Notes under the pieces: generated by a model | Told to the model about the DNA's origin: nothing | Databases searched by the model: none | The model's input: the letters and a program-made list of their open reading frames with translations, nothing else | Assembly: GCF_015840715.1 (NCBI RefSeq) | Contig: NZ_CP060397.1 | Location: 2,066,686 to 2,130,685, forward strand | Source: Synechococcus sp. CBW1004 | GTDB lineage: Bacteria > Cyanobacteriota > Cyanobacteriia > PCC-6307 > Cyanobiaceae | Reading direction: 5' to 3' | DNA: 64,000 bases | Program-made: the position numbers and the translations under genes | Part shown: piece after piece, positions 1 through 64,000 of the stretch | Layout: every line of letters starts with the position of its first letter | How positions within the stretch are numbered: position 1 is the stretch's first letter

Positions 1-1140
1 GCCAACGGACAGCAGCAGCAGCAGCAGGGCCGAGCTGATGAGGGCCAGTCTCCCGTTTCTGTCGGCCGCCCCAGGGCGCCCGCCGAGTGCCAGGCTCACG
101 AGCAGGGCGGCGGCCGGAGTCGCTGGCAGCCAGTAGCTGGGGAGCTTGGTGGCAGAGAGGGAGAAGAACACCAGCACCGCCAGCAGCCAGCCGGCGGCGA
201 AGCGGCCCAGGGAGGCCTCGGGCGCGGCCGGTCTCGGTTGCAGCAGGGCACGCTTCAGGCCGAGCAGCAGCAGAGGGGTGTAGGGCAGGCTCGCCACGAG
301 CAGCAGCGCCCCGAAATACCACCAGCCCTGCTGGTGGTTGTTCACGACCCGGGTGAAGCGCTGCAGGTTGTGGTAACCGAAGAAGCTCTGCCAGTAGGCA
401 TTGCCCTCGCGGAGCAACACCACGCCGTACCAGGGGGCCGCCGCCACCATCGCCAGCAGCAGCCCTCGTCCGGGCCTGAGCCGTTGCACCAGTCGGGGGG
501 CATCCCCCTGAAGTGCTGCGAACAGGCCCAGGGTGAGGGCGCCCAGCACCAGGGCCACCGGCCCCTTGGTGAGGGTCGCGAGTGCCAGGGGAGGCCACCA
601 GTGCCAGGAGGGCCCATGCGGGCAGGCATAGGTGCGCCAGGCCAGCAGCAGTCCCACCGCCAGCAGTGCACTGAAGAGGGCATCGCTCACCTCGGTGCGG
701 CCCCAGATCAGGGCCAGGGGGCCGAGCGCGAAGGCCAGGGCGCTGCTGAAAGCCACGCTTCTGGTGTTCTCGGGCGAGGCGGAGGACGGGGGCCAGCGCA
801 GCACCGTGTCGGCCAGGAGCAGCATCACCCCGATCGAGGCGATGGCGGAGGGCAGCCTCGCGGCCAGGCTGCCGGCGGGATCCCAGAGCATCCGGCCCGG
901 CAGGGAATACACCGTTGCCATCAGCCAGTAGACGAGCGGCGGCTTGTCGTAGCGGGGCAGGCCGTTCACCCAGGGCACCAGCCAGTCGCCGCTGTCCCGC
1001 ATGCGCCGCGCGGAGGCGGCGAACAGCGCCGGGGTCTCGTCGATGACACCGGTCTGCCCCAGTCCGACCAGGAAGACCAGGGCTCCTGCCGCGAGGGTGA
1101 TCAGGAGCAGCCTGCGCCGGTCACCACGTCGTCGGCCCAT
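1..1140 (-). CDS. GT-C family glycosyltransferase (ArnT/PMT-like), 3' end cut by window edge
   Basis: The N-terminal 380 residues of a polytopic membrane protein start at an ATG at 1140 and stay open to base 1. After the first membrane helix (about residues 11-30) comes an acidic pair in VIDETPALF (D34, E35), then LPRYDKPPLVYW (61-72), the hallmark of ArnT-type enzymes. A further signature, KLPSYWLPATP, lies near residue 330. Many Leu-rich helices follow. Family members move a sugar from a polyprenyl-phosphate carrier to a lipid or protein on the periplasmic side; the substrate here cannot be told. The C-terminus is outside the window. Confidence 0.88.
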   Translation of the reverse strand, partial: MGRRRGDRRRLLLITLAAGALVFLVGLGQTGVIDETPALFAASARRMRDSGDWLVPWVNGLPRYDKPPLVYWLMATVYSLPGRMLWDPAGSLAARLPSAIASIGVMLLLADTVLRWPPSSASPENTRSVAFSSALAFALGPLALIWGRTEVSDALFSALLAVGLLLAWRTYACPHGPSWHWWPPLALATLTKGPVALVLGALTLGLFAALQGDAPRLVQRLRPGRGLLLAMVAAAPWYGVVLLREGNAYWQSFFGYHNLQRFTRVVNNHQQGWWYFGALLLVASLPYTPLLLLGLKRALLQPRPAAPEASLGRFAAGWLLAVLVFFSLSATKLPSYWLPATPAAALLVSLALGGRPGAADRNGRLALISSALLLLLLSVG

Positions 1141-1294
1141 GGGGCGGTGCTGCAGGGGAGAGGGGATCCATGCTCCCTGCCTTCCAGGTGCCGGGCGATG
1201 TCGGCTGCACGACCAAGGGGCGTGTTGGCAATCGCGCTCTTAAGAGGCCATTAACAAGGATCGGTGAAGGTGAGGTATCGGTCCTCTCCCAGCC

Positions 1295-1609
1295 ATGGTC
1301 CGTTATCTGCCGCCCGAAGACCAGGCGATCGTCGCGCAGGCGCGTGGCTGCGGACTGCTCGGCGGGGGGGACTCCCCCGGCTACCTCTCACCCGATCTCT
1401 GCACCGCCCTGGCGCTGCTGCTGGCCGTGCCGACCCTGGGCTATTCCCTGCTCTTTGTCCCGATCGCCTGGGTCGCCCAGCATGAGCGCACCAACCACCG
1501 GCTCGCACGGTTGCGAGGCCAGCTGGAGCGGGTGTCTGCCCATGGGGATGCGACGCCGGAGCCGCCGCTGCCCACCAGCAGACCGATGACGGCGCTGCGG
1601 CGAACCTGA
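1295..1609 (+). CDS. Hypothetical small membrane protein
   Basis: A 104-residue reading frame starting at ATG. One clear hydrophobic segment spans about residues 35-60 (leucine-rich, LALLLAVPTLGYSLLFVPIAW), followed by a basic, probably cytoplasmic helix and a proline-rich tail. No family recognised. It is divergent from the upstream glycosyltransferase and convergent with the VapC remnant. No strong Shine-Dalgarno sits next to the ATG, so expression is uncertain. Confidence 0.45.
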   Translation: MVRYLPPEDQAIVAQARGCGLLGGGDSPGYLSPDLCTALALLLAVPTLGYSLLFVPIAWVAQHERTNHRLARLRGQLERVSAHGDATPEPPLPTSRPMTALRRT

Positions 1610-1690
1610 GGGACCTGGCGGTCGCCGGACTGTGCTGCACCTCTTCTGCCCCACATGCCGTCCAGGTGGCGGCTCCCTCAGGGAGTGTCT

Positions 1691-1903
1691 TCAGAACACG
1701 ATCACGGTTGATCCATATCGCTCCAGCTGCCTGTCGGCGGTGAGCAGCAGCATCGGCTCCACCCTGCTCTGGCAGACCAGCAGGCGGTCGAATGGATCGC
1801 GATGATCGCCACCGCTCTCCAGCTCCGCCACCGCCAGCAGATGGGCATTGCGCAGCGGCAGCCAGCGGAGCAGCAGATGGGTGTCGAGCAGCAGGCGTGT
1901 CAC
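1691..1903 (-). pseudogene. VapC-type PIN toxin with internal deletion
   Basis: Seventy residues that begin like a VapC toxin (LLLDTHLLLRWL, catalytic Asp7) and then jump to the C-terminal part (DHRDPFDRLL, Asp36/Asp39; LLTADRQLERYG, Asp57). Intact PIN toxins of this type are about 125-130 residues, so roughly 55-60 residues carrying the central helices and the conserved Glu are missing, with the frame preserved. The start codon overlaps the stop of the upstream antitoxin by 4 bases (ATGA), the normal arrangement of a vapBC-like operon. It is probably inactive as an RNase. Confidence 0.75.
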
Positions 1904-2160
1904 TGCAGCGCTTCAAACAGGTCGTCCAGTGGGGCGTCGAAGTCCTTGGCCAGCGTGATCTGGCCCCGCATCGCTCCCGGGGCAGCGATCGTGGCCTGTG
2001 GGTTGCGCCAGGGCACCAGGCGTGCAATCGGCACCCCCGAGCGAGCGATCACGACTTCTTCGCCAGCCTCAACCTCCAGCAGCAGCTGTGACAGGTGTGC
2101 CTTGGCCTGGTGCACGTTGACCTGATGCACCGTGACCTGATGCACCGTGACCTTGGCCAT
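1900..2160 (-). CDS. Phd/YefM-type antitoxin
   Basis: An 86-residue protein with the Phd/YefM pattern: VHQAKAHLSQLLLEVEAGEE, then VVIARSGVPIARLVPW, and a C-terminal tail (FDAPLDDLFEAL) of the kind that wraps the partner toxin. Such antitoxins bind DNA through the N-terminal domain and neutralise the toxin encoded immediately downstream. Here the partner at 1691-1903 is internally deleted, so this looks like an orphaned antitoxin. The ATG at 2160 was chosen because the Phd fold begins right after it. The first residues contain a triplicated pentapeptide. Confidence 0.8.
   Translation of the reverse strand: MAKVTVHQVTVHQVNVHQAKAHLSQLLLEVEAGEEVVIARSGVPIARLVPWRNPQATIAAPGAMRGQITLAKDFDAPLDDLFEALQ
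2107..2151 (-). repeat. Three tandem 15-bp units in the antitoxin 5' end
   Basis: Two identical units (GTCACGGTGCATCAG, minus strand) and a third with three changes encode V-T-V-H-Q, V-T-V-H-Q, V-N-V-H-Q. The unit length is a multiple of three, so copy-number change would leave the antitoxin frame intact. Confidence 0.85.
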
Positions 2161-2206
2161 GGCAACCGGGTGCAGCTCCTGGACTAAGTCTTGGTTTGGT
2201 CGTGAT

Positions 2207-3403
2207 TCAGGGTTCTCGCTCTGAATGGTCGCCCTGCCTCCACTGCAGCCCCTCCTTGCCCTGCCTCCAGCGCAGGGTCTCCCCCAGGGGCCGGCCCACC
2301 AGCAGCTGCGGCAGCGAGCGCTGCTCCCCCAGCACCCGCCGCGGCAGCACGGTGGCGGCGGCGATCGCCCGCTCCGGCCTGCCGCTCCAGCGGGCCAGGC
2401 GCACCGCCCCCTCCAGCAGGGGCAGGGTGACGCCCGCCAGGGTGCCGTCGGCCAGGCGGCAGCTGCCGCCGCTGACGTGCAGTTCACGCTCATCCCAGCG
2501 GTGGACGCCGTCTTCGAGGCCGTAGGGGGCCAGGGCATCGCTGACGATCACCACCCGGTCGGGGGCGAGGCGCTGCAGCAGCACCGCCATGGTGGGCGCC
2601 ACATGCACGCCGTCGGCGATCAGGCCCAGGGCCACGTCGCCTTGCAGCAGTGCCGCCGCCACCGGGCCGGGGGCGCGCCGGTGCATGTCGGGCATGGCGT
2701 TGAGCGCGTGGGTGAGCATCGACACCCCGGCGTCGAAGGCCGCCTGGGCCTGAGCCTCGTTGGCGGCGCTGTGACCCAGGCTCACCACCGCGCCGCGGTC
2801 CCGCAGCGCACGGATCACCGCGTCGCTGCCCGCCAGTTCCGGCGCCAGGGTCACCAGGGCGATGTCGTCCGGCTGCTCCCAGCCGGGGCCGCAGCGCAGG
2901 CCGCCGATCCGTTCCGCGAGAGCCTCCAGACTCGGAGCCGCCAGGTGCTCGGCAGGGTGGGCGCCGCGGCGCTCATAGGCCAGGAACGGCCCCTCCAGGT
3001 GGGCTCCGAGCAGCCGGCAGCGACCGCTTCGGTGGCGACGGCGCGCTTCGGCGAGCACCGCCAGGGCCTGGCGCAGCGGCTCCACGCCACAGGTGACGAG
3101 GGTGGGGCAGATCGCCTCGACGCCATCGGCCCAGAGGCGCTCCAGCAGCTGCTCAAGCCGGGGCAGATCGGCGGGCGTGAGTTCGGGGAAGGCCAGCCCC
3201 AGGCCGCCGTTGATCTGCAGGTCGACGCCCATCGGGCTGAGCCAGTCGCCGCCCCAGTCGATGCCGGCGGCATGGCTGCCGGCATCGAGGGGTTCGAGCG
3301 CGGCGATCACGCCCGCGTCATCGACGCCGATGCGCCAGAGGCGGTTCCTGTCGTGGCCGCAGGCCCTCTCCAGCGGCAGGCGCACATTCGTCAGCCAGGG
3401 CAC
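2207..3403 (-). CDS. nagA: N-acetylglucosamine-6-phosphate deacetylase
   Basis: A 398-residue amidohydrolase that removes acetate from GlcNAc-6-P in amino-sugar and cell-wall recycling. Visible signatures: GVDLQINGGLGLAF near residue 60, LLGAHLEGPFL (metal-binding Glu), VVSLGHSAAN, SMLTHALNAMPDMHRRAPG, GLIADGVHV and the catalytic-Asp segment VIVSDALAPYG. Length matches the family. The start codon is GTG at 3403; an internal ATG would remove the N-terminal beta-sandwich strand. It is divergent from purE. Confidence 0.93.
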   Translation of the reverse strand: MPWLTNVRLPLERACGHDRNRLWRIGVDDAGVIAALEPLDAGSHAAGIDWGGDWLSPMGVDLQINGGLGLAFPELTPADLPRLEQLLERLWADGVEAICPTLVTCGVEPLRQALAVLAEARRRHRSGRCRLLGAHLEGPFLAYERRGAHPAEHLAAPSLEALAERIGGLRCGPGWEQPDDIALVTLAPELAGSDAVIRALRDRGAVVSLGHSAANEAQAQAAFDAGVSMLTHALNAMPDMHRRAPGPVAAALLQGDVALGLIADGVHVAPTMAVLLQRLAPDRVVIVSDALAPYGLEDGVHRWDERELHVSGGSCRLADGTLAGVTLPLLEGAVRLARWSGRPERAIAAATVLPRRVLGEQRSLPQLLVGRPLGETLRWRQGKEGLQWRQGDHSEREP

Positions 3404-3535
3404 GGCAGGGCGGGATCGGGGTGCAGCCTTGAGGATGCCACCACAGGACGGCCTGCAACACGCTGGTTGCCGCCGGCCCCCCGGGGGCGATCGGCGCAGG
3501 GAGGGGAGAATGGCCGGCCTTGCCGCGACTGAACC

Positions 3536-4090
3536 GTGCCCGAGAGCGCAGCGTCCTCACTGTCGCCCCAGTCGCCGCCGCGCGTGGCCGTGATCATGGG
3601 CAGCGACTCCGATCTGCCGACGATGGCGCCGGCGGTGGAGCTGCTGCAGCGCTTCGGGGTGAGCTGCGAGGTGCGGGTGCTCTCGGCCCACCGCACGCCG
3701 CTGGAGATGGTGGCCTTCGCTCAGGCCGCCGCCGGACGGGGCCTGAAGGTGATCATTGCCGGAGCTGGCGGTGCCGCCCACCTGCCGGGCATGGTGGCCT
3801 CACTCACCACCCTGCCGGTGATCGGTGTGCCGGTGCAGAGCAAGGCGCTCTCCGGGGTGGATTCGCTGCATTCGATCGTGCAGATGCCCGGCGGCATTCC
3901 GGTGGCCACGGTGGCGATCGGCGGCGGCCTCAACGCCGGCTTGCTGGCGGCGCGCATCCTGGCCACGGCCGATGCCGAGCTGGCCGCAGGCCTGGCGGCC
4001 TACGCCGACGATCTGCACGATCAGGTGGTGGCCAAGGACCAGCGGCTGGTGCAGCTGGGGGCGGCGGCGTACCTGAAGGGGATGGGGTGA
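3536..4090 (+). CDS. purE: 5-(carboxyamino)imidazole ribonucleotide mutase
   Basis: A 184-residue class I PurE that converts N5-CAIR to CAIR in purine synthesis. The nucleotide-binding signature [10 protein letters not shown], the catalytic-His segment [11 protein letters not shown] and [13 protein letters not shown] are all present, as is the C-terminal AARILA helix. The start is GTG at 3536; the next in-frame start would clip the first beta-strand ([11 protein letters not shown]). It lies divergently 132 bases from nagA. Confidence 0.95.
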
Positions 4091-4256
4091 GTGGATCGGT
4101 GGGTGAATGGGCTGAGGGTGATTGGCAGGAGCCTCCCCGGGTGTCAGTTGTAGGCAGCTCCTAAGTTGATCAAGCTGGCGTTGAAGGCATTGGCGGATCG
4201 CTCGACCGACTTGGCTGGATCAGGCACAGAGGGATCTTGAGCAGGCCGATGAGTCG

Positions 4257-4652
4257 ATGCGCTCGGGACGGCATGAGTGGGCCTGTTTCGCGGCTCACCA
4301 GGCTGCCGAGAAAGCCCTCAAGGCCCTGAACCTGGCGCAGGGGCAGCAGGCCTGGGGCCACACCCTCAGCCGTCTATGGTCAACTTTGCCCACACAGGTC
4401 TGGACGCCTGCGCCGCCAGTGGGTCTGGAAGACCGGCTGCGGCTGCTGGATGGTTTCTACATCCCCACCCGCTACCCGGACAGCTACCCGGAGGGCACGC
4501 CGGGCGAACATTTCGGCAGACTGCAGAGTGAGCAGGCTCTCCTCCATGCCGATGCCATCCTCCGCTGGGTCGGTGCTGCGTTGGCCCAGCTTCGATCAAG
4601 TGATCGATCAGGCGACCCGTTGGGCGACGACGCAACAGCAACAGAACCCTGA
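4257..4652 (+). CDS. HEPN-domain protein, probable 5' frameshift
   Basis: A HEPN-domain protein (PF05168-like) typical of MNT/HEPN toxin-antitoxin pairs, where the HEPN partner is usually an RNase. The core ACFAAHQAAEKALKAL and the C-terminal YIPTRYPDSYPEGTP are well conserved. The ATG at 4257 is the first standard start in this frame, but homologous-looking sequence continues upstream (WLDQAQRDLEQADESM from 4212). It would join TTG at 4190 (LADRSTD) if one T at 4211 were removed, so the gene probably carries a one-base insertion. The gene overlaps the downstream MNT gene by about 107 bases. Confidence 0.75.
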   Translation: MRSGRHEWACFAAHQAAEKALKALNLAQGQQAWGHTLSRLWSTLPTQVWTPAPPVGLEDRLRLLDGFYIPTRYPDSYPEGTPGEHFGRLQSEQALLHADAILRWVGAALAQLRSSDRSGDPLGDDATATEP

Positions 4653-4947
4653 TCTGCTGGCTGTTGGTGTGTTCGGCTCCTACGGCCGCGGTGATGCCGG
4701 TGTGGGCAGCGATCTGGATCTGGTGTTGATCCTTGAGTCCTGCGCCCTGCCGATCTGGGAGCGCCTGCGCCGCTGGGACACCGGCGCGCTGCCGCTGGCC
4801 TGCGATCTGCTCGTCTACAGCCGCGAGGAATGGCAGACCCTGCCCAGCTGGAATCCCCGGCTGGCCGAGGTCCTCGGCCGCGACGCGCGCTGGCTGGCGG
4901 GCCATCCCCCTCATCCCTCCTCATCGCCGGCCATCTTGCGGAGGTAA
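4546..4947 (+). CDS. MNT-type nucleotidyltransferase (HEPN partner)
   Basis: A 133-residue minimal nucleotidyltransferase. The fingerprint VFGSYGRGDAGVGSDLDLVL contains the GS motif, RG and the SDxDL metal-binding aspartates. MNT proteins usually act as antitoxins that AMPylate or bind their HEPN partner, here the gene immediately upstream. The ATG at 4546 was chosen (ATG 4552 is also possible); longer starts only add out-of-family residues. The C-terminal SSSPAILRR tail is not conserved-looking. Confidence 0.8.
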   Translation: MPMPSSAGSVLRWPSFDQVIDQATRWATTQQQQNPDLLAVGVFGSYGRGDAGVGSDLDLVLILESCALPIWERLRRWDTGALPLACDLLVYSREEWQTLPSWNPRLAEVLGRDARWLAGHPPHPSSSPAILRR

Positions 4948-5139
4948 TCGGCCTGAGAGAGCCGGCCACAGCGCTGCGGCCGGCTCTGGCTGAGCTGCCC
5001 CAGTCCTCTGAGCTGCTGCTCCGCTTCATCCTGAAGGGATCCCCCAACACGGAGCAGGGGCATTCCGTCCTCCCTCGCCGCTCCCTCTACATTCAGCTTC
5101 AAGCCCGTCTCACCGCCGCCCGCAGCGCGGCCCGTCTCC

Positions 5140-6219
5140 ATGCTCGAGCGGTTGGTGCTGCCCCCCTGGCTGCGTTTCAGCCTGGCCCTGCCGCTGCTGG
5201 TGCTCAACCTCTGGGTGCTGCGCCAGCTGCTGCTGCCGCTGGCGCCGTTCCCGGCGTTGTTCCTGACGGCGGCGTTGCTGGCCTTTCTGCTCGACATCCC
5301 GACGCGCTGGCTGGTGGGCCGTCGCCTGCCCAGACCGCTGGCCCTGCTCCTGGTGCTCGGTCTGGGCTTCGGCGCGGTGGTGCTGGCGGCGCTGTGGCTG
5401 GTGCCGCGCCTGATCAGCCAGCTGGATGATCTGATCACCGCCCTGCCGGGCTGGCTGGCCCAGGGGGAGACACTGCTCACCGATCTGCAGACCTGGGCCC
5501 AGGGCAAGGGCCTGCCGTCGGAGTTCGGCGATCTGAGCAGCGAACTGATCAGCCGCACCAGCCGCCTGGCCAGCCAGCTCAGCCAACAGCTGCTCAGTCT
5601 GCTGGGGGCCACGGTCGGCCTGACGGTCAACACCGTGATCGTGCTGGTGCTGACGGTGTTCCTGCTGCTCGGGGGGGAGCGCATCGCCGCCGGTCTGGCC
5701 GCCTGGTTGCCCCCGGGCGTGCGCACCCTGGTGACCACCACCCTCTATCGCACCTTCCGCGGTTACTTCGGTGGGCAGGTGCTGCTGGCGCTGATCCTCA
5801 GCGGTCTGCAGATGGTGGTGTTCACCCTGCTGGGCATTCCCTATGGGGTGCTGTTCGCCGTGACGATCGGCTTCACCACCCTGATTCCCTATGCCAGTGC
5901 CCTGACGATCGTGCTGGTGAGCCTGCTGCTCGCCCTGCAGGATCCGCGTCAGGGCCTGGAGGTCCTGGTGGCTGCGATCAGCGTCGGTCAGGTGGTGGAT
6001 CAGGTGATCCAGCCGCGCCTGATGGGCAGCATCGTCGGCCTGCAGCCGGCCTGGTTGTTGATCAGCCTCCCCATCGGCGCCCGCCTGGGCAGCCTGCTCG
6101 GGCTGGGCGAATTGCTGGGCTTGCTGCTGGCGGTGCCGGTGGCCAGCTGCGGCAAGACCTTTCTCGATGCCTGGGCGCAGCGGTTGCGGGCGGGGGAGCT
6201 GGCTCAGGCAGGCGGCTGA
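5140..6219 (+). CDS. AI-2E family transporter (PerM/TqsA-like)
   Basis: A 359-residue polytopic membrane protein with the AI-2E exporter layout: two N-terminal helix pairs, a long amphipathic stretch (residues about 95-150, LISQLDDLITALPGWL), then the conserved GYFGGQVLLALILSGLQM region, VTIGFTTLIPYAS and QVIQPRLMGSIVGLQP. The family includes autoinducer-2 exporters and Na+/H+ antiporters, so the substrate is undefined. It stands alone between the HEPN/MNT pair and a convergent Asn/Trp-rich protein gene. Confidence 0.88.
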   Translation: MLERLVLPPWLRFSLALPLLVLNLWVLRQLLLPLAPFPALFLTAALLAFLLDIPTRWLVGRRLPRPLALLLVLGLGFGAVVLAALWLVPRLISQLDDLITALPGWLAQGETLLTDLQTWAQGKGLPSEFGDLSSELISRTSRLASQLSQQLLSLLGATVGLTVNTVIVLVLTVFLLLGGERIAAGLAAWLPPGVRTLVTTTLYRTFRGYFGGQVLLALILSGLQMVVFTLLGIPYGVLFAVTIGFTTLIPYASALTIVLVSLLLALQDPRQGLEVLVAAISVGQVVDQVIQPRLMGSIVGLQPAWLLISLPIGARLGSLLGLGELLGLLLAVPVASCGKTFLDAWAQRLRAGELAQAGG

Positions 6220-6287
6220 AGCGAGTCCCACCCTCCTCCCCAGGGCCAGCAGGGAAGGCTCCATGCCGAGTGCGGATCAGCCGGATG

Positions 6288-7394
6288 TCACCGGCGCATG
6301 GTGCTCTCAAGGGCGGCGGCACGGGTGCCCCTGCGCCTGGCCAGCATCTGCCAGCCCGCCGTCGCCAGGCCGCCGCCTAGGGCCAGCACCAGCAGATCGC
6401 GCAGCCATCCGGGAAGCTCGCCGGCCAGGGCTTCGGGGAGCGGCGTGCCCTTCGGGTCGGGCCCGTAGGCCACCTGGCAGGCCGCATTCAGCAGCTGGGC
6501 CTGGGCCGGGGTGCTCGGCACCTGCCCATCGAGCAGGCCCTCCTGGCAATTGGCCGCACCCTTGACCGGCGGACTGTCGGCGACGGCATAGCTGAAATCG
6601 GCGCCGCTGCTGCCGACCGAATCGACGGTGGCGTAATTCAGCTCATAGTCGCTGTCCGGCACGTCGATCACCGTCGACTGCTGACTGGTGGCGTCGTTCA
6701 CAAGGTCCGTGATCACCGCGGCACCGGCCAGGGCCGTGAGCCCCCAGCCGGGAGAGGCGGATCCCCACCAGCTCCAGGTGCCTGGATTCCAGCTGTACCA
6801 GCCGTATCCCCAGGGACGGCTGCCCCAGTAGCCGCCGTTGGCCCAGATGTTGTTCCAGCCGCCGACGTTGCGGTTGTAGAAGTTGTTGGCAGGATTGTTC
6901 CAGGGCTGGTTGCGACCGTCGTTCCAGCGGTTGTTCCCGTTGTTGTTCCAGCCGTTCCTGTTGAAGCGCTGGAACTGGGCCTGCGAGATGTTGTGACCCG
7001 TCCATGGGCTGCGGCTGCCGGGGCCGTAGAGGGGATGGCTGCCGCGGTAGCCCTCGTGCAGATCGCGGTCGGCGACTTGGTCCGTCCAGCTGCGTCGGTC
7101 GTCGGGCTCGGTGGCTGGGGCTGGGCGTTCCTGGGGAACTGCTCGCTCGACTGAAGCGGACTGGGGTGCAGGAGCTTGAGGCTCAATGGGGGCTGCCCGC
7201 TCGACGGGCGCTGCAGCGGGCTCGGGAGCTCGGAACCGATAGGCACCGCCACCACCCCCGCCCCCATCCCAGTGCCCCCCACCGCCGCCAACGTGGCCGC
7301 CACCACGGGCCAAGGCCGCTGGGGGCAGGGAGCTGGCTCCCCACAGCACGGCGGCACTCAGAGCCAGGACAGGCAGACGGCAGGGGAAGTGCAT
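6288..7394 (-). CDS. Secreted Gly/Asn/Trp-rich low-complexity protein
   Basis: A 368-residue protein of unknown function. A signal peptide (about residues 1-29) is followed by a glycine-rich tract, a Pro/Glu/Ala linker, and a long Asn-Trp-Gly-Tyr region (about 130-210, for example NGWNNNGNNRWNDGRNQPWN). A hydrophobic ALAGAAVITDL patch follows, then a Cys-containing domain and a C-terminal membrane helix ending in an RRR stop-transfer. This suggests a protein anchored by its C-terminus with a disordered, aromatic-rich extracytoplasmic domain. Upstream on the same strand is cysC, more than 90 bases away. Confidence 0.8.
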   Translation of the reverse strand: MHFPCRLPVLALSAAVLWGASSLPPAALARGGGHVGGGGGHWDGGGGGGGAYRFRAPEPAAAPVERAAPIEPQAPAPQSASVERAVPQERPAPATEPDDRRSWTDQVADRDLHEGYRGSHPLYGPGSRSPWTGHNISQAQFQRFNRNGWNNNGNNRWNDGRNQPWNNPANNFYNRNVGGWNNIWANGGYWGSRPWGYGWYSWNPGTWSWWGSASPGWGLTALAGAAVITDLVNDATSQQSTVIDVPDSDYELNYATVDSVGSSGADFSYAVADSPPVKGAANCQEGLLDGQVPSTPAQAQLLNAACQVAYGPDPKGTPLPEALAGELPGWLRDLLVLALGGGLATAGWQMLARRRGTRAAALESTMRR

Positions 7395-7489
7395 GGAAGT
7401 TTGATGAGGTCAAGAGGGCTGACCGCAGAGCGGTCGGGCGAGGTCGGTGTCGGCTTCACGCCACGCAGGCGACCCGTGGCTTCGCGGCC

Positions 7490-8152
7490 TCAGGCCTCGC
7501 CTGGTTCCGGGATCACCCCCTTGCTCTGCAGATAGGCCAGCACCAGGGCGACGCAGGCTTCCAGGTCCTGCGCACCGGTGTCGATGCGCAGCTCGGGGTT
7601 CTCGGGTTCCTCGTAGGGGCTGGAGATGCCGGTGAACTCCTTGATCTCACCGGCGCGCGCCTTGGCGTAGAGCCCCTTGGTGTCGCGTTGTTCGCACACG
7701 CCTAGATCGGCGGCGCAGTGGATCTCGATGAAGTCGCCGGCTTCCACCAGGGCCCGGGCCCGGTCGCGGTCGCTGCGGAAGGGCGACACGAAGGCAGTGA
7801 GCACCACGACGCCGGCATCGAGGAACAGCTTGGCCACTTCGCCGATGCGGCGGATGTTCTCCTCGCGATCGGCGTCGGAAAAGCCCAGATCGCTGCAGAG
7901 GCCGTGGCGCACGTTGTCGCCGTCGAGCACGTAGCAGGCCAGCCCCTGCTCGAACAGGGCGGAGTTGACGGCGTTCGCCAGGGTGCTCTTGCCGGCGCCG
8001 CTGAGGCCCGTGAACCAGAGGATGGCGCTGCGGTGGCCGCGCTGGTGCGCCCGCGCCGCCCGCGTCACGGTGGAGTGGTGCCAGACGATGTTGGTGGCGG
8101 CCCCCTGGCTGGTCATGGCGCCATAGGGGGAACCGGTGGGGCTGGCGGTCAT
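7490..8152 (-). CDS. cysC: Adenylylsulfate kinase
   Basis: A 220-residue APS kinase that phosphorylates adenylylsulfate to PAPS in sulfate assimilation. Walker [12 protein letters not shown] at about residues 48-57, [10 protein letters not shown] for APS binding, and [20 protein letters not shown] with the lid are all present. The ATG at 8152 overlaps the stop of the upstream ChaN-PDZ gene (ATGA), which supports it over the internal ATG at 8116. Confidence 0.95.
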
Positions 8153-9627
8153 GGCGGGCTCAGGGCGAGAGGGTGAGGCCGGCTGAAGGGCCGGGGCACG
8201 GGGCGGCTCCTGTCGCCACTCCGATTGCCATTGTCCCTGCTGGCCTGCCTTGATTCCGTGCTGGTGGGCAGGTCCAGCTGCAGCTGCAGGCGCCGGCCCT
8301 CCCGTTCGATCGTCAGCCTCAGCGGCACGCCATCGGGCTGCAGGCGCACGCCGCGGATCACCTGGCCGGCGTGGTCCACCGCCGTGCCATTGCATTCAAG
8401 GATGCGATCGCCGGGGCGGAGGCCGGCCGCTGCCGCTGCCGATCCCACTGCCACCCGCCGCACCCACACCGAGCCGTTGGCGCTCTCCAGGTAGGCGCCC
8501 AGCCGGGCCCGTGTCGGCGGTGGGCCGCAGCCGTCGGGCAGGGGCACCCGGGTGAGGCTGAGCTGCCGCTCCAGGCCCAGATCCGCGAGCTGGCGAGGCA
8601 CCCCATCGCCGTCCTCCAGATGGCCGCGGCCGATCAGGGCGACCACCAGCCGGCCGGGATCTCGATGATGGGCGGCCCCGATCCGCTCGGCCATCGCCCG
8701 GTCGCGCAGCAGCTGGCTGTCGAGGAAGCGCTGCAGGTCACTGGCCTCGGCGGCGCTCAGGGAGGCATCAGCCACGCCGGTGGCCCTGGTCGCACCACTG
8801 GGGCCGTTCGAGGCCGGGGGGCGGGCGCCAGCGGAGGTCGCTCTGTCGGTTGCGCCTGGCTGAGCCACTGGCGTTGGGAGGCCGGGGATCCCGGGGGTGC
8901 CATGGGGTGGCTGGGGGGCGGTGAAGACCCGATGTCCCCGCCAGGCCATTTCCAGGCGCTTCCGGTAGGCCGGCCCGGCACTCACCGGCGTGCCGATCCC
9001 TTCACGCTCCGCGCCTGGGATGGCCGCCAGTCCCTGGCGCCGCACCCGCTTCACCAGCTCCGGTTCGGCGTTGAGCGCGAGCAGAGGCACGCCCTGCTGG
9101 CGGGCCCAGCGCAGCAGGGGCAGGTAGAGATCGGGATCATGGCCCCAGACCTCCTGCCAGCCCACCTGGTTGAGGAATGCCTCCTCGTTGATCTTGCCGG
9201 CGCTGTAGCGATCCAGGACCGCCTGACGGGCGGCCGGCACCATCTCCAGCCCCAGGCTCAGCCGCAGGCGGCGCTGACGGACGGCCTCCAGGGTGGCGAG
9301 CTGCCAGGCGTGGTCGGCGCGGCTGGTGTGGATCTCGCCGAGCAGCAGGGCGTCGAGCCCTGGCAGGGCGGACCGCAGGCGGGAGACCTGGGCCTCGATG
9401 GCGCCCTGGGCCGCGGCGCAGCGGGCGGACAGCGCGCTGGCGTCGGCCCCCTCTCCGGACAGGGGCCGCGCTGCACTGGCGGCGGATCCAGCCCAGCCGG
9501 GCCTGGCCTGAGCGGCCGCCAAGAGCAGCATCGCCAGGGTGAGGCCTCGCAGCTGTCGCCGCGCCGACCCTGCCCGCGACACAGCAGCGCGGTGGAGAGG
9601 AGCGGCGAAAGGGACAGCTGCCCTCAT
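8149..9627 (-). CDS. ChaN-family (haem-binding lipoprotein-like) protein with PDZ domain
   Basis: A 492-residue exported protein. A signal peptide (about residues 24-47, [19 protein letters not shown]) is followed by the ChaN domain: [18 protein letters not shown] (94-111), [19 protein letters not shown] and a C-terminal [18 protein letters not shown] proline/alanine-rich insertion of about 60 residues separates the two halves. A PDZ domain near residues 385-465 ([20 protein letters not shown]) follows. ChaN homologues bind haem in iron-related loci; PDZ fusion suggests a role in envelope proteolysis or scaffolding. It is translationally coupled to cysC by a 4-base overlap. Confidence 0.85.
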
Positions 9628-9908
9628 CGCAGTGATCCTTGCGGTGATCCGTCTCCAGTCGCTCAGCCCTTGGGGAGGTTGGGCGATGGCCATCGCAGCG
9701 AAGACTCCGAGCGACGGACAAGGCCGCAGATTAGGGAGTGCCCCGCCGTCCGGACTCAGCTCCATGGCAGCCTCCTGTCGGGGGCGGGCCGCCACGGATC
9801 AGCCGGCTCCGGATCGGGCCGCTGCGCTGGCACCTCCTGCGACGGTTGCCGCCGTTCGCAGCTCCCCCAGGCCAGACTCGCGGTCCCTGGTCCCGTTTCC
9901 CGTTCGCC

Positions 9909-10574
9909 ATGGCTCCCTGGCTGATCACCGGTGCCAACCGCGGCATCGGCCTCGAGCTCTGCCGCCGGATCAGCGCTCGCGGCGATGCCGTGATCGCCGT
10001 CTGCCGCAGCAGCTCGCCGGAGCTGGACGCCCTCGGCGTGCGGGTGGAGAGCGGCATCGAACTCAGCAGCCCGGAGTCGATCGAGGCGCTGGCGGGCCGG
10101 CTGGCAGGCCTGACCCTCGCGGGGGCCATCCTCAACGCCGGCATCCTGGAGTCGGGCCGCCTCGAGGATCTCGATCCAGACAGCATCCGTCGTCAGTTCG
10201 AGGTGAATGCCCTGGCGCCGCTGCTGCTGGCCCGCGCCCTGCTGCCCTGCCTGGCCTCCGGCTCGAAGCTGGCGCTGATCACCAGCCGCATGGGCTCGAT
10301 CGACGACAACACCTCCGGCGGGTCCTATGGCTACCGCATGTCGAAGGTTGCGCTGAACATGGCAGGCCGCTCCCTGGCCGTCGACCTGCGGCCCCGCGGC
10401 ATCGCCGTGGCGATCCTGCATCCGGGCCTGGTCAGCACCCGCATGGTGAACTTCAACCCCCAGGGCATCAGCCCGGCCCAGGCGGCCGCCGGCCTGGTGG
10501 AGCGCATCGATGGCCTGAGCCTCGAGACGTCGGGCAGCTTCTGGCACGCCAATGGGGAGCTGCTGCCGTGGTGA
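9909..10574 (+). CDS. SDR-family NAD(P)-dependent oxidoreductase
   Basis: A 221-residue classical short-chain dehydrogenase. It has the cofactor-binding ITGANRGIGLELC (residues 6-18), AILNAGIL in place of NNAG, a serine in ALITSRMGS and the catalytic YRMSK. The tail AILHPGLVSTRM is the usual PG motif. The substrate cannot be inferred. It is a solitary gene, convergent with the eIF1-like gene. Confidence 0.92.
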   Translation: MAPWLITGANRGIGLELCRRISARGDAVIAVCRSSSPELDALGVRVESGIELSSPESIEALAGRLAGLTLAGAILNAGILESGRLEDLDPDSIRRQFEVNALAPLLLARALLPCLASGSKLALITSRMGSIDDNTSGGSYGYRMSKVALNMAGRSLAVDLRPRGIAVAILHPGLVSTRMVNFNPQGISPAQAAAGLVERIDGLSLETSGSFWHANGELLPW

Positions 10575-10641
10575 GGCGGGCGGTCGCCAGTCCCCCGCCG
10601 CTGGAGCGCGATCGCAGGCTCTGGCAGGGCGCCGCCGGGGT

Positions 10642-10977
10642 TCAGCCGCCCGCCTGTTTCGGCCGGTAGCCCGCCTGCTCCAGCGCCGCCAGGGCCGCGG
10701 CCACCTGGTCGCCCTGCAGCTCGATCACTCCGTCCTTGAGGGTGCCGCCGGTGCCGGCCGCCGCCTTGAGCTGCTTGAGCAGGCCCTTGAGCTCAGTCTC
10801 CGGGGCTTCCAGTCCCGTGATCGCCGTCACCAGCTTGCCGCCCTTGCCCGCCTTGGTGCGCTGCACCCGCACCCGCTGCTGTGCCTTCGGAGTGCCTGGT
10901 CCAGCGGTGGTCGGCCGCTGCTGGGCGGCGGCATTGCTGAGGCCGCTGAACTCCTGCCAGCCTCCTTTCTTGGCCAT
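10642..10977 (-). CDS. yciH: eIF1/SUI1-like translation factor
   Basis: A 111-residue protein of the bacterial SUI1/YciH family, thought to influence start-codon selection. It starts MAKKGGWQEFSGL, carries the conserved KAGKGGKLVTAITGLE and LKQLKAAAGTGGTLKDGVIE segments, and ends GYRPKQAGG. The ATG at 10977 is chosen because the SUI1 family begins there; the open frame upstream belongs to a PIN-domain fragment fused in frame by chance. Confidence 0.9.
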   Translation of the reverse strand: MAKKGGWQEFSGLSNAAAQQRPTTAGPGTPKAQQRVRVQRTKAGKGGKLVTAITGLEAPETELKGLLKQLKAAAGTGGTLKDGVIELQGDQVAAALAALEQAGYRPKQAGG

Positions 10978-11142
10978 CCACCCCGACTGCTGCTCAGGGG
11001 ATTCTGGAGGGCCGCAGCCACTGCGCCGCGCGGCCGCCACCAGGCGTTCATCCGCGGTCAGCAGCACGGCCCCATGCCGCTGGGCCAGCGCCAGAGACGT
11101 GGCGTCGTAGACGCTCAGGCCCTGCTGCTGAGCGAGCTTCAA
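10978..11142 (-). pseudogene. C-terminal fragment of a PIN-domain (VapC-like) toxin
   Basis: The 55 codons read KLAQQQGLSVYDATSLALAQ, then a block ending LLTADERLVAAARR, the typical C-terminal half of a VapC toxin with the Asp in VYDA and TADERL. The N-terminal catalytic half is missing: upstream sequence is the end of the O-methyltransferase. The remnant begins at the methyltransferase stop (TTG at 11142 overlaps it) and runs in frame into yciH, so it may be translated as an extension or not at all. Confidence 0.72.
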
Positions 11143-12191
11143 TCCGCCCTCACCGCCTCCACCACGCTCACCGCCGACGCGGTGGGCACGATGCGGCTGA
11201 GCCGGAGCCCGGCGCTCTCCAGCAGCTGGGCGTACTCCCCGGGGGTGCGCTCGCGCCCGCCTTCGCTCATCACGAGCATGTTCAGATCCAGCAACTTGCC
11301 GGGGAACGGGCCATTGCCGGGAGGGATCACCTGCTCGACGATCAGCACCCGACCGGCGGGATCCATCGCGGCGCGGATGTGGCCGAGGATCGTGCGGCAG
11401 GCGTCATCACCCCAGTCGTGAATGATGTGCTTGAGCAGATAGGCATCGGCACCTGAGGGCACCGAGCGGAAGAAGTCGCCGCCCTCGACACGCAGCCGGT
11501 CGCTCAGCTCGGCAGGCGGCGCCACCGGCGCCACCACCTCCGGCTGATCGAACAGGGTGCCCTGCAGCCCGGGTGTGGCCCGCAGCACCCGCTGCAGCAG
11601 CGCTCCGCGGCCGCCGCCCACATCCACCAGCCGGCGGATGCCGCTGAAGTCGAAGGCCGCCAGCAGCGCCTCGGTCTCCTGGCGCGAGAAGTCCGTCATC
11701 GCCCCGTCGAAGATGGCGCCGCGCTCCGGGTTCTGCTGATACCAGGCGAACACCGAGCAGCCGTAGCGATGCTGGAAGGCGTTCTCCCCAGTGCGCACGC
11801 TGCGAAGCAGATCGGCCCAGCTGAGGTAGTGCTCCTCGCCGAGCATCCGTGCGAACTGCCGCAGCGACTGGGGGTGATCGCTGCGCAGCAGCTCTGCCAG
11901 TGGCGTCAGGGCGAAGCGGCGCGGGGCCGTCTCCTCGAAGATGCCCAGGCTGGCCAGGCCCCGCAGCAGCCGGAACAGCGTGTCGGCCTCGGCGCCGCAG
12001 GCCAGCGCCAGCGCCTCGCAGTCCCGCTCGCCGCCGACCAGCTGGTCCGCCAGACCCAGCTCGGCGGCCACGTGGATCATCTGTGTCACCCAGGCGCCGC
12101 TGGCCATCGCCATCAGCTGCTCGCCGGGGCTGAGTTCGGGGGGCATGGCGGGGGCTGCTGCGGGGATGGCCCGCTCTAGCGTCGCCACCAC
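11139..12191 (-). CDS. SAM-dependent O-methyltransferase (COMT/ASMT-like)
   Basis: A 350-residue class I methyltransferase of the plant/Streptomyces O-methyltransferase type. An N-terminal winged-helix dimerisation domain (about 20-110, GEQLMAMASGAWVTQMIHVA) precedes the SAM site LVDVGGGRGALLQRV (about 187-201) and the catalytic-His motif LLKHIIHDWGDDAC. Members methylate hydroxyls of small aromatic or polyketide-like molecules; the substrate is unknown. The start is GTG at 12191, with an ATG inside (MPPELSPGEQ) as an alternative. It is divergent from the porin gene. No biosynthetic cluster is visible around it. Confidence 0.9.
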   Translation of the reverse strand: MVATLERAIPAAAPAMPPELSPGEQLMAMASGAWVTQMIHVAAELGLADQLVGGERDCEALALACGAEADTLFRLLRGLASLGIFEETAPRRFALTPLAELLRSDHPQSLRQFARMLGEEHYLSWADLLRSVRTGENAFQHRYGCSVFAWYQQNPERGAIFDGAMTDFSRQETEALLAAFDFSGIRRLVDVGGGRGALLQRVLRATPGLQGTLFDQPEVVAPVAPPAELSDRLRVEGGDFFRSVPSGADAYLLKHIIHDWGDDACRTILGHIRAAMDPAGRVLIVEQVIPPGNGPFPGKLLDLNMLVMSEGGRERTPGEYAQLLESAGLRLSRIVPTASAVSVVEAVRAD

Positions 12192-12297
12192 GCTCTGTCA
12201 GCCCGCCGGAGCACCTGCCTATCGTCGGCGCCATCCGGGCCCGCTGCGAGGCGGCCCCTGTGTCCGCCGGCCGCCGGCGCCCCGATGTTCCTCGGCA

Positions 12298-14027
12298 GTG
12301 TCTGACCTTCGGCCTGGTGCGCGGTTTGCTGCGCTGTCGCTGGCGGCCACCCTGCTGTCGGCGCAGGCCCTGCCTGTGCCCGCTTCCCACGCCGGCGTGA
12401 CCCCCGGCCCGGAGGCGGCATTCTCGGCGCCGGCTGCTGCGCCGGCCCCGGTGGAGCGAGCGGTCCGGGGTCTGCCGGCAGCGGCGGAGCTGAGCCCGCA
12501 GGAGTGGCCCCACCAGGCCCTGCGCGAGCTGATCCGGACGGGGGGATGCACCGGGTCCGCGCTGCGCGACCTGCTGGATGCCGGTGTATCGATCAACCGC
12601 GATGAGGCGGCGCTGCTGCTGCAGGCCTGCCTGGCGAACCCGGAGCTGGTGGCCACGGAGCCGCTTCGGCGCCTGCAGTGGGAGTTCGCCCCGGAGCTGG
12701 CCCGCCTGCAGGGTCGTGTCGATGGCCTGGAGGCGCGGCTGGCGGAGCTGGACGCCACCCGTTTCTCGCCCATCACCAGCCTGCGCGGCGATGTGCGCTG
12801 GTGGCTCGGCGGGGTGGGGTACGGCGGCAATCAGATCAACCGCGCCGCCAACAGCTACGGCGGGCAGCCGCTGCGCGACGCCTTTGTCTTCAACACCGAC
12901 GTCCGCTTCAGCTTCACCACCAGCTTCGACGGCCAGGACCTGCTCCGCCTGCGTCTGCGCAGCGGCAACGGCGGCTTTTCCGCCTTCCGCGCCGACCTGG
13001 CGCCGACCCTGCGTCTGAGTGGCCTGTCGCCCGGCTGCTCCGCGTCGAGGCCGGAGGCCTGCCGCAACGACCTGCTCCAGCTCGACAAGTTCTTCTACCA
13101 GCGGCCGCTGGGCCCGAACTGGCGGGTGACGCTGGGCAGCCGCGTCAACCAGAAGGACATGATCGCCATCTGGCCGGCGGCCTTCGACGACAACGAGATC
13201 CTGCTGTCGCTGTTCAGCAAGGGCGGGGCGCCCGGCGCCTACAGCGATGTCAAGGGTGCCGGCCTGGGCTTCTACTGGACCCAGCGCACCGATGCCGATG
13301 CCGGGGTCGGCTGGGTGGTGAGCGCCGTCACGGTGGCCGGTGCTCCCGCCAGCGGTGACCCCGCCGAGGGCGGTCTGTTCAGCGCCGGCTCGCGCGGGGC
13401 GAGCAGTCTGCAGCTGGGTTACCAGGCCGGCAGCTGGGCCGCGGCGGCGATCTACACCCTCAACCAGGCCGGAGCCCTCGACCGGGCCGGCCTCACACCG
13501 CTGGCGGCAGAGACCTGGCCCAGCAGCCAGCCCGGTCTCGGCGGCCATGTGCATGCGTTCGCCCTCACCGGCTTCTGGGTGCCCCTGCGCAGCGGCTGGT
13601 TCCCCGCCCTGACGCTGGGCGCCGGCTTCAATCGCGCGGTCTACAGCGGCGAGGATGGGACGGTGGGTGGACGGAGGCCACCGCAGCTCGCCGAGAGCCA
13701 GTCGTGGATGGTGGGGCTCAACTGGTACGACGTGCTGGTCTCTGGCAGCGAGCTGGCCTTCGCCATCGGCAGCCCGGTGTCCGTCAGTCGCTACCGCAAT
13801 GCCGAGGGCCAGCAGGGGGCGGCCGACCGTTCGCTGCAGATGGAGCTCTGGTATCGCCTCCAGCCGACGGACTGGTTGACGATCACCCCGGGCGTCTTCT
13901 GGCTGCCCCGTCCCCGTGGTCAGCTCACGGCCGCCGGCACCGCCTGGGACACCACCCCCCTGCCCCGGGACAGGGCGCCACCTTCTCGGCCTTCGGGGCC
14001 GTGCTCAAGCTGCGCTTCCGCTTCTGA
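12298..14027 (+). pseudogene. Cyanobacterial iron-uptake-type porin, C-terminus frameshifted
   Basis: An exported outer-membrane porin. A signal peptide begins at GTG 12298 (RFAALSLAATLLSAQA), followed by a degenerate SLH-like segment (WPHQALRELIRTGGCTG), a coiled-coil (LARLQGRVDGLEARLAELDA) and a beta-barrel with repeated amphipathic strands. The reading frame fails near 13960: after a run of six C (13955-13960) the barrel's final strand GATFSAFGAVLKLRFRF, with the required terminal Phe, is in another frame and stops at 14027. One extra C restores a 576-residue porin. As written, translation would run on in the wrong frame to 14247. Confidence 0.85.
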
Positions 14028-14033
14028 AACGCC

Positions 14034-14615
14034 ATGCCCCGCCCGTTCACGCCACGCCTTCTGCCAGGGCGCCGTCGTGCCATCCCTGTGGCACTCGCTG
14101 TTCTGCTGCTGGCCGGTGGCGCGGCGGCGGCTCCGGCCAGGGTGTCGTCCGCCGCCGAGCGCCTGCGCGCCTGGGGGGATGGACAGCGGCTGGAGCTGCT
14201 GCCGCTGCGGCAGAGCAGCCGCGAGGTGCTGGCCCGCAGTCAGGTGATGCTGCTGATCCGTCCCCATGATCTGCCGCGCGCCTACGGGGAGCTGCTGCTG
14301 CTGCCGCCGCCCACGCTCGACGCCCTGGTCCTGTCACGGCAGCTGCGCCTCTGCCGCATCGAAACCCCCGGCCGGCGCGGCACGGTCCGCTGCCTCGAGC
14401 GGCTGCCCCTGGTCGTCGAGGTGCGTCGCGAACAGCTGCTGCTGCGGCCGCAGCAGCAGCTGGAGCCCGACGGGGCCTACGGCCTGGAGCTGCTGCTGCG
14501 CAATCCCCTCCAGCAGGGGTTTCATCCGCTGCGCCTGTTCGGTCTCACGCCGGAGCGTCCCGAGCCCACCTATGTGGGCACCTGGCTGCTGCAGACGGAT
14601 GTCGTCACGGACTGA
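14034..14615 (+). CDS. Secreted hypothetical protein, possibly DUF2808-like
   Basis: A 193-residue protein with a basic N-terminus and signal peptide (about residues 16-33, PVALAVLLLAGGAAAAPA). The body is Leu/Arg-rich beta-type sequence with one Cys pair (LCRIETPGRRGTVRCLE). The end, RNPLQQGFHPLRLFGLTP and PTYVGTWLL, resembles the C-terminal pattern of cyanobacterial DUF2808 secreted proteins, but the match is by eye only. It starts 7 bases after the corrected porin stop, so the two are probably co-transcribed. Confidence 0.7.
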   Translation: MPRPFTPRLLPGRRRAIPVALAVLLLAGGAAAAPARVSSAAERLRAWGDGQRLELLPLRQSSREVLARSQVMLLIRPHDLPRAYGELLLLPPPTLDALVLSRQLRLCRIETPGRRGTVRCLERLPLVVEVRREQLLLRPQQQLEPDGAYGLELLLRNPLQQGFHPLRLFGLTPERPEPTYVGTWLLQTDVVTD

Positions 14616-14676
14616 GCCGCTCCGCCCAGGCCTCCTGCCTACTGTGTGAGCTCATCAGCCGCCGCCGGACCGCGCC

Positions 14677-15951
14677 GTGACCAGCACCGTTCCTCCGCTC
14701 GCCTCGTCCGGCTCCGCCCCCGATCCCGCCGGTCTGGCACCCGCGGCACGCCCTGACGCTCTGGGGCGCTTCGGCATCTTCGGCGGCCAGTACGTGCCCG
14801 AAACCCTGATGCCGGCCCTGGCGGAACTGGAGGCCGCCGCGGCGGAGGCCTGGGCCGATCCCGCCTTCACCACGCGCCTCAACCATCTGCTGCGCGATTA
14901 CGTCGGCCGGCCCAGCCCGCTGTACGAGGCCGAACGGCTCAGCGAGCACTACCGCCGCGCCGAGGGCGGTCCGCGCATCTGGCTGAAGCGCGAAGACCTG
15001 AATCACACCGGCGCCCACAAGATCAACAACGCCCTCGGCCAGGCGCTGCTGGCCCTGCGCATGGGCAAGAAGCGGATCATCGCCGAGACCGGCGCCGGAC
15101 AGCATGGGGTCGCGACCGCCACCGTCTGCGCCCGCTTCGGGCTGGAGTGCGTCATCTACATGGGCGCCGAGGACATGCGCCGTCAGGCGCTGAACGTGTT
15201 CCGCATGCGCCTGCTGGGGGCCACGGTGCAGCCGGTCACCGCCGGCACCGCCACCCTCAAGGACGCCACCAGCGAGGCGATCCGCGACTGGGTGACCAAC
15301 GTCGAGTCCACCCATTACATCCTCGGTTCGGTGGCCGGTCCGCACCCCTACCCGATGCTGGTGCGCGACTTCCACGCCGTCATCGGTGAGGAGGCCAGGC
15401 AGCAGTGCCAGCAGGCCTTCGGGCGCCTGCCGGATGTGCTGGTCGCCTGTGTCGGTGGCGGCTCCAACGCCATGGGCCTGTTCCATCCGTTCGTGCAGGA
15501 CACCTCGGTGCGGCTGATCGGCGTCGAGGCGGCCGGTGAGGGCGTGGCCAGCGGCCGCCATGCCGCCACGATCACCGAGGGGCGTGTCGGTGTGCTCCAT
15601 GGCGCCATGAGTCTGCTGCTGCAGGACGGCGAGGGCCAGGTGATGGAGGCCCATTCCATCAGCGCCGGTCTCGATTACCCCGGTGTGGGCCCGGAGCACA
15701 GCTATCTCAAGGGCATCGGCCGCGCTGAATATGCCGCCGTCACCGACGACGAGGCCCTCGACGCTCTGCAGCTGATATGTCGGCTGGAGGGCATCATTCC
15801 TGCCCTCGAGACGGCCCATGCCTTCGCCTGGCTGGAGAAGCTCTGCCCCACCCTCGCCCCCGGCACCGAGGTGGTGGTCAATCTCTCGGGTCGCGGCGAC
15901 AAGGACGTCAACACCGTGGCCGACCGGCTGGGAGATCGACTCGGGGGCTGA
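14677..15951 (+). CDS. trpB: Tryptophan synthase beta subunit
   Basis: A 424-residue TrpB that condenses indole and serine. The PLP lysine is K115 in [25 protein letters not shown], the phosphate-binding [27 protein letters not shown] and the C-terminal [12 protein letters not shown] are present. The start is GTG at 14677; the first about 28 residues are a low-complexity Pro/Ala extension before [15 protein letters not shown]. trpA is not adjacent, as is common in cyanobacteria. Confidence 0.96.
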
Positions 15952-16062
15952 GGCCTCTTCTGACCGCGGGACCTCCCGATCTCCGAGGGGCCGTCGAGGG
16001 CTGGCCTGGAGCCAGAACCGTCCCCCGCTCCCGGGGCGCCGAGCTGTGACGGATCCGGCTCT

Positions 16063-16878
16063 TCAGAGGGGATCCTGCTCCCAGCTGAAACGCGGCAGGC
16101 GCTGCACGCTTTCCCGCATCGTCGTGGCCCACACTTCCATGGCCCGGATCACCTCGGGGGCATCCTTGTCCAGCTTCATCCGGCGCGACACGCGCAGGTC
16201 ACCGGCAGGCACCAGGGCGATCTCGAAGGGCGGCCCCACGGTGAGATTGGAGCGGCGCGTGATGATCTGCGACACCAGGCAGAGGCGTGCCCCATCCTCC
16301 AGCGACAGGCCTGGATGGCCGACGTAGTCGAGCGGTGGCTTGCCGTATTTGCTCTCGCCGATCTGCAGAAAGGGTGTCTCCGCCGTGGCCATCACGGCAT
16401 TGCCCTGGGGATAGATCAGGTAGAGGCCGTGGGGCTCTCCGGCGATCTGACCGCCGAGGATGAAGCTGGCCTCACCGGTGGCGCCGGCCTCCCGCAGCGA
16501 GGTGGCGAACTGTCGCTGCACCGCCACGCTGAGGTGGCCGATGTAATCCGCCACCTCGAACAGGTAGCGGGCGCTGCGCAGATCGGGCCGTTTCGGTGTC
16601 CCTTCGTTGGTCGTGGCTGCCGTTCCCCGCTCGCTCGCGCCCTGCTCAGTTGTGCCGTCGTCCACCGCCGCTGCGGCCAGGTCGCGGCGGATGCGGTTGA
16701 GCACCGCCTGGGTGGTTCCCAGATTGCCGGCCGCCATCAGCACGAACAGCCGATCGGGCGCCGGCTGGAACACATGCATCTTGCTGTAGGTGGAGATGTA
16801 ATCCACCCCGGCGTTGGTGCGCGAATCGGAGGCGAACACCAGGCCCTTCTCCAGCAGGAAGGCAACGCAGTAGGTCAT
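16063..16878 (-). CDS. Proteasome-type (Ntn-hydrolase) peptidase
   Basis: A 271-residue protein of the bacterial proteasome-like family (COG3484 type). It begins MTYCVAFLLEKGLVFASDSR; after Met removal Thr1 would be the nucleophile, with Asp17 (SDSRT) and a Lys at 32 (YSKMHVF), matching the Thr/Asp/Lys geometry of HslV and 20S beta subunits. A Thr/Glu/Ala-rich insertion lies near residues 75-100. Further blocks: LFVLMAAGNLGTTQ and FILGGQIAGEPHGLYLIYP. No HslU-like ATPase is nearby. hrcA lies 13 bases upstream on the same strand. Confidence 0.87.
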   Translation of the reverse strand: MTYCVAFLLEKGLVFASDSRTNAGVDYISTYSKMHVFQPAPDRLFVLMAAGNLGTTQAVLNRIRRDLAAAAVDDGTTEQGASERGTAATTNEGTPKRPDLRSARYLFEVADYIGHLSVAVQRQFATSLREAGATGEASFILGGQIAGEPHGLYLIYPQGNAVMATAETPFLQIGESKYGKPPLDYVGHPGLSLEDGARLCLVSQIITRRSNLTVGPPFEIALVPAGDLRVSRRMKLDKDAPEVIRAMEVWATTMRESVQRLPRFSWEQDPL

Positions 16879-16891
16879 GGCGTCTGCTCCC

Positions 16892-17917
16892 TCAGCCCAG
16901 CAGCCGCTGCAGAATCGCCGCCACGGAGCGCACCGCCGCGCCGGCGGTGGCGTAGGCCATGCGCATCGGTCCCACCAGGGCCACATGTCCCAGGTCGCCA
17001 TCACTGGTCCGATAGGGAGCCTGGACCACGGCACAGGCCGCCAGCGCGGCATGGGGATGCTCGCTGCCGATCCAGATGTGGTCCGCCGGAGTCTCCAGCG
17101 GGGGAGGCAGCTCCGAGGCGGAGGCCAGGGGGCCCAGCACCTGCTCGGGGCGATGTTCCACGAGCTGCACCAGGGGCAGCAGCGCCGCCGTGCGACTGAA
17201 CTCCGGCTGGGCCAGCAGGCCCCCCAGGCCGGCCGCCACCACACCCTCCGGTTCGGCGCCACCGCGCCGCTCCAGATCCTCCAGGCCCTGGCGCAGCACG
17301 GCCCCGCCGGTGCGCAGCTCCTCCGGCAGCCGCTCCCAGGCGATGTGTCCGCCGCCCTGGCGCAGGCTGTCGTTGGCCCAGCGCTCCAGGATCGCCAGGT
17401 TGGCCTCGGCCTCCAGCGGCAGGCGCAGGTTGAGGCTGCTGGTCAGCGCCGGTCCCTGCACCAGGAACACCAGCAAGCGGTCGCGGCTGGGCACCAGGCG
17501 CAGGGCCTGAAGCTGGGGTCGCTGCCGCTGGGGCCGGCTGATCAGGCTGAGGAGGCCGGTGAGGTCCGAGAGGCGTCGGGCCAGGTGGCGCAGGAGGTCG
17601 TCGAGGGCGGCCCACTGCAGGCTGATGCCAGCCAGCTCCCGCTCCAGCTGGCGGGCGGCGGAGCCGGGCTCCGGCAGCAGCTGATCGACATAGAGGCGAT
17701 AGCCCTGCTGGCTGGGGATGCGGCCGGCGGAGGTGTGGGGCTGGGTGAGCAGGCCGCGCTGCTCGAGGGCTCCCATCGCCGAGCGCACCGTGGCCGGGCT
17801 GGCGGTGAGGCCGAAGCGACGCACCAGCGTGCGGCTTCCCACCGGCTCCACCGTGTCGACGTAGTGGCGCACTGTGGCACGCAGGACGTCCTGTTGGCGG
17901 CGCGGCAGGGGATCCAA
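16892..17917 (-). CDS. hrcA: Heat-inducible transcription repressor HrcA
   Basis: HrcA represses heat-shock genes by binding CIRCE operators and responds to GroEL. The winged-helix domain (RRQQDVLRATVRHYVDT, PVGSRTLVRRFGL, SPATVRSAMGALEQRG, HTSAGRIPSQQGYRLYVDQL) and the C-terminal GAF-like domain ending VALVGPMRMAYATAGAAVRS are clear. The start is uncertain: a TTG at 17917 gives 341 residues beginning MDPLPRRQQ, the usual family N-terminus. The frame stays open to 18049, which would add a non-conserved leader. It probably shares a transcript with the proteasome-like gene 13 bases downstream. Confidence 0.92.
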   Translation of the reverse strand: MDPLPRRQQDVLRATVRHYVDTVEPVGSRTLVRRFGLTASPATVRSAMGALEQRGLLTQPHTSAGRIPSQQGYRLYVDQLLPEPGSAARQLERELAGISLQWAALDDLLRHLARRLSDLTGLLSLISRPQRQRPQLQALRLVPSRDRLLVFLVQGPALTSSLNLRLPLEAEANLAILERWANDSLRQGGGHIAWERLPEELRTGGAVLRQGLEDLERRGGAEPEGVVAAGLGGLLAQPEFSRTAALLPLVQLVEHRPEQVLGPLASASELPPPLETPADHIWIGSEHPHAALAACAVVQAPYRTSDGDLGHVALVGPMRMAYATAGAAVRSVAAILQRLLG

Positions 17918-18139
17918 GCCGAGGAGTAGCGAGGCGAAGAGGTGCGTGGATCGTAGGGAGGTCGCCGCGGGCCCGGAGAACGGCGGCACCAACCGTTGTG
18001 GCTCCGTGGCGCATCGCCGTGCCGGCGAGGGTATTGCGGGTCGCGCCAACCGCAGGACTCATCCGCAGGACTGGCCGGCTGTCTGTCCGCCCGGGGGGGG
18101 CGCCGGAATGCCAGCGCCGCTTCGCAGTCGCCTGCGCCG

Positions 18140-18514
18140 TCAGTAGCGCGGCACCGAGCGGTCCACCTCGACGCTCCACGCATCGATGCCGCCCTGCAGG
18201 TTCCACACCTGGGGAAAGCCCTTCTGCTGCATCAGCCAGCAGCCGAAATGCCAGCTGCGCACACCGGCGTGGCAGAACACCGCCACCGGCCGTGAGGCGT
18301 CCAGCAGCGTGTCGAGCCGCTCCATCCATTCGGCCGAGCGGCTCAGGGGCAGGTGCAGCACCGGCAGCGGCAGGCGGGCGATGGCCAGCTCCTCGTCCTC
18401 GCGCACATCGATCAGCTGGATGCCGCTCCCTTCCACGTCGCCCTCGACCAGGCGCCCGGCCAGATCGGCGGCGGTGATCGGGAGGGGAGTGGGCGCCGGC
18501 GCGGCAGGGGCCAT
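18140..18514 (-). CDS. Rhodanese-like domain protein
   Basis: A 124-residue single-domain rhodanese. LIDVREDEELAIARLP starts the fold and the active-site loop FCHAGVRSWHFG carries the persulfide-forming Cys; LQGGIDAWS closes the domain. Sulfurtransferase or redox roles are possible; no specific partner is visible. The ATG at 18514 is chosen; it is divergent from and 45 bases away from the DUF3352 gene, so the two share a promoter region. Confidence 0.9.
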   Translation of the reverse strand: MAPAAPAPTPLPITAADLAGRLVEGDVEGSGIQLIDVREDEELAIARLPLPVLHLPLSRSAEWMERLDTLLDASRPVAVFCHAGVRSWHFGCWLMQQKGFPQVWNLQGGIDAWSVEVDRSVPRY

Positions 18515-18559
18515 GGGGGGCAGGGGAACGGCAGGATGGAGCCATCCTGCTGTGCGTGC

Positions 18560-20704
18560 ATGAAGGGCCGCGCCTTCGCGGCGGTGGTGCTGTCGGCGCT
18601 GCTGCTGCTGTCCGGCCTCGGGATCGGGGGCTGGTGGCTGGTGTGGCAGCGCGGTCCCCTGCAGCTGGCGCACCACCGTCTGGCGATGCCGCGGTCGGCC
18701 CGGTTCGTGCCGGCCTCGGCCTCCTTCAGCCTGTATCTGTTCAGCGATGGCCAGCGGCCGGTCGACTACGCCCGCGCCGTGGCTCCGGCCCGCCAGCGCC
18801 GCCCCGCGGGAGAGGCGATCGCCCGTCTGCGCGACGGCGCCTTCGCTGCCGCCGGCCTCGATTACCAGGATGAGCTGGCCGGCTGGCTCGGCGGAGAGAT
18901 CGCCATGGCCCTGTTCGAGGATCCGGTGGTGGCCGCCACCGGTGGGGCTCCCGAGCAGCCGTCGCGGGGGTGGCTGCTGGCCCTGGCGAGTCGTGATGAC
19001 GACGGTGCCCGGCGTTTCCTGCAGCGGTTCTGGCAGACCCGCAGCCTGGCCGGCACCGACCTGCAGGTGAGCCGCTACCGCGGCATGGGGTTGATCAGCG
19101 GCCGTGGTGCCCTGCTCGGCAGCCGATCCGAGCCCCTGGCCACGGCCCTGGTGGATGACGATCTGGTGCTGATCGCCTCCGGCCGCAATCTGCTGGAGCG
19201 GGCCCTCGATGTCTCCCAGATTCCGGGTCTGAATCAGGCCGGCCAGCCGCTGCTGCGCCAGGGGCTCGCCTCCTTCGCCAGCGGTGCTGCCCTGGCGGTG
19301 GCCGCCCCGGAGGCCCTGCAGACCTGGCTTGGATGGCCTGCGCCCCTGCCTGCCGATGCGGTGGCCAGGCCCATGGACCTGTCCCAGGCCGTGGCCGCGG
19401 CCCGTGGCCTGCCCCGCACGGCTGCCCTGGCGGCGGTGCTGCCCGATCCGCAGGACTCCGCCGACGCCGTCAGTGGCTCCAAGCGGCCTGCGGAACCCTC
19501 GCCGTCGGGGGAAGGAGACCTCGTTGTCGTCTCCACCGACAGCCCGGATCCGGGCGAGCCGGCCGCATCAGCGCCCTCCGCTCGCCAGGCCCTGCCGGAC
19601 GTTCCGGCCTCTGGCCCGGCGCCGGATGCGGCTTCTCGTAACCCCACCGCCGGGCCCCAGGACGCCCTCCAGCCTCCTGAGGCACCACCCCAGGCCCCGC
19701 AGCCCGGCACTCCGGTGCGCACGGCTGCGCCAGTTGCTCAGACCCCCGAGGACGTCCCCGCCACCACGCCAGCTGCTCCTGCTCCCTCGGCCTCCGCGCC
19801 TCCCGCCAGGAGCGACGCCGCTTCCGGCGGAGCCGTCCCAGTGGCGCCGCCCCCGACCAACGCTCCTGGCGCACCAACCCTGCTGGCGGTGCTCCAACCC
19901 CAGGGCCGCCAGCTGGAGCTGCGCGCCCGGTTGCTGCTGCCCGAGGCGCCGCGCCTGGCGCCGCTGCTGCCGGAGCAGGCCGAGGCGCTGCTTTCGGCCC
20001 TGCGCGGCAGCCCCGAAAGCCTGGCGCTGATCCAGGATCCGCCGGCCCTGGGCCAGGTGGCCCTGCTGCGCCCCCTGCTGGAGCGCAGCCTGGGTCTGCG
20101 TCCGCAGGGGATGGCAGAGCGCCAGGGCCCCCTGCCCGCTCTGCTGTCGCGCACGATCCACGGCCCCTTGCTGGCGAGTCAGGCGCCCATGGGCTGGCAG
20201 CTGGCCAGCCTTTCAGGCGATCCCGCGTCGTCCGATCTGGAGCCGCTGCTCCGCCAGGAGGGTCTGCTGGAGGCACCCCTCGCCGTGGACGGCCACAGCC
20301 TGCGGGTGTGGACCCACCTGTCCCTGCCGGGCCGGGCCGGCCGCCGGGAGCGCGGTGGCGCCGATGCGCTGGTGGCCCCCCTGGCCGGCTGGAGCGAGCA
20401 GCGCCAGGAACTGGCCTGGTGGGGACAGACGCTCGCGGCGCTGGAGGCCCCGGCCGAGAGCCGCTCCCTCACCTTTCTCCGGCGTGGCCTGCGCGAGCTG
20501 GGGGTGCCGCAGGCGCCCCTGCAGTGGAGCCTCGACGGCGACGGTGCCCGCGGCCTGCTGCGCTCCTGGCAACCCTGGCGGCTGCTCTCGGCCCTGGCCG
20601 GTGGCGGTCTCGATGGGCCTGTGCGGGGCCTGGCCCTGGCGCTGGAGTCGCCGCCCGAGCTCTCGGCGCTGGAGCTGCGGGCCCGCCTCAACCTGGGCGA
20701 GTGA
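18560..20704 (+). CDS. DUF3352-domain membrane-anchored protein
   Basis: A 714-residue protein of the cyanobacterial DUF3352 family, function unknown. An N-terminal membrane anchor (residues about 6-28, FAAVVLSALLLLSGLGIGGWW) precedes a domain that includes PASASFSLYLF and LTFLRRGLRELG-type blocks. A Pro/Ala/Ser-rich linker of about 130 residues (roughly 295-430) splits the domain, and its base composition is as GC-rich as its surroundings. The ATG at 18560 starts immediately before the anchor. The stop is followed by a near-exact duplication of the last 14 bases. sixA follows 99 bases later. Confidence 0.85.
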   Translation: MKGRAFAAVVLSALLLLSGLGIGGWWLVWQRGPLQLAHHRLAMPRSARFVPASASFSLYLFSDGQRPVDYARAVAPARQRRPAGEAIARLRDGAFAAAGLDYQDELAGWLGGEIAMALFEDPVVAATGGAPEQPSRGWLLALASRDDDGARRFLQRFWQTRSLAGTDLQVSRYRGMGLISGRGALLGSRSEPLATALVDDDLVLIASGRNLLERALDVSQIPGLNQAGQPLLRQGLASFASGAALAVAAPEALQTWLGWPAPLPADAVARPMDLSQAVAAARGLPRTAALAAVLPDPQDSADAVSGSKRPAEPSPSGEGDLVVVSTDSPDPGEPAASAPSARQALPDVPASGPAPDAASRNPTAGPQDALQPPEAPPQAPQPGTPVRTAAPVAQTPEDVPATTPAAPAPSASAPPARSDAASGGAVPVAPPPTNAPGAPTLLAVLQPQGRQLELRARLLLPEAPRLAPLLPEQAEALLSALRGSPESLALIQDPPALGQVALLRPLLERSLGLRPQGMAERQGPLPALLSRTIHGPLLASQAPMGWQLASLSGDPASSDLEPLLRQEGLLEAPLAVDGHSLRVWTHLSLPGRAGRRERGGADALVAPLAGWSEQRQELAWWGQTLAALEAPAESRSLTFLRRGLRELGVPQAPLQWSLDGDGARGLLRSWQPWRLLSALAGGGLDGPVRGLALALESPPELSALELRARLNLGE

Positions 20705-20803
20705 ACCTGGGCGAGTGAGCCTGATCGAGGGCTCCGCCGCTGGCGCGCGTGGCCCGGAGCCTCAGCATGGGTGAGCGCCCCTGCCGTTCGCCGTTCTGTC
20801 GCC

Positions 20804-21328
20804 ATGGCTGCCTCCACCCTCCTGCTCCTGCGCCATGGCATCGCCGAGGAGCGACGGGCGGGACTGGAGGATGGCGATCGGGCCCTCACCGAGCGGGGGC
20901 GCAGCCGCACCCGTGCGGTGCTGGAGCGGCTCGTGGCCCTGGGGCTGATGGCGGATCGGCTGCTCTGCAGCCCGTTGCTGCGGGCTCGTCAGACGGCCGA
21001 GATCGCCGTGACGGCGGGCTGGGCGCCGGATCTGACGCTCGCCTCCGAGCTGGCTCCGGGCGGAGCGGCGCTGGCCTGCCTGCCAGAGTGGTGCCAGGCA
21101 TGCGGTGGCGACAGCCTGGCCTTGGTGGGCCATGAACCGGATCTCTCCGCCCTGGCCGCCTGCCTGATCGGCGCGCCCGCAGGCCATCTGGACCTGCGCA
21201 AGGCGGGCCTGATCCAGCTGCGGCTGTCCGAGGCTGCTGCGCGTGGTCAGGCTGTTGCCGGCGGCCAGCCTGCCGCCGGCGGGGCCGTGCTGGTGTCGCT
21301 GCTGCGGCCGGGGCTGCTGCTCGGCTGA
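20804..21328 (+). CDS. sixA: Phosphohistidine phosphatase SixA
   Basis: A 174-residue histidine-phosphatase-superfamily protein with the phospho-acceptor STLLLLRHGIAEE (RHG), LLCSPLLRARQTAEI and a second catalytic His in LALVGHEPDLS. SixA dephosphorylates phosphohistidine on HPt domains or phosphotransferase proteins. The ATG at 20804 is preferred; a GTG at 20771 would add 11 residues before the first strand. The Gly/Ala-rich C-terminus (QAVAGGQPAAGGAV) is a small low-complexity insert. Confidence 0.9.
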   Translation: MAASTLLLLRHGIAEERRAGLEDGDRALTERGRSRTRAVLERLVALGLMADRLLCSPLLRARQTAEIAVTAGWAPDLTLASELAPGGAALACLPEWCQACGGDSLALVGHEPDLSALAACLIGAPAGHLDLRKAGLIQLRLSEAAARGQAVAGGQPAAGGAVLVSLLRPGLLLG

Positions 21329-21405
21329 AGCCGCTGGCTGGCCATCAGCGCTACGGCAGAGCCACCGGGCCGGAGCCTAGGTTCGGCAAAACGGTACGAC
21401 CTTTG

Positions 21406-22656
21406 ATGGCGGTCAAGAGCCCCTCCAACGGCCCGAGCGGTGCCGATCCCAGCGCGGCCTCCGACGGAAGTCCCGCTGTGACCAGCAGCCCCGCCCCGCA
21501 GGCCGCGAGCGTGCCTGTGCCGTTCCGCCCGGGTCTCGAAGGTGTGCCCGCCACCCAGTCGGCGATCTGTGACATCGATGGCATCCGCGGCCTGCTCACC
21601 TATCGCGGCTATCCGCTCGAGCAGCTGGCGGCCAACAGCACCTTCCTGGAGACGGCCTACCTGCTGATCTGGGGTGAGCTCCCCACCATTTTCCAGCTGC
21701 GGGACTTCGAGCAGGAGGTGCAGATGCATCGGCGGGTGAGCTTCCGCATCCGCGACATGATGAAGTGCTTCCCAGCGGGTGGGCATCCGATGGATGCCCT
21801 GCAGGCGAGCGCCGCGTCGCTGGGGCTGTTCTATTCCCGCCGCGCCCTGGATGATCCGCAGTATGTGTTCGACGCGGTGGTGCGGCTGATTGCCAAGATC
21901 CCCACAATGGTGGCGGCGTTCCAGCTGATCCGCAAAGGACAGGATCCGATTCAGCCCCGTGATGATCTGGCCTATTCGGCCAACTTTCTCTATATGCTCA
22001 CCGAGCGTGAGCCCGATCCGATCGCGGCCAGGATCTTTGATCGCTGCCTGATCCTGCACGCCGAGCACAGCCTCAACGCCAGCACCTTCAGCGCCCGCGT
22101 CACCGCCAGCACGCTCACCGATCCCTATGCCGTGGTCGCCTCGGCCGTCGGCACCCTGGCCGGACCGCTGCACGGCGGCGCCAACGAGGACGTGCTCGAG
22201 ATGCTGGAGGAGATCGGCACGGTGGATGCGGTGGAGTCCTGGCTCGATCAGGCGATCAAGGCCCGCAAGAAGATCATGGGCTTCGGTCACCGCGAGTACA
22301 AGGTGAAGGATCCCCGTGCCGTGATCCTGCAGAAGCTGGCCGAGGACCTGTTCCTGCGCTTCGGCCATGACGCCATGTATGACGTGGCGCGCCGCCTCGA
22401 GGAAGTCGCCGCTGATCGCCTGGGGCCGAAGGGCATCTATCCCAACGTCGATTTCTACTCCGGCCTGGTGTATCGGAAGCTCGGCATTCCGCGCGATCTG
22501 TTCACACCGATCTTCGCGATCGCTCGCACAGCCGGCTGGCTGGCCCACTGGCGCGAGCAGCTGGGCGCCAACCGCATCTATCGCCCCACGCAGATCTACA
22601 CCGGCTCCGGCGAGCGGGCCTGGCTCCCCCTGGAGAGCCGCCCGGCGGTCGTCTGA
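21406..22656 (+). CDS. gltA: Citrate synthase
   Basis: A 416-residue citrate synthase joining acetyl-CoA and oxaloacetate. An extension of about 45 residues rich in Ser/Ala/Pro precedes the fold ([19 protein letters not shown]). Catalytic segments: [27 protein letters not shown] and [26 protein letters not shown] and the CoA-site region follow. The ATG at 21406 is preceded by an in-frame TTG at 21403. It lies 67 bases upstream of ndhA and is probably co-transcribed. Confidence 0.95.
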
Positions 22657-22723
22657 AGCACCACGCCGTCTCCCCCGTTCCACCAGCGGGGCCTTAACGT
22701 CTCCCCCACTCCTCCCACCCGCC

Positions 22724-23860
22724 ATGCAGCCCTTCGCGGTCGTGACTCCGGGACTCGATCTGCAGGCCAGCTTCGTCGACCTGCTCGAGGGCTTCGGGCT
22801 GACTCCCGGACTCGCCCACCTGATCTGGCTGCCGCTGCCGATGCTCACCGTCCTGGTGGCGGCGGTGGTGGGCGTTCTGGTCAACGTCTGGCTCGAGCGC
22901 AAGATCTCGGCAGCCGTCCAGCAGCGCATCGGCCCGGAGTACGCCGGCCCCCTGGGGGTGCTCCAGCCCATGGCCGACGGCCTCAAGCTGCTGTTCAAGG
23001 AAGACGTCATCCCGGCCCGAGCCGACGGGCTGCTGTTCACGCTCGGCCCGGTGCTGGTGCTGGTGCCCGTGATCCTTTCGTGGCTGGTGGTGCCCTTCGG
23101 CCAGAACCTGCTGATCAGCAACGTCGGGGTGGGGATCTTTCTGTGGATCGCCCTGAGCAGCATCCAGCCGATCGGCCTGCTGATGAGCGGCTACGCCTCC
23201 AATAACAAGTATTCGTTGCTCGGCGGCCTGCGGGCTGCGGCCCAGTCGATCAGCTACGAAATCCCCCTGGCCCTGGCGGTGCTGGCGGTGGTGATGATGA
23301 GCAACTCTCTTAGCACCGTCGACATCGTCGCCCAGCAGAACGGCGCCGGCATTCTCAGCTGGAACATCTGGCGCCAGCCGGTGGGCTTCGTGATCTTCTG
23401 GATCTGTGCCCTGGCCGAGTGTGAGCGCCTCCCCTTTGACCTGCCCGAGGCGGAAGAGGAGCTGGTCGCCGGCTACCAGACCGAGTATTCGGGCATGAAG
23501 TTCGCCCTCTTCTACCTCGGCAGCTACATCAACCTCGTGCTCTCGGCGCTGCTCGTCTCGGTGCTTTATCTGGGTGGCTGGGGCTTCCCGGTGCCGGTCG
23601 AGTGGCTGGCCAACCTGCTGGGACAGTCGGTCGATGCACCTCTGGTGCAGGTGATCACCGCCACCACCGGCATCGTGATGACCGTGCTCAAGGCCTACCT
23701 GCTGGTCTTCTTCGCGATTCTGCTGCGCTGGACCGTTCCCAGGGTGCGGATCGACCAGCTTCTCGATCTCGGCTGGAAGTTCCTGCTCCCCGTCGCCCTG
23801 GTCAATCTGCTGGTCACCGCCGCTCTCAAGCTGGCCTTCCCCGTCGCCTTCGGCGGTTGA
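22724..23860 (+). CDS. ndhA: NDH-1 subunit A (NuoH homologue)
   Basis: A 378-residue membrane subunit of the photosynthetic NDH-1 complex, next to the plastoquinone site. It has about eight helices, the conserved [19 protein letters not shown] loop, [14 protein letters not shown] and the acidic cytoplasmic loop [20 protein letters not shown]. The ATG at 22724 gives the family length. First of ndhA-ndhI-ndhG-ndhE, all with short spacing or overlaps. Confidence 0.97.
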
Positions 23861-23950
23861 TCTGCACTTCCGATCCCGATCCTCCAGTTCTCAGCCGGCC
23901 CCGCCATCATGGGCCGATCCCGCCTGTCCGCCCCTCCCCCAACCAGCGCC

Positions 23951-24568
23951 ATGTTCGGGTTCCTCAAGAAAGTCGGTGACTACACCAAGGATGCTGTGAG
24001 TGCCGCCCAGTACCTGACTCAGGGGTTGGCGGTCACCTTTGACCACCTCAAGCGCCGCCCGATCACGGTTCAGTATCCGTACGAGAAGCTGATCCCGTCC
24101 GAACGTTACCGCGGCCGTATTCATTACGAGTTCGACAAGTGCATCGCCTGTGAGGTGTGTGTGCGCGTCTGTCCGATCAACCTGCCGGTGGTGGACTGGG
24201 TGATGAACAAGGCCACCAAGAAGAAGGAGCTGCGGAACTACTCGATCGATTTCGGGGTCTGCATCTTCTGCGGCAACTGCGTGGAGTACTGCCCCACCAA
24301 CTGCCTCTCGATGACCGAGGAATACGAGCTGGCCGCGTTTGATCGCCACAGCCTCAATTACGACAATGTCGCACTTGGGCGACTCCCCACCAGCGTCACC
24401 TCCGATCCGTCGGTGTTTCCCCTGCGTGAGCTGGGCTACCTCCCCGCCGGTGAGATCGATCCCCACGGCGTGCCCGCTGATGCTCCCCGGGCCGGCAGAC
24501 TGCCTGAGCAGGTCCTCGAGACCCTGCCTGCAGCCGCCAAGACCCCGCAGCAAGGAGTCCAATCCTGA
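23951..24568 (+). CDS. ndhI: NDH-1 subunit I (two 4Fe-4S ferredoxin-type)
   Basis: A 205-residue peripheral-arm iron-sulfur subunit. Two CxxCxxCxxxCP clusters are visible: [12 protein letters not shown] and [12 protein letters not shown], coordinating the 4Fe-4S centres that pass electrons from ferredoxin toward quinone. The ATG at 23951 matches the family N-terminus ([16 protein letters not shown]); an upstream in-frame start at 23909 adds unlikely residues. Its stop overlaps the start of ndhG by one base. Confidence 0.97.
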
Positions 24569-25203
24569 TGACGATCGCCTCCACCACGCAGCAGATCTGC
24601 TTCCTGGTGCTCTCGGCCACCCTGGTGCTGGGTTCCCTGGCCGTGGTCCTGCTGCCCAACATCGTCTATTCCGCCTTCCTGCTGGGAGGCGTCTTCCTCT
24701 CGGTGGCTGGCCTCTACCTGCTGCTCAACGCCAGTTTCGTGGCGGCGGCCCAGGTGCTCGTCTACGTCGGCGCGGTCAACGTGCTGATCCTGTTCGCGAT
24801 CATGCTGGTGAACAAGCGTGAGGCGATGGCCGACATCCCCGGCCTGCTGCTGCGTCGGCTGCTCTCCGGGGCCGTCTGCGCCGGGTTGTTCGCCCTGCTC
24901 CTGCGCGTCGCCTTCACCACCCACTGGGCCCTGCCCGGTCCGGTGCCGGTGGGCGAGGAGGCGACGATCCGCATCGGTGAGCACTTCTTCAGCGACTACC
25001 TGCTTCCCTTTGAGCTGGCGTCGGTGCTGCTGCTGATGGCCATGATCGGCGCCATCGTCCTGGCCCGACGGGACGTGTTCAGCACCGATGTGGTGACCGG
25101 CGAGCCGGCCGATCAGGGCCTGCTTGAGAAGGCCCGCACCCCTCTGCTGCTGGAGACGCCCTCCGGCTCCACCACATCCACCCTGGCGGAACCCCGTTCA
25201 TGA
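24568..25203 (+). CDS. ndhG: NDH-1 subunit G (NuoJ homologue)
   Basis: A 211-residue five-helix membrane subunit. It has NIVYSAFLLGGVFLSVAGLY and the signature ASFVAAAQVLVYVGAVNVLI with the functional acidic/aromatic helix, then FELASVLLLMAMIGAIVLAR. The C-terminal 35 residues are a variable soluble tail. It begins within the ndhI stop codon and its own last 4 bases overlap ndhE, indicating translational coupling. Confidence 0.96.
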   Translation: MTIASTTQQICFLVLSATLVLGSLAVVLLPNIVYSAFLLGGVFLSVAGLYLLLNASFVAAAQVLVYVGAVNVLILFAIMLVNKREAMADIPGLLLRRLLSGAVCAGLFALLLRVAFTTHWALPGPVPVGEEATIRIGEHFFSDYLLPFELASVLLLMAMIGAIVLARRDVFSTDVVTGEPADQGLLEKARTPLLLETPSGSTTSTLAEPRS

Positions 25204-25520
25204 GCTCCTCGGCCATTCCCCTCCAGGCTTTCCTCGCCCTGGCTGCCGTGCTGTTCTGCACCGGCGTCTGGGGCCTGATCAACAGCCGCAACGCCGTTCG
25301 CGTGCTGATGAGCATCGAACTGATGTTCAATGCCGTCAACCTCAACCTGATGGCCTTCTCCAGCTATCTCGATGGTCAGCTGGTCCGCGGTCAGGTGTTC
25401 ACCATCTTCGTGATCACCGTGGCGGCGGCCGAAGCTGCGGTGGGTCTGGCGATCCTGCTGTCCCTCTACCGCAACCGCGAGACGGTCGACATGGAGCGCT
25501 TCAACCTGCTGCGCTGGTGA
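25200..25520 (+). CDS. ndhE: NDH-1 subunit E (NuoK homologue)
   Basis: A 106-residue three-helix antiporter-like subunit. The conserved glutamates sit in VLMSIELMFNAVNLN and VAAAEAAVGLAI. It starts with an ATGA overlap with ndhG. It is the last gene of the ndhAIGE run; the next gene, nadK, is 151 bases away. Confidence 0.97.
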   Translation: MSSSAIPLQAFLALAAVLFCTGVWGLINSRNAVRVLMSIELMFNAVNLNLMAFSSYLDGQLVRGQVFTIFVITVAAAEAAVGLAILLSLYRNRETVDMERFNLLRW

Positions 25521-25671
25521 TCCGCTCGGCTGCGCTCCCCCAGTTCCGAGTCCACCACTGCCGCGTCGCCTCCCCTTCCGGCCCGGCTTGAGGCGATCGT
25601 CTGAGGCTTCGCATCGCTTCTGGCGTCTGGCCCCAGGAGAGAGCAGGCTGGGCCCCTGAGTTCCTCAATCG

Positions 25672-26634
25672 ATGCGCCTCGAGCGGGTCTGGGTGATCCA
25701 TCGCAGCGGCAGCCCCGCCGCACAGCGTCAGGCCAGGGCCTGCGCCGCTGAGCTGCGGGCCGAAGGGGTTGTCGTCAGCGTCGCCGAATCCGGCCTGAGC
25801 GCCAATCCGTTCCCGGGTCTGCAGGCCACCGAGCCCGGCCCGCCCGATCTGGCCCTGGTGCTCGGCGGCGATGGCACCGTGCTCGGAGCGGCGCGGCACC
25901 TGGCCCCCCATGGGGTGCCGATCCTCAGCTTCAACGTCGGCGGCCACCTCGGCTTCCTCACCCACGAACGGGTGCTGCTGCGACCGGAGCACGGCATCAG
26001 TCTCTGGGAGCGCCTGCGGCAGGATCGCTTCGCGCTGGAGCGACGCATGATGCTGGAGGCGCGCATCGACCGCGCCGATGGCGTGCCGTTGCCGGGTGAC
26101 GCGGCGCGCATCGGCCACGCCCCAGCAGAGGTGGATGCCTGTGGTCCCCACAGCGCCCTCAATGATTTCTATTTCCGGCCCTGTCTCGATGAGGTGTCGC
26201 CCACCTGCCTGCTGGAGCTTGAGATCGACGGAGAGGTCGTCGATCAGTACCGCGGCGACGGTCTGATCATTGCCACCCCCACCGGCTCCACCGGTTACGC
26301 GATGGCGGCAGGGGGCCCGATCCTGCATCCCGGCATCGAGGCGATCGTGGTGAATCCCATCTGCCCGATGAGCCTCTCCAGCCGGGCCATCGTGGTGCCG
26401 CCCCGCGCCCGGCTGAGCGTCTGGCCCCTGGGGGAGAGCAGCCGTCGCGTCAAGCTCTGGAAGGACGGCGCCCACGCCACCGTGCTTGACCCTGGCGATC
26501 GCTGCACCGTGCAGCGGGGGCCCCATCCGGCCCTGCTGCTGCAGCTCCAGCAGAGCCCCTCCTACTACCGCACCCTCACCCGCAAGCTGCACTGGGCGGG
26601 AAGTCTCACGGGCGTGGAGCCCTCCCACAACTGA
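25672..26634 (+). CDS. nadK: NAD kinase
   Basis: A 320-residue ATP-NAD kinase producing NADP. The catalytic [13 protein letters not shown] motif (about residue 64), [19 protein letters not shown], and the Gly-rich [20 protein letters not shown] are all present. It has a longer loop between beta-strands (residues about 120-160, with Pro/Gly) than some homologues. It follows the ndh operon, a common picocyanobacterial neighbour. Confidence 0.96.
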
Positions 26635-26788
26635 GTGGCGCCCACGGGGGTGCTCAGGCCAGGGCGGCCTCGCCAACGTGCTGGGCGATTCGATGCTTCG
26701 TGGTCCGGGCTGGTTGGTTGAGCGGAGCCTGACCAGGGGATGCCCTCGCCTGGAACGCGGCAATCGTTCACGATTCCGGCAGGAGGTG

Positions 26789-26817
26789 TTGCCAAGACCT
26801 TTGTCTTTCTGTATTCT
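26789..26817 (+). promoter_or_regulatory. Candidate sigma-70-type promoter
   Basis: TTGCCA (5 of 6 to the -35 consensus) is followed by exactly 17 bases and TATTCT (4 of 6 to the -10 consensus). It sits in a local AT-rich patch within otherwise GC-rich DNA, about 40 bases upstream of the next ATG (26858). Confidence 0.6.
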
Positions 26818-26857
26818 TATCTCCAGAAGTGAGGCGCTTCATTCTATAGCCTCGGAC

Positions 26858-27112
26858 ATGGATTTTGGCCTGTCGGCTCAGCAGAAGCTCATCCTCCGTC
26901 TTGCCCGGGCCAACGGTCTCAGCGGCGCCCACCGCTGGCAGGTTCTGCCGCCCCTCTGGCTGATTGCCCTGGTCAGCCTGGCGCCCTGGCTTCTGGTCTG
27001 GCATCCAGGCCGCTATCTGTGGTTGCTCCTGATTCCGCCGCTTGGGTTCTGGTACCGCCGCCGGGTGGAGCGTCGTTTTCAGGAGTGGGTCCTGGATCTG
27101 CGGGAGCTCTGA
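26858..27112 (+). CDS. Small hypothetical membrane protein
   Basis: An 84-residue protein. A short cytoplasmic helix (MDFGLSAQQKLILRLARAN) leads into two closely spaced hydrophobic segments (about 31-45 and 50-62, LWLIALVSLAPWLLVW and LWLLLIPPLGFW), then an Arg-rich C-terminus (RRRVERRFQEW). No function recognised. A good promoter lies immediately upstream, supporting it as a real gene. Confidence 0.75.
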   Translation: MDFGLSAQQKLILRLARANGLSGAHRWQVLPPLWLIALVSLAPWLLVWHPGRYLWLLLIPPLGFWYRRRVERRFQEWVLDLREL

Positions 27113-27271
27113 GCGCGCCTTCCGGCAGGCATGGCCGATGGAGATTCCCTGCGGTCGGCAGATCTCGCCATCGTCGGGAGGTTGGTTGCGGCCGGCCGGT
27201 GCGTTACGCAGGGTGATCCTCGGCGGCGGGCGTGGGCAGAATCGATGGGGTGATGTGTTGGGAGATCTGTT

Positions 27272-27916
27272 CTGGCCCTTGAGATCGAACGGCGGTTTCT
27301 GGTCGCTGGCGACCGGTGGCGAGGCCATGTCCTCTGGCAGGCGCGCCTGCAGCAGGGTTATCTGAGCCGTCCCGGCGAAGGGCTGACGGTCCGGGTCCGC
27401 ACCCGTGAGCCGTTGGAGGGTGGAGCGGCCGAGCAGGCCTGGCTGACGCTCAAGGCACCCGCGCCCTCCTCGGGGCAGCGGCAACCTGAGGGGCCTTCGC
27501 TGGCGGCCCCGGACGGTCCGGCGGCAGGCGACGCCCTCTCCTCCGTGCAGACGGCTCTTCAGGCCAGGGGGGAAGGGCTGGCCGGGCTTGCCCTCAGCCG
27601 CCTGGAATTCGAATACGCCATCCCCACGGCAGATGCCGAGGCGCTGCTCGCCCTGACCGAGCAGCGACTGGTGAAGTGCCGCCATGGCCTGGATCTGCCC
27701 GGCGGCGACTGGGTGCTCGATGTGTTCGAGGCAGAGAATGCGCCGCTGGTGGTCGCCGAGGTGGAGCTGGAGCATCCCGATCAGCCCGTCGATCTGCCGG
27801 CCTGGTGCATCAGGGATGTCACCGGCCGTCGTGACCTCAGCAACGCCGCTCTGGCCGCGCGTTCGCTCGCACGATGGAGCGAGGCCGAGCGCTGCGAGCT
27901 GCTCAGCGGTCTGTAG
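27272..27916 (+). CDS. CYTH-domain protein, apparent CTG start
   Basis: A CYTH-family (adenylate cyclase CyaB / thiamine triphosphatase-like) protein. The signature LEIERRFLV lies at the very N-terminus (an ExExK variant with Arg), followed by a basic strand ending LTVRVRTREPL and, after a Pro/Gly/Ala-rich insertion of about 50 residues, RLEFEYAIP, KCRHGLDL and VVAEVELEHPDQPVDLPAW. These bind triphosphates through metals. No ATG, GTG or TTG lies between the upstream stop (27251) and the conserved region. A CTG at 27272 is preceded by GGGAG at 27260-27264 with a 7-base spacer, so CTG is the likely start. The first standard start, TTG 27413, would delete the active-site strand. Confidence 0.78.
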   Translation: MALEIERRFLVAGDRWRGHVLWQARLQQGYLSRPGEGLTVRVRTREPLEGGAAEQAWLTLKAPAPSSGQRQPEGPSLAAPDGPAAGDALSSVQTALQARGEGLAGLALSRLEFEYAIPTADAEALLALTEQRLVKCRHGLDLPGGDWVLDVFEAENAPLVVAEVELEHPDQPVDLPAWCIRDVTGRRDLSNAALAARSLARWSEAERCELLSGL

Positions 27917-28049
27917 AACGCCTGGCCGGGATGGCTGCATACGGCAGAGGCGGCCCCCATCCTCTGGCGTTGTCACTCCGGTGGCGTGCTCACTCCCCTG
28001 ATGGACCCCGCCGGGAGGCGGCCCAGCCCCAGGCTTGCCCCGGTACGGT

Positions 28050-28370
28050 TCAGTCCTGATCGCCGCCTGGTCCGTCCTCGAGCGAGCAGCAGTTGAAGCC
28101 GTCGCGGCAGATCTTGCCGTTGTCCATCGCCCAGTTCAGAAGCGCCACCCGGTTCTTGGCTCCGGTCTTGGTGAAGATGTTGCTGACGTGGTTGTCGACC
28201 GTGCGCTTGCTGATCGTCAGGCGTTCGGCGATCTCCTGGTTCGTCAGGCCGGTGGCCACCAGCTCGATGATCTCCAGTTCCCGCTCGGACAGGTCGCCGC
28301 GCGGCTGGGGGGAGTGATGGGTCGGCGGACGGGGTGCCGGAGCCCGATCAGGCAGGCCGCGCTCTGGCAT
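28050..28370 (-). CDS. Small LuxR-type (PedR-like) transcriptional regulator
   Basis: A 106-residue protein consisting mainly of a LuxR HTH: LSERELEIIELVATGLTNQE, then IAERLTISKRTVDNHVSNIF and NRVALLNWAMDNGKICRDG. It has no receiver domain, and a Cys pair (NCC) follows the HTH. Cyanobacterial PedR is a stand-alone LuxR protein regulated by thioredoxin through a Cys; this protein resembles it in architecture, but the identity is an inference. It is divergent from metF by 42 bases, so the two share a control region. Confidence 0.83.
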   Translation of the reverse strand: MPERGLPDRAPAPRPPTHHSPQPRGDLSERELEIIELVATGLTNQEIAERLTISKRTVDNHVSNIFTKTGAKNRVALLNWAMDNGKICRDGFNCCSLEDGPGGDQD

Positions 28371-28412
28371 GGACGCACAGCGAAACCCGCACTGTAGGCA
28401 GGCTGCTGCTGC

Positions 28413-29351
28413 ATGATGGGCCGGATCGAGGGGGGCGGGCCGCTGCTGCGCGAGGCACTGGAACGAGGCGAGTTCGCGCTGACGGCGGAGGTGACGCCGC
28501 CGCGTGGGGGAGATCCGTCGCGCACCCTGGCGGCGGCCGCTGCCCTGCGTGGCCTGGTGCATGCCATCAACGTCACCGACGGCAGCCGGGCCGTGATGCG
28601 GATGAGCAGCCTGGCGGTGTGCCGGTTGCTGCTCGACGCCGGCATTGAGCCGGTATGGCAGGTCACGGGCCGGGATCGCAACCGCATCGCCCTGCAGGCG
28701 GATCTGCTCGGGGCCCAGGCCCTGGGCATCCGCAATGTGCTCTGCCTCACCGGCGATCCGGTGAAAGCCGGCGATCAGCCTGAGGCACGGCCGGTGCATG
28801 AGCTGGAGTCGGTGCGGCTGCTGCAGCTGGTTCAGAGCTTCAACCAGGGGATCGATCCGGTGAAGGGGGAGCTGCCCGATGGCGGCACCAGCCTGTTCGC
28901 CGGGGCCGCGGCCGATCCCCAGACGGGCAGCTGGAGCGGCCTGGTGAGCCGGGTGAAGCGCAAGCAGCAGGCGGGCGCCCGCTTCCTCCAGACCCAGATG
29001 GTGATGGATCCCGAGGCACTCCGGCGCTTCGTGGAGGAGGTGAGCGGCCCGCTGGGGCTGCCGGTGCTGGCGGGGGTGTTCCTGCTCAAGTCGGCGAAGA
29101 ATGCGCTCTTCATCAACCGCGTGGTGCCCGGAGCCAGCATCCCCCAGGCGATCATCGACCGCCTGGCAGGCGCCAGCGATCCGGCCGCCGAGGGCATTGC
29201 GATCGCCGCTGAACAGGTGGCCGCTTATCGCGACATCGCCCAGGGCGTGCATCTGATGGCGGTGAAGGCCGAGGAGCGCATCCCGGCGATCCTGCAGCTG
29301 GCAGGAATCCAGCCCCGGCCCGTGCCGCCCCTGCCAGCGGCGGTGGGCTGA
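28413..29351 (+). CDS. metF: Methylenetetrahydrofolate reductase
   Basis: A 312-residue TIM-barrel flavoenzyme producing 5-methyl-THF. FALTAEVTPPRGGDP carries the catalytic Glu; INVTDGSRAVMRMSSL, NVLCLTGDPVKAGDQ, and KQQAGARFLQTQMVMD for FAD/folate contacts are present, and LPVLAGVFLLKSAKNA matches the distal barrel. The start is ATG at 28413 (ATG 28416 is also possible). It ends with a Pro-rich tail. Confidence 0.92.
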   Translation: MMGRIEGGGPLLREALERGEFALTAEVTPPRGGDPSRTLAAAAALRGLVHAINVTDGSRAVMRMSSLAVCRLLLDAGIEPVWQVTGRDRNRIALQADLLGAQALGIRNVLCLTGDPVKAGDQPEARPVHELESVRLLQLVQSFNQGIDPVKGELPDGGTSLFAGAAADPQTGSWSGLVSRVKRKQQAGARFLQTQMVMDPEALRRFVEEVSGPLGLPVLAGVFLLKSAKNALFINRVVPGASIPQAIIDRLAGASDPAAEGIAIAAEQVAAYRDIAQGVHLMAVKAEERIPAILQLAGIQPRPVPPLPAAVG

Positions 29352-29534
29352 CCTGCCACGGCCTTGAGGCCGGAGCTGCGGTGATCCCTGGAGCGCTGCC
29401 GCCCTTGGCTGCTCGGCAAGATCACCGTGCAAAGCACATCAGAAGCCGCAGGCGGCCTGAGGCTCTGGTCTGGCAGGCCGGCTGGGGAGATTCGCTCACC
29501 CTGGTGGGTGGCGTCGACAGGCGTTGCGGCGCTC

Positions 29535-30731
29535 CTAGTTGGCCGCCTGGCTCAGCGCCAGGTCGCTGCCCAGCAGCTCGGCCATGGCCTTCTGTTGCGG
29601 TGAGGGGGTGGCCAGGTCCTGGCGGCGGGCGTCGGTGATCAGCCAGTCGAGGGCCGCCTCCTGCAGGTCGAAATGGTCGCCGTTGCGGTCGACGCAATAG
29701 CGGCCGTACACCAGCTTCTCCACCAGGCGCACGCCGGGGCCGATGCGCGAGTAGTCGAAGATGATCGAGTTGTCGATCGTGGCGCCGCTGCAGATGTGGC
29801 AATTGGGTCCGATCATGGCCGGGCCGATGATTGTGGCTCCGTCCTCGATCTTCGTCATGCCACCCACATAGATCGGGCCTGCCACCGTGATCTGGTCCCA
29901 GTCAGCGGCCACATTGAGGCCCGCGTAGATGCCCGGACGCACCTCCTTTCCGGGGATCTGCACCTGGCGCACATCCCCCTGCAACACGCTGCGGATGGCC
30001 TGCCAGTAGTCCGGCACCTTGCCGATGTCCACCCATTCGAACTCCATCGGCAGCGCGTAGAACGGCGCTCCGGCATCCACCAGCTTCGGAAAGAGATCAG
30101 CGCCGATGTCGAACGGCTCGCCACTCGGGATGAAGTCCAACACCTCCGGCTCGAAGATGTAGATGCCGGTGTTGATCATGTCGCTGGCGGCTTCCTCCAC
30201 CGGCGGCTTCTCCTGGAAGGAGCGCACGCGACCATCGTCGTCGGTGACGACGACCCCGTAGCTGCTCACCTGCTCGCGCGGCACCCGCTTGGTGATCAGG
30301 CTGGCCATCGCCCCCTTCTGGCGGTGACGACGCACGGCTTCGGTGAGGTCCAGGTCAATCAGCGCATCGCCGCAGAGCACCACGAAGGTGTCGTCGAAGA
30401 AGGGCTGGAAATCCTGGATGCGCTTGAGGCCGCCGGCCGAGCCCAGGGCGTCACCGATCAGTTCACCGTCTTCGATGCGTCCCTCGAAGCTGTAGGCGAT
30501 CTGCACCCCGAAGCGCTGGCCGTCGCGGAAATAGTTCTCGATCTCCTCGGCCAGATGGGAGACGTTGACCATGATTTCGTCGAATCCGTGCTCGCGCAGT
30601 AGCTCCAGCAGAAACTCCATCACCGGTTTCTGCAGGATCGGAATCATCGGCTTGGGTGTGGTGTGCGTGATCGGACGCACCCGCGTTCCCTTGCCGGCCG
30701 CCAGGATCATCGCCTTCATTAGCGTCGGCAT
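29535..30731 (-). CDS. Sugar-nucleotide pyrophosphorylase (mannose-1-phosphate guanylyltransferase type)
   Basis: A 398-residue nucleotidyltransferase with a left-handed beta-helix. N-terminal AMILAAGKGTRVRPIT (GxGxRxxPLT type), LCGDALIDLDL, FEWVDIGKVPDYWQAI and the hexapeptide C-terminus (GPAMIGPNCHICSGATIDNS) are typical of GDP-mannose or other NDP-sugar pyrophosphorylases. The nucleotide and sugar cannot be fixed from sequence; cyanobacterial orthologues are often annotated as mannose-1-phosphate guanylyltransferase. The start could be ATG 30731 or the ATG four codons later (MKAMILAAG). Confidence 0.85.
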   Translation of the reverse strand: MPTLMKAMILAAGKGTRVRPITHTTPKPMIPILQKPVMEFLLELLREHGFDEIMVNVSHLAEEIENYFRDGQRFGVQIAYSFEGRIEDGELIGDALGSAGGLKRIQDFQPFFDDTFVVLCGDALIDLDLTEAVRRHRQKGAMASLITKRVPREQVSSYGVVVTDDDGRVRSFQEKPPVEEAASDMINTGIYIFEPEVLDFIPSGEPFDIGADLFPKLVDAGAPFYALPMEFEWVDIGKVPDYWQAIRSVLQGDVRQVQIPGKEVRPGIYAGLNVAADWDQITVAGPIYVGGMTKIEDGATIIGPAMIGPNCHICSGATIDNSIIFDYSRIGPGVRLVEKLVYGRYCVDRNGDHFDLQEAALDWLITDARRQDLATPSPQQKAMAELLGSDLALSQAAN

Positions 30732-30764
30732 CTCACAGATAAGCAGGCAGCCTAAGCAGTCAGC

Positions 30765-31673
30765 TCAGGCCGCCAGGTCCGCGCGAGCCGGCCCCCCATC
30801 TGACCCCTGTCCCGACAGCCCGCCACGCCGAGGCAGGGGCAGGGTGCCGTCCTCGCCGCTGCGAGCGGCCCCCTCCGGTCGCCGCAGCCGCAGCGGGCCG
30901 AACAGGCCGCCCTGCTGTTCCAGCTCCACCGCCCCCTGGGAGCAGAGGAACAGCAGCGCCCAGAAGACCCCGACCCGATCGCCATCGAGTTCCTCCTCGG
31001 CGCCGGCTTCGCGCACGGATGTGTGCCAGGCGATGACCAGATCCTCGAAGCCCAGCCAGTCGCCGCCAGCTTCGATGCCCTGCTGCAGGAAGCGCCCCAG
31101 GGCGGCGGTGGTCTCCGGCAGCTTCTCCCGGTGGGCCAGAGCGGCCACCTGGGCGATCGCGGCGCGATCGCTGTAACGCTTCGGGCGATGGCGGCCGCGG
31201 CTCCTGCCCTCATCCTGTTCGAGCCGTTCGGCGATGTCCTCCAGCTGGCGGATCAATTCGCCGAGGGTGACCGGCCGCTGCAGCGGCGGCGGTGCCACCG
31301 GGCGGCGGATCAGGTGCCGTTCGGGCCGCGCCGGCAGCACGATCCCCCCGGGTTCCTCCGACCAGCCGTCGTCCTCAGGGCCGCACTCCTCCTCCAGCAG
31401 GGGAGCCGGCGGGAAGGTGGAGGCCTCGAGCACCTCCGCCTTCAGGCCCACCAGCACTGAGGCCGCCAGGAAGGCTTCGCTGCTCTCGGCCAGATCCAGC
31501 TCGTAGCTGCCCCCCACGCCGGCCGCCAGCCGCGGCAGCTCCAGGCGCGAACGCAGCTGATCGAGAAAGCCATCGATCACGGCGATCACATCCACATCCC
31601 AGGGATCGATGTCGCCACGCTCTGCCGCATCCTGCAGCAGGCGGATGGCGGCGCGCGCGCCGGTCTCACTCAC
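30765..31673 (-). CDS. scpA: Segregation and condensation protein A
   Basis: A 302-residue kleisin, bridging Smc heads with ScpB. AAERGDIDPWDVDVIAVIDG and ELDLAESSEAFLAASVLVGL form the N-terminal Smc-binding region; the C-terminal winged helix contains VGVFWALLFLCSQGAVELEQ. A long acidic Pro-rich middle (EECGPEDDGWSEEP) separates them, and an extra Arg/Gly-rich tail follows. It lies immediately downstream of the sugar-pyrophosphorylase start (33 bases) on the same strand, so the two may be co-transcribed. Confidence 0.9.
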   Translation of the reverse strand: MSETGARAAIRLLQDAAERGDIDPWDVDVIAVIDGFLDQLRSRLELPRLAAGVGGSYELDLAESSEAFLAASVLVGLKAEVLEASTFPPAPLLEEECGPEDDGWSEEPGGIVLPARPERHLIRRPVAPPPLQRPVTLGELIRQLEDIAERLEQDEGRSRGRHRPKRYSDRAAIAQVAALAHREKLPETTAALGRFLQQGIEAGGDWLGFEDLVIAWHTSVREAGAEEELDGDRVGVFWALLFLCSQGAVELEQQGGLFGPLRLRRPEGAARSGEDGTLPLPRRGGLSGQGSDGGPARADLAA

Positions 31674-31831
31674 GGCGGCATCCCGCGGACATCGGGCTGG
31701 CTGGGGATCGGCTCATCCCAGGCACCGTACCGATCGCGACCGGCCAAGGCCAGCGCTGCCCTTGGTTTGACCAGGCCGCGCCTTCACGGAAGACCGCAGC
31801 AGACCAGGCCGGGACGAACGCGGGTGTCGGT

Positions 31832-32200
31832 TCAGCCGGCCTCGATGCCGCTCTCCGCGGCGCTGCTCTGACCGGCGGCGGGGAGAAGTCCCAGCTGGGC
31901 GTCGACCGTGGCGCGGTAGCGCTGGAGATCGTTCTCCAGCTCGCGGATGCGCACTTGATCGGCTTCCCGCTCTCCCTGCTCCTGAAGGGTCTCCACCTTC
32001 TTCACCACACCGTTCCAGACGGCGAAGATCCACGCGGCGGTGGCTCCGATGCCGCCGGCCACTAGCAGCAGGGCCGCCAGGGGGAGGGTGCTGCTGACGC
32101 CGGGAAGGAAGTGGACTGTGGTGGCGGTGGTGTTCTCCAGCGTGAACATCACCGTGGCCAGCCCGAAGCTGAAGATCAGCAGGAAGTTCAGCTGTCGCAT
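31832..32200 (-). CDS. LapA-domain membrane protein
   Basis: A 122-residue protein with two hydrophobic helices (residues about 3-20 and 38-63, TLPLAALLLVAGGIGATAAW) and a charged coiled-coil tail (KKVETLQEQGEREADQVRI). This is the LapA/DUF1049 layout; role unknown, probably envelope organisation. It sits alone between scpA and ndhD on the same strand. Confidence 0.83.
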   Translation of the reverse strand: MRQLNFLLIFSFGLATVMFTLENTTATTVHFLPGVSSTLPLAALLLVAGGIGATAAWIFAVWNGVVKKVETLQEQGEREADQVRIRELENDLQRYRATVDAQLGLLPAAGQSSAAESGIEAG

Positions 32201-32310
32201 GGCAAGGGCGAAAGTGGCACGACCTTAAGTGAGGGACCCTTGTCCGGTGCCCTGTCTTCACAGCCGGGAACCATGCCGGGAATGGGGGATCCCGATCAGG
32301 GCAGAACCCT

Positions 32311-33909
32311 TCAGGACAGCGATGGAGCCTGCAGGAGCGGCGGTGGCACCAGACTCATCACCCCGGCTGCTCGCAAAGGTCTGGGCGGTTCGCCCATGGC
32401 GGTCAGAGCGCTTTCTTCGCGTGCCACCAGGGTTTCGATCGAGGCCCGGTAGGTGTCGGTCATGATCCTGGGGTAGAGGCCGATTCCGACGATCGGCACC
32501 AGCAGGCAGGAGATCACATAGATCTCACGCGGCTCGGCATCGACCAGATGGGTGTGGGAGGCGAGCTCGCTGTTCTCCTTGCCGAAGAAGATCTCACGCA
32601 GCATCGAGAGAAGGTAGATCGGCGTCAGGATCACCCCCACTGCGGCCAGCACCGCCATGACGATGCGGAAGCTGAGGCTGTAGGCCTCACTGGTGGCGAA
32701 GCCGACGAACACCATCAGCTCACTGACGAATCCACTCATCCCGGGCAGGGCCAGAGACGCGAGTGAGCAGACCGTCCAGAGGGCGAACATCTTGCGCATC
32801 TTCTGGCCTACGCCGCCCATCTCATCGAGCTGCAATGTATGGGTGCGGTCGTAGGTGGCGCCCACCAGGAAGAAGAGGGAGGCGCCGATCAGGCCGTGGC
32901 TCACCATCTGCAGCATCGCGCCGCTGGTGCCCAGGGCGCTGAAGCTGCCGATGCCGATCAACACAAAGCCCATGTGGCTGATCGAGCTGTAGGCGATCTT
33001 GCGCTTGAGATTGCGCTGCGCAAACGAGGTGAGCGCCGCATAGATGATGTTCACCACCCCCAGCACCACCAGCAGCGGCGCGAACCGGGCATGGGCATCG
33101 GGCAGCAGCTGCACGTTGAAGCGCAGCAATGCGTAGCCGCCCATCTTGAGCAGAATCCCGGCAAGGAGCATGTGCACCGGCGCCGTCGCTTCGCCGTGCG
33201 CATCGGGCAGCCAGGTATGCAGCGGCACAATCGGCAGTTTCACGCCGAAGGCGATCAGCAGGGCCGCATAACACAACACCTGGAAGCCGACGCCGAATTC
33301 GCGGCTGGCCAAGACCGTGTATTCGAAGCTGGGAGCTCCTCCACCGAAGAAGCCCATCGCCAGGGCTGCCAGCAGAATGAAGAGCGAACTGCCTGCGGTG
33401 TAAAGGATGAACTTGGTGGCCGCATATTGACGTTTCTTGCCGCCCCAGATCGCTAGCAGCAGATAAACCGGAATCAGCTCCAGCTCCCAGGCCAGGAAGA
33501 ACAGCAGCATGTCCTGCACCGCGAAGACGGCGATCTGGCCGCCATCCATGGCCAGCAGCAGGAAATAGAACAGCTTCGGCTTGAAGGTCACCGGCCAGGC
33601 GGCCAGGCAGGCCAGGGCTGTGATGAAGCTGGTGAGCAGGATTAGCGGCATGGAGATGCCATCGGCTCCAACCGACCAGGCCAGGCCCAGGTCCGGCAGC
33701 CACTGCACCCGCTCCACCAGCTGCAGGCCCGGTTCAGAGGGGTCGTACCCGTTGAGGTATCCCCCCACCGTCAGCAGGAAGGTGGTCAGCGACACCCCCA
33801 GGGCGTACCAACGCACCCGCTTGCCGTCTCCGGCGTCGGGCACAAAGGGGATCAGCAGGGAGGCCGCGATCGGGAACAGGATCGAGGCGCTCAGCCAGGG
33901 GAAGGCCAC
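32311..33909 (-). CDS. ndhD: NDH-1 subunit D (NuoM homologue)
   Basis: A 532-residue proton-pumping antiporter-like subunit with about 14 helices. Visible: [51 protein letters not shown] and [19 protein letters not shown] with the key Lys/His. The C-terminus ends with a Pro-rich tail. The ndhD1 versus ndhD2 type cannot be set with certainty; similarity to the ndhF1-associated type is plausible because ndhF lies 4 kb away. Start at 33909. Confidence 0.95.
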
Positions 33910-33999
33910 AGGCCGGGTCAGGCGTCTGGCTCGGAGTGTAGAAATCTCAGCCTGGAGATCTCAGTGCGGGTGGCGGTTGTCACACAAGCTGTCGGGACT

Positions 34000-34078
34000 G
34001 GCGCCGCCGGGCTGATCCGTCCGGCCGTCGCGCTCGCGGGCGAGCGCAGCGGCCTCCCGGAGTCAGCCCGGCGGCGCC
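34000..34078. repeat. 16-bp perfect inverted repeat with inner hairpin
   Basis: GGCGCCGCCGGGCTGA at 34000-34015 is exactly complementary to 34063-34078. Within the intervening 47 bases an 8-bp palindromic hairpin (GCGCTCGC / GCGAGCGC, 34030-34047) forms a second stem. Together they can fold as a cruciform or a structured RNA. Confidence 0.85.
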
Positions 34079-34103
34079 CCCTGGCGTTGGCCGGGGTTCG
34101 GGC

Positions 34104-34252
34104 GGCAGGTTGCGGGACCTGCCGAGCGAGACCTCGCGGCGGGGGCGAAGGCAGATTCAGGCCCAGGGGGGGCGAGCGGCCGTTGCCCCGCGTTGCGGGG
34201 CTCGGCCTTGCAGTGCCGGGGCTGGAGGCCGTGGCCCCCGCTTTGGGGGGCC
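34104..34252. repeat. Three short perfect hairpins
   Basis: Stem 1 GGCAGGT / ACCTGCC (34104-34123); stem 2 GCCCCGC / GCGGGGC with a 3-base loop (34185-34201); stem 3 GGCCCCC / GGGGGCC (34233-34252). Each is 7 bp and perfect. No T-run follows, so they are not simple intrinsic terminators. Confidence 0.7.
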
Positions 34253-34381
34253 CGGCCTGGCGGTTCAGGGGCTTGGGTGGTGACGGGGTTTGGGGTGCGG
34301 GGCGACAGCATCTGCGGCGGTGCTCGCTCGTGCCCCGCTCAACCACTGACCGTCAACGACGTCGGAGTCGGACGTTCAGGG

Positions 34382-34506
34382 GACTTGATGACCCATGTGG
34401 CTCCGCAGCTCAGGCACGGGCAACACAACCTGCCTTCCCACATGGGATCCCTGCCTTCTGGCTCAGGCAGGGGCGGCACCTGTGGAGTGTTGCGGGTCAT
34501 CAAGTC
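34382..34506. repeat. Nested inverted repeats, possible three-way junction
   Basis: An outer 13-bp arm GACTTGATGACCC (34382-34394) pairs with GGGTCATCAAGTC (34494-34506). Inside are ATGTGG / CCACAT (34395-34400 with 34438-34443, extendable to 9 bp) and CCCTGCCT / AGGCAGGG (34449-34456 with 34465-34472, 8-base loop). The outer arm overlaps the stop codon of the flavodoxin-like gene, so on the minus strand this is the immediate 3' end of that transcript. Confidence 0.8.
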
Positions 34507-35296
34507 AGGGGATGGTTCGGAACAGGGCCCGCAGCTCGGGCTCCGGTCGGGTCAGCTCCGCGGCCAGGGTGCCCAGTCCGGGGCGTTCGGCGCTCGCCAG
34601 TCGGTTGACCTTGGCGCACACCGTCGGGGCATGGGGGCCAAGGGCCTCGGTTGACCGGGGGAAACGCCGGAAATAGGCCAGATCCACGCCGAGGCGATCG
34701 GCCAGGGCGGCCGTCCGCGACGGATCCTCGCCGGCGTGGGCCTGCAGCAGCAGCTCCCGGGCGTACTGGCCCATGGACCAGCAGTCCAGATCCGTGAACT
34801 GACCCGGTGCCGGCTCCAGTCGCTCGTCGGTGCTGAACACCATCAGCCGTTGAGCTGCCGTGAAGGCCAGGGCTCCCTGCCCCATCAGCGAGCGGAGGCT
34901 GTCGAGCACCACCATTTCGCCGCCGGTGTGGGCGCCGCCGGCGGTGGCGAAGGCGGTGGCACGCACCCCCTGCAGGGACACGTTGCCGCCCAGCTCGAAC
35001 AGACGGCGCAACGGCGGCGCCGAACCCTGACTCCAGGTCGAGCCGCCCACCACCAGCACCCGCGGTTGCCCCTGAAGCAAGGCGGCCGCCTCCGGTCGGC
35101 CGGCCTGGGCCGACAGCGCCCTGAGGCTGATCCGGACCGGCAGGTGATACTCCCGCGCGAGACGGTGCAGTTCCAGGGCGATCCCCAGTCCGGCTCTGGT
35201 GGCATCGAAGCGGCCGGTGTACGGAGAGGGCGCCGCCAGCACAAAGCGCACCTCCGGAGGCGGTGTCTGGACGACGGGCGGGTGAAGAATCGGCAT
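34505..35296 (-). CDS. Flavodoxin-fold protein (WrbA-like), unassigned
   Basis: A 263-residue protein. A block ending PRVLVVGGSTWSQG, then PPLRRLFELGG, AFATAGGAHTGGEMVVLDSL and SMGQYARELLLQA follows the strand-helix order of NAD(P)H:quinone oxidoreductase/WrbA flavodoxins, where these segments bind FMN. The N-terminal part is instead a proline-rich leader then FVLAAPSPYTGRFDATRAG. The extra C-terminal helix region (SRTAALADRLGVDLAYFR) is not typical of WrbA. FMN binding is inferred by eye. It is divergent from the Kir gene across 366 bases. Confidence 0.72.
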   Translation of the reverse strand: MPILHPPVVQTPPPEVRFVLAAPSPYTGRFDATRAGLGIALELHRLAREYHLPVRISLRALSAQAGRPEAAALLQGQPRVLVVGGSTWSQGSAPPLRRLFELGGNVSLQGVRATAFATAGGAHTGGEMVVLDSLRSLMGQGALAFTAAQRLMVFSTDERLEPAPGQFTDLDCWSMGQYARELLLQAHAGEDPSRTAALADRLGVDLAYFRRFPRSTEALGPHAPTVCAKVNRLASAERPGLGTLAAELTRPEPELRALFRTIP

Positions 35297-35662
35297 CCGA
35301 ACGCAAAGCCGAAGCGAAGCTTGCGCTGCGAGCAGCGGGTTCAGTCTGAATCAGAATCAGCCTGACGGACTGCCGGGGTGAGGTGAACGTCTGACAGGCC
35401 GAACTGCCATGGATCTTCGTCTGAGGAGGAGGCTGGCATCACCGATGCCTGCAATGCAGTTGGCGCTGCAGTCCTGCGGATTCGTGGACCGAATGGCTTT
35501 GTCCTGGTCCCGTCGGTCACGCCTGTTCCCCCTCGGCCACCTGTGGAGGCTCGTCCCTGTCGGTTGATCCAGCTTGTTCGCCGCTTCCTTGCGGGGCTGT
35601 CTGACCACCCAACACGCAGGCCCCGCTTCCTGTGGGCCGCAGTCGATCAACCTGGAGCACGA
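35297..35662. other. Divergent intergenic region with leader hairpin
   Basis: Lies between the starts of the flavodoxin-like and Kir-like genes and must hold both promoters. No convincing -35/-10 pair seen. Within the Kir leader GCGGGGC (35591-35597) pairs with GCCCCGC (35620-35626); the flanks repeat the octamer CGCTTCCT directly. GGAG at 35654-35657 is a plausible ribosome site for the Kir ATG. No gene seen. Confidence 0.6.
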
Positions 35663-36508
35663 ATGTTCAACCTGTCGGCACGTGGCATCCGCCACGATCA
35701 TCAGCACACGCCCTGGTACGAGCTCTGGCGTCAGCCCCTGGCGGCGCTGATCAGGATGCCGTGGTGGCTGTTTTTCCCGGTGATGTTCCTGGTTTATCTG
35801 GGAGTCATTCTTGCTGTTGCGGTTCTTCTCAGTTTCGATCGGCGTCATCTGCTTGGTGATGCGCCGATGGGCCTCCCCAAGCCGCTCGTGTTTGCGATGG
35901 AAAGCTTCTTCGCCAATGGCTTCAGCAGCGTCACGCCGGATTCGCTGTTCACCTATGCGGTGGGCGTGTTGAGCCTGATCGCCGGCTTGATCACGCTGTC
36001 GACGTTGACGGCCATTGTGTTTGCGCGGCTGAGCAGCAACGAGGCCCCGTTGCGCTTCAGCCGACACCTGTGCATCAGCTCCATGGATCACGGGCACCTG
36101 TTCTGCCGCTTTGTGACCGCAGATCCTGGGCAATGGTTGAATGTGAGCTATGGTTTATCACTGATCTATGATGATCAGATTCAAGCGGGAGTCTGGCAGC
36201 GACGGATCGTTGCCCTGGAGCTCCTCAACACTGCCACGCCCCAGCTCAGTCAGACCGCCACCCTCACGCATCCCCTCACGGCGTCAAGCCCGGTTGTTCG
36301 CCTGGGGCTCGACGAGCTGGCCAGGCGCCATGCGGTGATCATGCCGCTGGTGGAGGGAGTCGATGAGAGCACCGGTTCCGGCTTGCTTCAGACCCATCTG
36401 TATCCGATCGGCAGCATCCAGGTGGGCCGCCATTTCGCCGATCTGGTCACGACTGACCGCGCGGGCCATCGCAGGATTGAGCTTCGCCATCTCGACAAGT
36501 TGCGCTAG
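35663..36508 (+). CDS. Inward-rectifier (Kir) potassium channel homologue with altered filter
   Basis: A 281-residue protein with the Kir layout: cytoplasmic N-terminus, first helix (MPWWLFFPVMFLVYLGVILA), pore helix, second helix (VLSLIAGLITLSTLTAIVFA), then the cytoplasmic beta-sandwich domain starting at RFSRHLCIS, with SSPVVRLGLDELARRHAVI and VEGVDESTGSGLLQTHLYPI. The filter position reads SFFANGFSSVTP where KirBac has TLATVGYGDMHP, so TVGYG becomes ANGFS. Potassium selectivity is therefore doubtful. Start ATG 35663, preceded by GGAG. Base usage is somewhat less GC-rich than its neighbours. Confidence 0.86.
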   Translation: MFNLSARGIRHDHQHTPWYELWRQPLAALIRMPWWLFFPVMFLVYLGVILAVAVLLSFDRRHLLGDAPMGLPKPLVFAMESFFANGFSSVTPDSLFTYAVGVLSLIAGLITLSTLTAIVFARLSSNEAPLRFSRHLCISSMDHGHLFCRFVTADPGQWLNVSYGLSLIYDDQIQAGVWQRRIVALELLNTATPQLSQTATLTHPLTASSPVVRLGLDELARRHAVIMPLVEGVDESTGSGLLQTHLYPIGSIQVGRHFADLVTTDRAGHRRIELRHLDKLR

Positions 36509-36681
36509 CGCTCAGCGGTGCGGGTGAGGGAGGCCATGCCGGCCTGCCTTACGGAGTCGCTGCGTTCCGGATGACAGGAGGGTGCATGCTCAAAGCTGTT
36601 GGGGCTCATCCCGTGGCCGATGGGTTCTTGTCGGCGGGGCGAGTGCGCTTGCAGGGCTGGGTTGAGGCGGCGTGGATGGGC

Positions 36682-37248
36682 TCAGACTTTTTCACTGGCC
36701 GGTGGCATGGTGAGCAGCAGCTCCTCGATCCTGTGGTGCAGGGATTCCAGCGGTGGGTCCTGCTGATCGGGGCCGAATGCCCGGATCAGCTGCGGTCCAC
36801 TGACATCGATCACCCAGTCACTGGGGATGCCGGCATTCCTGTAGAGGTGCCCTTTGGTCTGCAGATCAAAGGCGAGAGAGCTGTCCGACACTTCGATCAC
36901 CAGCACGGTGTCGGGGGCTTCTGGATGGGCGCTGAGATAGCCATGGCTGCGTTGCCGCACCAGGGCCAGGTCTGGCTCGGGTTCATCGCGCTCACCCAGA
37001 CAAAGCGGTGATTCCACCCACAGTTCCCAGGGACAGTCGGTCCGGGCCGCCAGCCAGAGCGTGATCAGCTGCGTCACCCGGTTCACCAGGACGCTGTGAC
37101 GCGTTCCCTTGGCGAGCACCGTCAGCACCTCGCCTGCGATGAGCTCCAGCCGCTGTTCCGGCACGGCCTCACAGAGCCGATGGAACTGCTCCACGGTGAA
37201 GCGGGCATGGGGCGCCTGCGGATCGGACGGGGAGGTGAGCCGTGTCAT
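36682..37248 (-). CDS. Uma2 family (DUF820) restriction-endonuclease-fold protein
   Basis: A 188-residue protein with the PD-(D/E)XK-like Uma2 pattern: FTVEQFHRLCEAVPEQRLEL, GEVLTVLAKGTRHSVLVNRV, PEPDLALVRQ, TVLVIEVSDSSLAFD, LQTKGHLYRNAGIPSDWVID. The conserved D, E and K residues are present. Uma2 proteins are abundant in cyanobacteria and of unsettled function. A direct repeat region lies upstream. Confidence 0.9.
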   Translation of the reverse strand: MTRLTSPSDPQAPHARFTVEQFHRLCEAVPEQRLELIAGEVLTVLAKGTRHSVLVNRVTQLITLWLAARTDCPWELWVESPLCLGERDEPEPDLALVRQRSHGYLSAHPEAPDTVLVIEVSDSSLAFDLQTKGHLYRNAGIPSDWVIDVSGPQLIRAFGPDQQDPPLESLHHRIEELLLTMPPASEKV

Positions 37249-37375
37249 CCGCCGGGCCCTGAAGGGAGGGTCTGAGGTGAGGAAGCCTGGCCCGACCAGA
37301 CGGATCGAAGCCCGGAGGCGCCCTCCGCCTCACCAGAAGGTTGCTTGAACCCCGAAGCGGTCATTGACCAGTCAT

Positions 37376-37507
37376 CGCCACCGAATCTCGGTGGAGGCGC
37401 AGCCATCCCCTCGTTTCCACCCCCAGGCGGGGCGGACGGAAGCCGTGCGGAGAGGCCTGGAGCGGGAGGCGTAGGCGGCCTGCGTTCCTCAGGAACGCCA
37501 GCCGCCG
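37376..37507 (+). repeat. 132-bp direct repeat, copy 1
   Basis: Begins with a hairpin CCACCGA-ATC-TCGGTGG and ends with the compound hairpin GGCGGC-CT-GCGTTCC-TCA-GGAACGC-CA-GCCGCC. It differs from copy 2 at 6 of 132 positions; three differences fall in the two hairpin loops (two in the ATC/GTT loop, one in the TCA/GCA loop), none in their stems. The central 60 bases, including TCGTTTCCACCCCCAGGCGG, are identical. Confidence 0.92.
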
Positions 37508-37657
37508 TAGGAGTGCTCTGGGCTCGACCCGCTGGTGCTGTGAGCCGTGCTGCCGGCTGGATCCGCGCGTTGGGGAAGATGAGCGTCGCTGCTGCCGTCC
37601 AGCCCAGCCGCTCGGCGACTGGGGCCACTGGCGGCGCAGGCATTCAGGTCAAGTGAA

Positions 37658-37789
37658 CGCCACCGAGTTTCGGTGGGGGCGAAGCCATCCCCTCGTTTCC
37701 ACCCCCAGGCGGGGCGGACGGAAGCCGTGCGGAGAGGCCTGGAGCGGGAGCCGTAGGCGGCCTGCGTTCCGCAGGAACGCCAGCCGCCG
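37658..37789 (+). repeat. 132-bp direct repeat, copy 2, with extra 3' arm
   Basis: About 95% identical to copy 1, offset by 282 bases. The loop sequences change (GTT for ATC, GCA for TCA) while both stems stay perfect. Unlike copy 1, it is followed by CCCGCTCCAGGCC (37796-37808), exactly complementary to GGCCTGGAGCGGG inside the repeat (37736-37748), so copy 2 can fold into a longer nested hairpin ending just before ndhF. Confidence 0.92.
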
Positions 37790-37820
37790 GAGGCCCCCGC
37801 TCCAGGCCCCGCCGGCAGCC

Positions 37821-39830
37821 TCAGCCCAGAACGCCGAACAGGGCCACCAGGGCGATCACGCCGCCGAACACGATCAGGGCATAGAACTGCACCCGGCCGG
37901 TCTCGAAGTACTTGAGGCCCTCGCCGCTGCCGAGGGTGAGCAGGCCGGTGAGGTTCACGACGCCGTCGACCACCTTGGAGTCGACATCGAGCACCTGACG
38001 GGCGATGCGGCGGCTGCCCTGCACGAACAGCTTGTCGTTGATCGCATCGAGATACCACTTGTTGGCCAGGAAGCGGTTGATCGCCGGGAAACGGCCCGCC
38101 ACCTCGGAGGCGAGGTCGATGCGGTGCAGAAGGTAAGCGAGCACTGCCACCGTGATCCCCACCAGAGAGATCGCCACAGAGGCGCCGGCCAGGGGCAGAA
38201 ATTCACTCCAGGAGAAGTGCTCCGCCATCTCGGTGGCTTCGTGGGGATCGATCAGGAAAGCGAAGCGGCTGTTCCAGGGGGTGCCCAGCAGGCCGATCAG
38301 CACCGAAGGCACGGCCAGCACCACCAGCGGCGTGGTCATCGACCAGCTGGATTCGTGCGGATGCTCGGCGTGGTGGTGCTCATGGCTCTCCTCCTCGGAG
38401 CCGGAACGGCCGGCCGCGGCCAGGAGCTGGGCCGCCATCGCCTTGTCATTGCCGCGGAAGTCCCCCTCGAACGTGAGGAAGTAGAGGCGGAACATGTAGA
38501 AGGCCGTCATCCCGGCGGTGACGAAGCCCATGCCCCACAGGAGGGGATAGGTGTTGAAGGCCTGGCCGAGGATCTCGTCCTTGCTCCAGAAGCCGGCCAG
38601 CGGCGGGATGCCGGCGATGGCGATGCAGCCGATCAGGAAGGTGATCGAGGTGATCGGCATCCAGCGGCGCAGACCGCCCATCAGACGCATGTCCTGGGCC
38701 AGCGCCGGTTCGTGGCCCACCACCTCCTCCATGGCGTGGATGACCGAGCCGGAACCGAGGAAGAGCATCGCCTTGAAGAAGGCGTGGGTGACGAGGTGGA
38801 ACATGCCGGCCACCGGGGCGCCGCAGCCCATCGCCAGCATCATGTACCCGAGCTGGCTGACGGTGCTGTAGGCCAGGCCCTTCTTGAGGTCCATCTGGGT
38901 GAGCGCGATCGAGGCTCCCAGGAATAGGGTGATCGTGCCGATCACTGCGATCGTGGTCTGCACCACGGAGAAGGGCTCGTACACCGGCTGCAGGCGCGCC
39001 ACCAGGAAGACGCCGGCGGCCACCATCGTGGCGGCGTGGATCAGGGCCGAGATCGGTGTGGGGCCCTCCATGGCGTCGGGCAGCCACACGTGCAGTGGGA
39101 ACTGGGCTGATTTCGCCATCGGGCCCATGAACACCAGCAGGCACAGCAGCACGGCGACACCGTTGCTGAGGGTTCCTCCGGCCACGGCATCGCTCAGGCG
39201 TGCGCCGATCTCCTCGAAGCCGAAGCTGCCGGTGGCCCAGAACAGGCCCAGGATCCCCAGCAGCAGGCCGAAGTCACCGACCCGGTTGACCACGAAGGCC
39301 TTCTGGGCTGCGTGGGCGGCGCCGTCGCGGTCGTACCAGAAGCCCACCAGCAGGTAGGAGCACATGCCCACCAGCTCCCAGAAGACGTAGATCTCGAGAA
39401 GATTCGGCGAGATGATCAGCCCCAGCATCGAACTGCTGAACAGGGCCAGATAGGTGAAGAAGCGCACATAGCCCTTGTCGTGGGCCATGTAGCCATGGGA
39501 ATAGACCATCACCAGCAGGGCGATGGTGGTGACCAGCGAGAGCATCACCGCGCCGAGGGCATCCACACGGAAGCCCATCGGCAGGTTGAACGTGCCGGCG
39601 CTGGCCCAGTTGAACAGCACCTCGGTCATGCCCGCTCCGGCGATCTGCTCAGCGAGCACTGCGTAGCTGAGAACCGCCGAGGCGCCGACGCAGCTGATCA
39701 GCAGCAGCGCGACGGGGCGACGCAGACGGTTGACCGTGCGGTTGAAGCTGATCAGCCCCAGGCCGGAGATGCAGGCTCCCAGAAGGGGGAGCACCGGAAT
39801 CAACCAGGCAAGTTCGGCGGCGGCGGGCAT
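37821..39830 (-). CDS. ndhF: NDH-1 subunit F (NuoL homologue)
   Basis: A 669-residue large antiporter-like subunit with the lateral helix. Signatures: WELVGMCSYLLVGFWYDRD, FPLHVWLPDAMEGPTPISAL, DLKKGLAYSTVSQLGYMMLA and LAGFWSKDEIL. A His/Glu-rich loop (EEESHEHHHAEHPHESSW) precedes the C-terminal helices. The ATG at 39830 (MPAAAELAWLIP) starts the first helix; an upstream in-frame start would add an Arg/Pro-rich leader and is less likely. Downstream is the repeat-rich intergenic tract. Confidence 0.96.
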   Translation of the reverse strand: MPAAAELAWLIPVLPLLGACISGLGLISFNRTVNRLRRPVALLLISCVGASAVLSYAVLAEQIAGAGMTEVLFNWASAGTFNLPMGFRVDALGAVMLSLVTTIALLVMVYSHGYMAHDKGYVRFFTYLALFSSSMLGLIISPNLLEIYVFWELVGMCSYLLVGFWYDRDGAAHAAQKAFVVNRVGDFGLLLGILGLFWATGSFGFEEIGARLSDAVAGGTLSNGVAVLLCLLVFMGPMAKSAQFPLHVWLPDAMEGPTPISALIHAATMVAAGVFLVARLQPVYEPFSVVQTTIAVIGTITLFLGASIALTQMDLKKGLAYSTVSQLGYMMLAMGCGAPVAGMFHLVTHAFFKAMLFLGSGSVIHAMEEVVGHEPALAQDMRLMGGLRRWMPITSITFLIGCIAIAGIPPLAGFWSKDEILGQAFNTYPLLWGMGFVTAGMTAFYMFRLYFLTFEGDFRGNDKAMAAQLLAAAGRSGSEEESHEHHHAEHPHESSWSMTTPLVVLAVPSVLIGLLGTPWNSRFAFLIDPHEATEMAEHFSWSEFLPLAGASVAISLVGITVAVLAYLLHRIDLASEVAGRFPAINRFLANKWYLDAINDKLFVQGSRRIARQVLDVDSKVVDGVVNLTGLLTLGSGEGLKYFETGRVQFYALIVFGGVIALVALFGVLG

Positions 39831-40058
39831 CCGGCGAGGCTCCCTTGGGGGCGGTTCCGGCCGAGTGTAGGCAGCTCTCCCGCCGTGCTTGGTCGCCGGT
39901 GTTCGACCAGGGATCACCGGGGCCTGTCGCCGATGTCCTGGCGATGGCCCGGCGCCCTCCTCACCCGGGTTCCAGCTCGCGGGCGATGGGAGACCTTCAG
40001 GCGAGGCCGGCGGCGGCGGAGGCGAGGCCCGAGACCGCGTCGTTCAGGACGATGGTTC

Positions 40059-40844
40059 TCAGCCCAGCCAGTGCGCCAGGCCTGTGCGCGAAAAGGCCGT
40101 GGCGCCGACGCCGATGTAGCGGTGCGCCCACCAGAACACCCCCACGGCGATGGCGATTCCCAGCTGCGCCGGGCGCAGGAACTCGCTCCACATCAGCTGC
40201 TGCCGGCCATCGAGCACCGCCTGGAAGGGGATCACCGAGGTGCTCGCCCTGAGCTCCTCGAAGGCCGCGCCGAAGCGGTTGCGCAGACGCCGGTCGCCAT
40301 TCCAGACGGCGAACAGGTGGTGGCCGATCAGGCCGATACAGGCTGCCACCATGAAGCTGCTGCCGATCCAGAGCAGATGGGTGGCGCACCAGAGGATCTG
40401 GCCGACCGCCTGGGGATGGCGGCTGACGCGGATGATGCCGGTGGCGTAAAGGCGCACCTGCGGTCTGAGCACGGCCGGGATCTCCAGCAGGTTGTAGGTG
40501 GCCGGGTAGAGGAACAGAAAGCTGATCGCCGTGCCCCCCCACACCAGCGGAATGATCCAGGGCTGGTCCTGCAAGTTCCAGAGCCGCACGCCGTCGTAGC
40601 GGTGCTGCAGGAAATAGCCGATCACCACCACCGCGGCCGGGATGCTGACGGTGGCGAACAGCAGCCGCCAGGCGCGCGCACCGATCCGCTCCTCACCCCA
40701 CACCCGCAGCGAGGCCCCGCCGCTGTGGAGCACGGCGAAGGCCAGCAGAAGCAGCAGCATCACCAGGCTGCTGTGGTGGTCGGCACCGGCCCAGGCCGGG
40801 GCGGCGTCGCCTCCGGCGGTGGCGGGAAGGCTGCTGAGGGCCAT
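40059..40844 (-). CDS. NnrU / Z-ISO family membrane protein
   Basis: A 261-residue polytopic protein with the NnrU family pattern: LLLLLAFAVLHSGGASLRVW, YATGIIRVSRHPQAVGQILW, ATHLLWIGSSFM and GLIGHHLFAVWNGDRRLR. The His pairs match residues proposed to bind haem in plant 15-cis-zeta-carotene isomerase (Z-ISO), the eukaryotic homologue. Proximity to crtP and crtB fits a role in carotenoid isomerisation, but that is an inference. It is divergent from rbcR. Confidence 0.86.
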   Translation of the reverse strand: MALSSLPATAGGDAAPAWAGADHHSSLVMLLLLLAFAVLHSGGASLRVWGEERIGARAWRLLFATVSIPAAVVVIGYFLQHRYDGVRLWNLQDQPWIIPLVWGGTAISFLFLYPATYNLLEIPAVLRPQVRLYATGIIRVSRHPQAVGQILWCATHLLWIGSSFMVAACIGLIGHHLFAVWNGDRRLRNRFGAAFEELRASTSVIPFQAVLDGRQQLMWSEFLRPAQLGIAIAVGVFWWAHRYIGVGATAFSRTGLAHWLG

Positions 40845-40999
40845 GCGGCGGGAAGGGACTGTGAAGCGGGATTCTCGCCACCGGTCGCTCCCCCTAGAGT
40901 CCCTGTCTCTCGGACCCTCCTCGCCGCGGCCAGGCTCCTCGAGCGCGAGGAGCCGCGGCGTCCTGCCCTTCTCCCCAATCCTGTGGCGCGAGCCATTCC

Positions 41000-41971
41000 A
41001 TGGCGGATCTGCCCTTCACCCTCGATCAGCTGCGCATCCTGCGGGCCATTGCCAGCGAGGGCAGCTTCAAGAAGGCCGCTGACAGCCTCTATGTGACCCA
41101 GCCGGCGGTGAGCCTGCAGATCCAGAACCTGGAGAAGCAGCTCAGTGTGTCGCTGTTCGACCGCGGCGGCCGCAAGGCCCAGCTCACCGAGGCCGGTCAC
41201 CTGCTGCTCAGCTACTGCGACCGCATCCTCAGCCAGTGCCAGGAGGCCTGCCGCGCCCTGGAGGACCTGCACAACCTGCGCGGCGGTTCGCTGATCGTCG
41301 GCGCCAGCCAGACCACCGGCACCTATCTGATGCCGCGGATGATCGGCCTGTTCCGGCAGAAGTATCCGGATGTGGCCGTGCAGCTGCAGGTGCACAGCAC
41401 CCGCCGCACCGCCTGGAGCGTGGCCAATGGCCAGGTGGATCTGGCGATCATCGGCGGCGAGCTGCCCGCCGATCTCAACGATCTGCTGCAGGTGGTGCCC
41501 TACGCCAACGACGAGCTGGCCCTGGTGCTGCCGCCCAAGCATCCGCTGGCCCGCCTGCCCGAGCTCACCAAGGACGACCTGTACCGGCTCGGCTTCGTCT
41601 GCCTCGATGCCCAGTCAACGACACGCAAGATGGTCGACCAGCTGCTCAGCCGCTCGAAGCTGGATGTGGGCCGCCTCAAGATCGAGATGGAGCTCAACTC
41701 CTTCGAGGCGATCAAGAACGCCGTCCAGGCCGGCCTCGGTGCCGCCTTCCTGCCCGTGGTGTCGATCGAGCGTGAGCTCACCGCCGGCAGCCTGCACCGG
41801 CCCCAGCTGGTGGATCTGCTGGTGCGGCGCCAGCTGAAGCTGATCACGCACCCCGCCCGCTACTGCTCCAGGGCCTCCGAGGCCTTCCGCCGAGAGGTGC
41901 TGCCGGTGTTCGCCAGTCCCGACAGCCCCTTGCGTCAGGTGCCGGTCCGGGCGGAGGCGGCGACCGCCTGA
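41000..41971 (+). CDS. rbcR: LysR-type RuBisCO/carbon regulator RbcR
   Basis: A 323-residue LysR regulator. The HTH ([40 protein letters not shown]) and effector domain ([39 protein letters not shown]) are nearly canonical for RbcR/ycf30, which activates the RuBisCO/carboxysome genes. Its position next to nnrU and ndhF is the usual picocyanobacterial arrangement. Start ATG 41000. Confidence 0.93.
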
Positions 41972-42160
41972 CGCCTGCGCGATGGAGGCGGCAGGCCGCT
42001 GGATTGCAGCATCCCGGGAACAGGGTGCCCCGCACCGCCGGTTGTCAGGCCGCCATGGCTGCAATGTCAAGGCGGCCGAAGGAGATTGCAGACTTTGCAG
42101 GGCCAAGGCAGTGCCCCGCTGCCACCGGCAGCTGGGCTGCGGCTGCGGGGCGCCTGGCGA

Positions 42161-42884
42161 TCAGTTGCAGTTCGAGGGGTTGGCGTAGGTGAACGACTGA
42201 TAGCGGTTGAGGATGGTGCGCACATCCACGCAGCTGCGACCGCGTTTCCAGAAGGAGTCTTCGCCGTTCTCCCGCGGATTCGTGCGGATGTAGGTGTAAC
42301 CAGCGCCGGTCAGGCGGCTCTCCACATAGCCCGGATCACTGCCGATCAGATTCTGGAATTCCGCCACGGGTTGGCCTACGCCAGCCACCGGCGCACTGGC
42401 AGGTTTGCCACCACCCAGCAGGGAACCGATCAGAGCACCCACCGCCGCTCCTGCCAGGGTCGATCCAGTGGCTGTGCTGGGGTGGTCGTCGAACTGGGCA
42501 TTGGGATTGGTCACCACATCGGTCTTGACCGACAGCCGGGTGGTGGTGCTGCCGTCATTCCAGGTGAACACCCCCTTGCTGCCGTGGTCTTCGTACAGCA
42601 CATTCTGTCCAATTCCATAGGTGGTTTCCACATGCAGCTGCTGGCGGCCGGGGCCGGAGAAGCGGAAGTGGTTGCCGTTGTCAAGATCAATAACAAAAAA
42701 CCGTTGTCGGGCCATTCTGCTTTTGCTTTACCGTGCAGTAGCCGTTGAAGGCCTCGTAGCCGTTCTGCTTCAGTGAGCAGCGGCCATTGGCGCGCGCCAC
42801 AGTGTCGGCCAGGGCGGCTGATGCAAAGAGGCCGTGAGCCAACAATGCGGCCGGCAGTATCGCAAGTCCGCGTTTGAAAGACAT
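42161..42884 (-). pseudogene. Secreted glycine-zipper protein, frameshifted at a homopolymer
   Basis: A signal peptide (about residues 1-27, GLAILPAALLAHGLFASAALA) and Cys-containing segment (NGRCSLKQNGYEAFNGYCTV) are in one frame from ATG 42884 and run into KQNGPTTVF. There a run of six T on the coding strand (A6 at 42695-42700) breaks the frame. Without one T the reading continues as VIDLDNGNHFRFSGPGRQQL, TTTRLSVKTDVVTNPN, the glycine zipper STLAGAAVGALIGSLLGGG and CVDVRTILNRYQSFTY. The intact protein would be about 240 residues. It may be sequencing error, pseudogene or slippage-controlled. No function is known. Confidence 0.75.
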
Positions 42885-43074
42885 TGATTTCCACTGTGAA
42901 TCTTGGCGATTCTGACAGGTGCCTGCTGGGTTGGCAACCGGACCTTGGTCAATGGATTGATTTCTCAATCCAGACAGTCGCTGCCAGCCCATTTCTTCGC
43001 TGTGAGCGATTGAAGCCGCGGCCCGGATGTTGACGGTCGTCATGGCCTGTGTCCAGGCATTCCGTTGTGGTCAG

Positions 43075-43103
43075 TCAGAACTTGTGTAGGCATTCAGAAC
43101 TTG
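43075..43103. repeat. Direct repeat TCAGAACTTG, 19-bp period
   Basis: Two exact TCAGAACTTG copies (43075-43084 and 43094-43103) lie upstream of the frameshifted secreted gene, about 190 bases before its ATG. The spacing, nearly two helical turns, would suit a regulator binding site; the regulator is not known. The rest of 42885-43145 shows no gene. Confidence 0.5.
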
Positions 43104-43145
43104 CCAGGAAGGGCTGGGCCCGACCTGCTCTCCACGGTGCGGTGC

Positions 43146-43370
43146 TCACCTGCGTTTGCAGGAGGTCAAGACGAACACAGCCGAAGACCCGAGCATCGCT
43201 GCGCCAGCCAGATACCCAAGGGGAATCAGCACGAAAGGCTCCCGCAGCACCCCCTTCGCATCGATGGACGTCGGGCAGGCTGACCAGCCAATCCAGGCTG
43301 CCAGGAGAAATCCGGCCGAAGAGCAACTGATGGCCAGGGCACCGGTGCGGATGGCCTGCTGGTGCTTCAT
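43146..43370 (-). CDS. Small two-helix membrane protein
   Basis: A 74-residue protein with an N-terminal helix (ALAISCSSAGFLLAAWIGW) and a second (LIPLGYLAGAAMLGSSAVFVL), ending CKRR. Three cysteines are present. Unrecognised family. It lies between two secreted proteins on the same strand. Confidence 0.6.
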   Translation of the reverse strand: MKHQQAIRTGALAISCSSAGFLLAAWIGWSACPTSIDAKGVLREPFVLIPLGYLAGAAMLGSSAVFVLTSCKRR

Positions 43371-43545
43371 GGTTCAACGGCTCCGGGCAGATGGCTTCGC
43401 ATGCATGGTTCCTGCTGCGAGGGCCAAAAGGAGCGCATGGGAATGGAACCCGGCGGCCATGACGGCCCATCGCTCCGATCGGGTGAACACCAGACAGGTT
43501 GAGGACGTCAACAGCGAGCACGCCCAGCAGCTTCTGGGCTCGCCT

Positions 43546-44145
43546 CTACTCCCCGTCACCGAGGAAGATCAGGGAATCTCGATGCACCCACAGCACCCTG
43601 CCGCTCTGGCCGGGGTAGCCCACCCGACACCAGGTGCCCTGGCTGTTTTCGGTGCATTCCAGCTTGTCGAGCGTTTCGCCCGAGACGCCCATCCCCGCGA
43701 TCGCCGCGCCGTGGTTCGGCTTCGCATAGAGAGTCACGGTGGACTGGCCATGGCCGTTCAGTTTCACCTTGCTGTGGAAACTGTGGTTCACGGCCGGTGC
43801 TGCCGCACTCTTCACATTGGAGACGGAAATCCTGTTGCCGTTTCCGGTCTGCTCGGTGAGCGTGAAGCTGCGGTGGCCGCTCATCAGCCAGATTCGGCCC
43901 TGTTCGTCCCGCATCCGGCGGTTGTCGGTGGTGGGGGGGGCGGCCGGCACGAAGCGGTAGATCGCACTGCCGCTGAAGCGGATCTCGAATCCCCCTTGGC
44001 TCCAGGGCTGGATCAGGCAGGACTGCTTCCTGTCGTTCAGCCAGCAGTCAACGTTCTCGGCAGCGGCGGCTGGCTGTGCAAGCGATGCGCCACCAATGAA
44101 ACTGGCCGTGACCGCAGCCGCGGCGACGAAACGATGGCATTGCAA
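43546..44145 (-). CDS. Secreted protein with C-terminal SH3-like (SH3b) segment
   Basis: A 199-residue protein with a signal peptide (about residues 6-29, FVAAAAVTASFIGGASLAQP) and a mature domain with Cys pairs (CWLNDRKQSC). The C-terminus KLECTENSQGTWCRVGYPGQ then SGRVLWVHRDSL follows a bacterial SH3 pattern. Role unknown, possibly cell-wall or protein binding. It lies in an accessory block with other secreted proteins. Confidence 0.72.
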   Translation of the reverse strand: MQCHRFVAAAAVTASFIGGASLAQPAAAAENVDCWLNDRKQSCLIQPWSQGGFEIRFSGSAIYRFVPAAPPTTDNRRMRDEQGRIWLMSGHRSFTLTEQTGNGNRISVSNVKSAAAPAVNHSFHSKVKLNGHGQSTVTLYAKPNHGAAIAGMGVSGETLDKLECTENSQGTWCRVGYPGQSGRVLWVHRDSLIFLGDGE

Positions 44146-44501
44146 GACAGGTTCACCTCAGGAATCTTTTGATGGCATCAGGGCTGATGCACCTCAGAGC
44201 GGAGTTTAGATCCACCCGTGTCATGTCCCCACCAGGTTGTCCATCGAAGGCATGGGCACGGACGCCCCGAATGGGTTTCGGTGCTCAGGCGAGGCGTCGG
44301 CGTATCTCCGATCGGGCGCCATGGATCCTGGTTGGTATCCACTGACGAAACGCTGAGCCCTCCTCGACAGGTGCTGTGCCTTCGCCAAGCTGCACGGTGC
44401 CGATCCGACTCGACTGCATGCATGCCACCGGCCCAGCCTGGCGATCCCTCCACACCGTGGCGTCATTGGCTGAGTGCAACGGAGAGCGTTGTGGTGGCCC
44501 C
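44146..44501. other. Intergenic region without clear gene
   Basis: Divergent promoters for the SH3-like gene (minus) and the membrane-protein gene (plus) must be here. The downstream gene frame is open back to 44376, so part may be coding if an upstream GTG (44376) or ATG (44418) is used. No strong promoter match or structured element was seen. Confidence 0.5.
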
Positions 44502-45065
44502 GTGATCCTGGCAGGGTTGGTGCTGGGGCTGGGGGTGGTGCAACTGGCCAGCGGACCCCTGGCCCAGACCAGCCGTTTCAGCCTCGAGTTGCTGATCCTC
44601 CTGGTGCTGCGGCTGGTGGGTCCGATGCTGCTGGCGCTGCTGGCGTTGGCGTTGCTGTTGCCGCGCTGGCTGGAGCGGGTGCAGCGTCTGGGGACGGAGG
44701 CCTGGCGAACATCGACCCCTGCCGCCGCCGTGGTCGGAGCTCTGCTGATGCTTCTGTTCTTTGTCGCCGCGATGTGCGGTGGGGTGCTGGCCAGTCCCCG
44801 CGCCGATCTGGCGGGCGAAATCCGGGATCTCCTGCGGGGGGTTCTGCTGCTCGATCTGAGCCGCGCCTGCCTGCGCGCCGGTGTGTTTCTGGGCCTGGTG
44901 TGCTTCTGGAGCCAGTGGCGCATGGCCCTTGGCTTGCGTCTTGAGCGCGATCCTGGGCTGCTGGTGAGCGATCAGCTGGCGGAGGGTCTGGTGCTGCTGC
45001 TGCTGATGAAGCTGGTCTGGATCACAGTTCTCGACCCCTTGACTCTGACCGCCAGCCCCCAATGA
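44502..45065 (+). CDS. Polytopic membrane protein upstream of MCE protein
   Basis: About 187 residues with four or more leucine-rich helices (LAGLVLGLGVVQLASGPLAQ, VVGALLMLLFFVAAMCGGVL, AGVFLGLVCFWSQWRMALG). Family not recognised. GTG 44502 places a helix at the N-terminus; earlier starts at 44376 and 44418 are possible and would add a Cys-containing leader. The last four bases overlap the downstream MCE gene (ATGA), so it is probably a membrane partner of that protein. Confidence 0.65.
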   Translation: MILAGLVLGLGVVQLASGPLAQTSRFSLELLILLVLRLVGPMLLALLALALLLPRWLERVQRLGTEAWRTSTPAAAVVGALLMLLFFVAAMCGGVLASPRADLAGEIRDLLRGVLLLDLSRACLRAGVFLGLVCFWSQWRMALGLRLERDPGLLVSDQLAEGLVLLLLMKLVWITVLDPLTLTASPQ

Positions 45066-45955
45066 ACAGCGAGCAGTCCTCAGGGTCCCCGCGCGAGCGG
45101 TTTCTGTTTCTGGGCTCGGGCCTGGTGCTCGCGATCGCCGTGCTGGGGGCGATGGCCCGCGAGCAGGGCTGGGGAACGCCAAGCGTGGAGTTCCAGCTGC
45201 GTGGTTCCAGTGCCGATGGACTTCGGGTCGGCCAGGAGGTGCGCATCTCGGGCCTGCCGGTGGGGAAGGTGAAGGCGCTTCAGCTCCGTCCCGACGCCCT
45301 GGTCGATGTGCAGCTGCGGGTGCAGGAGCGTTACGCCGCACTCGTCGGGCCCCGGAGTGTCGCCAGCCTTGGTCAGGTGGGCCTGGTGGGTGATCACTTC
45401 GTGGTGATCTCGGCTGATCCGCAATCCGGGATGAAGGCGGGCGTCCGCGCCGGCCGTCGGCTGCCCTACATCCAGCCCCTGGCGATCAGCAACCTGATGC
45501 ATCGGCTGGTGGAGACGCAGATGGAGCTGCAGCGCACCCTGCGCAACACCACCCGCCTGACGGCAGGGGAGGTGCCGCAGGCCTTGAGGGAGATGCGGCG
45601 GGGCCTCAGTGGTGTGCAGCGTCTCACCACCACCCTGGAACGCGAAACAGCGGCCACGGCCCCCCAGTTGCGTGCGGGCCTCACCAGCATCAACCGGCTG
45701 AGCGCCAGCCTCGATCGGGAGACCGGGGTCACCGCGCCCGCGCTGCGCCGCACCCTCCAGCAGGTGAGCCGCACCGGAGAGCGCGCGGAGCAGACCGCGC
45801 GCGAGGTCCAGCAACTGCTGCGCCAGAGTCAGCCGCTTCTGGTCAGCAGCCTCAGGGAGATCGAAAGCCTCAGCCGCAGTCTCAACAGCCTGCTGCAGGG
45901 GCTGATCGGGGTGAGCGGCAGCGAGGGGAGGCCCGCCCCCCAGGTCAAACCGTGA
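45062..45955 (+). CDS. MlaD/MCE-domain protein
   Basis: A 297-residue single-pass protein. The N-terminal helix (RFLFLGSGLVLAIAVLGAMA) is followed by an MCE domain (SVEFQLRGSSADGLRVGQEV, RISGLPVGKVKALQLRPDAL, VASLGQVGLVGDHFVVISAD) at residues about 39-130, and a long coiled coil with repeated RLTT/LERET heptads. MCE proteins bind lipids in Mla-type transport between membranes; the usual MlaE permease and MlaF ATPase genes are not adjacent. Coupled to the upstream membrane gene. Confidence 0.87.
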   Translation: MNSEQSSGSPRERFLFLGSGLVLAIAVLGAMAREQGWGTPSVEFQLRGSSADGLRVGQEVRISGLPVGKVKALQLRPDALVDVQLRVQERYAALVGPRSVASLGQVGLVGDHFVVISADPQSGMKAGVRAGRRLPYIQPLAISNLMHRLVETQMELQRTLRNTTRLTAGEVPQALREMRRGLSGVQRLTTTLERETAATAPQLRAGLTSINRLSASLDRETGVTAPALRRTLQQVSRTGERAEQTAREVQQLLRQSQPLLVSSLREIESLSRSLNSLLQGLIGVSGSEGRPAPQVKP

Positions 45956-46171
45956 GAGGGGGCTGGACTCGCCGTCCAGGGCACCGCTGCGGCCGTCGAT
46001 GGCGCCTGGCCGGAGGCCTGCGCTGTCTGGAGAGAGGAGGCTGTTCCATGGGGGGATGCTCGCTCCAGGCCGATGCACCCAGCCTGGATGCGGTCGGCGC
46101 CTGTGCAGGGCCGTGCCTCCGGATCGGTGATCCTGGCCCAGATCGCCCTGGAGTTCCAGGCCGCTGAGCCT

Positions 46172-46927
46172 TCAGAACTGACTGGCTTCCGGCGTCACCC
46201 CGGCCGCGTCGTCGGCGACGCCCCTGGTGATGAACTTGTTCTCGCTGATGTCGGTCTGGTAGACGCAGCGCACGATCGGCTTGTCCTTGACCGAGCCCAC
46301 ATAGGCAAAGGTGTTCATCCGCTGCTTGCACTGGCGCATCTGCTCGGCGGTGATGGCTCCCTCCTTCTGCAGCACGCTCCAGTTCTCCCGGCGGATCACG
46401 CAGCCGGGCCTGAGCGCGGGCTGGGTGACGAAGCTGCTGCTGGGGTTCATCGTCGTGTAGAGCTCGATGTCCATCACGAAGGCGCTGGCGCCCCACTGAC
46501 GGCAGAACTCCGGATCGGGCACGGCCATGTCCAGCTGCTGGCTGCTGGCGATGTTGCCCTGATCCCCCTGGGTGGTGCTGGAGAGGCCGGTGCCGATGCC
46601 GATGCCCACGATCAGCACACCCGCCAGCACGGCGAGGGTGGCCGGGTTGAAGGCGATGCCGCCACCATTGGCACCTTTGCCACCGCCCGGACCACCACCG
46701 GCCCCGCCACGGCCGGGAGGGCGTCCGCGGCCGTCGTCTTCGTTCTCCCAGTCGCGTCGACCGCCCCGGCCGTAGGCGGAGGGCTCACGGCCGGGCCTGC
46801 CTCCGCGTTCGGCATCGCCGCGGGGATCGCGGCGACCCCAGTCCTGGCCTGAGTCGCGGTAGGCGCGCTCCGGCTCACGGTCGGAGCCGTAGCGGTCTGT
46901 GGAGCGGGGGCGGGGGGAGCGGGTCAC
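46172..46927 (-). CDS. DUF3172 family protein
   Basis: A 251-residue cyanobacterial protein. A highly charged, Arg/Gly/Asp-rich N-terminus (about 1-100) precedes a single helix ([20 protein letters not shown]) and a conserved domain ([58 protein letters not shown]). Function unknown. The GTG start overlaps the ndhM stop (GTGA), as is usual for the ndhM neighbourhood. Confidence 0.83.
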
Positions 46928-47271
46928 AGGGTTTCGGTGCTGCGCGGCAGGCCCATCGAATAGTTGAGCACCCGTGCAGACGGGTTGTAACGCAGCTCGC
47001 CCGCCTGGAGCATGGTGCGGATCACTCCTTCGAGTTCCGAGCCGATGCGGCGCAGGGTGTAGTCGTTGAGGTCGGCGCCGGCATGGCGGTCCACCTCGCT
47101 GCGGAAGGCGCTGCGCAGCTTCTCGAGGGCTGTGTCGTCCCAGAGGAATTCGTTGTCCGGATCGATGTCGAGGGTCAGCTGGCCCGCGTCGGGAACCAGA
47201 TCGCCGTTCTCCACCCGGGCCGTGAACAGACGGATGTGGCGGGTGGTGGACTTCAGCAGGGTGTCGGCCAT
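46924..47271 (-). CDS. ndhM: NDH-1 subunit M
   Basis: A 115-residue cyanobacterial/plastid-specific stabilising subunit of NDH-1. Family blocks [49 protein letters not shown] and [17 protein letters not shown] are all present. Start ATG 47271. Divergent from crtP by 223 bases. Confidence 0.95.
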
Positions 47272-47485
47272 CGGGGTCGCGGCGAGCGGCTGGAGCGGAT
47301 CGGATCTCGACTCTAGGAACCCTGCCTGCGGCCGGCGTCGACGCAGCTGCGCGTGCGCCGAGCCGCAGCCCGTCCCATGCGCAGGCAACCGCCCGCCGGC
47401 TCCGTGGTTCAGCTCCGGAGAGGACCTCCCGGCCCCGCGCTCCCGGACGCTGCAGGGCGCCTCTTAAGGTTGCTGTCGCTATTAG

Positions 47486-48910
<1,425 letters not shown>

Positions 48911-48915
48911 CTCCG

Positions 48916-49842
48916 GTGGCCGTTGCCCCCGCTGCTCCCGCTGGTCTTCCCTCGCTCCAGGAGGCCTACGAGGCCTGTCGCCGTGAGACCGCCGAGTGGG
49001 CCAAGACCTTCTATCTCGGCACTCTGCTGATGCCGCCCGCCAAGCGCCGCGCCATCTGGGCCATCTATGTCTGGTGCCGGCGCACCGATGAGCTGATGGA
49101 CAGTCCGGAGGCTCAAGGACGGCCGGTGCCGGAGCTGGCGGCCCGCCTGGATGCGTGGGAGCAGCGCACCCGCGCCCTGTTCGCGGGAGAGGTGTGCGAC
49201 GGGCTCGATCTGGTGATGCGTGACACGATCGAGCGCTACCCCCAGCCCCTGCAGCCCTACCTCGACATGATCGAGGGCATGCGGATGGATCTCACCACCA
49301 GCCGCTATGCCGATTTTGATCAGCTGTACCTCTACTGCTATCGGGTCGCCGGTACCGTCGGCCTGATGACCCAGGAAGTGATGGGCGTTGATTCCGCCTA
49401 CACCTCCGCCCCCTGGAGTGACCCGCCGGACACCAGTGAGGCGGCGGTGGCCCTGGGCATCGCCAATCAGCTCACCAACATCCTGCGCGATGTGGGCGAA
49501 GACCGGGCGCGCGGCCGCATCTATCTGCCCCAGGAGGATCTGCGGCGCTTCGGCTATAGCGAGGCCGAGCTCATGGATGGCGTGCTCAACGACAGCTGGC
49601 GTGAGCTGATGCGCTTTCAGCTGGCCCGTGCCCGCGACTGGTTCGCCCGCTCGGAGGCGGGGGTGCGCTGGCTGGCACCCGATGCCCGCTGGCCGGTGTG
49701 GGCCTCTCTGCGCCTCTACCGCGGCATCCTCGATGTGATCGAAGCGCTCGATTACGACGTCTTCAACCATCGGGCCTACGTGCCCACCGCCGGCAAGATG
49801 CTCGATCTGCCACGTTCATTCGTGATCGCCCAGGCCCGCTGA
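48916..49842 (+). CDS. crtB: Phytoene synthase
   Basis: A 308-residue head-to-head prenyl synthase joining two GGPP. The Asp-rich motif VWCRRTDELMDSP, YLYCYRVAGTVGLM and ANQLTNILRDVGEDRARG (second Asp-rich motif) are present. Start GTG 48916, only five bases after the crtP stop. Confidence 0.96.
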   Translation: MAVAPAAPAGLPSLQEAYEACRRETAEWAKTFYLGTLLMPPAKRRAIWAIYVWCRRTDELMDSPEAQGRPVPELAARLDAWEQRTRALFAGEVCDGLDLVMRDTIERYPQPLQPYLDMIEGMRMDLTTSRYADFDQLYLYCYRVAGTVGLMTQEVMGVDSAYTSAPWSDPPDTSEAAVALGIANQLTNILRDVGEDRARGRIYLPQEDLRRFGYSEAELMDGVLNDSWRELMRFQLARARDWFARSEAGVRWLAPDARWPVWASLRLYRGILDVIEALDYDVFNHRAYVPTAGKMLDLPRSFVIAQAR

Positions 49843-49852
49843 GCGGGACCGC

Positions 49853-50803
49853 TCAGCGGGCCGCCTCCTCGAGCCAGCGCACCAGGATCGGGTTGACCCG
49901 CTCCGGTGCCTCGTCGTGGGGGCAGTGGCCCAGCCCCTCCAGCACCTGCAACTCGCGGATGCAGGCATGGTCTGCGGCCCAGTGGCAGGCTTCGCTCGGA
50001 TCCTCCCAGGGATCAGCGCCGCCCCAGACCATGCGCACGGGCCCATTCAGCTGGGCCAGCAGCTGTGGCGCCAGGTGATCGTCGAACAGGTTGACGAAGC
50101 CACGGAAGCTCTCCAGGGCACCCGGTTCGGTGGAGGGGCGGTGCAGCAGCTCCACCAGCTCGGCGTCGACGTTGCCGCCGCTGGGATAGGCCTGGGCGAG
50201 CACCCGGCGGATGAAGGCAGGTCGTGCCAGCAACCGGAACAGCGGCGCCAGCAGCCAGCGCTGGCGCACAGCGCCCTCCAGCCAAGGGCGCAACAGACGC
50301 TGCAGGGCCGGCTGCTCCGCCAGTCGCTTGCGATCGAGGGTGCGCTGGGCGCAGTCGATCAGCACCACCTGGGCCGGCGGTGTGCCGGCCTGCTGCAGCA
50401 TCAGCGCCGCCCGCAGGGCCACCACCGCCCCCACGGAATTGCCGATCAGATGCAGACGCCGGCCGTGCAGCGGCACCTGTTCCGCCAGGAAGTCCACCAC
50501 CTGGCTTGCCCAGAGATCGAAGCAATAGCGCACCGCTCCGGGACGTTCGGGTTCATCGGCCAGGCGCGAGGGCGGTTTGTCACTCGCTCCGAAGCCGAGC
50601 AGATCAAGGGCGAACACCTCCGCCTGCGTCGCCAGGGCTGGAATCGTGTGGCGCCAGTGTTGCTGCGAGGCGCCGAAGCCGTGGATCAGGAGCACCACGT
50701 CTGCGGCGTCCGGGTCGCCGGCCCGGCTCCAGGCGATGCGCCGCCCCTGCCAGCGCCAGAAGGATGGGGCACCAGGGCCGATGCTCTCCGGGGCCTGTGT
50801 CAT
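49853..50803 (-). CDS. Alpha/beta-hydrolase fold protein
   Basis: A 316-residue hydrolase with VVLLIHGFGASQQHWRHTIP (oxyanion region), nucleophile elbow HLIGNSVGAVVA (GNSVG), an acid in MVWGGADPWED and His in LEGLGHCPHDEAP. Length and lid resemble cyanobacterial chlorophyll dephytylase/pheophytinase-type or generic esterases; the substrate is not assignable. It is convergent with crtB (10 bases). Confidence 0.9.
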   Translation of the reverse strand: MTQAPESIGPGAPSFWRWQGRRIAWSRAGDPDAADVVLLIHGFGASQQHWRHTIPALATQAEVFALDLLGFGASDKPPSRLADEPERPGAVRYCFDLWASQVVDFLAEQVPLHGRRLHLIGNSVGAVVALRAALMLQQAGTPPAQVVLIDCAQRTLDRKRLAEQPALQRLLRPWLEGAVRQRWLLAPLFRLLARPAFIRRVLAQAYPSGGNVDAELVELLHRPSTEPGALESFRGFVNLFDDHLAPQLLAQLNGPVRMVWGGADPWEDPSEACHWAADHACIRELQVLEGLGHCPHDEAPERVNPILVRWLEEAAR

Positions 50804-51169
50804 CCCCGCCTCAGCTCGGAGGTCCCTGCCTGTGGGTTCGGGCTGCGGCAGGGTTTCGGAGGCTGAGTGGGCCTCCCACCCTGACGAGGGGAGGCGCCCC
50901 AGCCATGGCTGGGTTGCAGGGCGGTCGTCGCAGCTGGGGTCGGTCAGGGATCCTCCGCCGGTCGTCCCATTCTTCCGGCCCAGGCCGGGGACTGTTGGCG
51001 TCGGGCACCGGTCGGAGTGCAACAGGAAGCCCGGCGGCTGTGGAACGGCCGCCGGGCTGGGAAGGATCGGAACTGGTCTTGTGACGTCGGCCTGGAACCT
51101 CGAGCCCTCGGGGGCAGCCCCGCCGGTTGTCTCTGAGGCTCCTGGCTGTTTCAGATGCCGCTGGCCGGT
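50804..51169. other. Intergenic region with candidate terminator
   Basis: 366 bases between the hydrolase start and the RRM gene stop; no gene supported. It must hold the hydrolase promoter and the 3' end of the RRM transcript; only a terminator candidate was recognised. Confidence 0.6.
51028..51058 (-). terminator. Candidate intrinsic terminator of the RRM gene
   Basis: A perfect 11-bp stem AGCCCGGCGGC / GCCGCCGGGCT with a 9-base loop. On the minus strand it is followed by TCCTGTT, a weak T-tract, and lies about 110 bases after the RRM stop. Confidence 0.55.
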
Positions 51170-51598
51170 TCAGACGCCGACGGTCTGATTGGCGAGCAGA
51201 GCCTTCAGCTTGGCCAGTTCACCGGCCCAGCGGGGATCGGGAGCTTCGGTGTCGACGCTGTCGGAGTGCACCACCTTGTTGACGGCCTTGCGGGCAGCGG
51301 TGGGAGCCGGGCCGTTGCCGCGACGCTCGCCGCCGGCAGGGCTGCGGCTGTCGCGACGCTCGGAGATCTCGATGCGCAGGGCGTTGCCGCCGAAGTCACG
51401 GCCGTTGAGCTGCTCGATCACCGCCTCGGCCAGTTTCTGGTCGTCGACGTTGGCGAAGCCGAAGCCGCGGCTGGCGCCGGTCTCGCGGTCGTTCACCGCC
51501 TTGAACCGCACCCCCTCGCCGACGCTGGAGAACAGCGCCTCCAGTTCCTTGGCATCAAAAGTCTGCGGCAGGTTGCCGACGTAAAGGCGAACGCTCAT
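51170..51598 (-). CDS. RRM-type RNA-binding protein
   Basis: A 142-residue protein with a single RRM: RNP2 RLYVGNL near the N-terminus and RNP1 SRGFGFANV. A charged Gly/Arg/Ala linker (RDSRSPAGGERRGNGP) and a short conserved-looking C-terminus follow. Cyanobacterial RRM proteins (Rbp type) bind mRNA, are often cold-regulated and are involved in mRNA localisation; this one is not assigned to a specific member. Start ATG 51598. Confidence 0.9.
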   Translation of the reverse strand: MSVRLYVGNLPQTFDAKELEALFSSVGEGVRFKAVNDRETGASRGFGFANVDDQKLAEAVIEQLNGRDFGGNALRIEISERRDSRSPAGGERRGNGPAPTAARKAVNKVVHSDSVDTEAPDPRWAGELAKLKALLANQTVGV

Positions 51599-51657
51599 GG
51601 GAGTGCGGGTGAATGAATACTTTTGCTGGCGGAACAACACGCCGTTGCACCAGAAAG

Positions 51658-53181
51658 TTAATCACGGCGCCTGCCCCTGGAGGACGCTTCCACCTCGCCG
51701 TTGCGCCCTCCATCCAGCCATTGCCGCGCCACCTGAAGCACCGGATCCGGCCCGGCGGCGGCCGCCAGTCGTCCGAAGGCCCGCTCGCGCGTGAGATGGG
51801 CGAGCAGAGCGCCCAGGGTTCGGCCCGCCGGGATCCCCAGACGTTCCTGCAGCTGCTGCCCGTCCAGAGGGGGGCGTGGGTGGAACAGCGGGTCGCCGCT
51901 GTCGCGCCAGCGCTGCAGGGCCTCCCTGGCTTCCCGCGGCCCCAGATGCAGCACCAGGGCCGGCAGGTCCTCCTCCAGCTCGCGTTGCAGGGCCAGGCGC
52001 TCCTCCTCGGGGAGGCCTGCCAGGGTCAGGTCACCGCCCTGGGGCCCGTCCGCCTCTCCCGGCCCTTCGGCATTCTCCAGCCGTTCCAGCCAGTGACGCA
52101 GCCGTCGGCTCCGTTGCTGCAGGCGGCGGCTGGCCCGCAGCCGCACCAGCGCTGCAGGGGGAAGTAGGGCCGCCAGGCGTGCCAGGGGCAGGGCCCAGGC
52201 CTGCTCCTCGGTCTCAAGGCCACAGCGTCCGGCGCGGTCGGGCGTCAACCGCTCCAGCCACCGCGCCTCCGGGGCCGGCGCCTGCCCGCCCGGGGCTTCG
52301 CCTTGCGGGTCCCGTGCCTCCTGCCAGCCCCGCAGCAGGCCGAGTCGCCGCACCTGGAGCAGGCCTTCGGCTCCGCCCGGGGCGGCGGCCAGGCGCTCCA
52401 GTTCGGCGAGCACCCGCTCTCCGGCCACCTCCCCCAGGCGCCGGTGATGGGTATGGATCCAGCGGAGGGTCTGGGCGTCGATGGTGAAGTCCAGCTCGCA
52501 GGCCAGCCGCACGCCGCGCAGCAGCCGCAGCGGATCCTCCAGCAGGTTCGTCTCGCCCAGCGCCCGCAGCCGCCGGGCGCGCAGATCCGCCAGGCCGCCG
52601 CCGGGATCGATCGGCCCCAGGTCGGAGGCGCCGCCCGATGACCTCAGCGTCGCGGCCGCGGCCTCCAGGCTCGCCGGCCCACCGTCTGCCGGTCCACCGT
52701 CTGCCGGTCCAGGCTTGGCTTTCGCACGCTGCGACGTGGCAGCCCGGTCGCAGGTCTCCGGGGCGCACAGGGCTGCCAGCGGCAGGGCGATGGCGTTGAT
52801 GCTGTAATCACGGCGCGCCAGGTCCTGCTCAAGGCTGCTGCCCATCCGCCGGGCCAGGTCGAAGCTCCAGCCCTTGAGCACCAGGCGGGCGATCGAGCGC
52901 TCCGCGTCGAGCACGACGCAGCTGCCGCCGCAGCGCCGGGCGAGGCCGCGGGCCAGAGCGATGGCGTCTCCCTCCACCACCAGGTCCAGATCGGGGCGTT
53001 CCCCCAGGCGGCCCAGCAGGGCGTCGCGCACGGCACCGCCCACCAGCAGGGCATCGGCCGGCAGCAGGGCGGGATCGAGGGGCCAGCGCTGTGGCGCCAG
53101 GGCCCGGCGCAGCGCCTCGAGCTGGTCGCTGGCCCCGCAGGACAGAATGGGCGCCTGAGGCGATCCGGCCGGCATGTGCAT
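51658..53181 (-). CDS. tRNA nucleotidyltransferase / poly(A) polymerase family
   Basis: A 507-residue class II nucleotidyltransferase. The active site LLVGGAVRDALLGR with PDLDLVVEGDA and LARRDYSINAIALPLA is present, then LEDPLRLLRGVRLACELD. It probably adds CCA to tRNA 3' ends. A Pro/Gly/Ala-rich insertion (GPADGGPADGGPA) contains a 15-bp tandem duplication. The start is ATG 53181 or 53175, overlapping the divergent ycf34 start. Confidence 0.9.
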   Translation of the reverse strand: MHMPAGSPQAPILSCGASDQLEALRRALAPQRWPLDPALLPADALLVGGAVRDALLGRLGERPDLDLVVEGDAIALARGLARRCGGSCVVLDAERSIARLVLKGWSFDLARRMGSSLEQDLARRDYSINAIALPLAALCAPETCDRAATSQRAKAKPGPADGGPADGGPASLEAAAATLRSSGGASDLGPIDPGGGLADLRARRLRALGETNLLEDPLRLLRGVRLACELDFTIDAQTLRWIHTHHRRLGEVAGERVLAELERLAAAPGGAEGLLQVRRLGLLRGWQEARDPQGEAPGGQAPAPEARWLERLTPDRAGRCGLETEEQAWALPLARLAALLPPAALVRLRASRRLQQRSRRLRHWLERLENAEGPGEADGPQGGDLTLAGLPEEERLALQRELEEDLPALVLHLGPREAREALQRWRDSGDPLFHPRPPLDGQQLQERLGIPAGRTLGALLAHLTRERAFGRLAAAAGPDPVLQVARQWLDGGRNGEVEASSRGRRRD

Positions 53182-53425
53182 CTGCGTCGATTGCCACTGG
53201 GTCGACCGCTGCCAGGCCTATCACGCGGTGGAGCGACAGCACGGCGTGGCCCATCTCAGCGATGCCCCGGATCGACGGCCGCGGGAGCCCCGGATCCACG
53301 TGCAGGTGCGTGATCTGCCGGGAGGCGGTGTCGGTGTGGAGTGGGATGTGCGCGCCTGCAGTGACTTCCAGCTGGAGGCCGGCCGCTGGCAGCGCCTGCG
53401 GCCCGATGCCCCCCTCCCGACATGA
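53174..53425 (+). CDS. ycf34: Ycf34 family protein
   Basis: An 83-residue protein with MCICVDCHWVDRCQAYHAVE. The Cys pattern (C2, C4, C7, C13) matches Ycf34, an iron-sulfur-binding factor linked to photosynthetic electron transport. GVEWDVRACSDFQLE is also conserved. Its start codon lies inside the 5' end of the CCA-adding enzyme gene on the other strand. The stop overlaps tsaB by 4 bases. Confidence 0.92.
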   Translation: MCICVDCHWVDRCQAYHAVERQHGVAHLSDAPDRRPREPRIHVQVRDLPGGGVGVEWDVRACSDFQLEAGRWQRLRPDAPLPT

Positions 53426-54150
53426 GTGGCCTCGACCCGGACGACATGAGCCGCGACAGCGGTGACGGTTGGCTGCTGGCCCTGCACAGCAGCGGCGAGG
53501 GCTTCGGCGTCGGTGTTCTGCCCTGGCCCCCGCCGCACGACCTTGCGGCTCGCGTGTCGGCCCATGCAGGCAGCCAGGCCCTGTCGGCAGCGGATCCGCT
53601 GCTGCGCCGGGCGCGGCTGCAGCACTTCGCCACCGGCCGCGACCTCTCCAACCGGCTCCTGTCCTGCCTGGAAGCGGTGTTGCCGGCGCCGGAGTGGCCG
53701 CGGCTGCGGCGGCTGGCGGTGGCCATCGGTCCGGGCGGGTTCACCAGCACACGGCTGACCGTTGTGCTCGCGCGCAGCCTCGCCCAGCAGGATGACCTGC
53801 CGCTCGACGGGATCAGCAGCTTTCTGCTGATCGCCCGTCGCCTCTGCCGCGGTGCCCAGCCGCCCAGCGCGCCCTTCTGGCTGGTGCAGGAGCTGCCGCG
53901 CCGTGGCCGGGTCGCCGGCCTGTACGGCCTGGATCCGGCGGCTCCGGGGGGCGTGGTCGAGCTGGAGGTGCCCCGGTTGCGCGGTGATGCGGAGGAGCTC
54001 ATGGGTGCGGCGCGGCCGGCGGAGCCATGCCTGCCGGACGATGTGGCCGAACTTCTGTCGATCAGTGCCCTGAGGGCGCTCCAGGGCGCTCAGGCTCCCT
54101 GGCAGACGGTGGTGCCGATCTACCCCACCAGCCCCGTGCAGCAGGCCTGA
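53422..54150 (+). CDS. tsaB: tRNA threonylcarbamoyladenosine biosynthesis protein TsaB
   Basis: A 242-residue ASKHA-fold partner of TsaD. LALHSSGEGFGVGVL starts the fold and RRLAVAIGPGGFTSTRLTVV is the hallmark TsaB motif. The C-terminal segment (WQTVVPIYPTSPVQQA) agrees. ATGA overlap with ycf34 and TGATG overlap with the next gene indicate a tight operon. Confidence 0.93.
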   Translation: MSGLDPDDMSRDSGDGWLLALHSSGEGFGVGVLPWPPPHDLAARVSAHAGSQALSAADPLLRRARLQHFATGRDLSNRLLSCLEAVLPAPEWPRLRRLAVAIGPGGFTSTRLTVVLARSLAQQDDLPLDGISSFLLIARRLCRGAQPPSAPFWLVQELPRRGRVAGLYGLDPAAPGGVVELEVPRLRGDAEELMGAARPAEPCLPDDVAELLSISALRALQGAQAPWQTVVPIYPTSPVQQA

Positions 54151-54875
54151 TGGGACAGGCTCCCGCCCCACGCTCCCGCTGCCGCCGTCGTCCCCGGCCC
54201 TCGCTTCCGGCCGTGTCGCCGCGATCCCCGGATCCCGCCGCCAGCCCTCCCGGCCGTGGATCGCGCTCCCGTCGGCGGCCTCCCCGTCCGGCGCGCACCC
54301 GCTGGCGCTGGCTTCCGCTGGCGTTCGCCTGCGGTGGCCTGCTGTGGCTGTCGCGGGGCTGGTGGCTGCCGGAGCCGCCACCACCTCAGATGATCCTGGT
54401 GCTGGGCGGCGATGCGGACCGCGAGAGGGAGGCAGCCCGGCTGGCCCGCGAGGATGGATTGCCGGTGGTGGTCAGTGGTGGCACCAATCCCGAGTACGCC
54501 CGCTGGCTGTTCGAGCAGCGCGAAGGGGTGCCGCCGTCGCGGCTGCGGCTCGACTACCGCGCCACCGACACCCTCACCAACTTCACCTCGCTGGCGGATG
54601 ATCTGCGACGCGCCCGGATCCGCCATGCCCTGCTGGTGACCAGCAGCGACCACATGCAGCGGGCGATGCTCGTGGGTCGCATCGTGGCCGGCAGCCGCGG
54701 CATCCATCTGACACCGGTGGCGGTGCCCTGCGGGGATCGCTGCGAGCCGGAAGGCCGGCGGCTGGTGTGGGGTGACGGCCTGCGAGCGCTGATCTGGGTG
54801 GTCAGCGGTCGGGATGTTCGCCACTGGGCGGAAGAGCACCTCTCTCCCTGGCTGCACCGATTCGGCCTGGAGTGA
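54150..54875 (+). CDS. YdcF/ElyC family (DUF218) protein
   Basis: A 241-residue membrane-anchored protein. An Arg/Pro-rich N-terminus precedes a helix (LPLAFACGGLLWLSRGWW), then MILVLGGDADREREAARLA, VVSGGTNPEY and SLADDLRRARIRHALLVTSS with DHMQRAM. Family members act in envelope/peptidoglycan biology. The end overlaps the convergent plsC gene by 74 bases. Confidence 0.9.
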   Translation: MGQAPAPRSRCRRRPRPSLPAVSPRSPDPAASPPGRGSRSRRRPPRPARTRWRWLPLAFACGGLLWLSRGWWLPEPPPPQMILVLGGDADREREAARLAREDGLPVVVSGGTNPEYARWLFEQREGVPPSRLRLDYRATDTLTNFTSLADDLRRARIRHALLVTSSDHMQRAMLVGRIVAGSRGIHLTPVAVPCGDRCEPEGRRLVWGDGLRALIWVVSGRDVRHWAEEHLSPWLHRFGLE

Positions 54876-55608
54876 TCAGGCCCTGATCGAGCATCCGGTT
54901 GATCTGCTCCTGCACCACCCGGGTGGTGGCGTCCAGATCGGCGCGACGGCGTGAGGCCGGAGGCGGCACCGGTGTGCCGATGCGGATGTGCACCGGCACC
55001 AGCCGCGGCTGGCTCTGCCCCGGGCCCAGGGCCCGGTGGCTGTTGATGATCGCCACAGGCAGCAGCGGCACACCGGCCCGGGCCGCCAGCAGGGCGGCGC
55101 CGGGCTGGGGGTCGTTGACGCGGCCGTCGCTCTGGCGGGTGCCGTCGAGGAAGACGCCGGTGGCCCAGCCCTGCTGCAGTCGGTCGGTGGCCGTGCGGAT
55201 CGCCTCGCGGTCGCTGGCGCCGCGGGCCACCGGATAGGCGCCGCAGGCGCGGATGATCGGCCCCAGCAGCGGTACCCGGAACAGCTCGGCCTTGGCCATG
55301 AAGGCCACCGGCCGGCCCAGGGCATGGCCGAGCAATGGCGGATCGAGGTGGGAGCCGTGGTTGGCCACCACCACCAGGGCACCCTCCTCGGGCACATTGG
55401 CATTGCCGGCGGTGCGACCGCGGAACAGCAGGCGGTACACCGGAAAGACCAGCAGATAGCTGATCAGCCGGTAGGTGAGGCTCGGCCTGGGCGTGCTCAG
55501 CAGTGCCGGCGGCTCGGCCGGTCTGCGGCGGCGCCGCAGAACCCGCTTGACCGCGGCCACGGGCCGGCTGCCGGGACGTCCCGGGCTCTGGCCTGCGGGA
55601 TCGCTCAC
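54802..55608 (-). CDS. plsC: 1-acyl-sn-glycerol-3-phosphate acyltransferase
   Basis: A 268-residue PlsC acylating lysophosphatidic acid. NHGSHLDPPLL contains the catalytic HX4D; FMAKAELFRVPLLGPIIRAC, GVFLDGTRQSDG and the later LPVAIINSHR block match the family. The GTG start at 55608 overlaps the fabD stop. The last about 25 residues are coded antisense to the YdcF C-terminus. Confidence 0.93.
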   Translation of the reverse strand: MSDPAGQSPGRPGSRPVAAVKRVLRRRRRPAEPPALLSTPRPSLTYRLISYLLVFPVYRLLFRGRTAGNANVPEEGALVVVANHGSHLDPPLLGHALGRPVAFMAKAELFRVPLLGPIIRACGAYPVARGASDREAIRTATDRLQQGWATGVFLDGTRQSDGRVNDPQPGAALLAARAGVPLLPVAIINSHRALGPGQSQPRLVPVHIRIGTPVPPPASRRRADLDATTRVVQEQINRMLDQGLITPGRIGAARERGALPPSGEHPDR

Positions 55609-56495
55609 AGGCCCAGGTCCGCGGCGCAGCTGATCTGGGCGGTGGCCACCGAGGGGCAGGAGCGTTTGATCAGGCCGCTGAGCACCGCGCCCGGGCCGAT
55701 CTCGACGGCGGTGTCGATGCCTGTCGCGACCAGCTGCTCCATGGTTTCGCGCCAGCGCACGCCGCTGGTCATCTGGGTGATCAGCCGCCGCTTGAGGGCC
55801 GCCCCATCCCGTTCGGGCGTGGGATCGGTGTTGCTCAGCACCGGGATCACGGCATCGGCGAAGGGAACCGGTTCCAGTTCGGCGGCGAAGGCGGCCGCGG
55901 CTTCGGCCATGAACGGGGAGTGGAAGGCGCCGCTCACCGCCAGAGGCACCGCCCGCTTGCGCTTCAGCTGACCGCACACCGTGGATACCGCCTCCGGGGT
56001 GCCGGAGAGCACCACCTGGGCGCTGCTGTTGTCGTTGGCGATCACCACACCTTCCGTGGCGGCCACCAGATCCTCCAGTCCGGCGCGGTCGAAGCCCATC
56101 ACCGCTGTCATGGCACCGCCGCCGGCGGCGGCCATCAGCTCGCTGCGGCGGCGCATCAGCCCCAGGCCGGTGTCCACGTCGAAGACGCCGGCGGCATAGA
56201 GCGCGACCAGCTCGCCGAGGCTGTGGCCGGCCACCAGCTCGGCCTGGCGGCCCTGGTCCCGCAGCGCATCGATCAGCAGGCTCTCGACCACGAACAGGGC
56301 CGGCTGGGTGTTGCGGGTGTCGTTGAGATCGCTCAGGTCGCCGCCGGCCTCGCCGGCGCAGATGGCCAGCAGGTCGCGGCCGAGCAGTTCGGAGGCAGTG
56401 TTGAAGCGCTCGCGGGCGCCAGGCAGGTCAAGCACGCCCTCCGCCATGCCCACTTTCTGCGAACCCTGTCCGGGAAACACCCAGGCGATGGCCAT
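55605..56495 (-). CDS. fabD: Malonyl-CoA:ACP transacylase
   Basis: A 296-residue enzyme loading malonate onto ACP. The nucleophile motif LVAGHSLGELVAL, AWVFPGQGSQKVGMAEG at the N-terminus and AVSGAFHSPFMAEAA with the catalytic His are all present. It lies 37 bases after fabH and before plsC with a GTGA overlap. Confidence 0.96.
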   Translation of the reverse strand: MAIAWVFPGQGSQKVGMAEGVLDLPGARERFNTASELLGRDLLAICAGEAGGDLSDLNDTRNTQPALFVVESLLIDALRDQGRQAELVAGHSLGELVALYAAGVFDVDTGLGLMRRRSELMAAAGGGAMTAVMGFDRAGLEDLVAATEGVVIANDNSSAQVVLSGTPEAVSTVCGQLKRKRAVPLAVSGAFHSPFMAEAAAAFAAELEPVPFADAVIPVLSNTDPTPERDGAALKRRLITQMTSGVRWRETMEQLVATGIDTAVEIGPGAVLSGLIKRSCPSVATAQISCAADLGL

Positions 56496-56532
56496 GCTGG
56501 CGTCGTGCTTCAGATCGGCAGGAGATTAGGTG

Positions 56533-57654
56533 TCAGCTCGCCTGCGGCCCTCTCCAGCGCAGAAGGGCTCCGCCCCAGCTGAGGCCCGCGCCGAAACCGC
56601 TGCTGGCGATCAGGTGACCGCTCTGGATGCGGCCATCGCGCACGGCTTCATCGAGCATCAGCGGAATTGTGGCAGCCGAGGTGTTGCCGTAGTGGGCCAG
56701 GTTGCTGAGCACGCGCTCGTGGGGCACGGCGAAGCGGTCGGCGACGGCGTCGAGGATGCGCTGATTGGCCTGGTGGAGCAGCAGCCAGTCGAGGGCGGAG
56801 GCCTCCAGGCCGGTGCTCGCCAGCAGCTCGGCCAGCACCGCCGGCACCTCGCGCACGGCGAACTTGTAGACCTCCTGGCCGTTCATGTGGATCGTGGCGA
56901 AGCCGCCGATCTGGGCGCTGGTGTCTCCCACCAGGGGCCTGTGATGCTCGGTCTGGGCGAGGGTGAGGCAGGCGTTGCGGCTGCCGTCGGAGCGCATGCG
57001 GAAAGCCACCAGGCCGTCCTCATCGGCTTCGCAGGCCTCGAGGGCCACGGCACCGGCCCCGTCGCCGAACAGCACGCAGGTGCGGCGATCGTCCCAGTCG
57101 AGCCAGCGGCTGAGCTGATCGGCGCCGATCACCAGCACCTTCGTGAAGCTGCCATTGCGGAGGTACTGGGCAGCCGTGATCAGGGCGAACAGGAAGCCGC
57201 TGCAGGCGGCGGTCAGGTCGAAGGCCACGGCGCGGGAGGCGCCGATGGCGGCCTGCACCCGCGGTGCGGTGCCGAACAGGTCGTCGGGGCTCGAGGTGGC
57301 CAGAAGGATCAGATCCAGCTCCTGCGCCTCCCAGCCGGCATGGGCGAGGGCGGCGCGGGCGGCCTCAGCGGCCAGGGTCGTGATCGTCTCGCCAGGCCCG
57401 GCCACCCGCCGGGCACCGATGCCGGTGCGGCTGCGGATCCAGTCATCGCTGGTCTCGACCCGCGCGCTGAGGTCGCTGTTGCTGAGGCTGGTGGCGGGGA
57501 CGGCGCTGCCGCAGCCCACGAGTGCCGCGCCGCGGAGATGTGACGCGCCGCGGTGGGCGGGAGTCGCCGCGCTGAGGGTGTTCGCTGACAAGCCTGCGTC
57601 AGCTCCCGGCCCGGGCGACTGCGCCATCCCATCTCCGTTGCGACCGTCAGTCAA
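56533..57654 (-). CDS. fabH: Beta-ketoacyl-ACP synthase III
   Basis: A 373-residue initiating condensing enzyme. Catalytic triad segments: FDLTAACSGFLFAL (Cys), LLLHQANQRILDAV (His) and LAHYGNTSAATIPL (Asn). A 40-residue low-complexity N-terminus precedes GAALVGCGSAVPATSLSNSD. The TTG start at 57654 overlaps the plsX stop by 4 bases; a later ATG (MAQSPGPG) is an alternative. Confidence 0.94.
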   Translation of the reverse strand: MTDGRNGDGMAQSPGPGADAGLSANTLSAATPAHRGASHLRGAALVGCGSAVPATSLSNSDLSARVETSDDWIRSRTGIGARRVAGPGETITTLAAEAARAALAHAGWEAQELDLILLATSSPDDLFGTAPRVQAAIGASRAVAFDLTAACSGFLFALITAAQYLRNGSFTKVLVIGADQLSRWLDWDDRRTCVLFGDGAGAVALEACEADEDGLVAFRMRSDGSRNACLTLAQTEHHRPLVGDTSAQIGGFATIHMNGQEVYKFAVREVPAVLAELLASTGLEASALDWLLLHQANQRILDAVADRFAVPHERVLSNLAHYGNTSAATIPLMLDEAVRDGRIQSGHLIASSGFGAGLSWGGALLRWRGPQAS

Positions 57655-59105
57655 CCACAGGTGGATGCACCGGTGACGCCGGTCGTTCCCGCGGGAGCGC
57701 CGCTCGTTCCCTGCTCACCCAGGGCATGCAGGTCCTCCATGACGCCATGGCTGGCGGCGGAGTGGGCCAGCCGCAGGGCGCTGAGCACCGACAGGGCCTT
57801 GCTGCTGCCGTGGCCGATCACGCAGACGCCGTCGACGCCCAGCAGCAGCGCGCCGCCGTGCTCGGCGTGGTCAAGGCGTTTCTTGATGCGGCGCAGGTTG
57901 TTGATCAGGAAGGCCGAGCCCACCTTTCCGCGTCGGCCCCGCGGCAGTTCCACCTTGATCACGTCCAGGAGCACGCTGCCGACGCTCTCCAGGAACTTGA
58001 GCAGGACGTTGCCGGTGTAGCCGTCGCACACCACCACGTCGAAGTTGCCCGAGAGAATGTCGCGGCCCTCGCAGTTGCCGGCGAAGCGGAAGCGGCTCTC
58101 GCCGGCCAGAAGCGGGTAGGTGCGCAGACAGAGCTCGTTGCCCTTGCACTCCTCCTCGCCGATGTTCACCAGGCCGATGCGCGGGCGGGCCACCTGCAAC
58201 ACATCACGGCTGTAGATGTTGCCCAGCAGGGCCCATTGATGCAGCCATTCCGGCTTGCAGTCCATGTTGGCGCCCACATCGAGCACCAGCACCTGCTGGC
58301 TCGGATCGCGGGTGGGGAACAGGGCGCCGATCGCCGGCCGGTCGATGCCCTTGAGGCGCCCGAGTCGGAAGATCGCCGAGGCCATCACCGCCCCGGAGTT
58401 GCCGGCGGAGTAGACGGCGGTGGCCTTGCCGTCCTTGACCAGATCCATCGCCATGTTGATGCTGGCGTCGCGCTTGCGGCGCACGGCGGTGGCCTCGTCA
58501 TCCATGCCCACCGAGGGACCGCTGGCCACCAGCTGGATCAGGCCGCGCGCCACGGCGTCGTCAAGGGCGTCCTGAAGCTCCATCGCCGCCACCGCCTCCT
58601 GCAGCGGTCCGGGCTCGGCCACGAAGCGCACCCGCAGCGGCAGGCGCTGCACGGCCTGCAGGCAACCCTCCAGGATCGGACCGGGGGCGTAGTCGCCGCC
58701 CATGCCGTCGACGGCCACCCAGACCCGCCGGCGATCATCGATCGGCCCATCGCCGCCGCCGCCACCAGCGCCGTGTTGCAGGCGCCTCAGTGGATCGAAG
58801 ACCAGCGGCTGCAGCACCGAGCCCGCCATCGAGCTGGCGGCGCCGGCGACGCTGCCGGCGGCGTTGCCGGCGACCCCGGCCATCGAGCCCGCCACGCCGG
58901 CCACGGAACCCGCCACCGAGGCGGTGCGGTTGGCCGTCGCATTGGCGGTGTCCACCAGGGCGGAGGCGGTGTCCACCAGGGTGGTGACAGCCGGATTGCG
59001 TCGATACCAGATCACCAGGCGCCGGATCGCCCGGCTCGGTTTGGCGCGACCGGAGCGCCCGGGGGCGGGGCGGGGGTCGGCGCGGTCAGGCTCCTTCGGT
59101 GGCAA
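57651..59105 (-). CDS. plsX: Phosphate acyltransferase PlsX with long N-terminal extension
   Basis: PlsX makes acyl-phosphate from acyl-ACP for phospholipid synthesis. The catalytic domain starts near residue 128 (RRRVWVAVDGMGGDYAPGPI) with YSAGNSGAVMASAI, FPTRDPSQQVLVLDVGAN and VVCDGYTGNVLLKFLESVG. The first 127 residues are extra relative to the usual length of about 340: a basic helix (RAIRRLVIWYRRNPAV) and a Val/Ala/Gly/Ser repeat (SVAGSVAGVAGSMAGVAG). The 3' end of rpaB overlaps its 5' end by 20 bases. Confidence 0.93.
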   Translation of the reverse strand: MPPKEPDRADPRPAPGRSGRAKPSRAIRRLVIWYRRNPAVTTLVDTASALVDTANATANRTASVAGSVAGVAGSMAGVAGNAAGSVAGAASSMAGSVLQPLVFDPLRRLQHGAGGGGGDGPIDDRRRVWVAVDGMGGDYAPGPILEGCLQAVQRLPLRVRFVAEPGPLQEAVAAMELQDALDDAVARGLIQLVASGPSVGMDDEATAVRRKRDASINMAMDLVKDGKATAVYSAGNSGAVMASAIFRLGRLKGIDRPAIGALFPTRDPSQQVLVLDVGANMDCKPEWLHQWALLGNIYSRDVLQVARPRIGLVNIGEEECKGNELCLRTYPLLAGESRFRFAGNCEGRDILSGNFDVVVCDGYTGNVLLKFLESVGSVLLDVIKVELPRGRRGKVGSAFLINNLRRIKKRLDHAEHGGALLLGVDGVCVIGHGSSKALSVLSALRLAHSAASHGVMEDLHALGEQGTSGAPAGTTGVTGASTCG

Positions 59106-59859
59106 CGGGGGCGGTGCGGGGTTCGGGGGAAGGGGTGTCGACGATCCGCTGGAACAGGTAGCCGGTTCCCCGGGCCGTGAGGATCAGTTCCGGGTTGGCC
59201 GGATCCTGCTCCAGTTTGGAACGCAGCCGGGAGATATGAACATCCACCACCCGTGTGTCGACATGCCGCTCTGGGGTATAGCCCCACACCTCGCGCAGGA
59301 TCTCGCCGCGGCTGAACGGCTCGCCGGAGCGGCTCACCAGCAGCTCCAGCAGGCTGAATTCCATGCCCGTGAGGCGGATCCGTTCCTCCCCCTGGAACAC
59401 CTGGCGCTTGTTGGTGTCGATGCGCAGGTCGCCGACCTGGATCACGCCGGTATTGGGGATGCCGCTGGCCGGCTCCTTGTCCACCCGCCTGAGCACACAG
59501 CGGATGCGGGCTTCCAGCTCCTTGGGGCTGAACGGCTTGACGACGTAGTCGTCAGCGCCCAGCTCCAGGCCGGTGATCCGGTCGGCGACATCCCCCAGGG
59601 CCGTGAGCATCACGATCGGCACATCCGATTCGCGCCTGAGCTCCTGGCAGACGCCGTAGCCGTCGAGCTTGGGCATCATCACGTCCAGCACCACAAGATC
59701 AGGGCTGGTGCGGCGGAAGGCCTCAATCGCCTCCTCGCCGTCGCAGGCGGTGATCACCTGGTAGCCGATCATCGAGAGCCGCGTTTCCAGGATTCTGCGG
59801 ATGCTTGCCTCGTCATCGACGACGAGAATGGTCTCCTTGGCAGCTGGGGTCGCGGACAT
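59086..59859 (-). CDS. rpaB: OmpR-type response regulator RpaB
   Basis: A 257-residue receiver plus winged-helix regulator. ETILVVDDEASIRRILETRL, phospho-acceptor PDLVVLDVMMPK (D59) and the wHTH GYTPERHVDTRVVDVHISRL and LEQDPANPELILTARGTGYL match cyanobacterial/plastid RpaB (ycf27), which controls high-light and photosynthetic genes. The ATG at 59859 gives the family N-terminus; the frame is open to 59970 with non-conserved sequence. It begins the rpaB-plsX-fabH-fabD-plsC series. Confidence 0.94.
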   Translation of the reverse strand: MSATPAAKETILVVDDEASIRRILETRLSMIGYQVITACDGEEAIEAFRRTSPDLVVLDVMMPKLDGYGVCQELRRESDVPIVMLTALGDVADRITGLELGADDYVVKPFSPKELEARIRCVLRRVDKEPASGIPNTGVIQVGDLRIDTNKRQVFQGEERIRLTGMEFSLLELLVSRSGEPFSRGEILREVWGYTPERHVDTRVVDVHISRLRSKLEQDPANPELILTARGTGYLFQRIVDTPSPEPRTAPVATEGA

Positions 59860-59999
59860 GCAGGGGTTGGAGCGCGAGGCGGCAGGCCCTGTCGGGGGCG
59901 AAGCGGAAGGGGCACGCCCGGATTCGGAGGGCTCAAGCGTTCCACTGAAAAGCCCTGCCGGGGAGTTCATTACGGAACGCCACCTTTCTTCATAAGTTC

Positions 60000-61748
60000 G
60001 TGCCCAAGGCCAGCGCCTCCTACGTCTGCCAGGCCTGCGGGGCCCGCACGCGCCAGTTCTTCGGTCGCTGCAGTGCCTGCGGTGCCTGGAACACGCTGGT
60101 GGAGCAGCGGGAGGCCCCGGTCGATGCCCGGCGGCGCCGGCCTGTCGCCGAGGAGACCGGGGCGACCACGGGACGGCCGCGGCGCTCCGAGCCGATCGAG
60201 ACGGTGGGGGAGCGGCCGCTGCAGCGGCTGGCCAGCGGCTACGGCGAACTCGACCGGGTGCTGGGCGGGGGGCTGGTGCCGGGTTCGCTGGTGCTGGTGG
60301 GCGGCGACCCCGGCATCGGCAAGAGCACCCTGCTGCTGCAGTGCGCCCGGGCGATGGCGCTCAGCCGTTCGGTTCTGTATGTGAGTGCGGAGGAATCGGC
60401 CCAGCAGGTGAAGCTGCGCTGGCGGCGCCTGCACAGCGGCGATGCAGGCGATGGGGTGCCTGCGGGCCGCTCCGCCCGGGGCGGGGCCGCTGCCCCACAG
60501 GTCCGGCCGTCCGCCGGTGCGGCGGCTCCGCGGGTCTCCGCCTTCGGAGCCGCCGAGCCCGCCGCCCCGCGCCGTTCGGCCGGTGCGATCCCGGCGGGCG
60601 CTTCCGGAGGGCCGTTGCCACGCGATGCCGCCGGTGGGTCGCAGGGGCCGCCTCCCGGGGGCGTTGGATCTGCTACACCTGCGGCTGGGAGCGCCGTGCA
60701 ACGCGGCTTGGCCGGCTCAGGCTCGGATGAGAGCCCCACCGGCGATCCGGAGGCCGCGCCCGGCGCGGCCCCATCCCCATCTCCATCCGCCTCGCTGCAG
60801 CTGCTCGCCGAGACCGATCTGGAGCTGGTGCTGCAGGAGCTGGAGGCGCTGCGGCCGGCGGTGGCGATCATCGACAGCATCCAGGCCCTGCACGACGCCG
60901 AGCTCGCCAGCGCCCCCGGCTCGGTGGCCCAGGTGCGCGAATGCGCCGCCGCCCTGGCCCGCATCGCCAAGCGACAGGACACCGCCCTGGTGCTGGTGGG
61001 CCATGTCACCAAGGAGGGGGCCCTCGCCGGCCCCAAGGTGCTGGAACACCTGGTGGATGCGGTGCTCACCTTCGAGGGCGACCGCTTCGCCAGTCACCGC
61101 CTGCTGCGGGCGGTCAAGAACCGCTTCGGCGCCACCCATGAGCTGGGGGTGTTCGAGATGCGCGATCGCGGCCTGCATGAGGTGGCCAACCCCAGCGAGC
61201 TGTTTCTCGGCGGCGGCGAGCCCAGCAGCGGCACCGCCACGATCGTCGCCTGCGAGGGCACCCGGCCGCTGCTGGTGGAGCTGCAGGCGCTGGTGAGCAC
61301 CACCAGCTACGCCAGTCCCCGCCGCACCGCCACCGGTATCGCGGTCAATCGCCTGCACCAGATCCTGGCGGTGCTCGAGAAGCACCTGGGCCTGCCGCTG
61401 TCGCGCTTCGACTGCTACCTGGCTGTGGCCGGCGGCCTCGAGGTGGAGGAGCCGGCGGCCGACCTCGGCGTGGCCGCGGCGGTGGTGGCCAGCTACCGCG
61501 ATCTCACCCTGCCGCCGGGCACGGCGCTGATCGGTGAGCTGGGCCTTGGCGGTCAGCTGCGGCCGGTGGGTCAGCTGGAGCTGCGGCTGCAGGAGGCGGC
61601 CCGCCTGGGGTTCACCCGGGCGGTGGTGCCCAGGGGCGGTGGGCTCGGCCCGATCGCCGCAGGGCTGGGGCTGGAACTCCGCGAAGCCGGCACGGTGGCC
61701 GAGGCGCTGGTGGCGGCCCTGGGGGTGAACCCGGCGGAGGACGCCTGA
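60000..61748 (+). CDS. radA: DNA repair protein RadA with large insertion
   Basis: A 582-residue RecA-like branch-migration factor. The Cys4 zinc finger CQACGARTRQFFGRCSACGA (10-29), Walker A GGDPGIGKST (101-110), KNRFGATHELGVFEM (the RadA motif) and a Lon-like C-terminal domain are present. A Pro/Ala/Gly-rich insertion of about 117 residues (148-264) lies between the Walker A/VSAEES region and LLAETDLELVLQELE, explaining the excess over the usual length of about 455. Start GTG 60000; divergent from rpaB. Confidence 0.93.
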   Translation: MPKASASYVCQACGARTRQFFGRCSACGAWNTLVEQREAPVDARRRRPVAEETGATTGRPRRSEPIETVGERPLQRLASGYGELDRVLGGGLVPGSLVLVGGDPGIGKSTLLLQCARAMALSRSVLYVSAEESAQQVKLRWRRLHSGDAGDGVPAGRSARGGAAAPQVRPSAGAAAPRVSAFGAAEPAAPRRSAGAIPAGASGGPLPRDAAGGSQGPPPGGVGSATPAAGSAVQRGLAGSGSDESPTGDPEAAPGAAPSPSPSASLQLLAETDLELVLQELEALRPAVAIIDSIQALHDAELASAPGSVAQVRECAAALARIAKRQDTALVLVGHVTKEGALAGPKVLEHLVDAVLTFEGDRFASHRLLRAVKNRFGATHELGVFEMRDRGLHEVANPSELFLGGGEPSSGTATIVACEGTRPLLVELQALVSTTSYASPRRTATGIAVNRLHQILAVLEKHLGLPLSRFDCYLAVAGGLEVEEPAADLGVAAAVVASYRDLTLPPGTALIGELGLGGQLRPVGQLELRLQEAARLGFTRAVVPRGGGLGPIAAGLGLELREAGTVAEALVAALGVNPAEDA

Positions 61749-62270
61749 TCAGAAGTACACGTCGACGCTGCTGCGTCCCGACGACTTGAGCCAGTTCTCG
61801 ATGTCGAGGTAGCCGCCCGGGTAGAGCTTCACCGCCTTGCTCCAGCTCTCGGCGGCCATGTCGAGCCAGCGGTCGGCGCTGTCCTGGTCGCCCGATTCGG
61901 CGGCGATGCGGCCCCATTTCTCATAGATCAGCCCCATGTTCTTGAGGCAGGAGGGGGAGTTGGGGTTCTCCGCCAGCGACTGGCTGTAGTACTCGAGCGC
62001 CTTCTCCTCCTCGCCGGTGCTCATGAAGATGATCGCCATGTTCTTGAGGATCTCGCCCCGGTCGTTGGCGTTCTCCTCGAGCCTGAGTGCCTCCTCGTAG
62101 TTGTCGAGCGCCTCGGCGTAGTCGCCGTCGTTCTGGGCCGAGAGGCCGTCGCGGTAATAGACGTAGGCCTCCTTGGAGCGGGCGTCGATCGGCAGCAGCT
62201 TCACGATCAGATCCGCCATCACCGTGAAGCTCTTGTCGATGAAGTTGTCGTTGCGCTGCGAGCGGGGCAC
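61749..62270 (-). CDS. ycf3: Photosystem I assembly protein Ycf3
   Basis: A 173-residue TPR protein, the usual length, needed for PSI assembly. [56 protein letters not shown] and [12 protein letters not shown] are highly conserved. The start is GTG at 62270 ([14 protein letters not shown]); a longer frame from 62315 is unlikely. Its stop directly abuts the radA stop (convergent). Confidence 0.96.
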
Positions 62271-62380
62271 GGCGAAGGAGGCGGATCGTCGTCCCATCCT
62301 GCCGCCTGCGCGCATCCCGAGACCGCCCCAGGGAGCAGCGACCCGCTCTCCCTAGCCTGTGGCTCCCTCGCCCTCGGCCG

Positions 62381-64000
62381 TTGCCTCCCGGCACCCTCCG
62401 ACTCTGGCCTCACCGTCCTGCCGGGTCCGTCGGCCCCGCGGGGGCTTCTGGTGGTGGTGGCCCGCTGGGGCCCGAACCTGCAGCAGCCGAGCCGGCGGAG
62501 GGGTCTGCCGACCAGGCCCCCTTCTCGCTGCTGCTGGAGGTGGAGGGGATGAAGTGCGGCGGCTGCGTGCGGGCCGTGGAGCAGCGCCTGATGCAGCAGC
62601 CGGGGGTGCGCCAGGCCAGCGTCAATCTGCTCACCCGCACCGCCTGGCTGGAACTGGAGCCCGGTCTGGGGCGGTTGGGCGAGCCCGGCGCGAGGCCGGA
62701 TGCCGAAGCGGCGGCCCCCGAGTGGATGGCGGCGCTCCTCGCCAGCCTGGCCGAGCTGGGCTTCCAGGCCCGTCCGCGCCAGGAGAACGCCACCCCCCTC
62801 AGCCGGCGTGAGCGGCTGCGGCAGCGCGACTGGTGGCAGCAGTGGCGCACCCTCTTCGTGGCCCTCAGCCTGGTGCTGGTCTCGACCCTGGGCCATGCGG
62901 CAGAGAGCGGCGCCTTCCCCGACCGGCTGCCGTTCACGACCCTGTCCAGCCCCTGGCTGCACGGTCTTGTGGCCACCCTGGCCCTGGCCTTTCCAGGTCG
63001 CATGATCCTGCTGAACGGCTTCCGCGCCGCCCTGGCCGGCCTGCCCAGCATGGACACGCTCGTGGGGCTGGGCATGGCCAGCGCCTGGCTCGCGAGCGCG
63101 GTGGGTCTGCTGTGGCCCGCCAGCGGTTGGCCCTGCTTCTTCAATGAGCCGGTGATGCTGCTGGGCTTCGTGCTGGCCGGACGCTTCCTGGAGGAGCGAG
63201 CCCGCTGGCGCACTGGCCGGGCGATCGAGGAGCTGATCGAGCTGCAGCCCGATCAGGCCCTGCTGCTGGTGGACGACGGCCCGCCGCGGCAGGTGCGCGT
63301 TGGCGGTCTGCGGCCCGGCGATCGCATCCAGGTGCTGCCGGGAGATCGCGTCCCGGTCGACGGCGTGGTGGTTGCCGGCGAGTCGGCACTGGATCTCTCG
63401 GCGCTCACGGGCGAGGCGATGCCCGAGACGGCCGTGGCGGGTCAGGAGCTGTCCGCCGGCTGCCTCAACCTGACGGCGCCGCTGCAGCTGGAGGTGCGTC
63501 GCAGCGGCGCCGAAAGCGCCATCGCCCGCATCGTCCATCTGGTGGAGCAGGCCCAGGCCCGCAAGGCCCCGATCCAGGGCCTCGCCGACCGGGTGGCGGG
63601 TCGCTTCGCCCTGGCGGTGCTGCTGCTGGCTGGTGCCACCTTCCTGTTCTGGTGGCTGCTGGGCGCCAGGCTCTGGCCCCACGTGCTGATTGTTCCGGCC
63701 GGATCGTCCCTGGCCATGCATGGCGCCCACGGTCTGGCGCTGCATGGGGCCCATGGGGCGATGGCGGCGGGCACCACGATCACCCCCCTGGCCCTGGGTC
63801 TGCAGCTGGCGATCGCGGTGCTGGTCGTGGCCTGCCCCTGTGCCCTCGGCCTGGCGACCCCGACGGCGATCACCGTCGGATGCGGCCGCGCTGCGCGGGC
63901 CGGCCTGCTGTTCCGTGGCGGTGATGCGATCGAGATGGCCGCCTCACTGCGGGCGGTGCTGTTCGACAAGACCGGCACGCTCACCCTGGGGCGGCCGTTG
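62381..64000 (+). CDS. Copper-type P1B-ATPase, 3' end cut by window edge
   Basis: The N-terminal 540 residues of a heavy-metal P-type ATPase. A Pro/Gly/Ala-rich leader, then an HMA domain with GMKCGGC metal site, membrane helices, SALTGEAMPETAVAG (TGE), the transport motif VVACPCALGLATPTAI (CPC) and the phosphorylation site LFDKTGTLTLG. The CPC motif indicates Cu+/Ag+; cyanobacterial relatives (CtaA, PacS) supply thylakoid copper, but which type this is cannot be decided. Start chosen as TTG 62381; a CTG or later GTG would be alternatives. No stop within the window. Confidence 0.9.
   Translation, partial: MPPGTLRLWPHRPAGSVGPAGASGGGGPLGPEPAAAEPAEGSADQAPFSLLLEVEGMKCGGCVRAVEQRLMQQPGVRQASVNLLTRTAWLELEPGLGRLGEPGARPDAEAAAPEWMAALLASLAELGFQARPRQENATPLSRRERLRQRDWWQQWRTLFVALSLVLVSTLGHAAESGAFPDRLPFTTLSSPWLHGLVATLALAFPGRMILLNGFRAALAGLPSMDTLVGLGMASAWLASAVGLLWPASGWPCFFNEPVMLLGFVLAGRFLEERARWRTGRAIEELIELQPDQALLLVDDGPPRQVRVGGLRPGDRIQVLPGDRVPVDGVVVAGESALDLSALTGEAMPETAVAGQELSAGCLNLTAPLQLEVRRSGAESAIARIVHLVEQAQARKAPIQGLADRVAGRFALAVLLLAGATFLFWWLLGARLWPHVLIVPAGSSLAMHGAHGLALHGAHGAMAAGTTITPLALGLQLAIAVLVVACPCALGLATPTAITVGCGRAARAGLLFRGGDAIEMAASLRAVLFDKTGTLTLGRPL

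Follow-up and report, generated by a model that had tools for sequence, protein, structure and literature searches.

The stretch of DNA analysed here, referred to as the window, comprises 64,000 nucleotides of Synechococcus sp. CBW1004, whose chromosome is a single contig of 3.67 Mb. Within the window, the co-oriented genes ndhF1 and ndhD1 are separated by an interval of 3.9 kb, which carries a giant hairpin near each end (A next to ndhF and B at the far end), 3.6 kb of inserted genes between the two, and a pair of direct repeats. The features of this region are, in coordinates of the window:

32311-33909, minus strand: ndhD1, NAD(P)H-quinone oxidoreductase subunit 4
33934-33987, minus strand: block preceding ndhD (TGTGTGACAAC ... 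TTCTACACTC), conserved in the relatives examined
34000-34078, minus strand: hairpin B, the second giant hairpin, immediately upstream of the conserved block at 33934-33987
34505-35296, minus strand: inserted open reading frame with no Pfam or NCBIfam match
35543-36508, plus strand: inserted gene with a weak K+-channel C-terminal match
36682-37248, minus strand: inserted Uma2 family gene
37370-37511: repeat copy 1 (142 nt), flanked by the Uma2-family gene and hairpin A
37652-37793: repeat copy 2 (142 nt), which forms part of hairpin A
37719-37822, minus strand: hairpin A, giant and nested, which starts inside the ndhF stop codon and continues into the ndhF 3' UTR
37796-37808: third arm of hairpin A, CCCGCTCCAGGCC, pairing over 13 bp with 37736-37748
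37821-39917, minus strand: ndhF1, NAD(P)H-quinone oxidoreductase subunit 5

The two repeat copies lie between ndhF1 and the Uma2-family gene, both of which are on the minus strand. They are in direct orientation, 282 nt apart from start to start, and are identical at 133 of 142 positions (nine differences). An earlier note on this DNA had described two direct repeats differing at 6 of 132 positions, which is exact in the 132-nt frame; the unit is here extended to 142 nt. There is no further homology in the flanks or the spacer, and for this reason a simple tandem duplication with a common spacer was rejected. The copies are 94% identical, compared with about 85-86% DNA identity between the ndhF of the window and that of its closest relatives; the repeat pair is therefore probably a fairly recent local duplication. 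Copy 1 probably lacks a function of its own, and the 142-nt unit alone folds with ordinary z-scores of -1.0 to -2.6.

Do the differences between the copies reveal selection on structure? In the 132-nt frame, two of the six differences fall in loop 1 (copy 1/copy 2: 37385 A/G and 37387 C/T) and one in loop 2 (37489 T/G); the other three (37395, 37400, and 37469) lie outside both hairpins, and none is found in the 40 nt of the stems. Under random placement, at least three of six differences would fall in the six loop bases with P = 0.001, which is a nominal value for a test picked post hoc. With P = 0.11 for stems free of any difference, the sparing of the stems is not significant by itself. The description in the earlier note, loops that vary while stems stay perfect, is accurate as a count, but the comparison of two copies is too weak to carry its claim of selection.

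The nested structure of copy 2 is on firmer ground. As had been noted, the third arm CCCGCTCCAGGCC is perfectly complementary to GGCCTGGAGCGGG (37736-37748) over 13 bp, and relative to dinucleotide-shuffled sequences the nested hairpin has a z-score of -6.5 to -8.2. In copy 1, the fold offers an appealing third arm with wobble pairs, which was rejected because the duplex does not differ significantly from shuffled sequences (P = 0.10). The placement of the element right after the ndhF stop was also correct and can be refined: the stop codon occupies 37821-37823 on the minus strand, which is the strand of the ndhF mRNA, and in this message it leads directly into the copy-2 hairpin, from 37822 down to 37719. 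The last codons of ndhF take part weakly in the pairing.

How unusual are these hairpins in their own genome? Among 177 gene 3' ends sampled within the genome of the window (those with 90 nt of free space, with gene calls from a simple hexamer model), that of ndhF is the most extreme, with a z-score of -8.2; the runner-up has -5.0. A fold scan in 100-nt windows covered 464 kb of the genome, made up of the 64-kb window and 20 further stretches, and its two most stable segments are hairpin A and 34001-34100, which is hairpin B. A genome-wide class of giant hairpins behind genes was rejected, given that none besides A and B is found in the 464-kb sample. The two hairpins have no sequence similarity, and the idea that they are copies of each other was likewise rejected. 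The conserved block that separates hairpin B from ndhD is a possible promoter or control region for ndhD. A third very stable segment, 34161-34260 (-73 kcal/mol), adjoins hairpin B and contains two 28-nt direct repeats that are 75% alike (34183-34210 and 34233-34260).

Relatives were picked by ndhF similarity and carry the names Cyanobium, Synechococcus, and Vulcanococcus. In many of them, ndhD begins 85-135 nt past the ndhF stop and there is no such hairpin; other relatives have gaps of 180-650 nt, or of 1.3-3.1 kb holding inserted genes. The three genes inserted between A and B in the window (34505-37248) are missing from the interval in relatives. Palindromes were ranked over whole loci of 4.7-14 kb, using the 74 in which one contig carries both genes. 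Among the 35 Cyanobiaceae loci whose ndhF-ndhD1 gap measures 180 nt or more, 21 have the strongest palindrome of the locus inside this gap, compared with 1 of 39 loci with a shorter gap; longer gaps contain more windows, and the gap is mostly a small share of the locus. A ranking by folding energy is biased towards GC-rich DNA, for which the within-locus ranks and, in the genome of the window, the shuffles control in part.

The hairpins recur at two sites, A at the ndhF stop and B approximately 165-230 nt before ndhD, and many freshwater relatives have equally strong hairpins, of other sequence, at one or both of these sites. Both are present in L178, L158, L146, L129, L182, L135, L140, and L171, and the B hairpin is the top palindrome in the sampled stretches of genomes G029 (187 kb) and G030 (~114 kb). 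Hairpin A of the window is assigned to the A class by position and form, its sequence being unlike that of the other A hairpins. The comparison with relatives supports a hairpin that would be either maintained or recurrently made at the position of the ndhF end.

Covariation is strong for B and weaker for A. In the B hairpins of nine strains, 94% of cells are paired and 17 of 31 pairs are altered on both sides, while in slid controls, with the partner shifted by 1-3 columns, pairing falls to 40-48%. For A, 5 of 19 pairs are altered on both sides, in four sequences only. Both counts come from structures derived from the very sequences counted and are inflated by related rows, and template switching can likewise yield matched arms. 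In L135, L140, L148, L171, L182, and L129, a long palindrome joins the 3' UTR to the final codons of ndhF, stop codon included; the end codons differ (ggttcgctgggc, ggctcgctgggc, and ggggcgctgggg) and each version is matched on the downstream arm. The covariation that the earlier note had proposed to check was thus looked at in the hairpins of relatives, as hairpin A of the window has no sequence homologue to align. The note's suggestion of selection on structure now draws on the hairpins at this position in relatives and on their covariation, and no longer on the loops and stems of two copies.

The loop of B reads GGTGAGCGC in the nine aligned hairpins and is GCGTNAGCG-like in others. An 18-nt pattern of this loop has matches in few genomes, mostly at ndhD, and on these grounds the B loop was rejected as the mark of a dispersed family. 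In L094 (G021:C110, ~31159-31176), a giant hairpin with the B-type loop motif AGCGAGCNNNGCGAGCGT stands directly behind another gene, which to judge from its translated end is probably glmS. The B type is not strictly tied to ndhD, because of this one case behind another gene.

The hairpins have been gained or lost often. When the giant gap hairpin is placed on the ndhF protein tree (75 loci, 23 of them with the hairpin, the window included), at least 10 changes are required, and the hairpin is absent from the clade that contains the loci of marine Synechococcus and Prochlorococcus. L169 retains a stump of the A arm found in its relative L135 and looks like a case of hairpin loss. The number of changes and this stump indicate that the feature is dispensable or quickly replaced.

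Do the hairpins resemble known ways of ending a transcript? An intrinsic (Rho-independent) terminator likewise has a GC-rich hairpin directly behind the gene, and such a hairpin is present downstream of ndhF. By contrast, there is no T-run on the minus strand after either hairpin, where the terminator scan lists none, and the stems of A and B are several times the usual length. Because the U-tract is missing after both, neither is an intrinsic terminator in the canonical sense. In this genome, a simple scan for a hairpin plus U-tract in the 464-kb sample found such terminators after 9 of 351 genes and in 7 of 351 upstream controls, which is chance frequency. In Synechococcus elongatus, Rho is absent and most transcript ends are not canonical terminators, while the U-less ends are mostly without strong structure (PMC13289151). 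Hairpins without poly-U, often clustered, have been proposed as terminators on computational grounds (PMC8355165). No earlier description of the ndhF-ndhD hairpins was found in the open-access literature searched.

The reading that we prefer, and regard as evenly balanced between right and wrong, is that A and B together form a boundary between the co-oriented ndhF1 and ndhD1, with A acting as a boundary free of a U-tract or as a hairpin that protects the 3' end. The copy-2 repeat would then be this species' version of hairpin A, the giant GC-rich hairpin at the ndhF1 stop, and A and B would mark the ndhF1/ndhD1 boundary in many freshwater Cyanobiaceae. As RNA, A would fold where the ndhF message ends, and it might shield the 3' end from 3'-5' exonucleases, help to form an end without a U-tract, or both; B might keep upstream transcription away from the control region of ndhD. 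The genome of the window has acquired 3.6 kb of other genes in the space separating A from B, and a single local duplication of part of A has given copy 1.

Several results support this boundary role. Hairpin A, which starts at the stop codon, surpasses all other gene 3' ends in the sample of 177; no other 100-nt segments in 464 kb are as stable as A and B; the two sites recur in relatives, where the top-ranked palindrome lies in the longer gaps (21/35 vs 1/39); pairs covary in B (17/31) and in A (5/19); the end codons and stop of ndhF pair with the 3' UTR, with differing codons matched there; and cyanobacteria are without Rho, most ends in S. elongatus being non-canonical (PMC13289151). Against it count the missing U-tract after A and B, the U-less ends of S. 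elongatus that mostly have no strong structure (PMC13289151), the 10 or more changes on the ndhF tree with many strains that have no hairpin, the lack of sequence similarity between hairpin A of the window and other A hairpins, and the fact that template switching can also create matched arms.

A wider proposal, which we make tentatively, is that freshwater Cyanobiaceae may use a dedicated, U-less, two-hairpin boundary at ndhF1/ndhD1 that sets the 3' end of ndhF and shields ndhD. Several species would build the ndhF stop codon into the stem, pairing would be kept despite the fast turnover of sequence, and the space between the hairpins could accept foreign genes, as in the genome of the window.

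The main rival, which we consider rather unlikely, is that the palindromes are non-adaptive. Template switching at replication would perfect imperfect inverted repeats in a gap whose DNA is easily duplicated, inserted, and lost, and both the hairpins and the 142-nt duplication would be functionless. The fast turnover, with at least 10 changes on the tree and an A-arm stump after an apparent loss in L169, fits such a process, and so does a gap that receives foreign genes too; moreover, the A arms of relatives resemble inverted copies of the ndhF 3' end, and the window holds two neighbouring near-perfect palindromes. It is harder to reconcile with two fixed positions that recur in distant strains, with a B loop motif that is retained while the stems vary, with hairpins that rank first in their locus and are not one among many, and with the lack of any comparable hairpin elsewhere in 464 kb of the genome.

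Alternatively, the hairpins might be U-less terminators proper, with RNA polymerase released after ndhF either by A on its own or by a cluster of A and B. We consider this improbable. The position behind the stop codon and the great stability fit such a role, as do the proposal of hairpin clusters without poly-U as terminators (PMC8355165) and the chance frequency of canonical terminators at the gene ends of this genome. The clusters described there are likewise near the stop codon, sometimes paired in a row, and without poly-U, but they are short and general, whereas the ndhF-ndhD hairpins are giant and specific to one locus, and A and B of the window are 3.6 kb apart. In addition, there is no U-tract, the proposal is computational and contested by the classical two-part model, and other gene ends in the genome have no such hairpin.

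The earlier note had favoured a structured RNA or a REP/MITE-like mobile hairpin and suggested looking for more copies. That search found only the two adjacent copies in the 3.67-Mb genome and no dispersed ones, nothing comparable beyond these in 42 genomes of the genus (its own included), and none in a 400-genome sample of the family or in phage and plasmid records and viral contigs. The exact hairpin pattern has no match among GTDB representatives, a set from which the window's own record is possibly absent. Those weak matches of 27-33 nt in the genus sample that were inspected (L006, L008, and L012) appear to be coding sequence, and the weak hits L050 and L051 lie inside open frames. A MITE similarly has inverted repeats inside a short non-coding unit, but here there are no dispersed copies, no target-site duplication was seen, and an insertion signature is absent: the flanks of the copies are unrelated, and no relative has identical flanks with and without the unit. 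REP elements are GC-rich hairpins that stabilise mRNA 3' ends without terminating (PMC13289151); hairpin A resembles them in its GC-rich stem behind the stop codon, the absent U-tract, and a probable protection of the 3' end. Unlike REP elements, the ndhF-ndhD hairpins are no repeated sequence family, have far longer stems, are tied to one gene junction, and vary in sequence between strains. Although there are two copies with strong hairpins, it is very improbable that the repeat is a mobile element or an independent structured small RNA, given the missing further copies and homologues in the genomes and collections searched, flanks that are not in common, no Rfam score above the gathering threshold, and the ordinary fold of the unit alone.

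In cyanobacteria, Rho is absent and most transcript ends are unlike canonical terminators (PMC13289151). For the question of how such transcripts end, the conserved ndhF-ndhD pair, which repeatedly has extreme, covarying, U-less hairpins at fixed sites, is well suited as a test case: it allows a direct comparison of strains with both hairpins, one, or none.

The hairpins additionally flag the ndhF-ndhD junction as an insertion hotspot. At this junction (33910-37820 in the window; loci L073-L092 and L123-L202), the gap in relatives can be as short as 85 nt or exceed 3 kb, with gene content differing from strain to strain. One contig with such a locus (L130, CALPNT020000160.1) is titled Bifidobacterium breve; the record name looks wrong because the contig encodes a cyanobacterial ndhF, 85% identical to that of the window. 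In L079 (genome G039), part of the ndhF C-terminus is present a second time, approximately 6.6-6.9 kb past the ndhF stop and behind a very long gene. This copy matches residues 602-698 at 78% identity, has a TAG inside the matching part, and looks like the result of an insertion in which the end of ndhF was duplicated.
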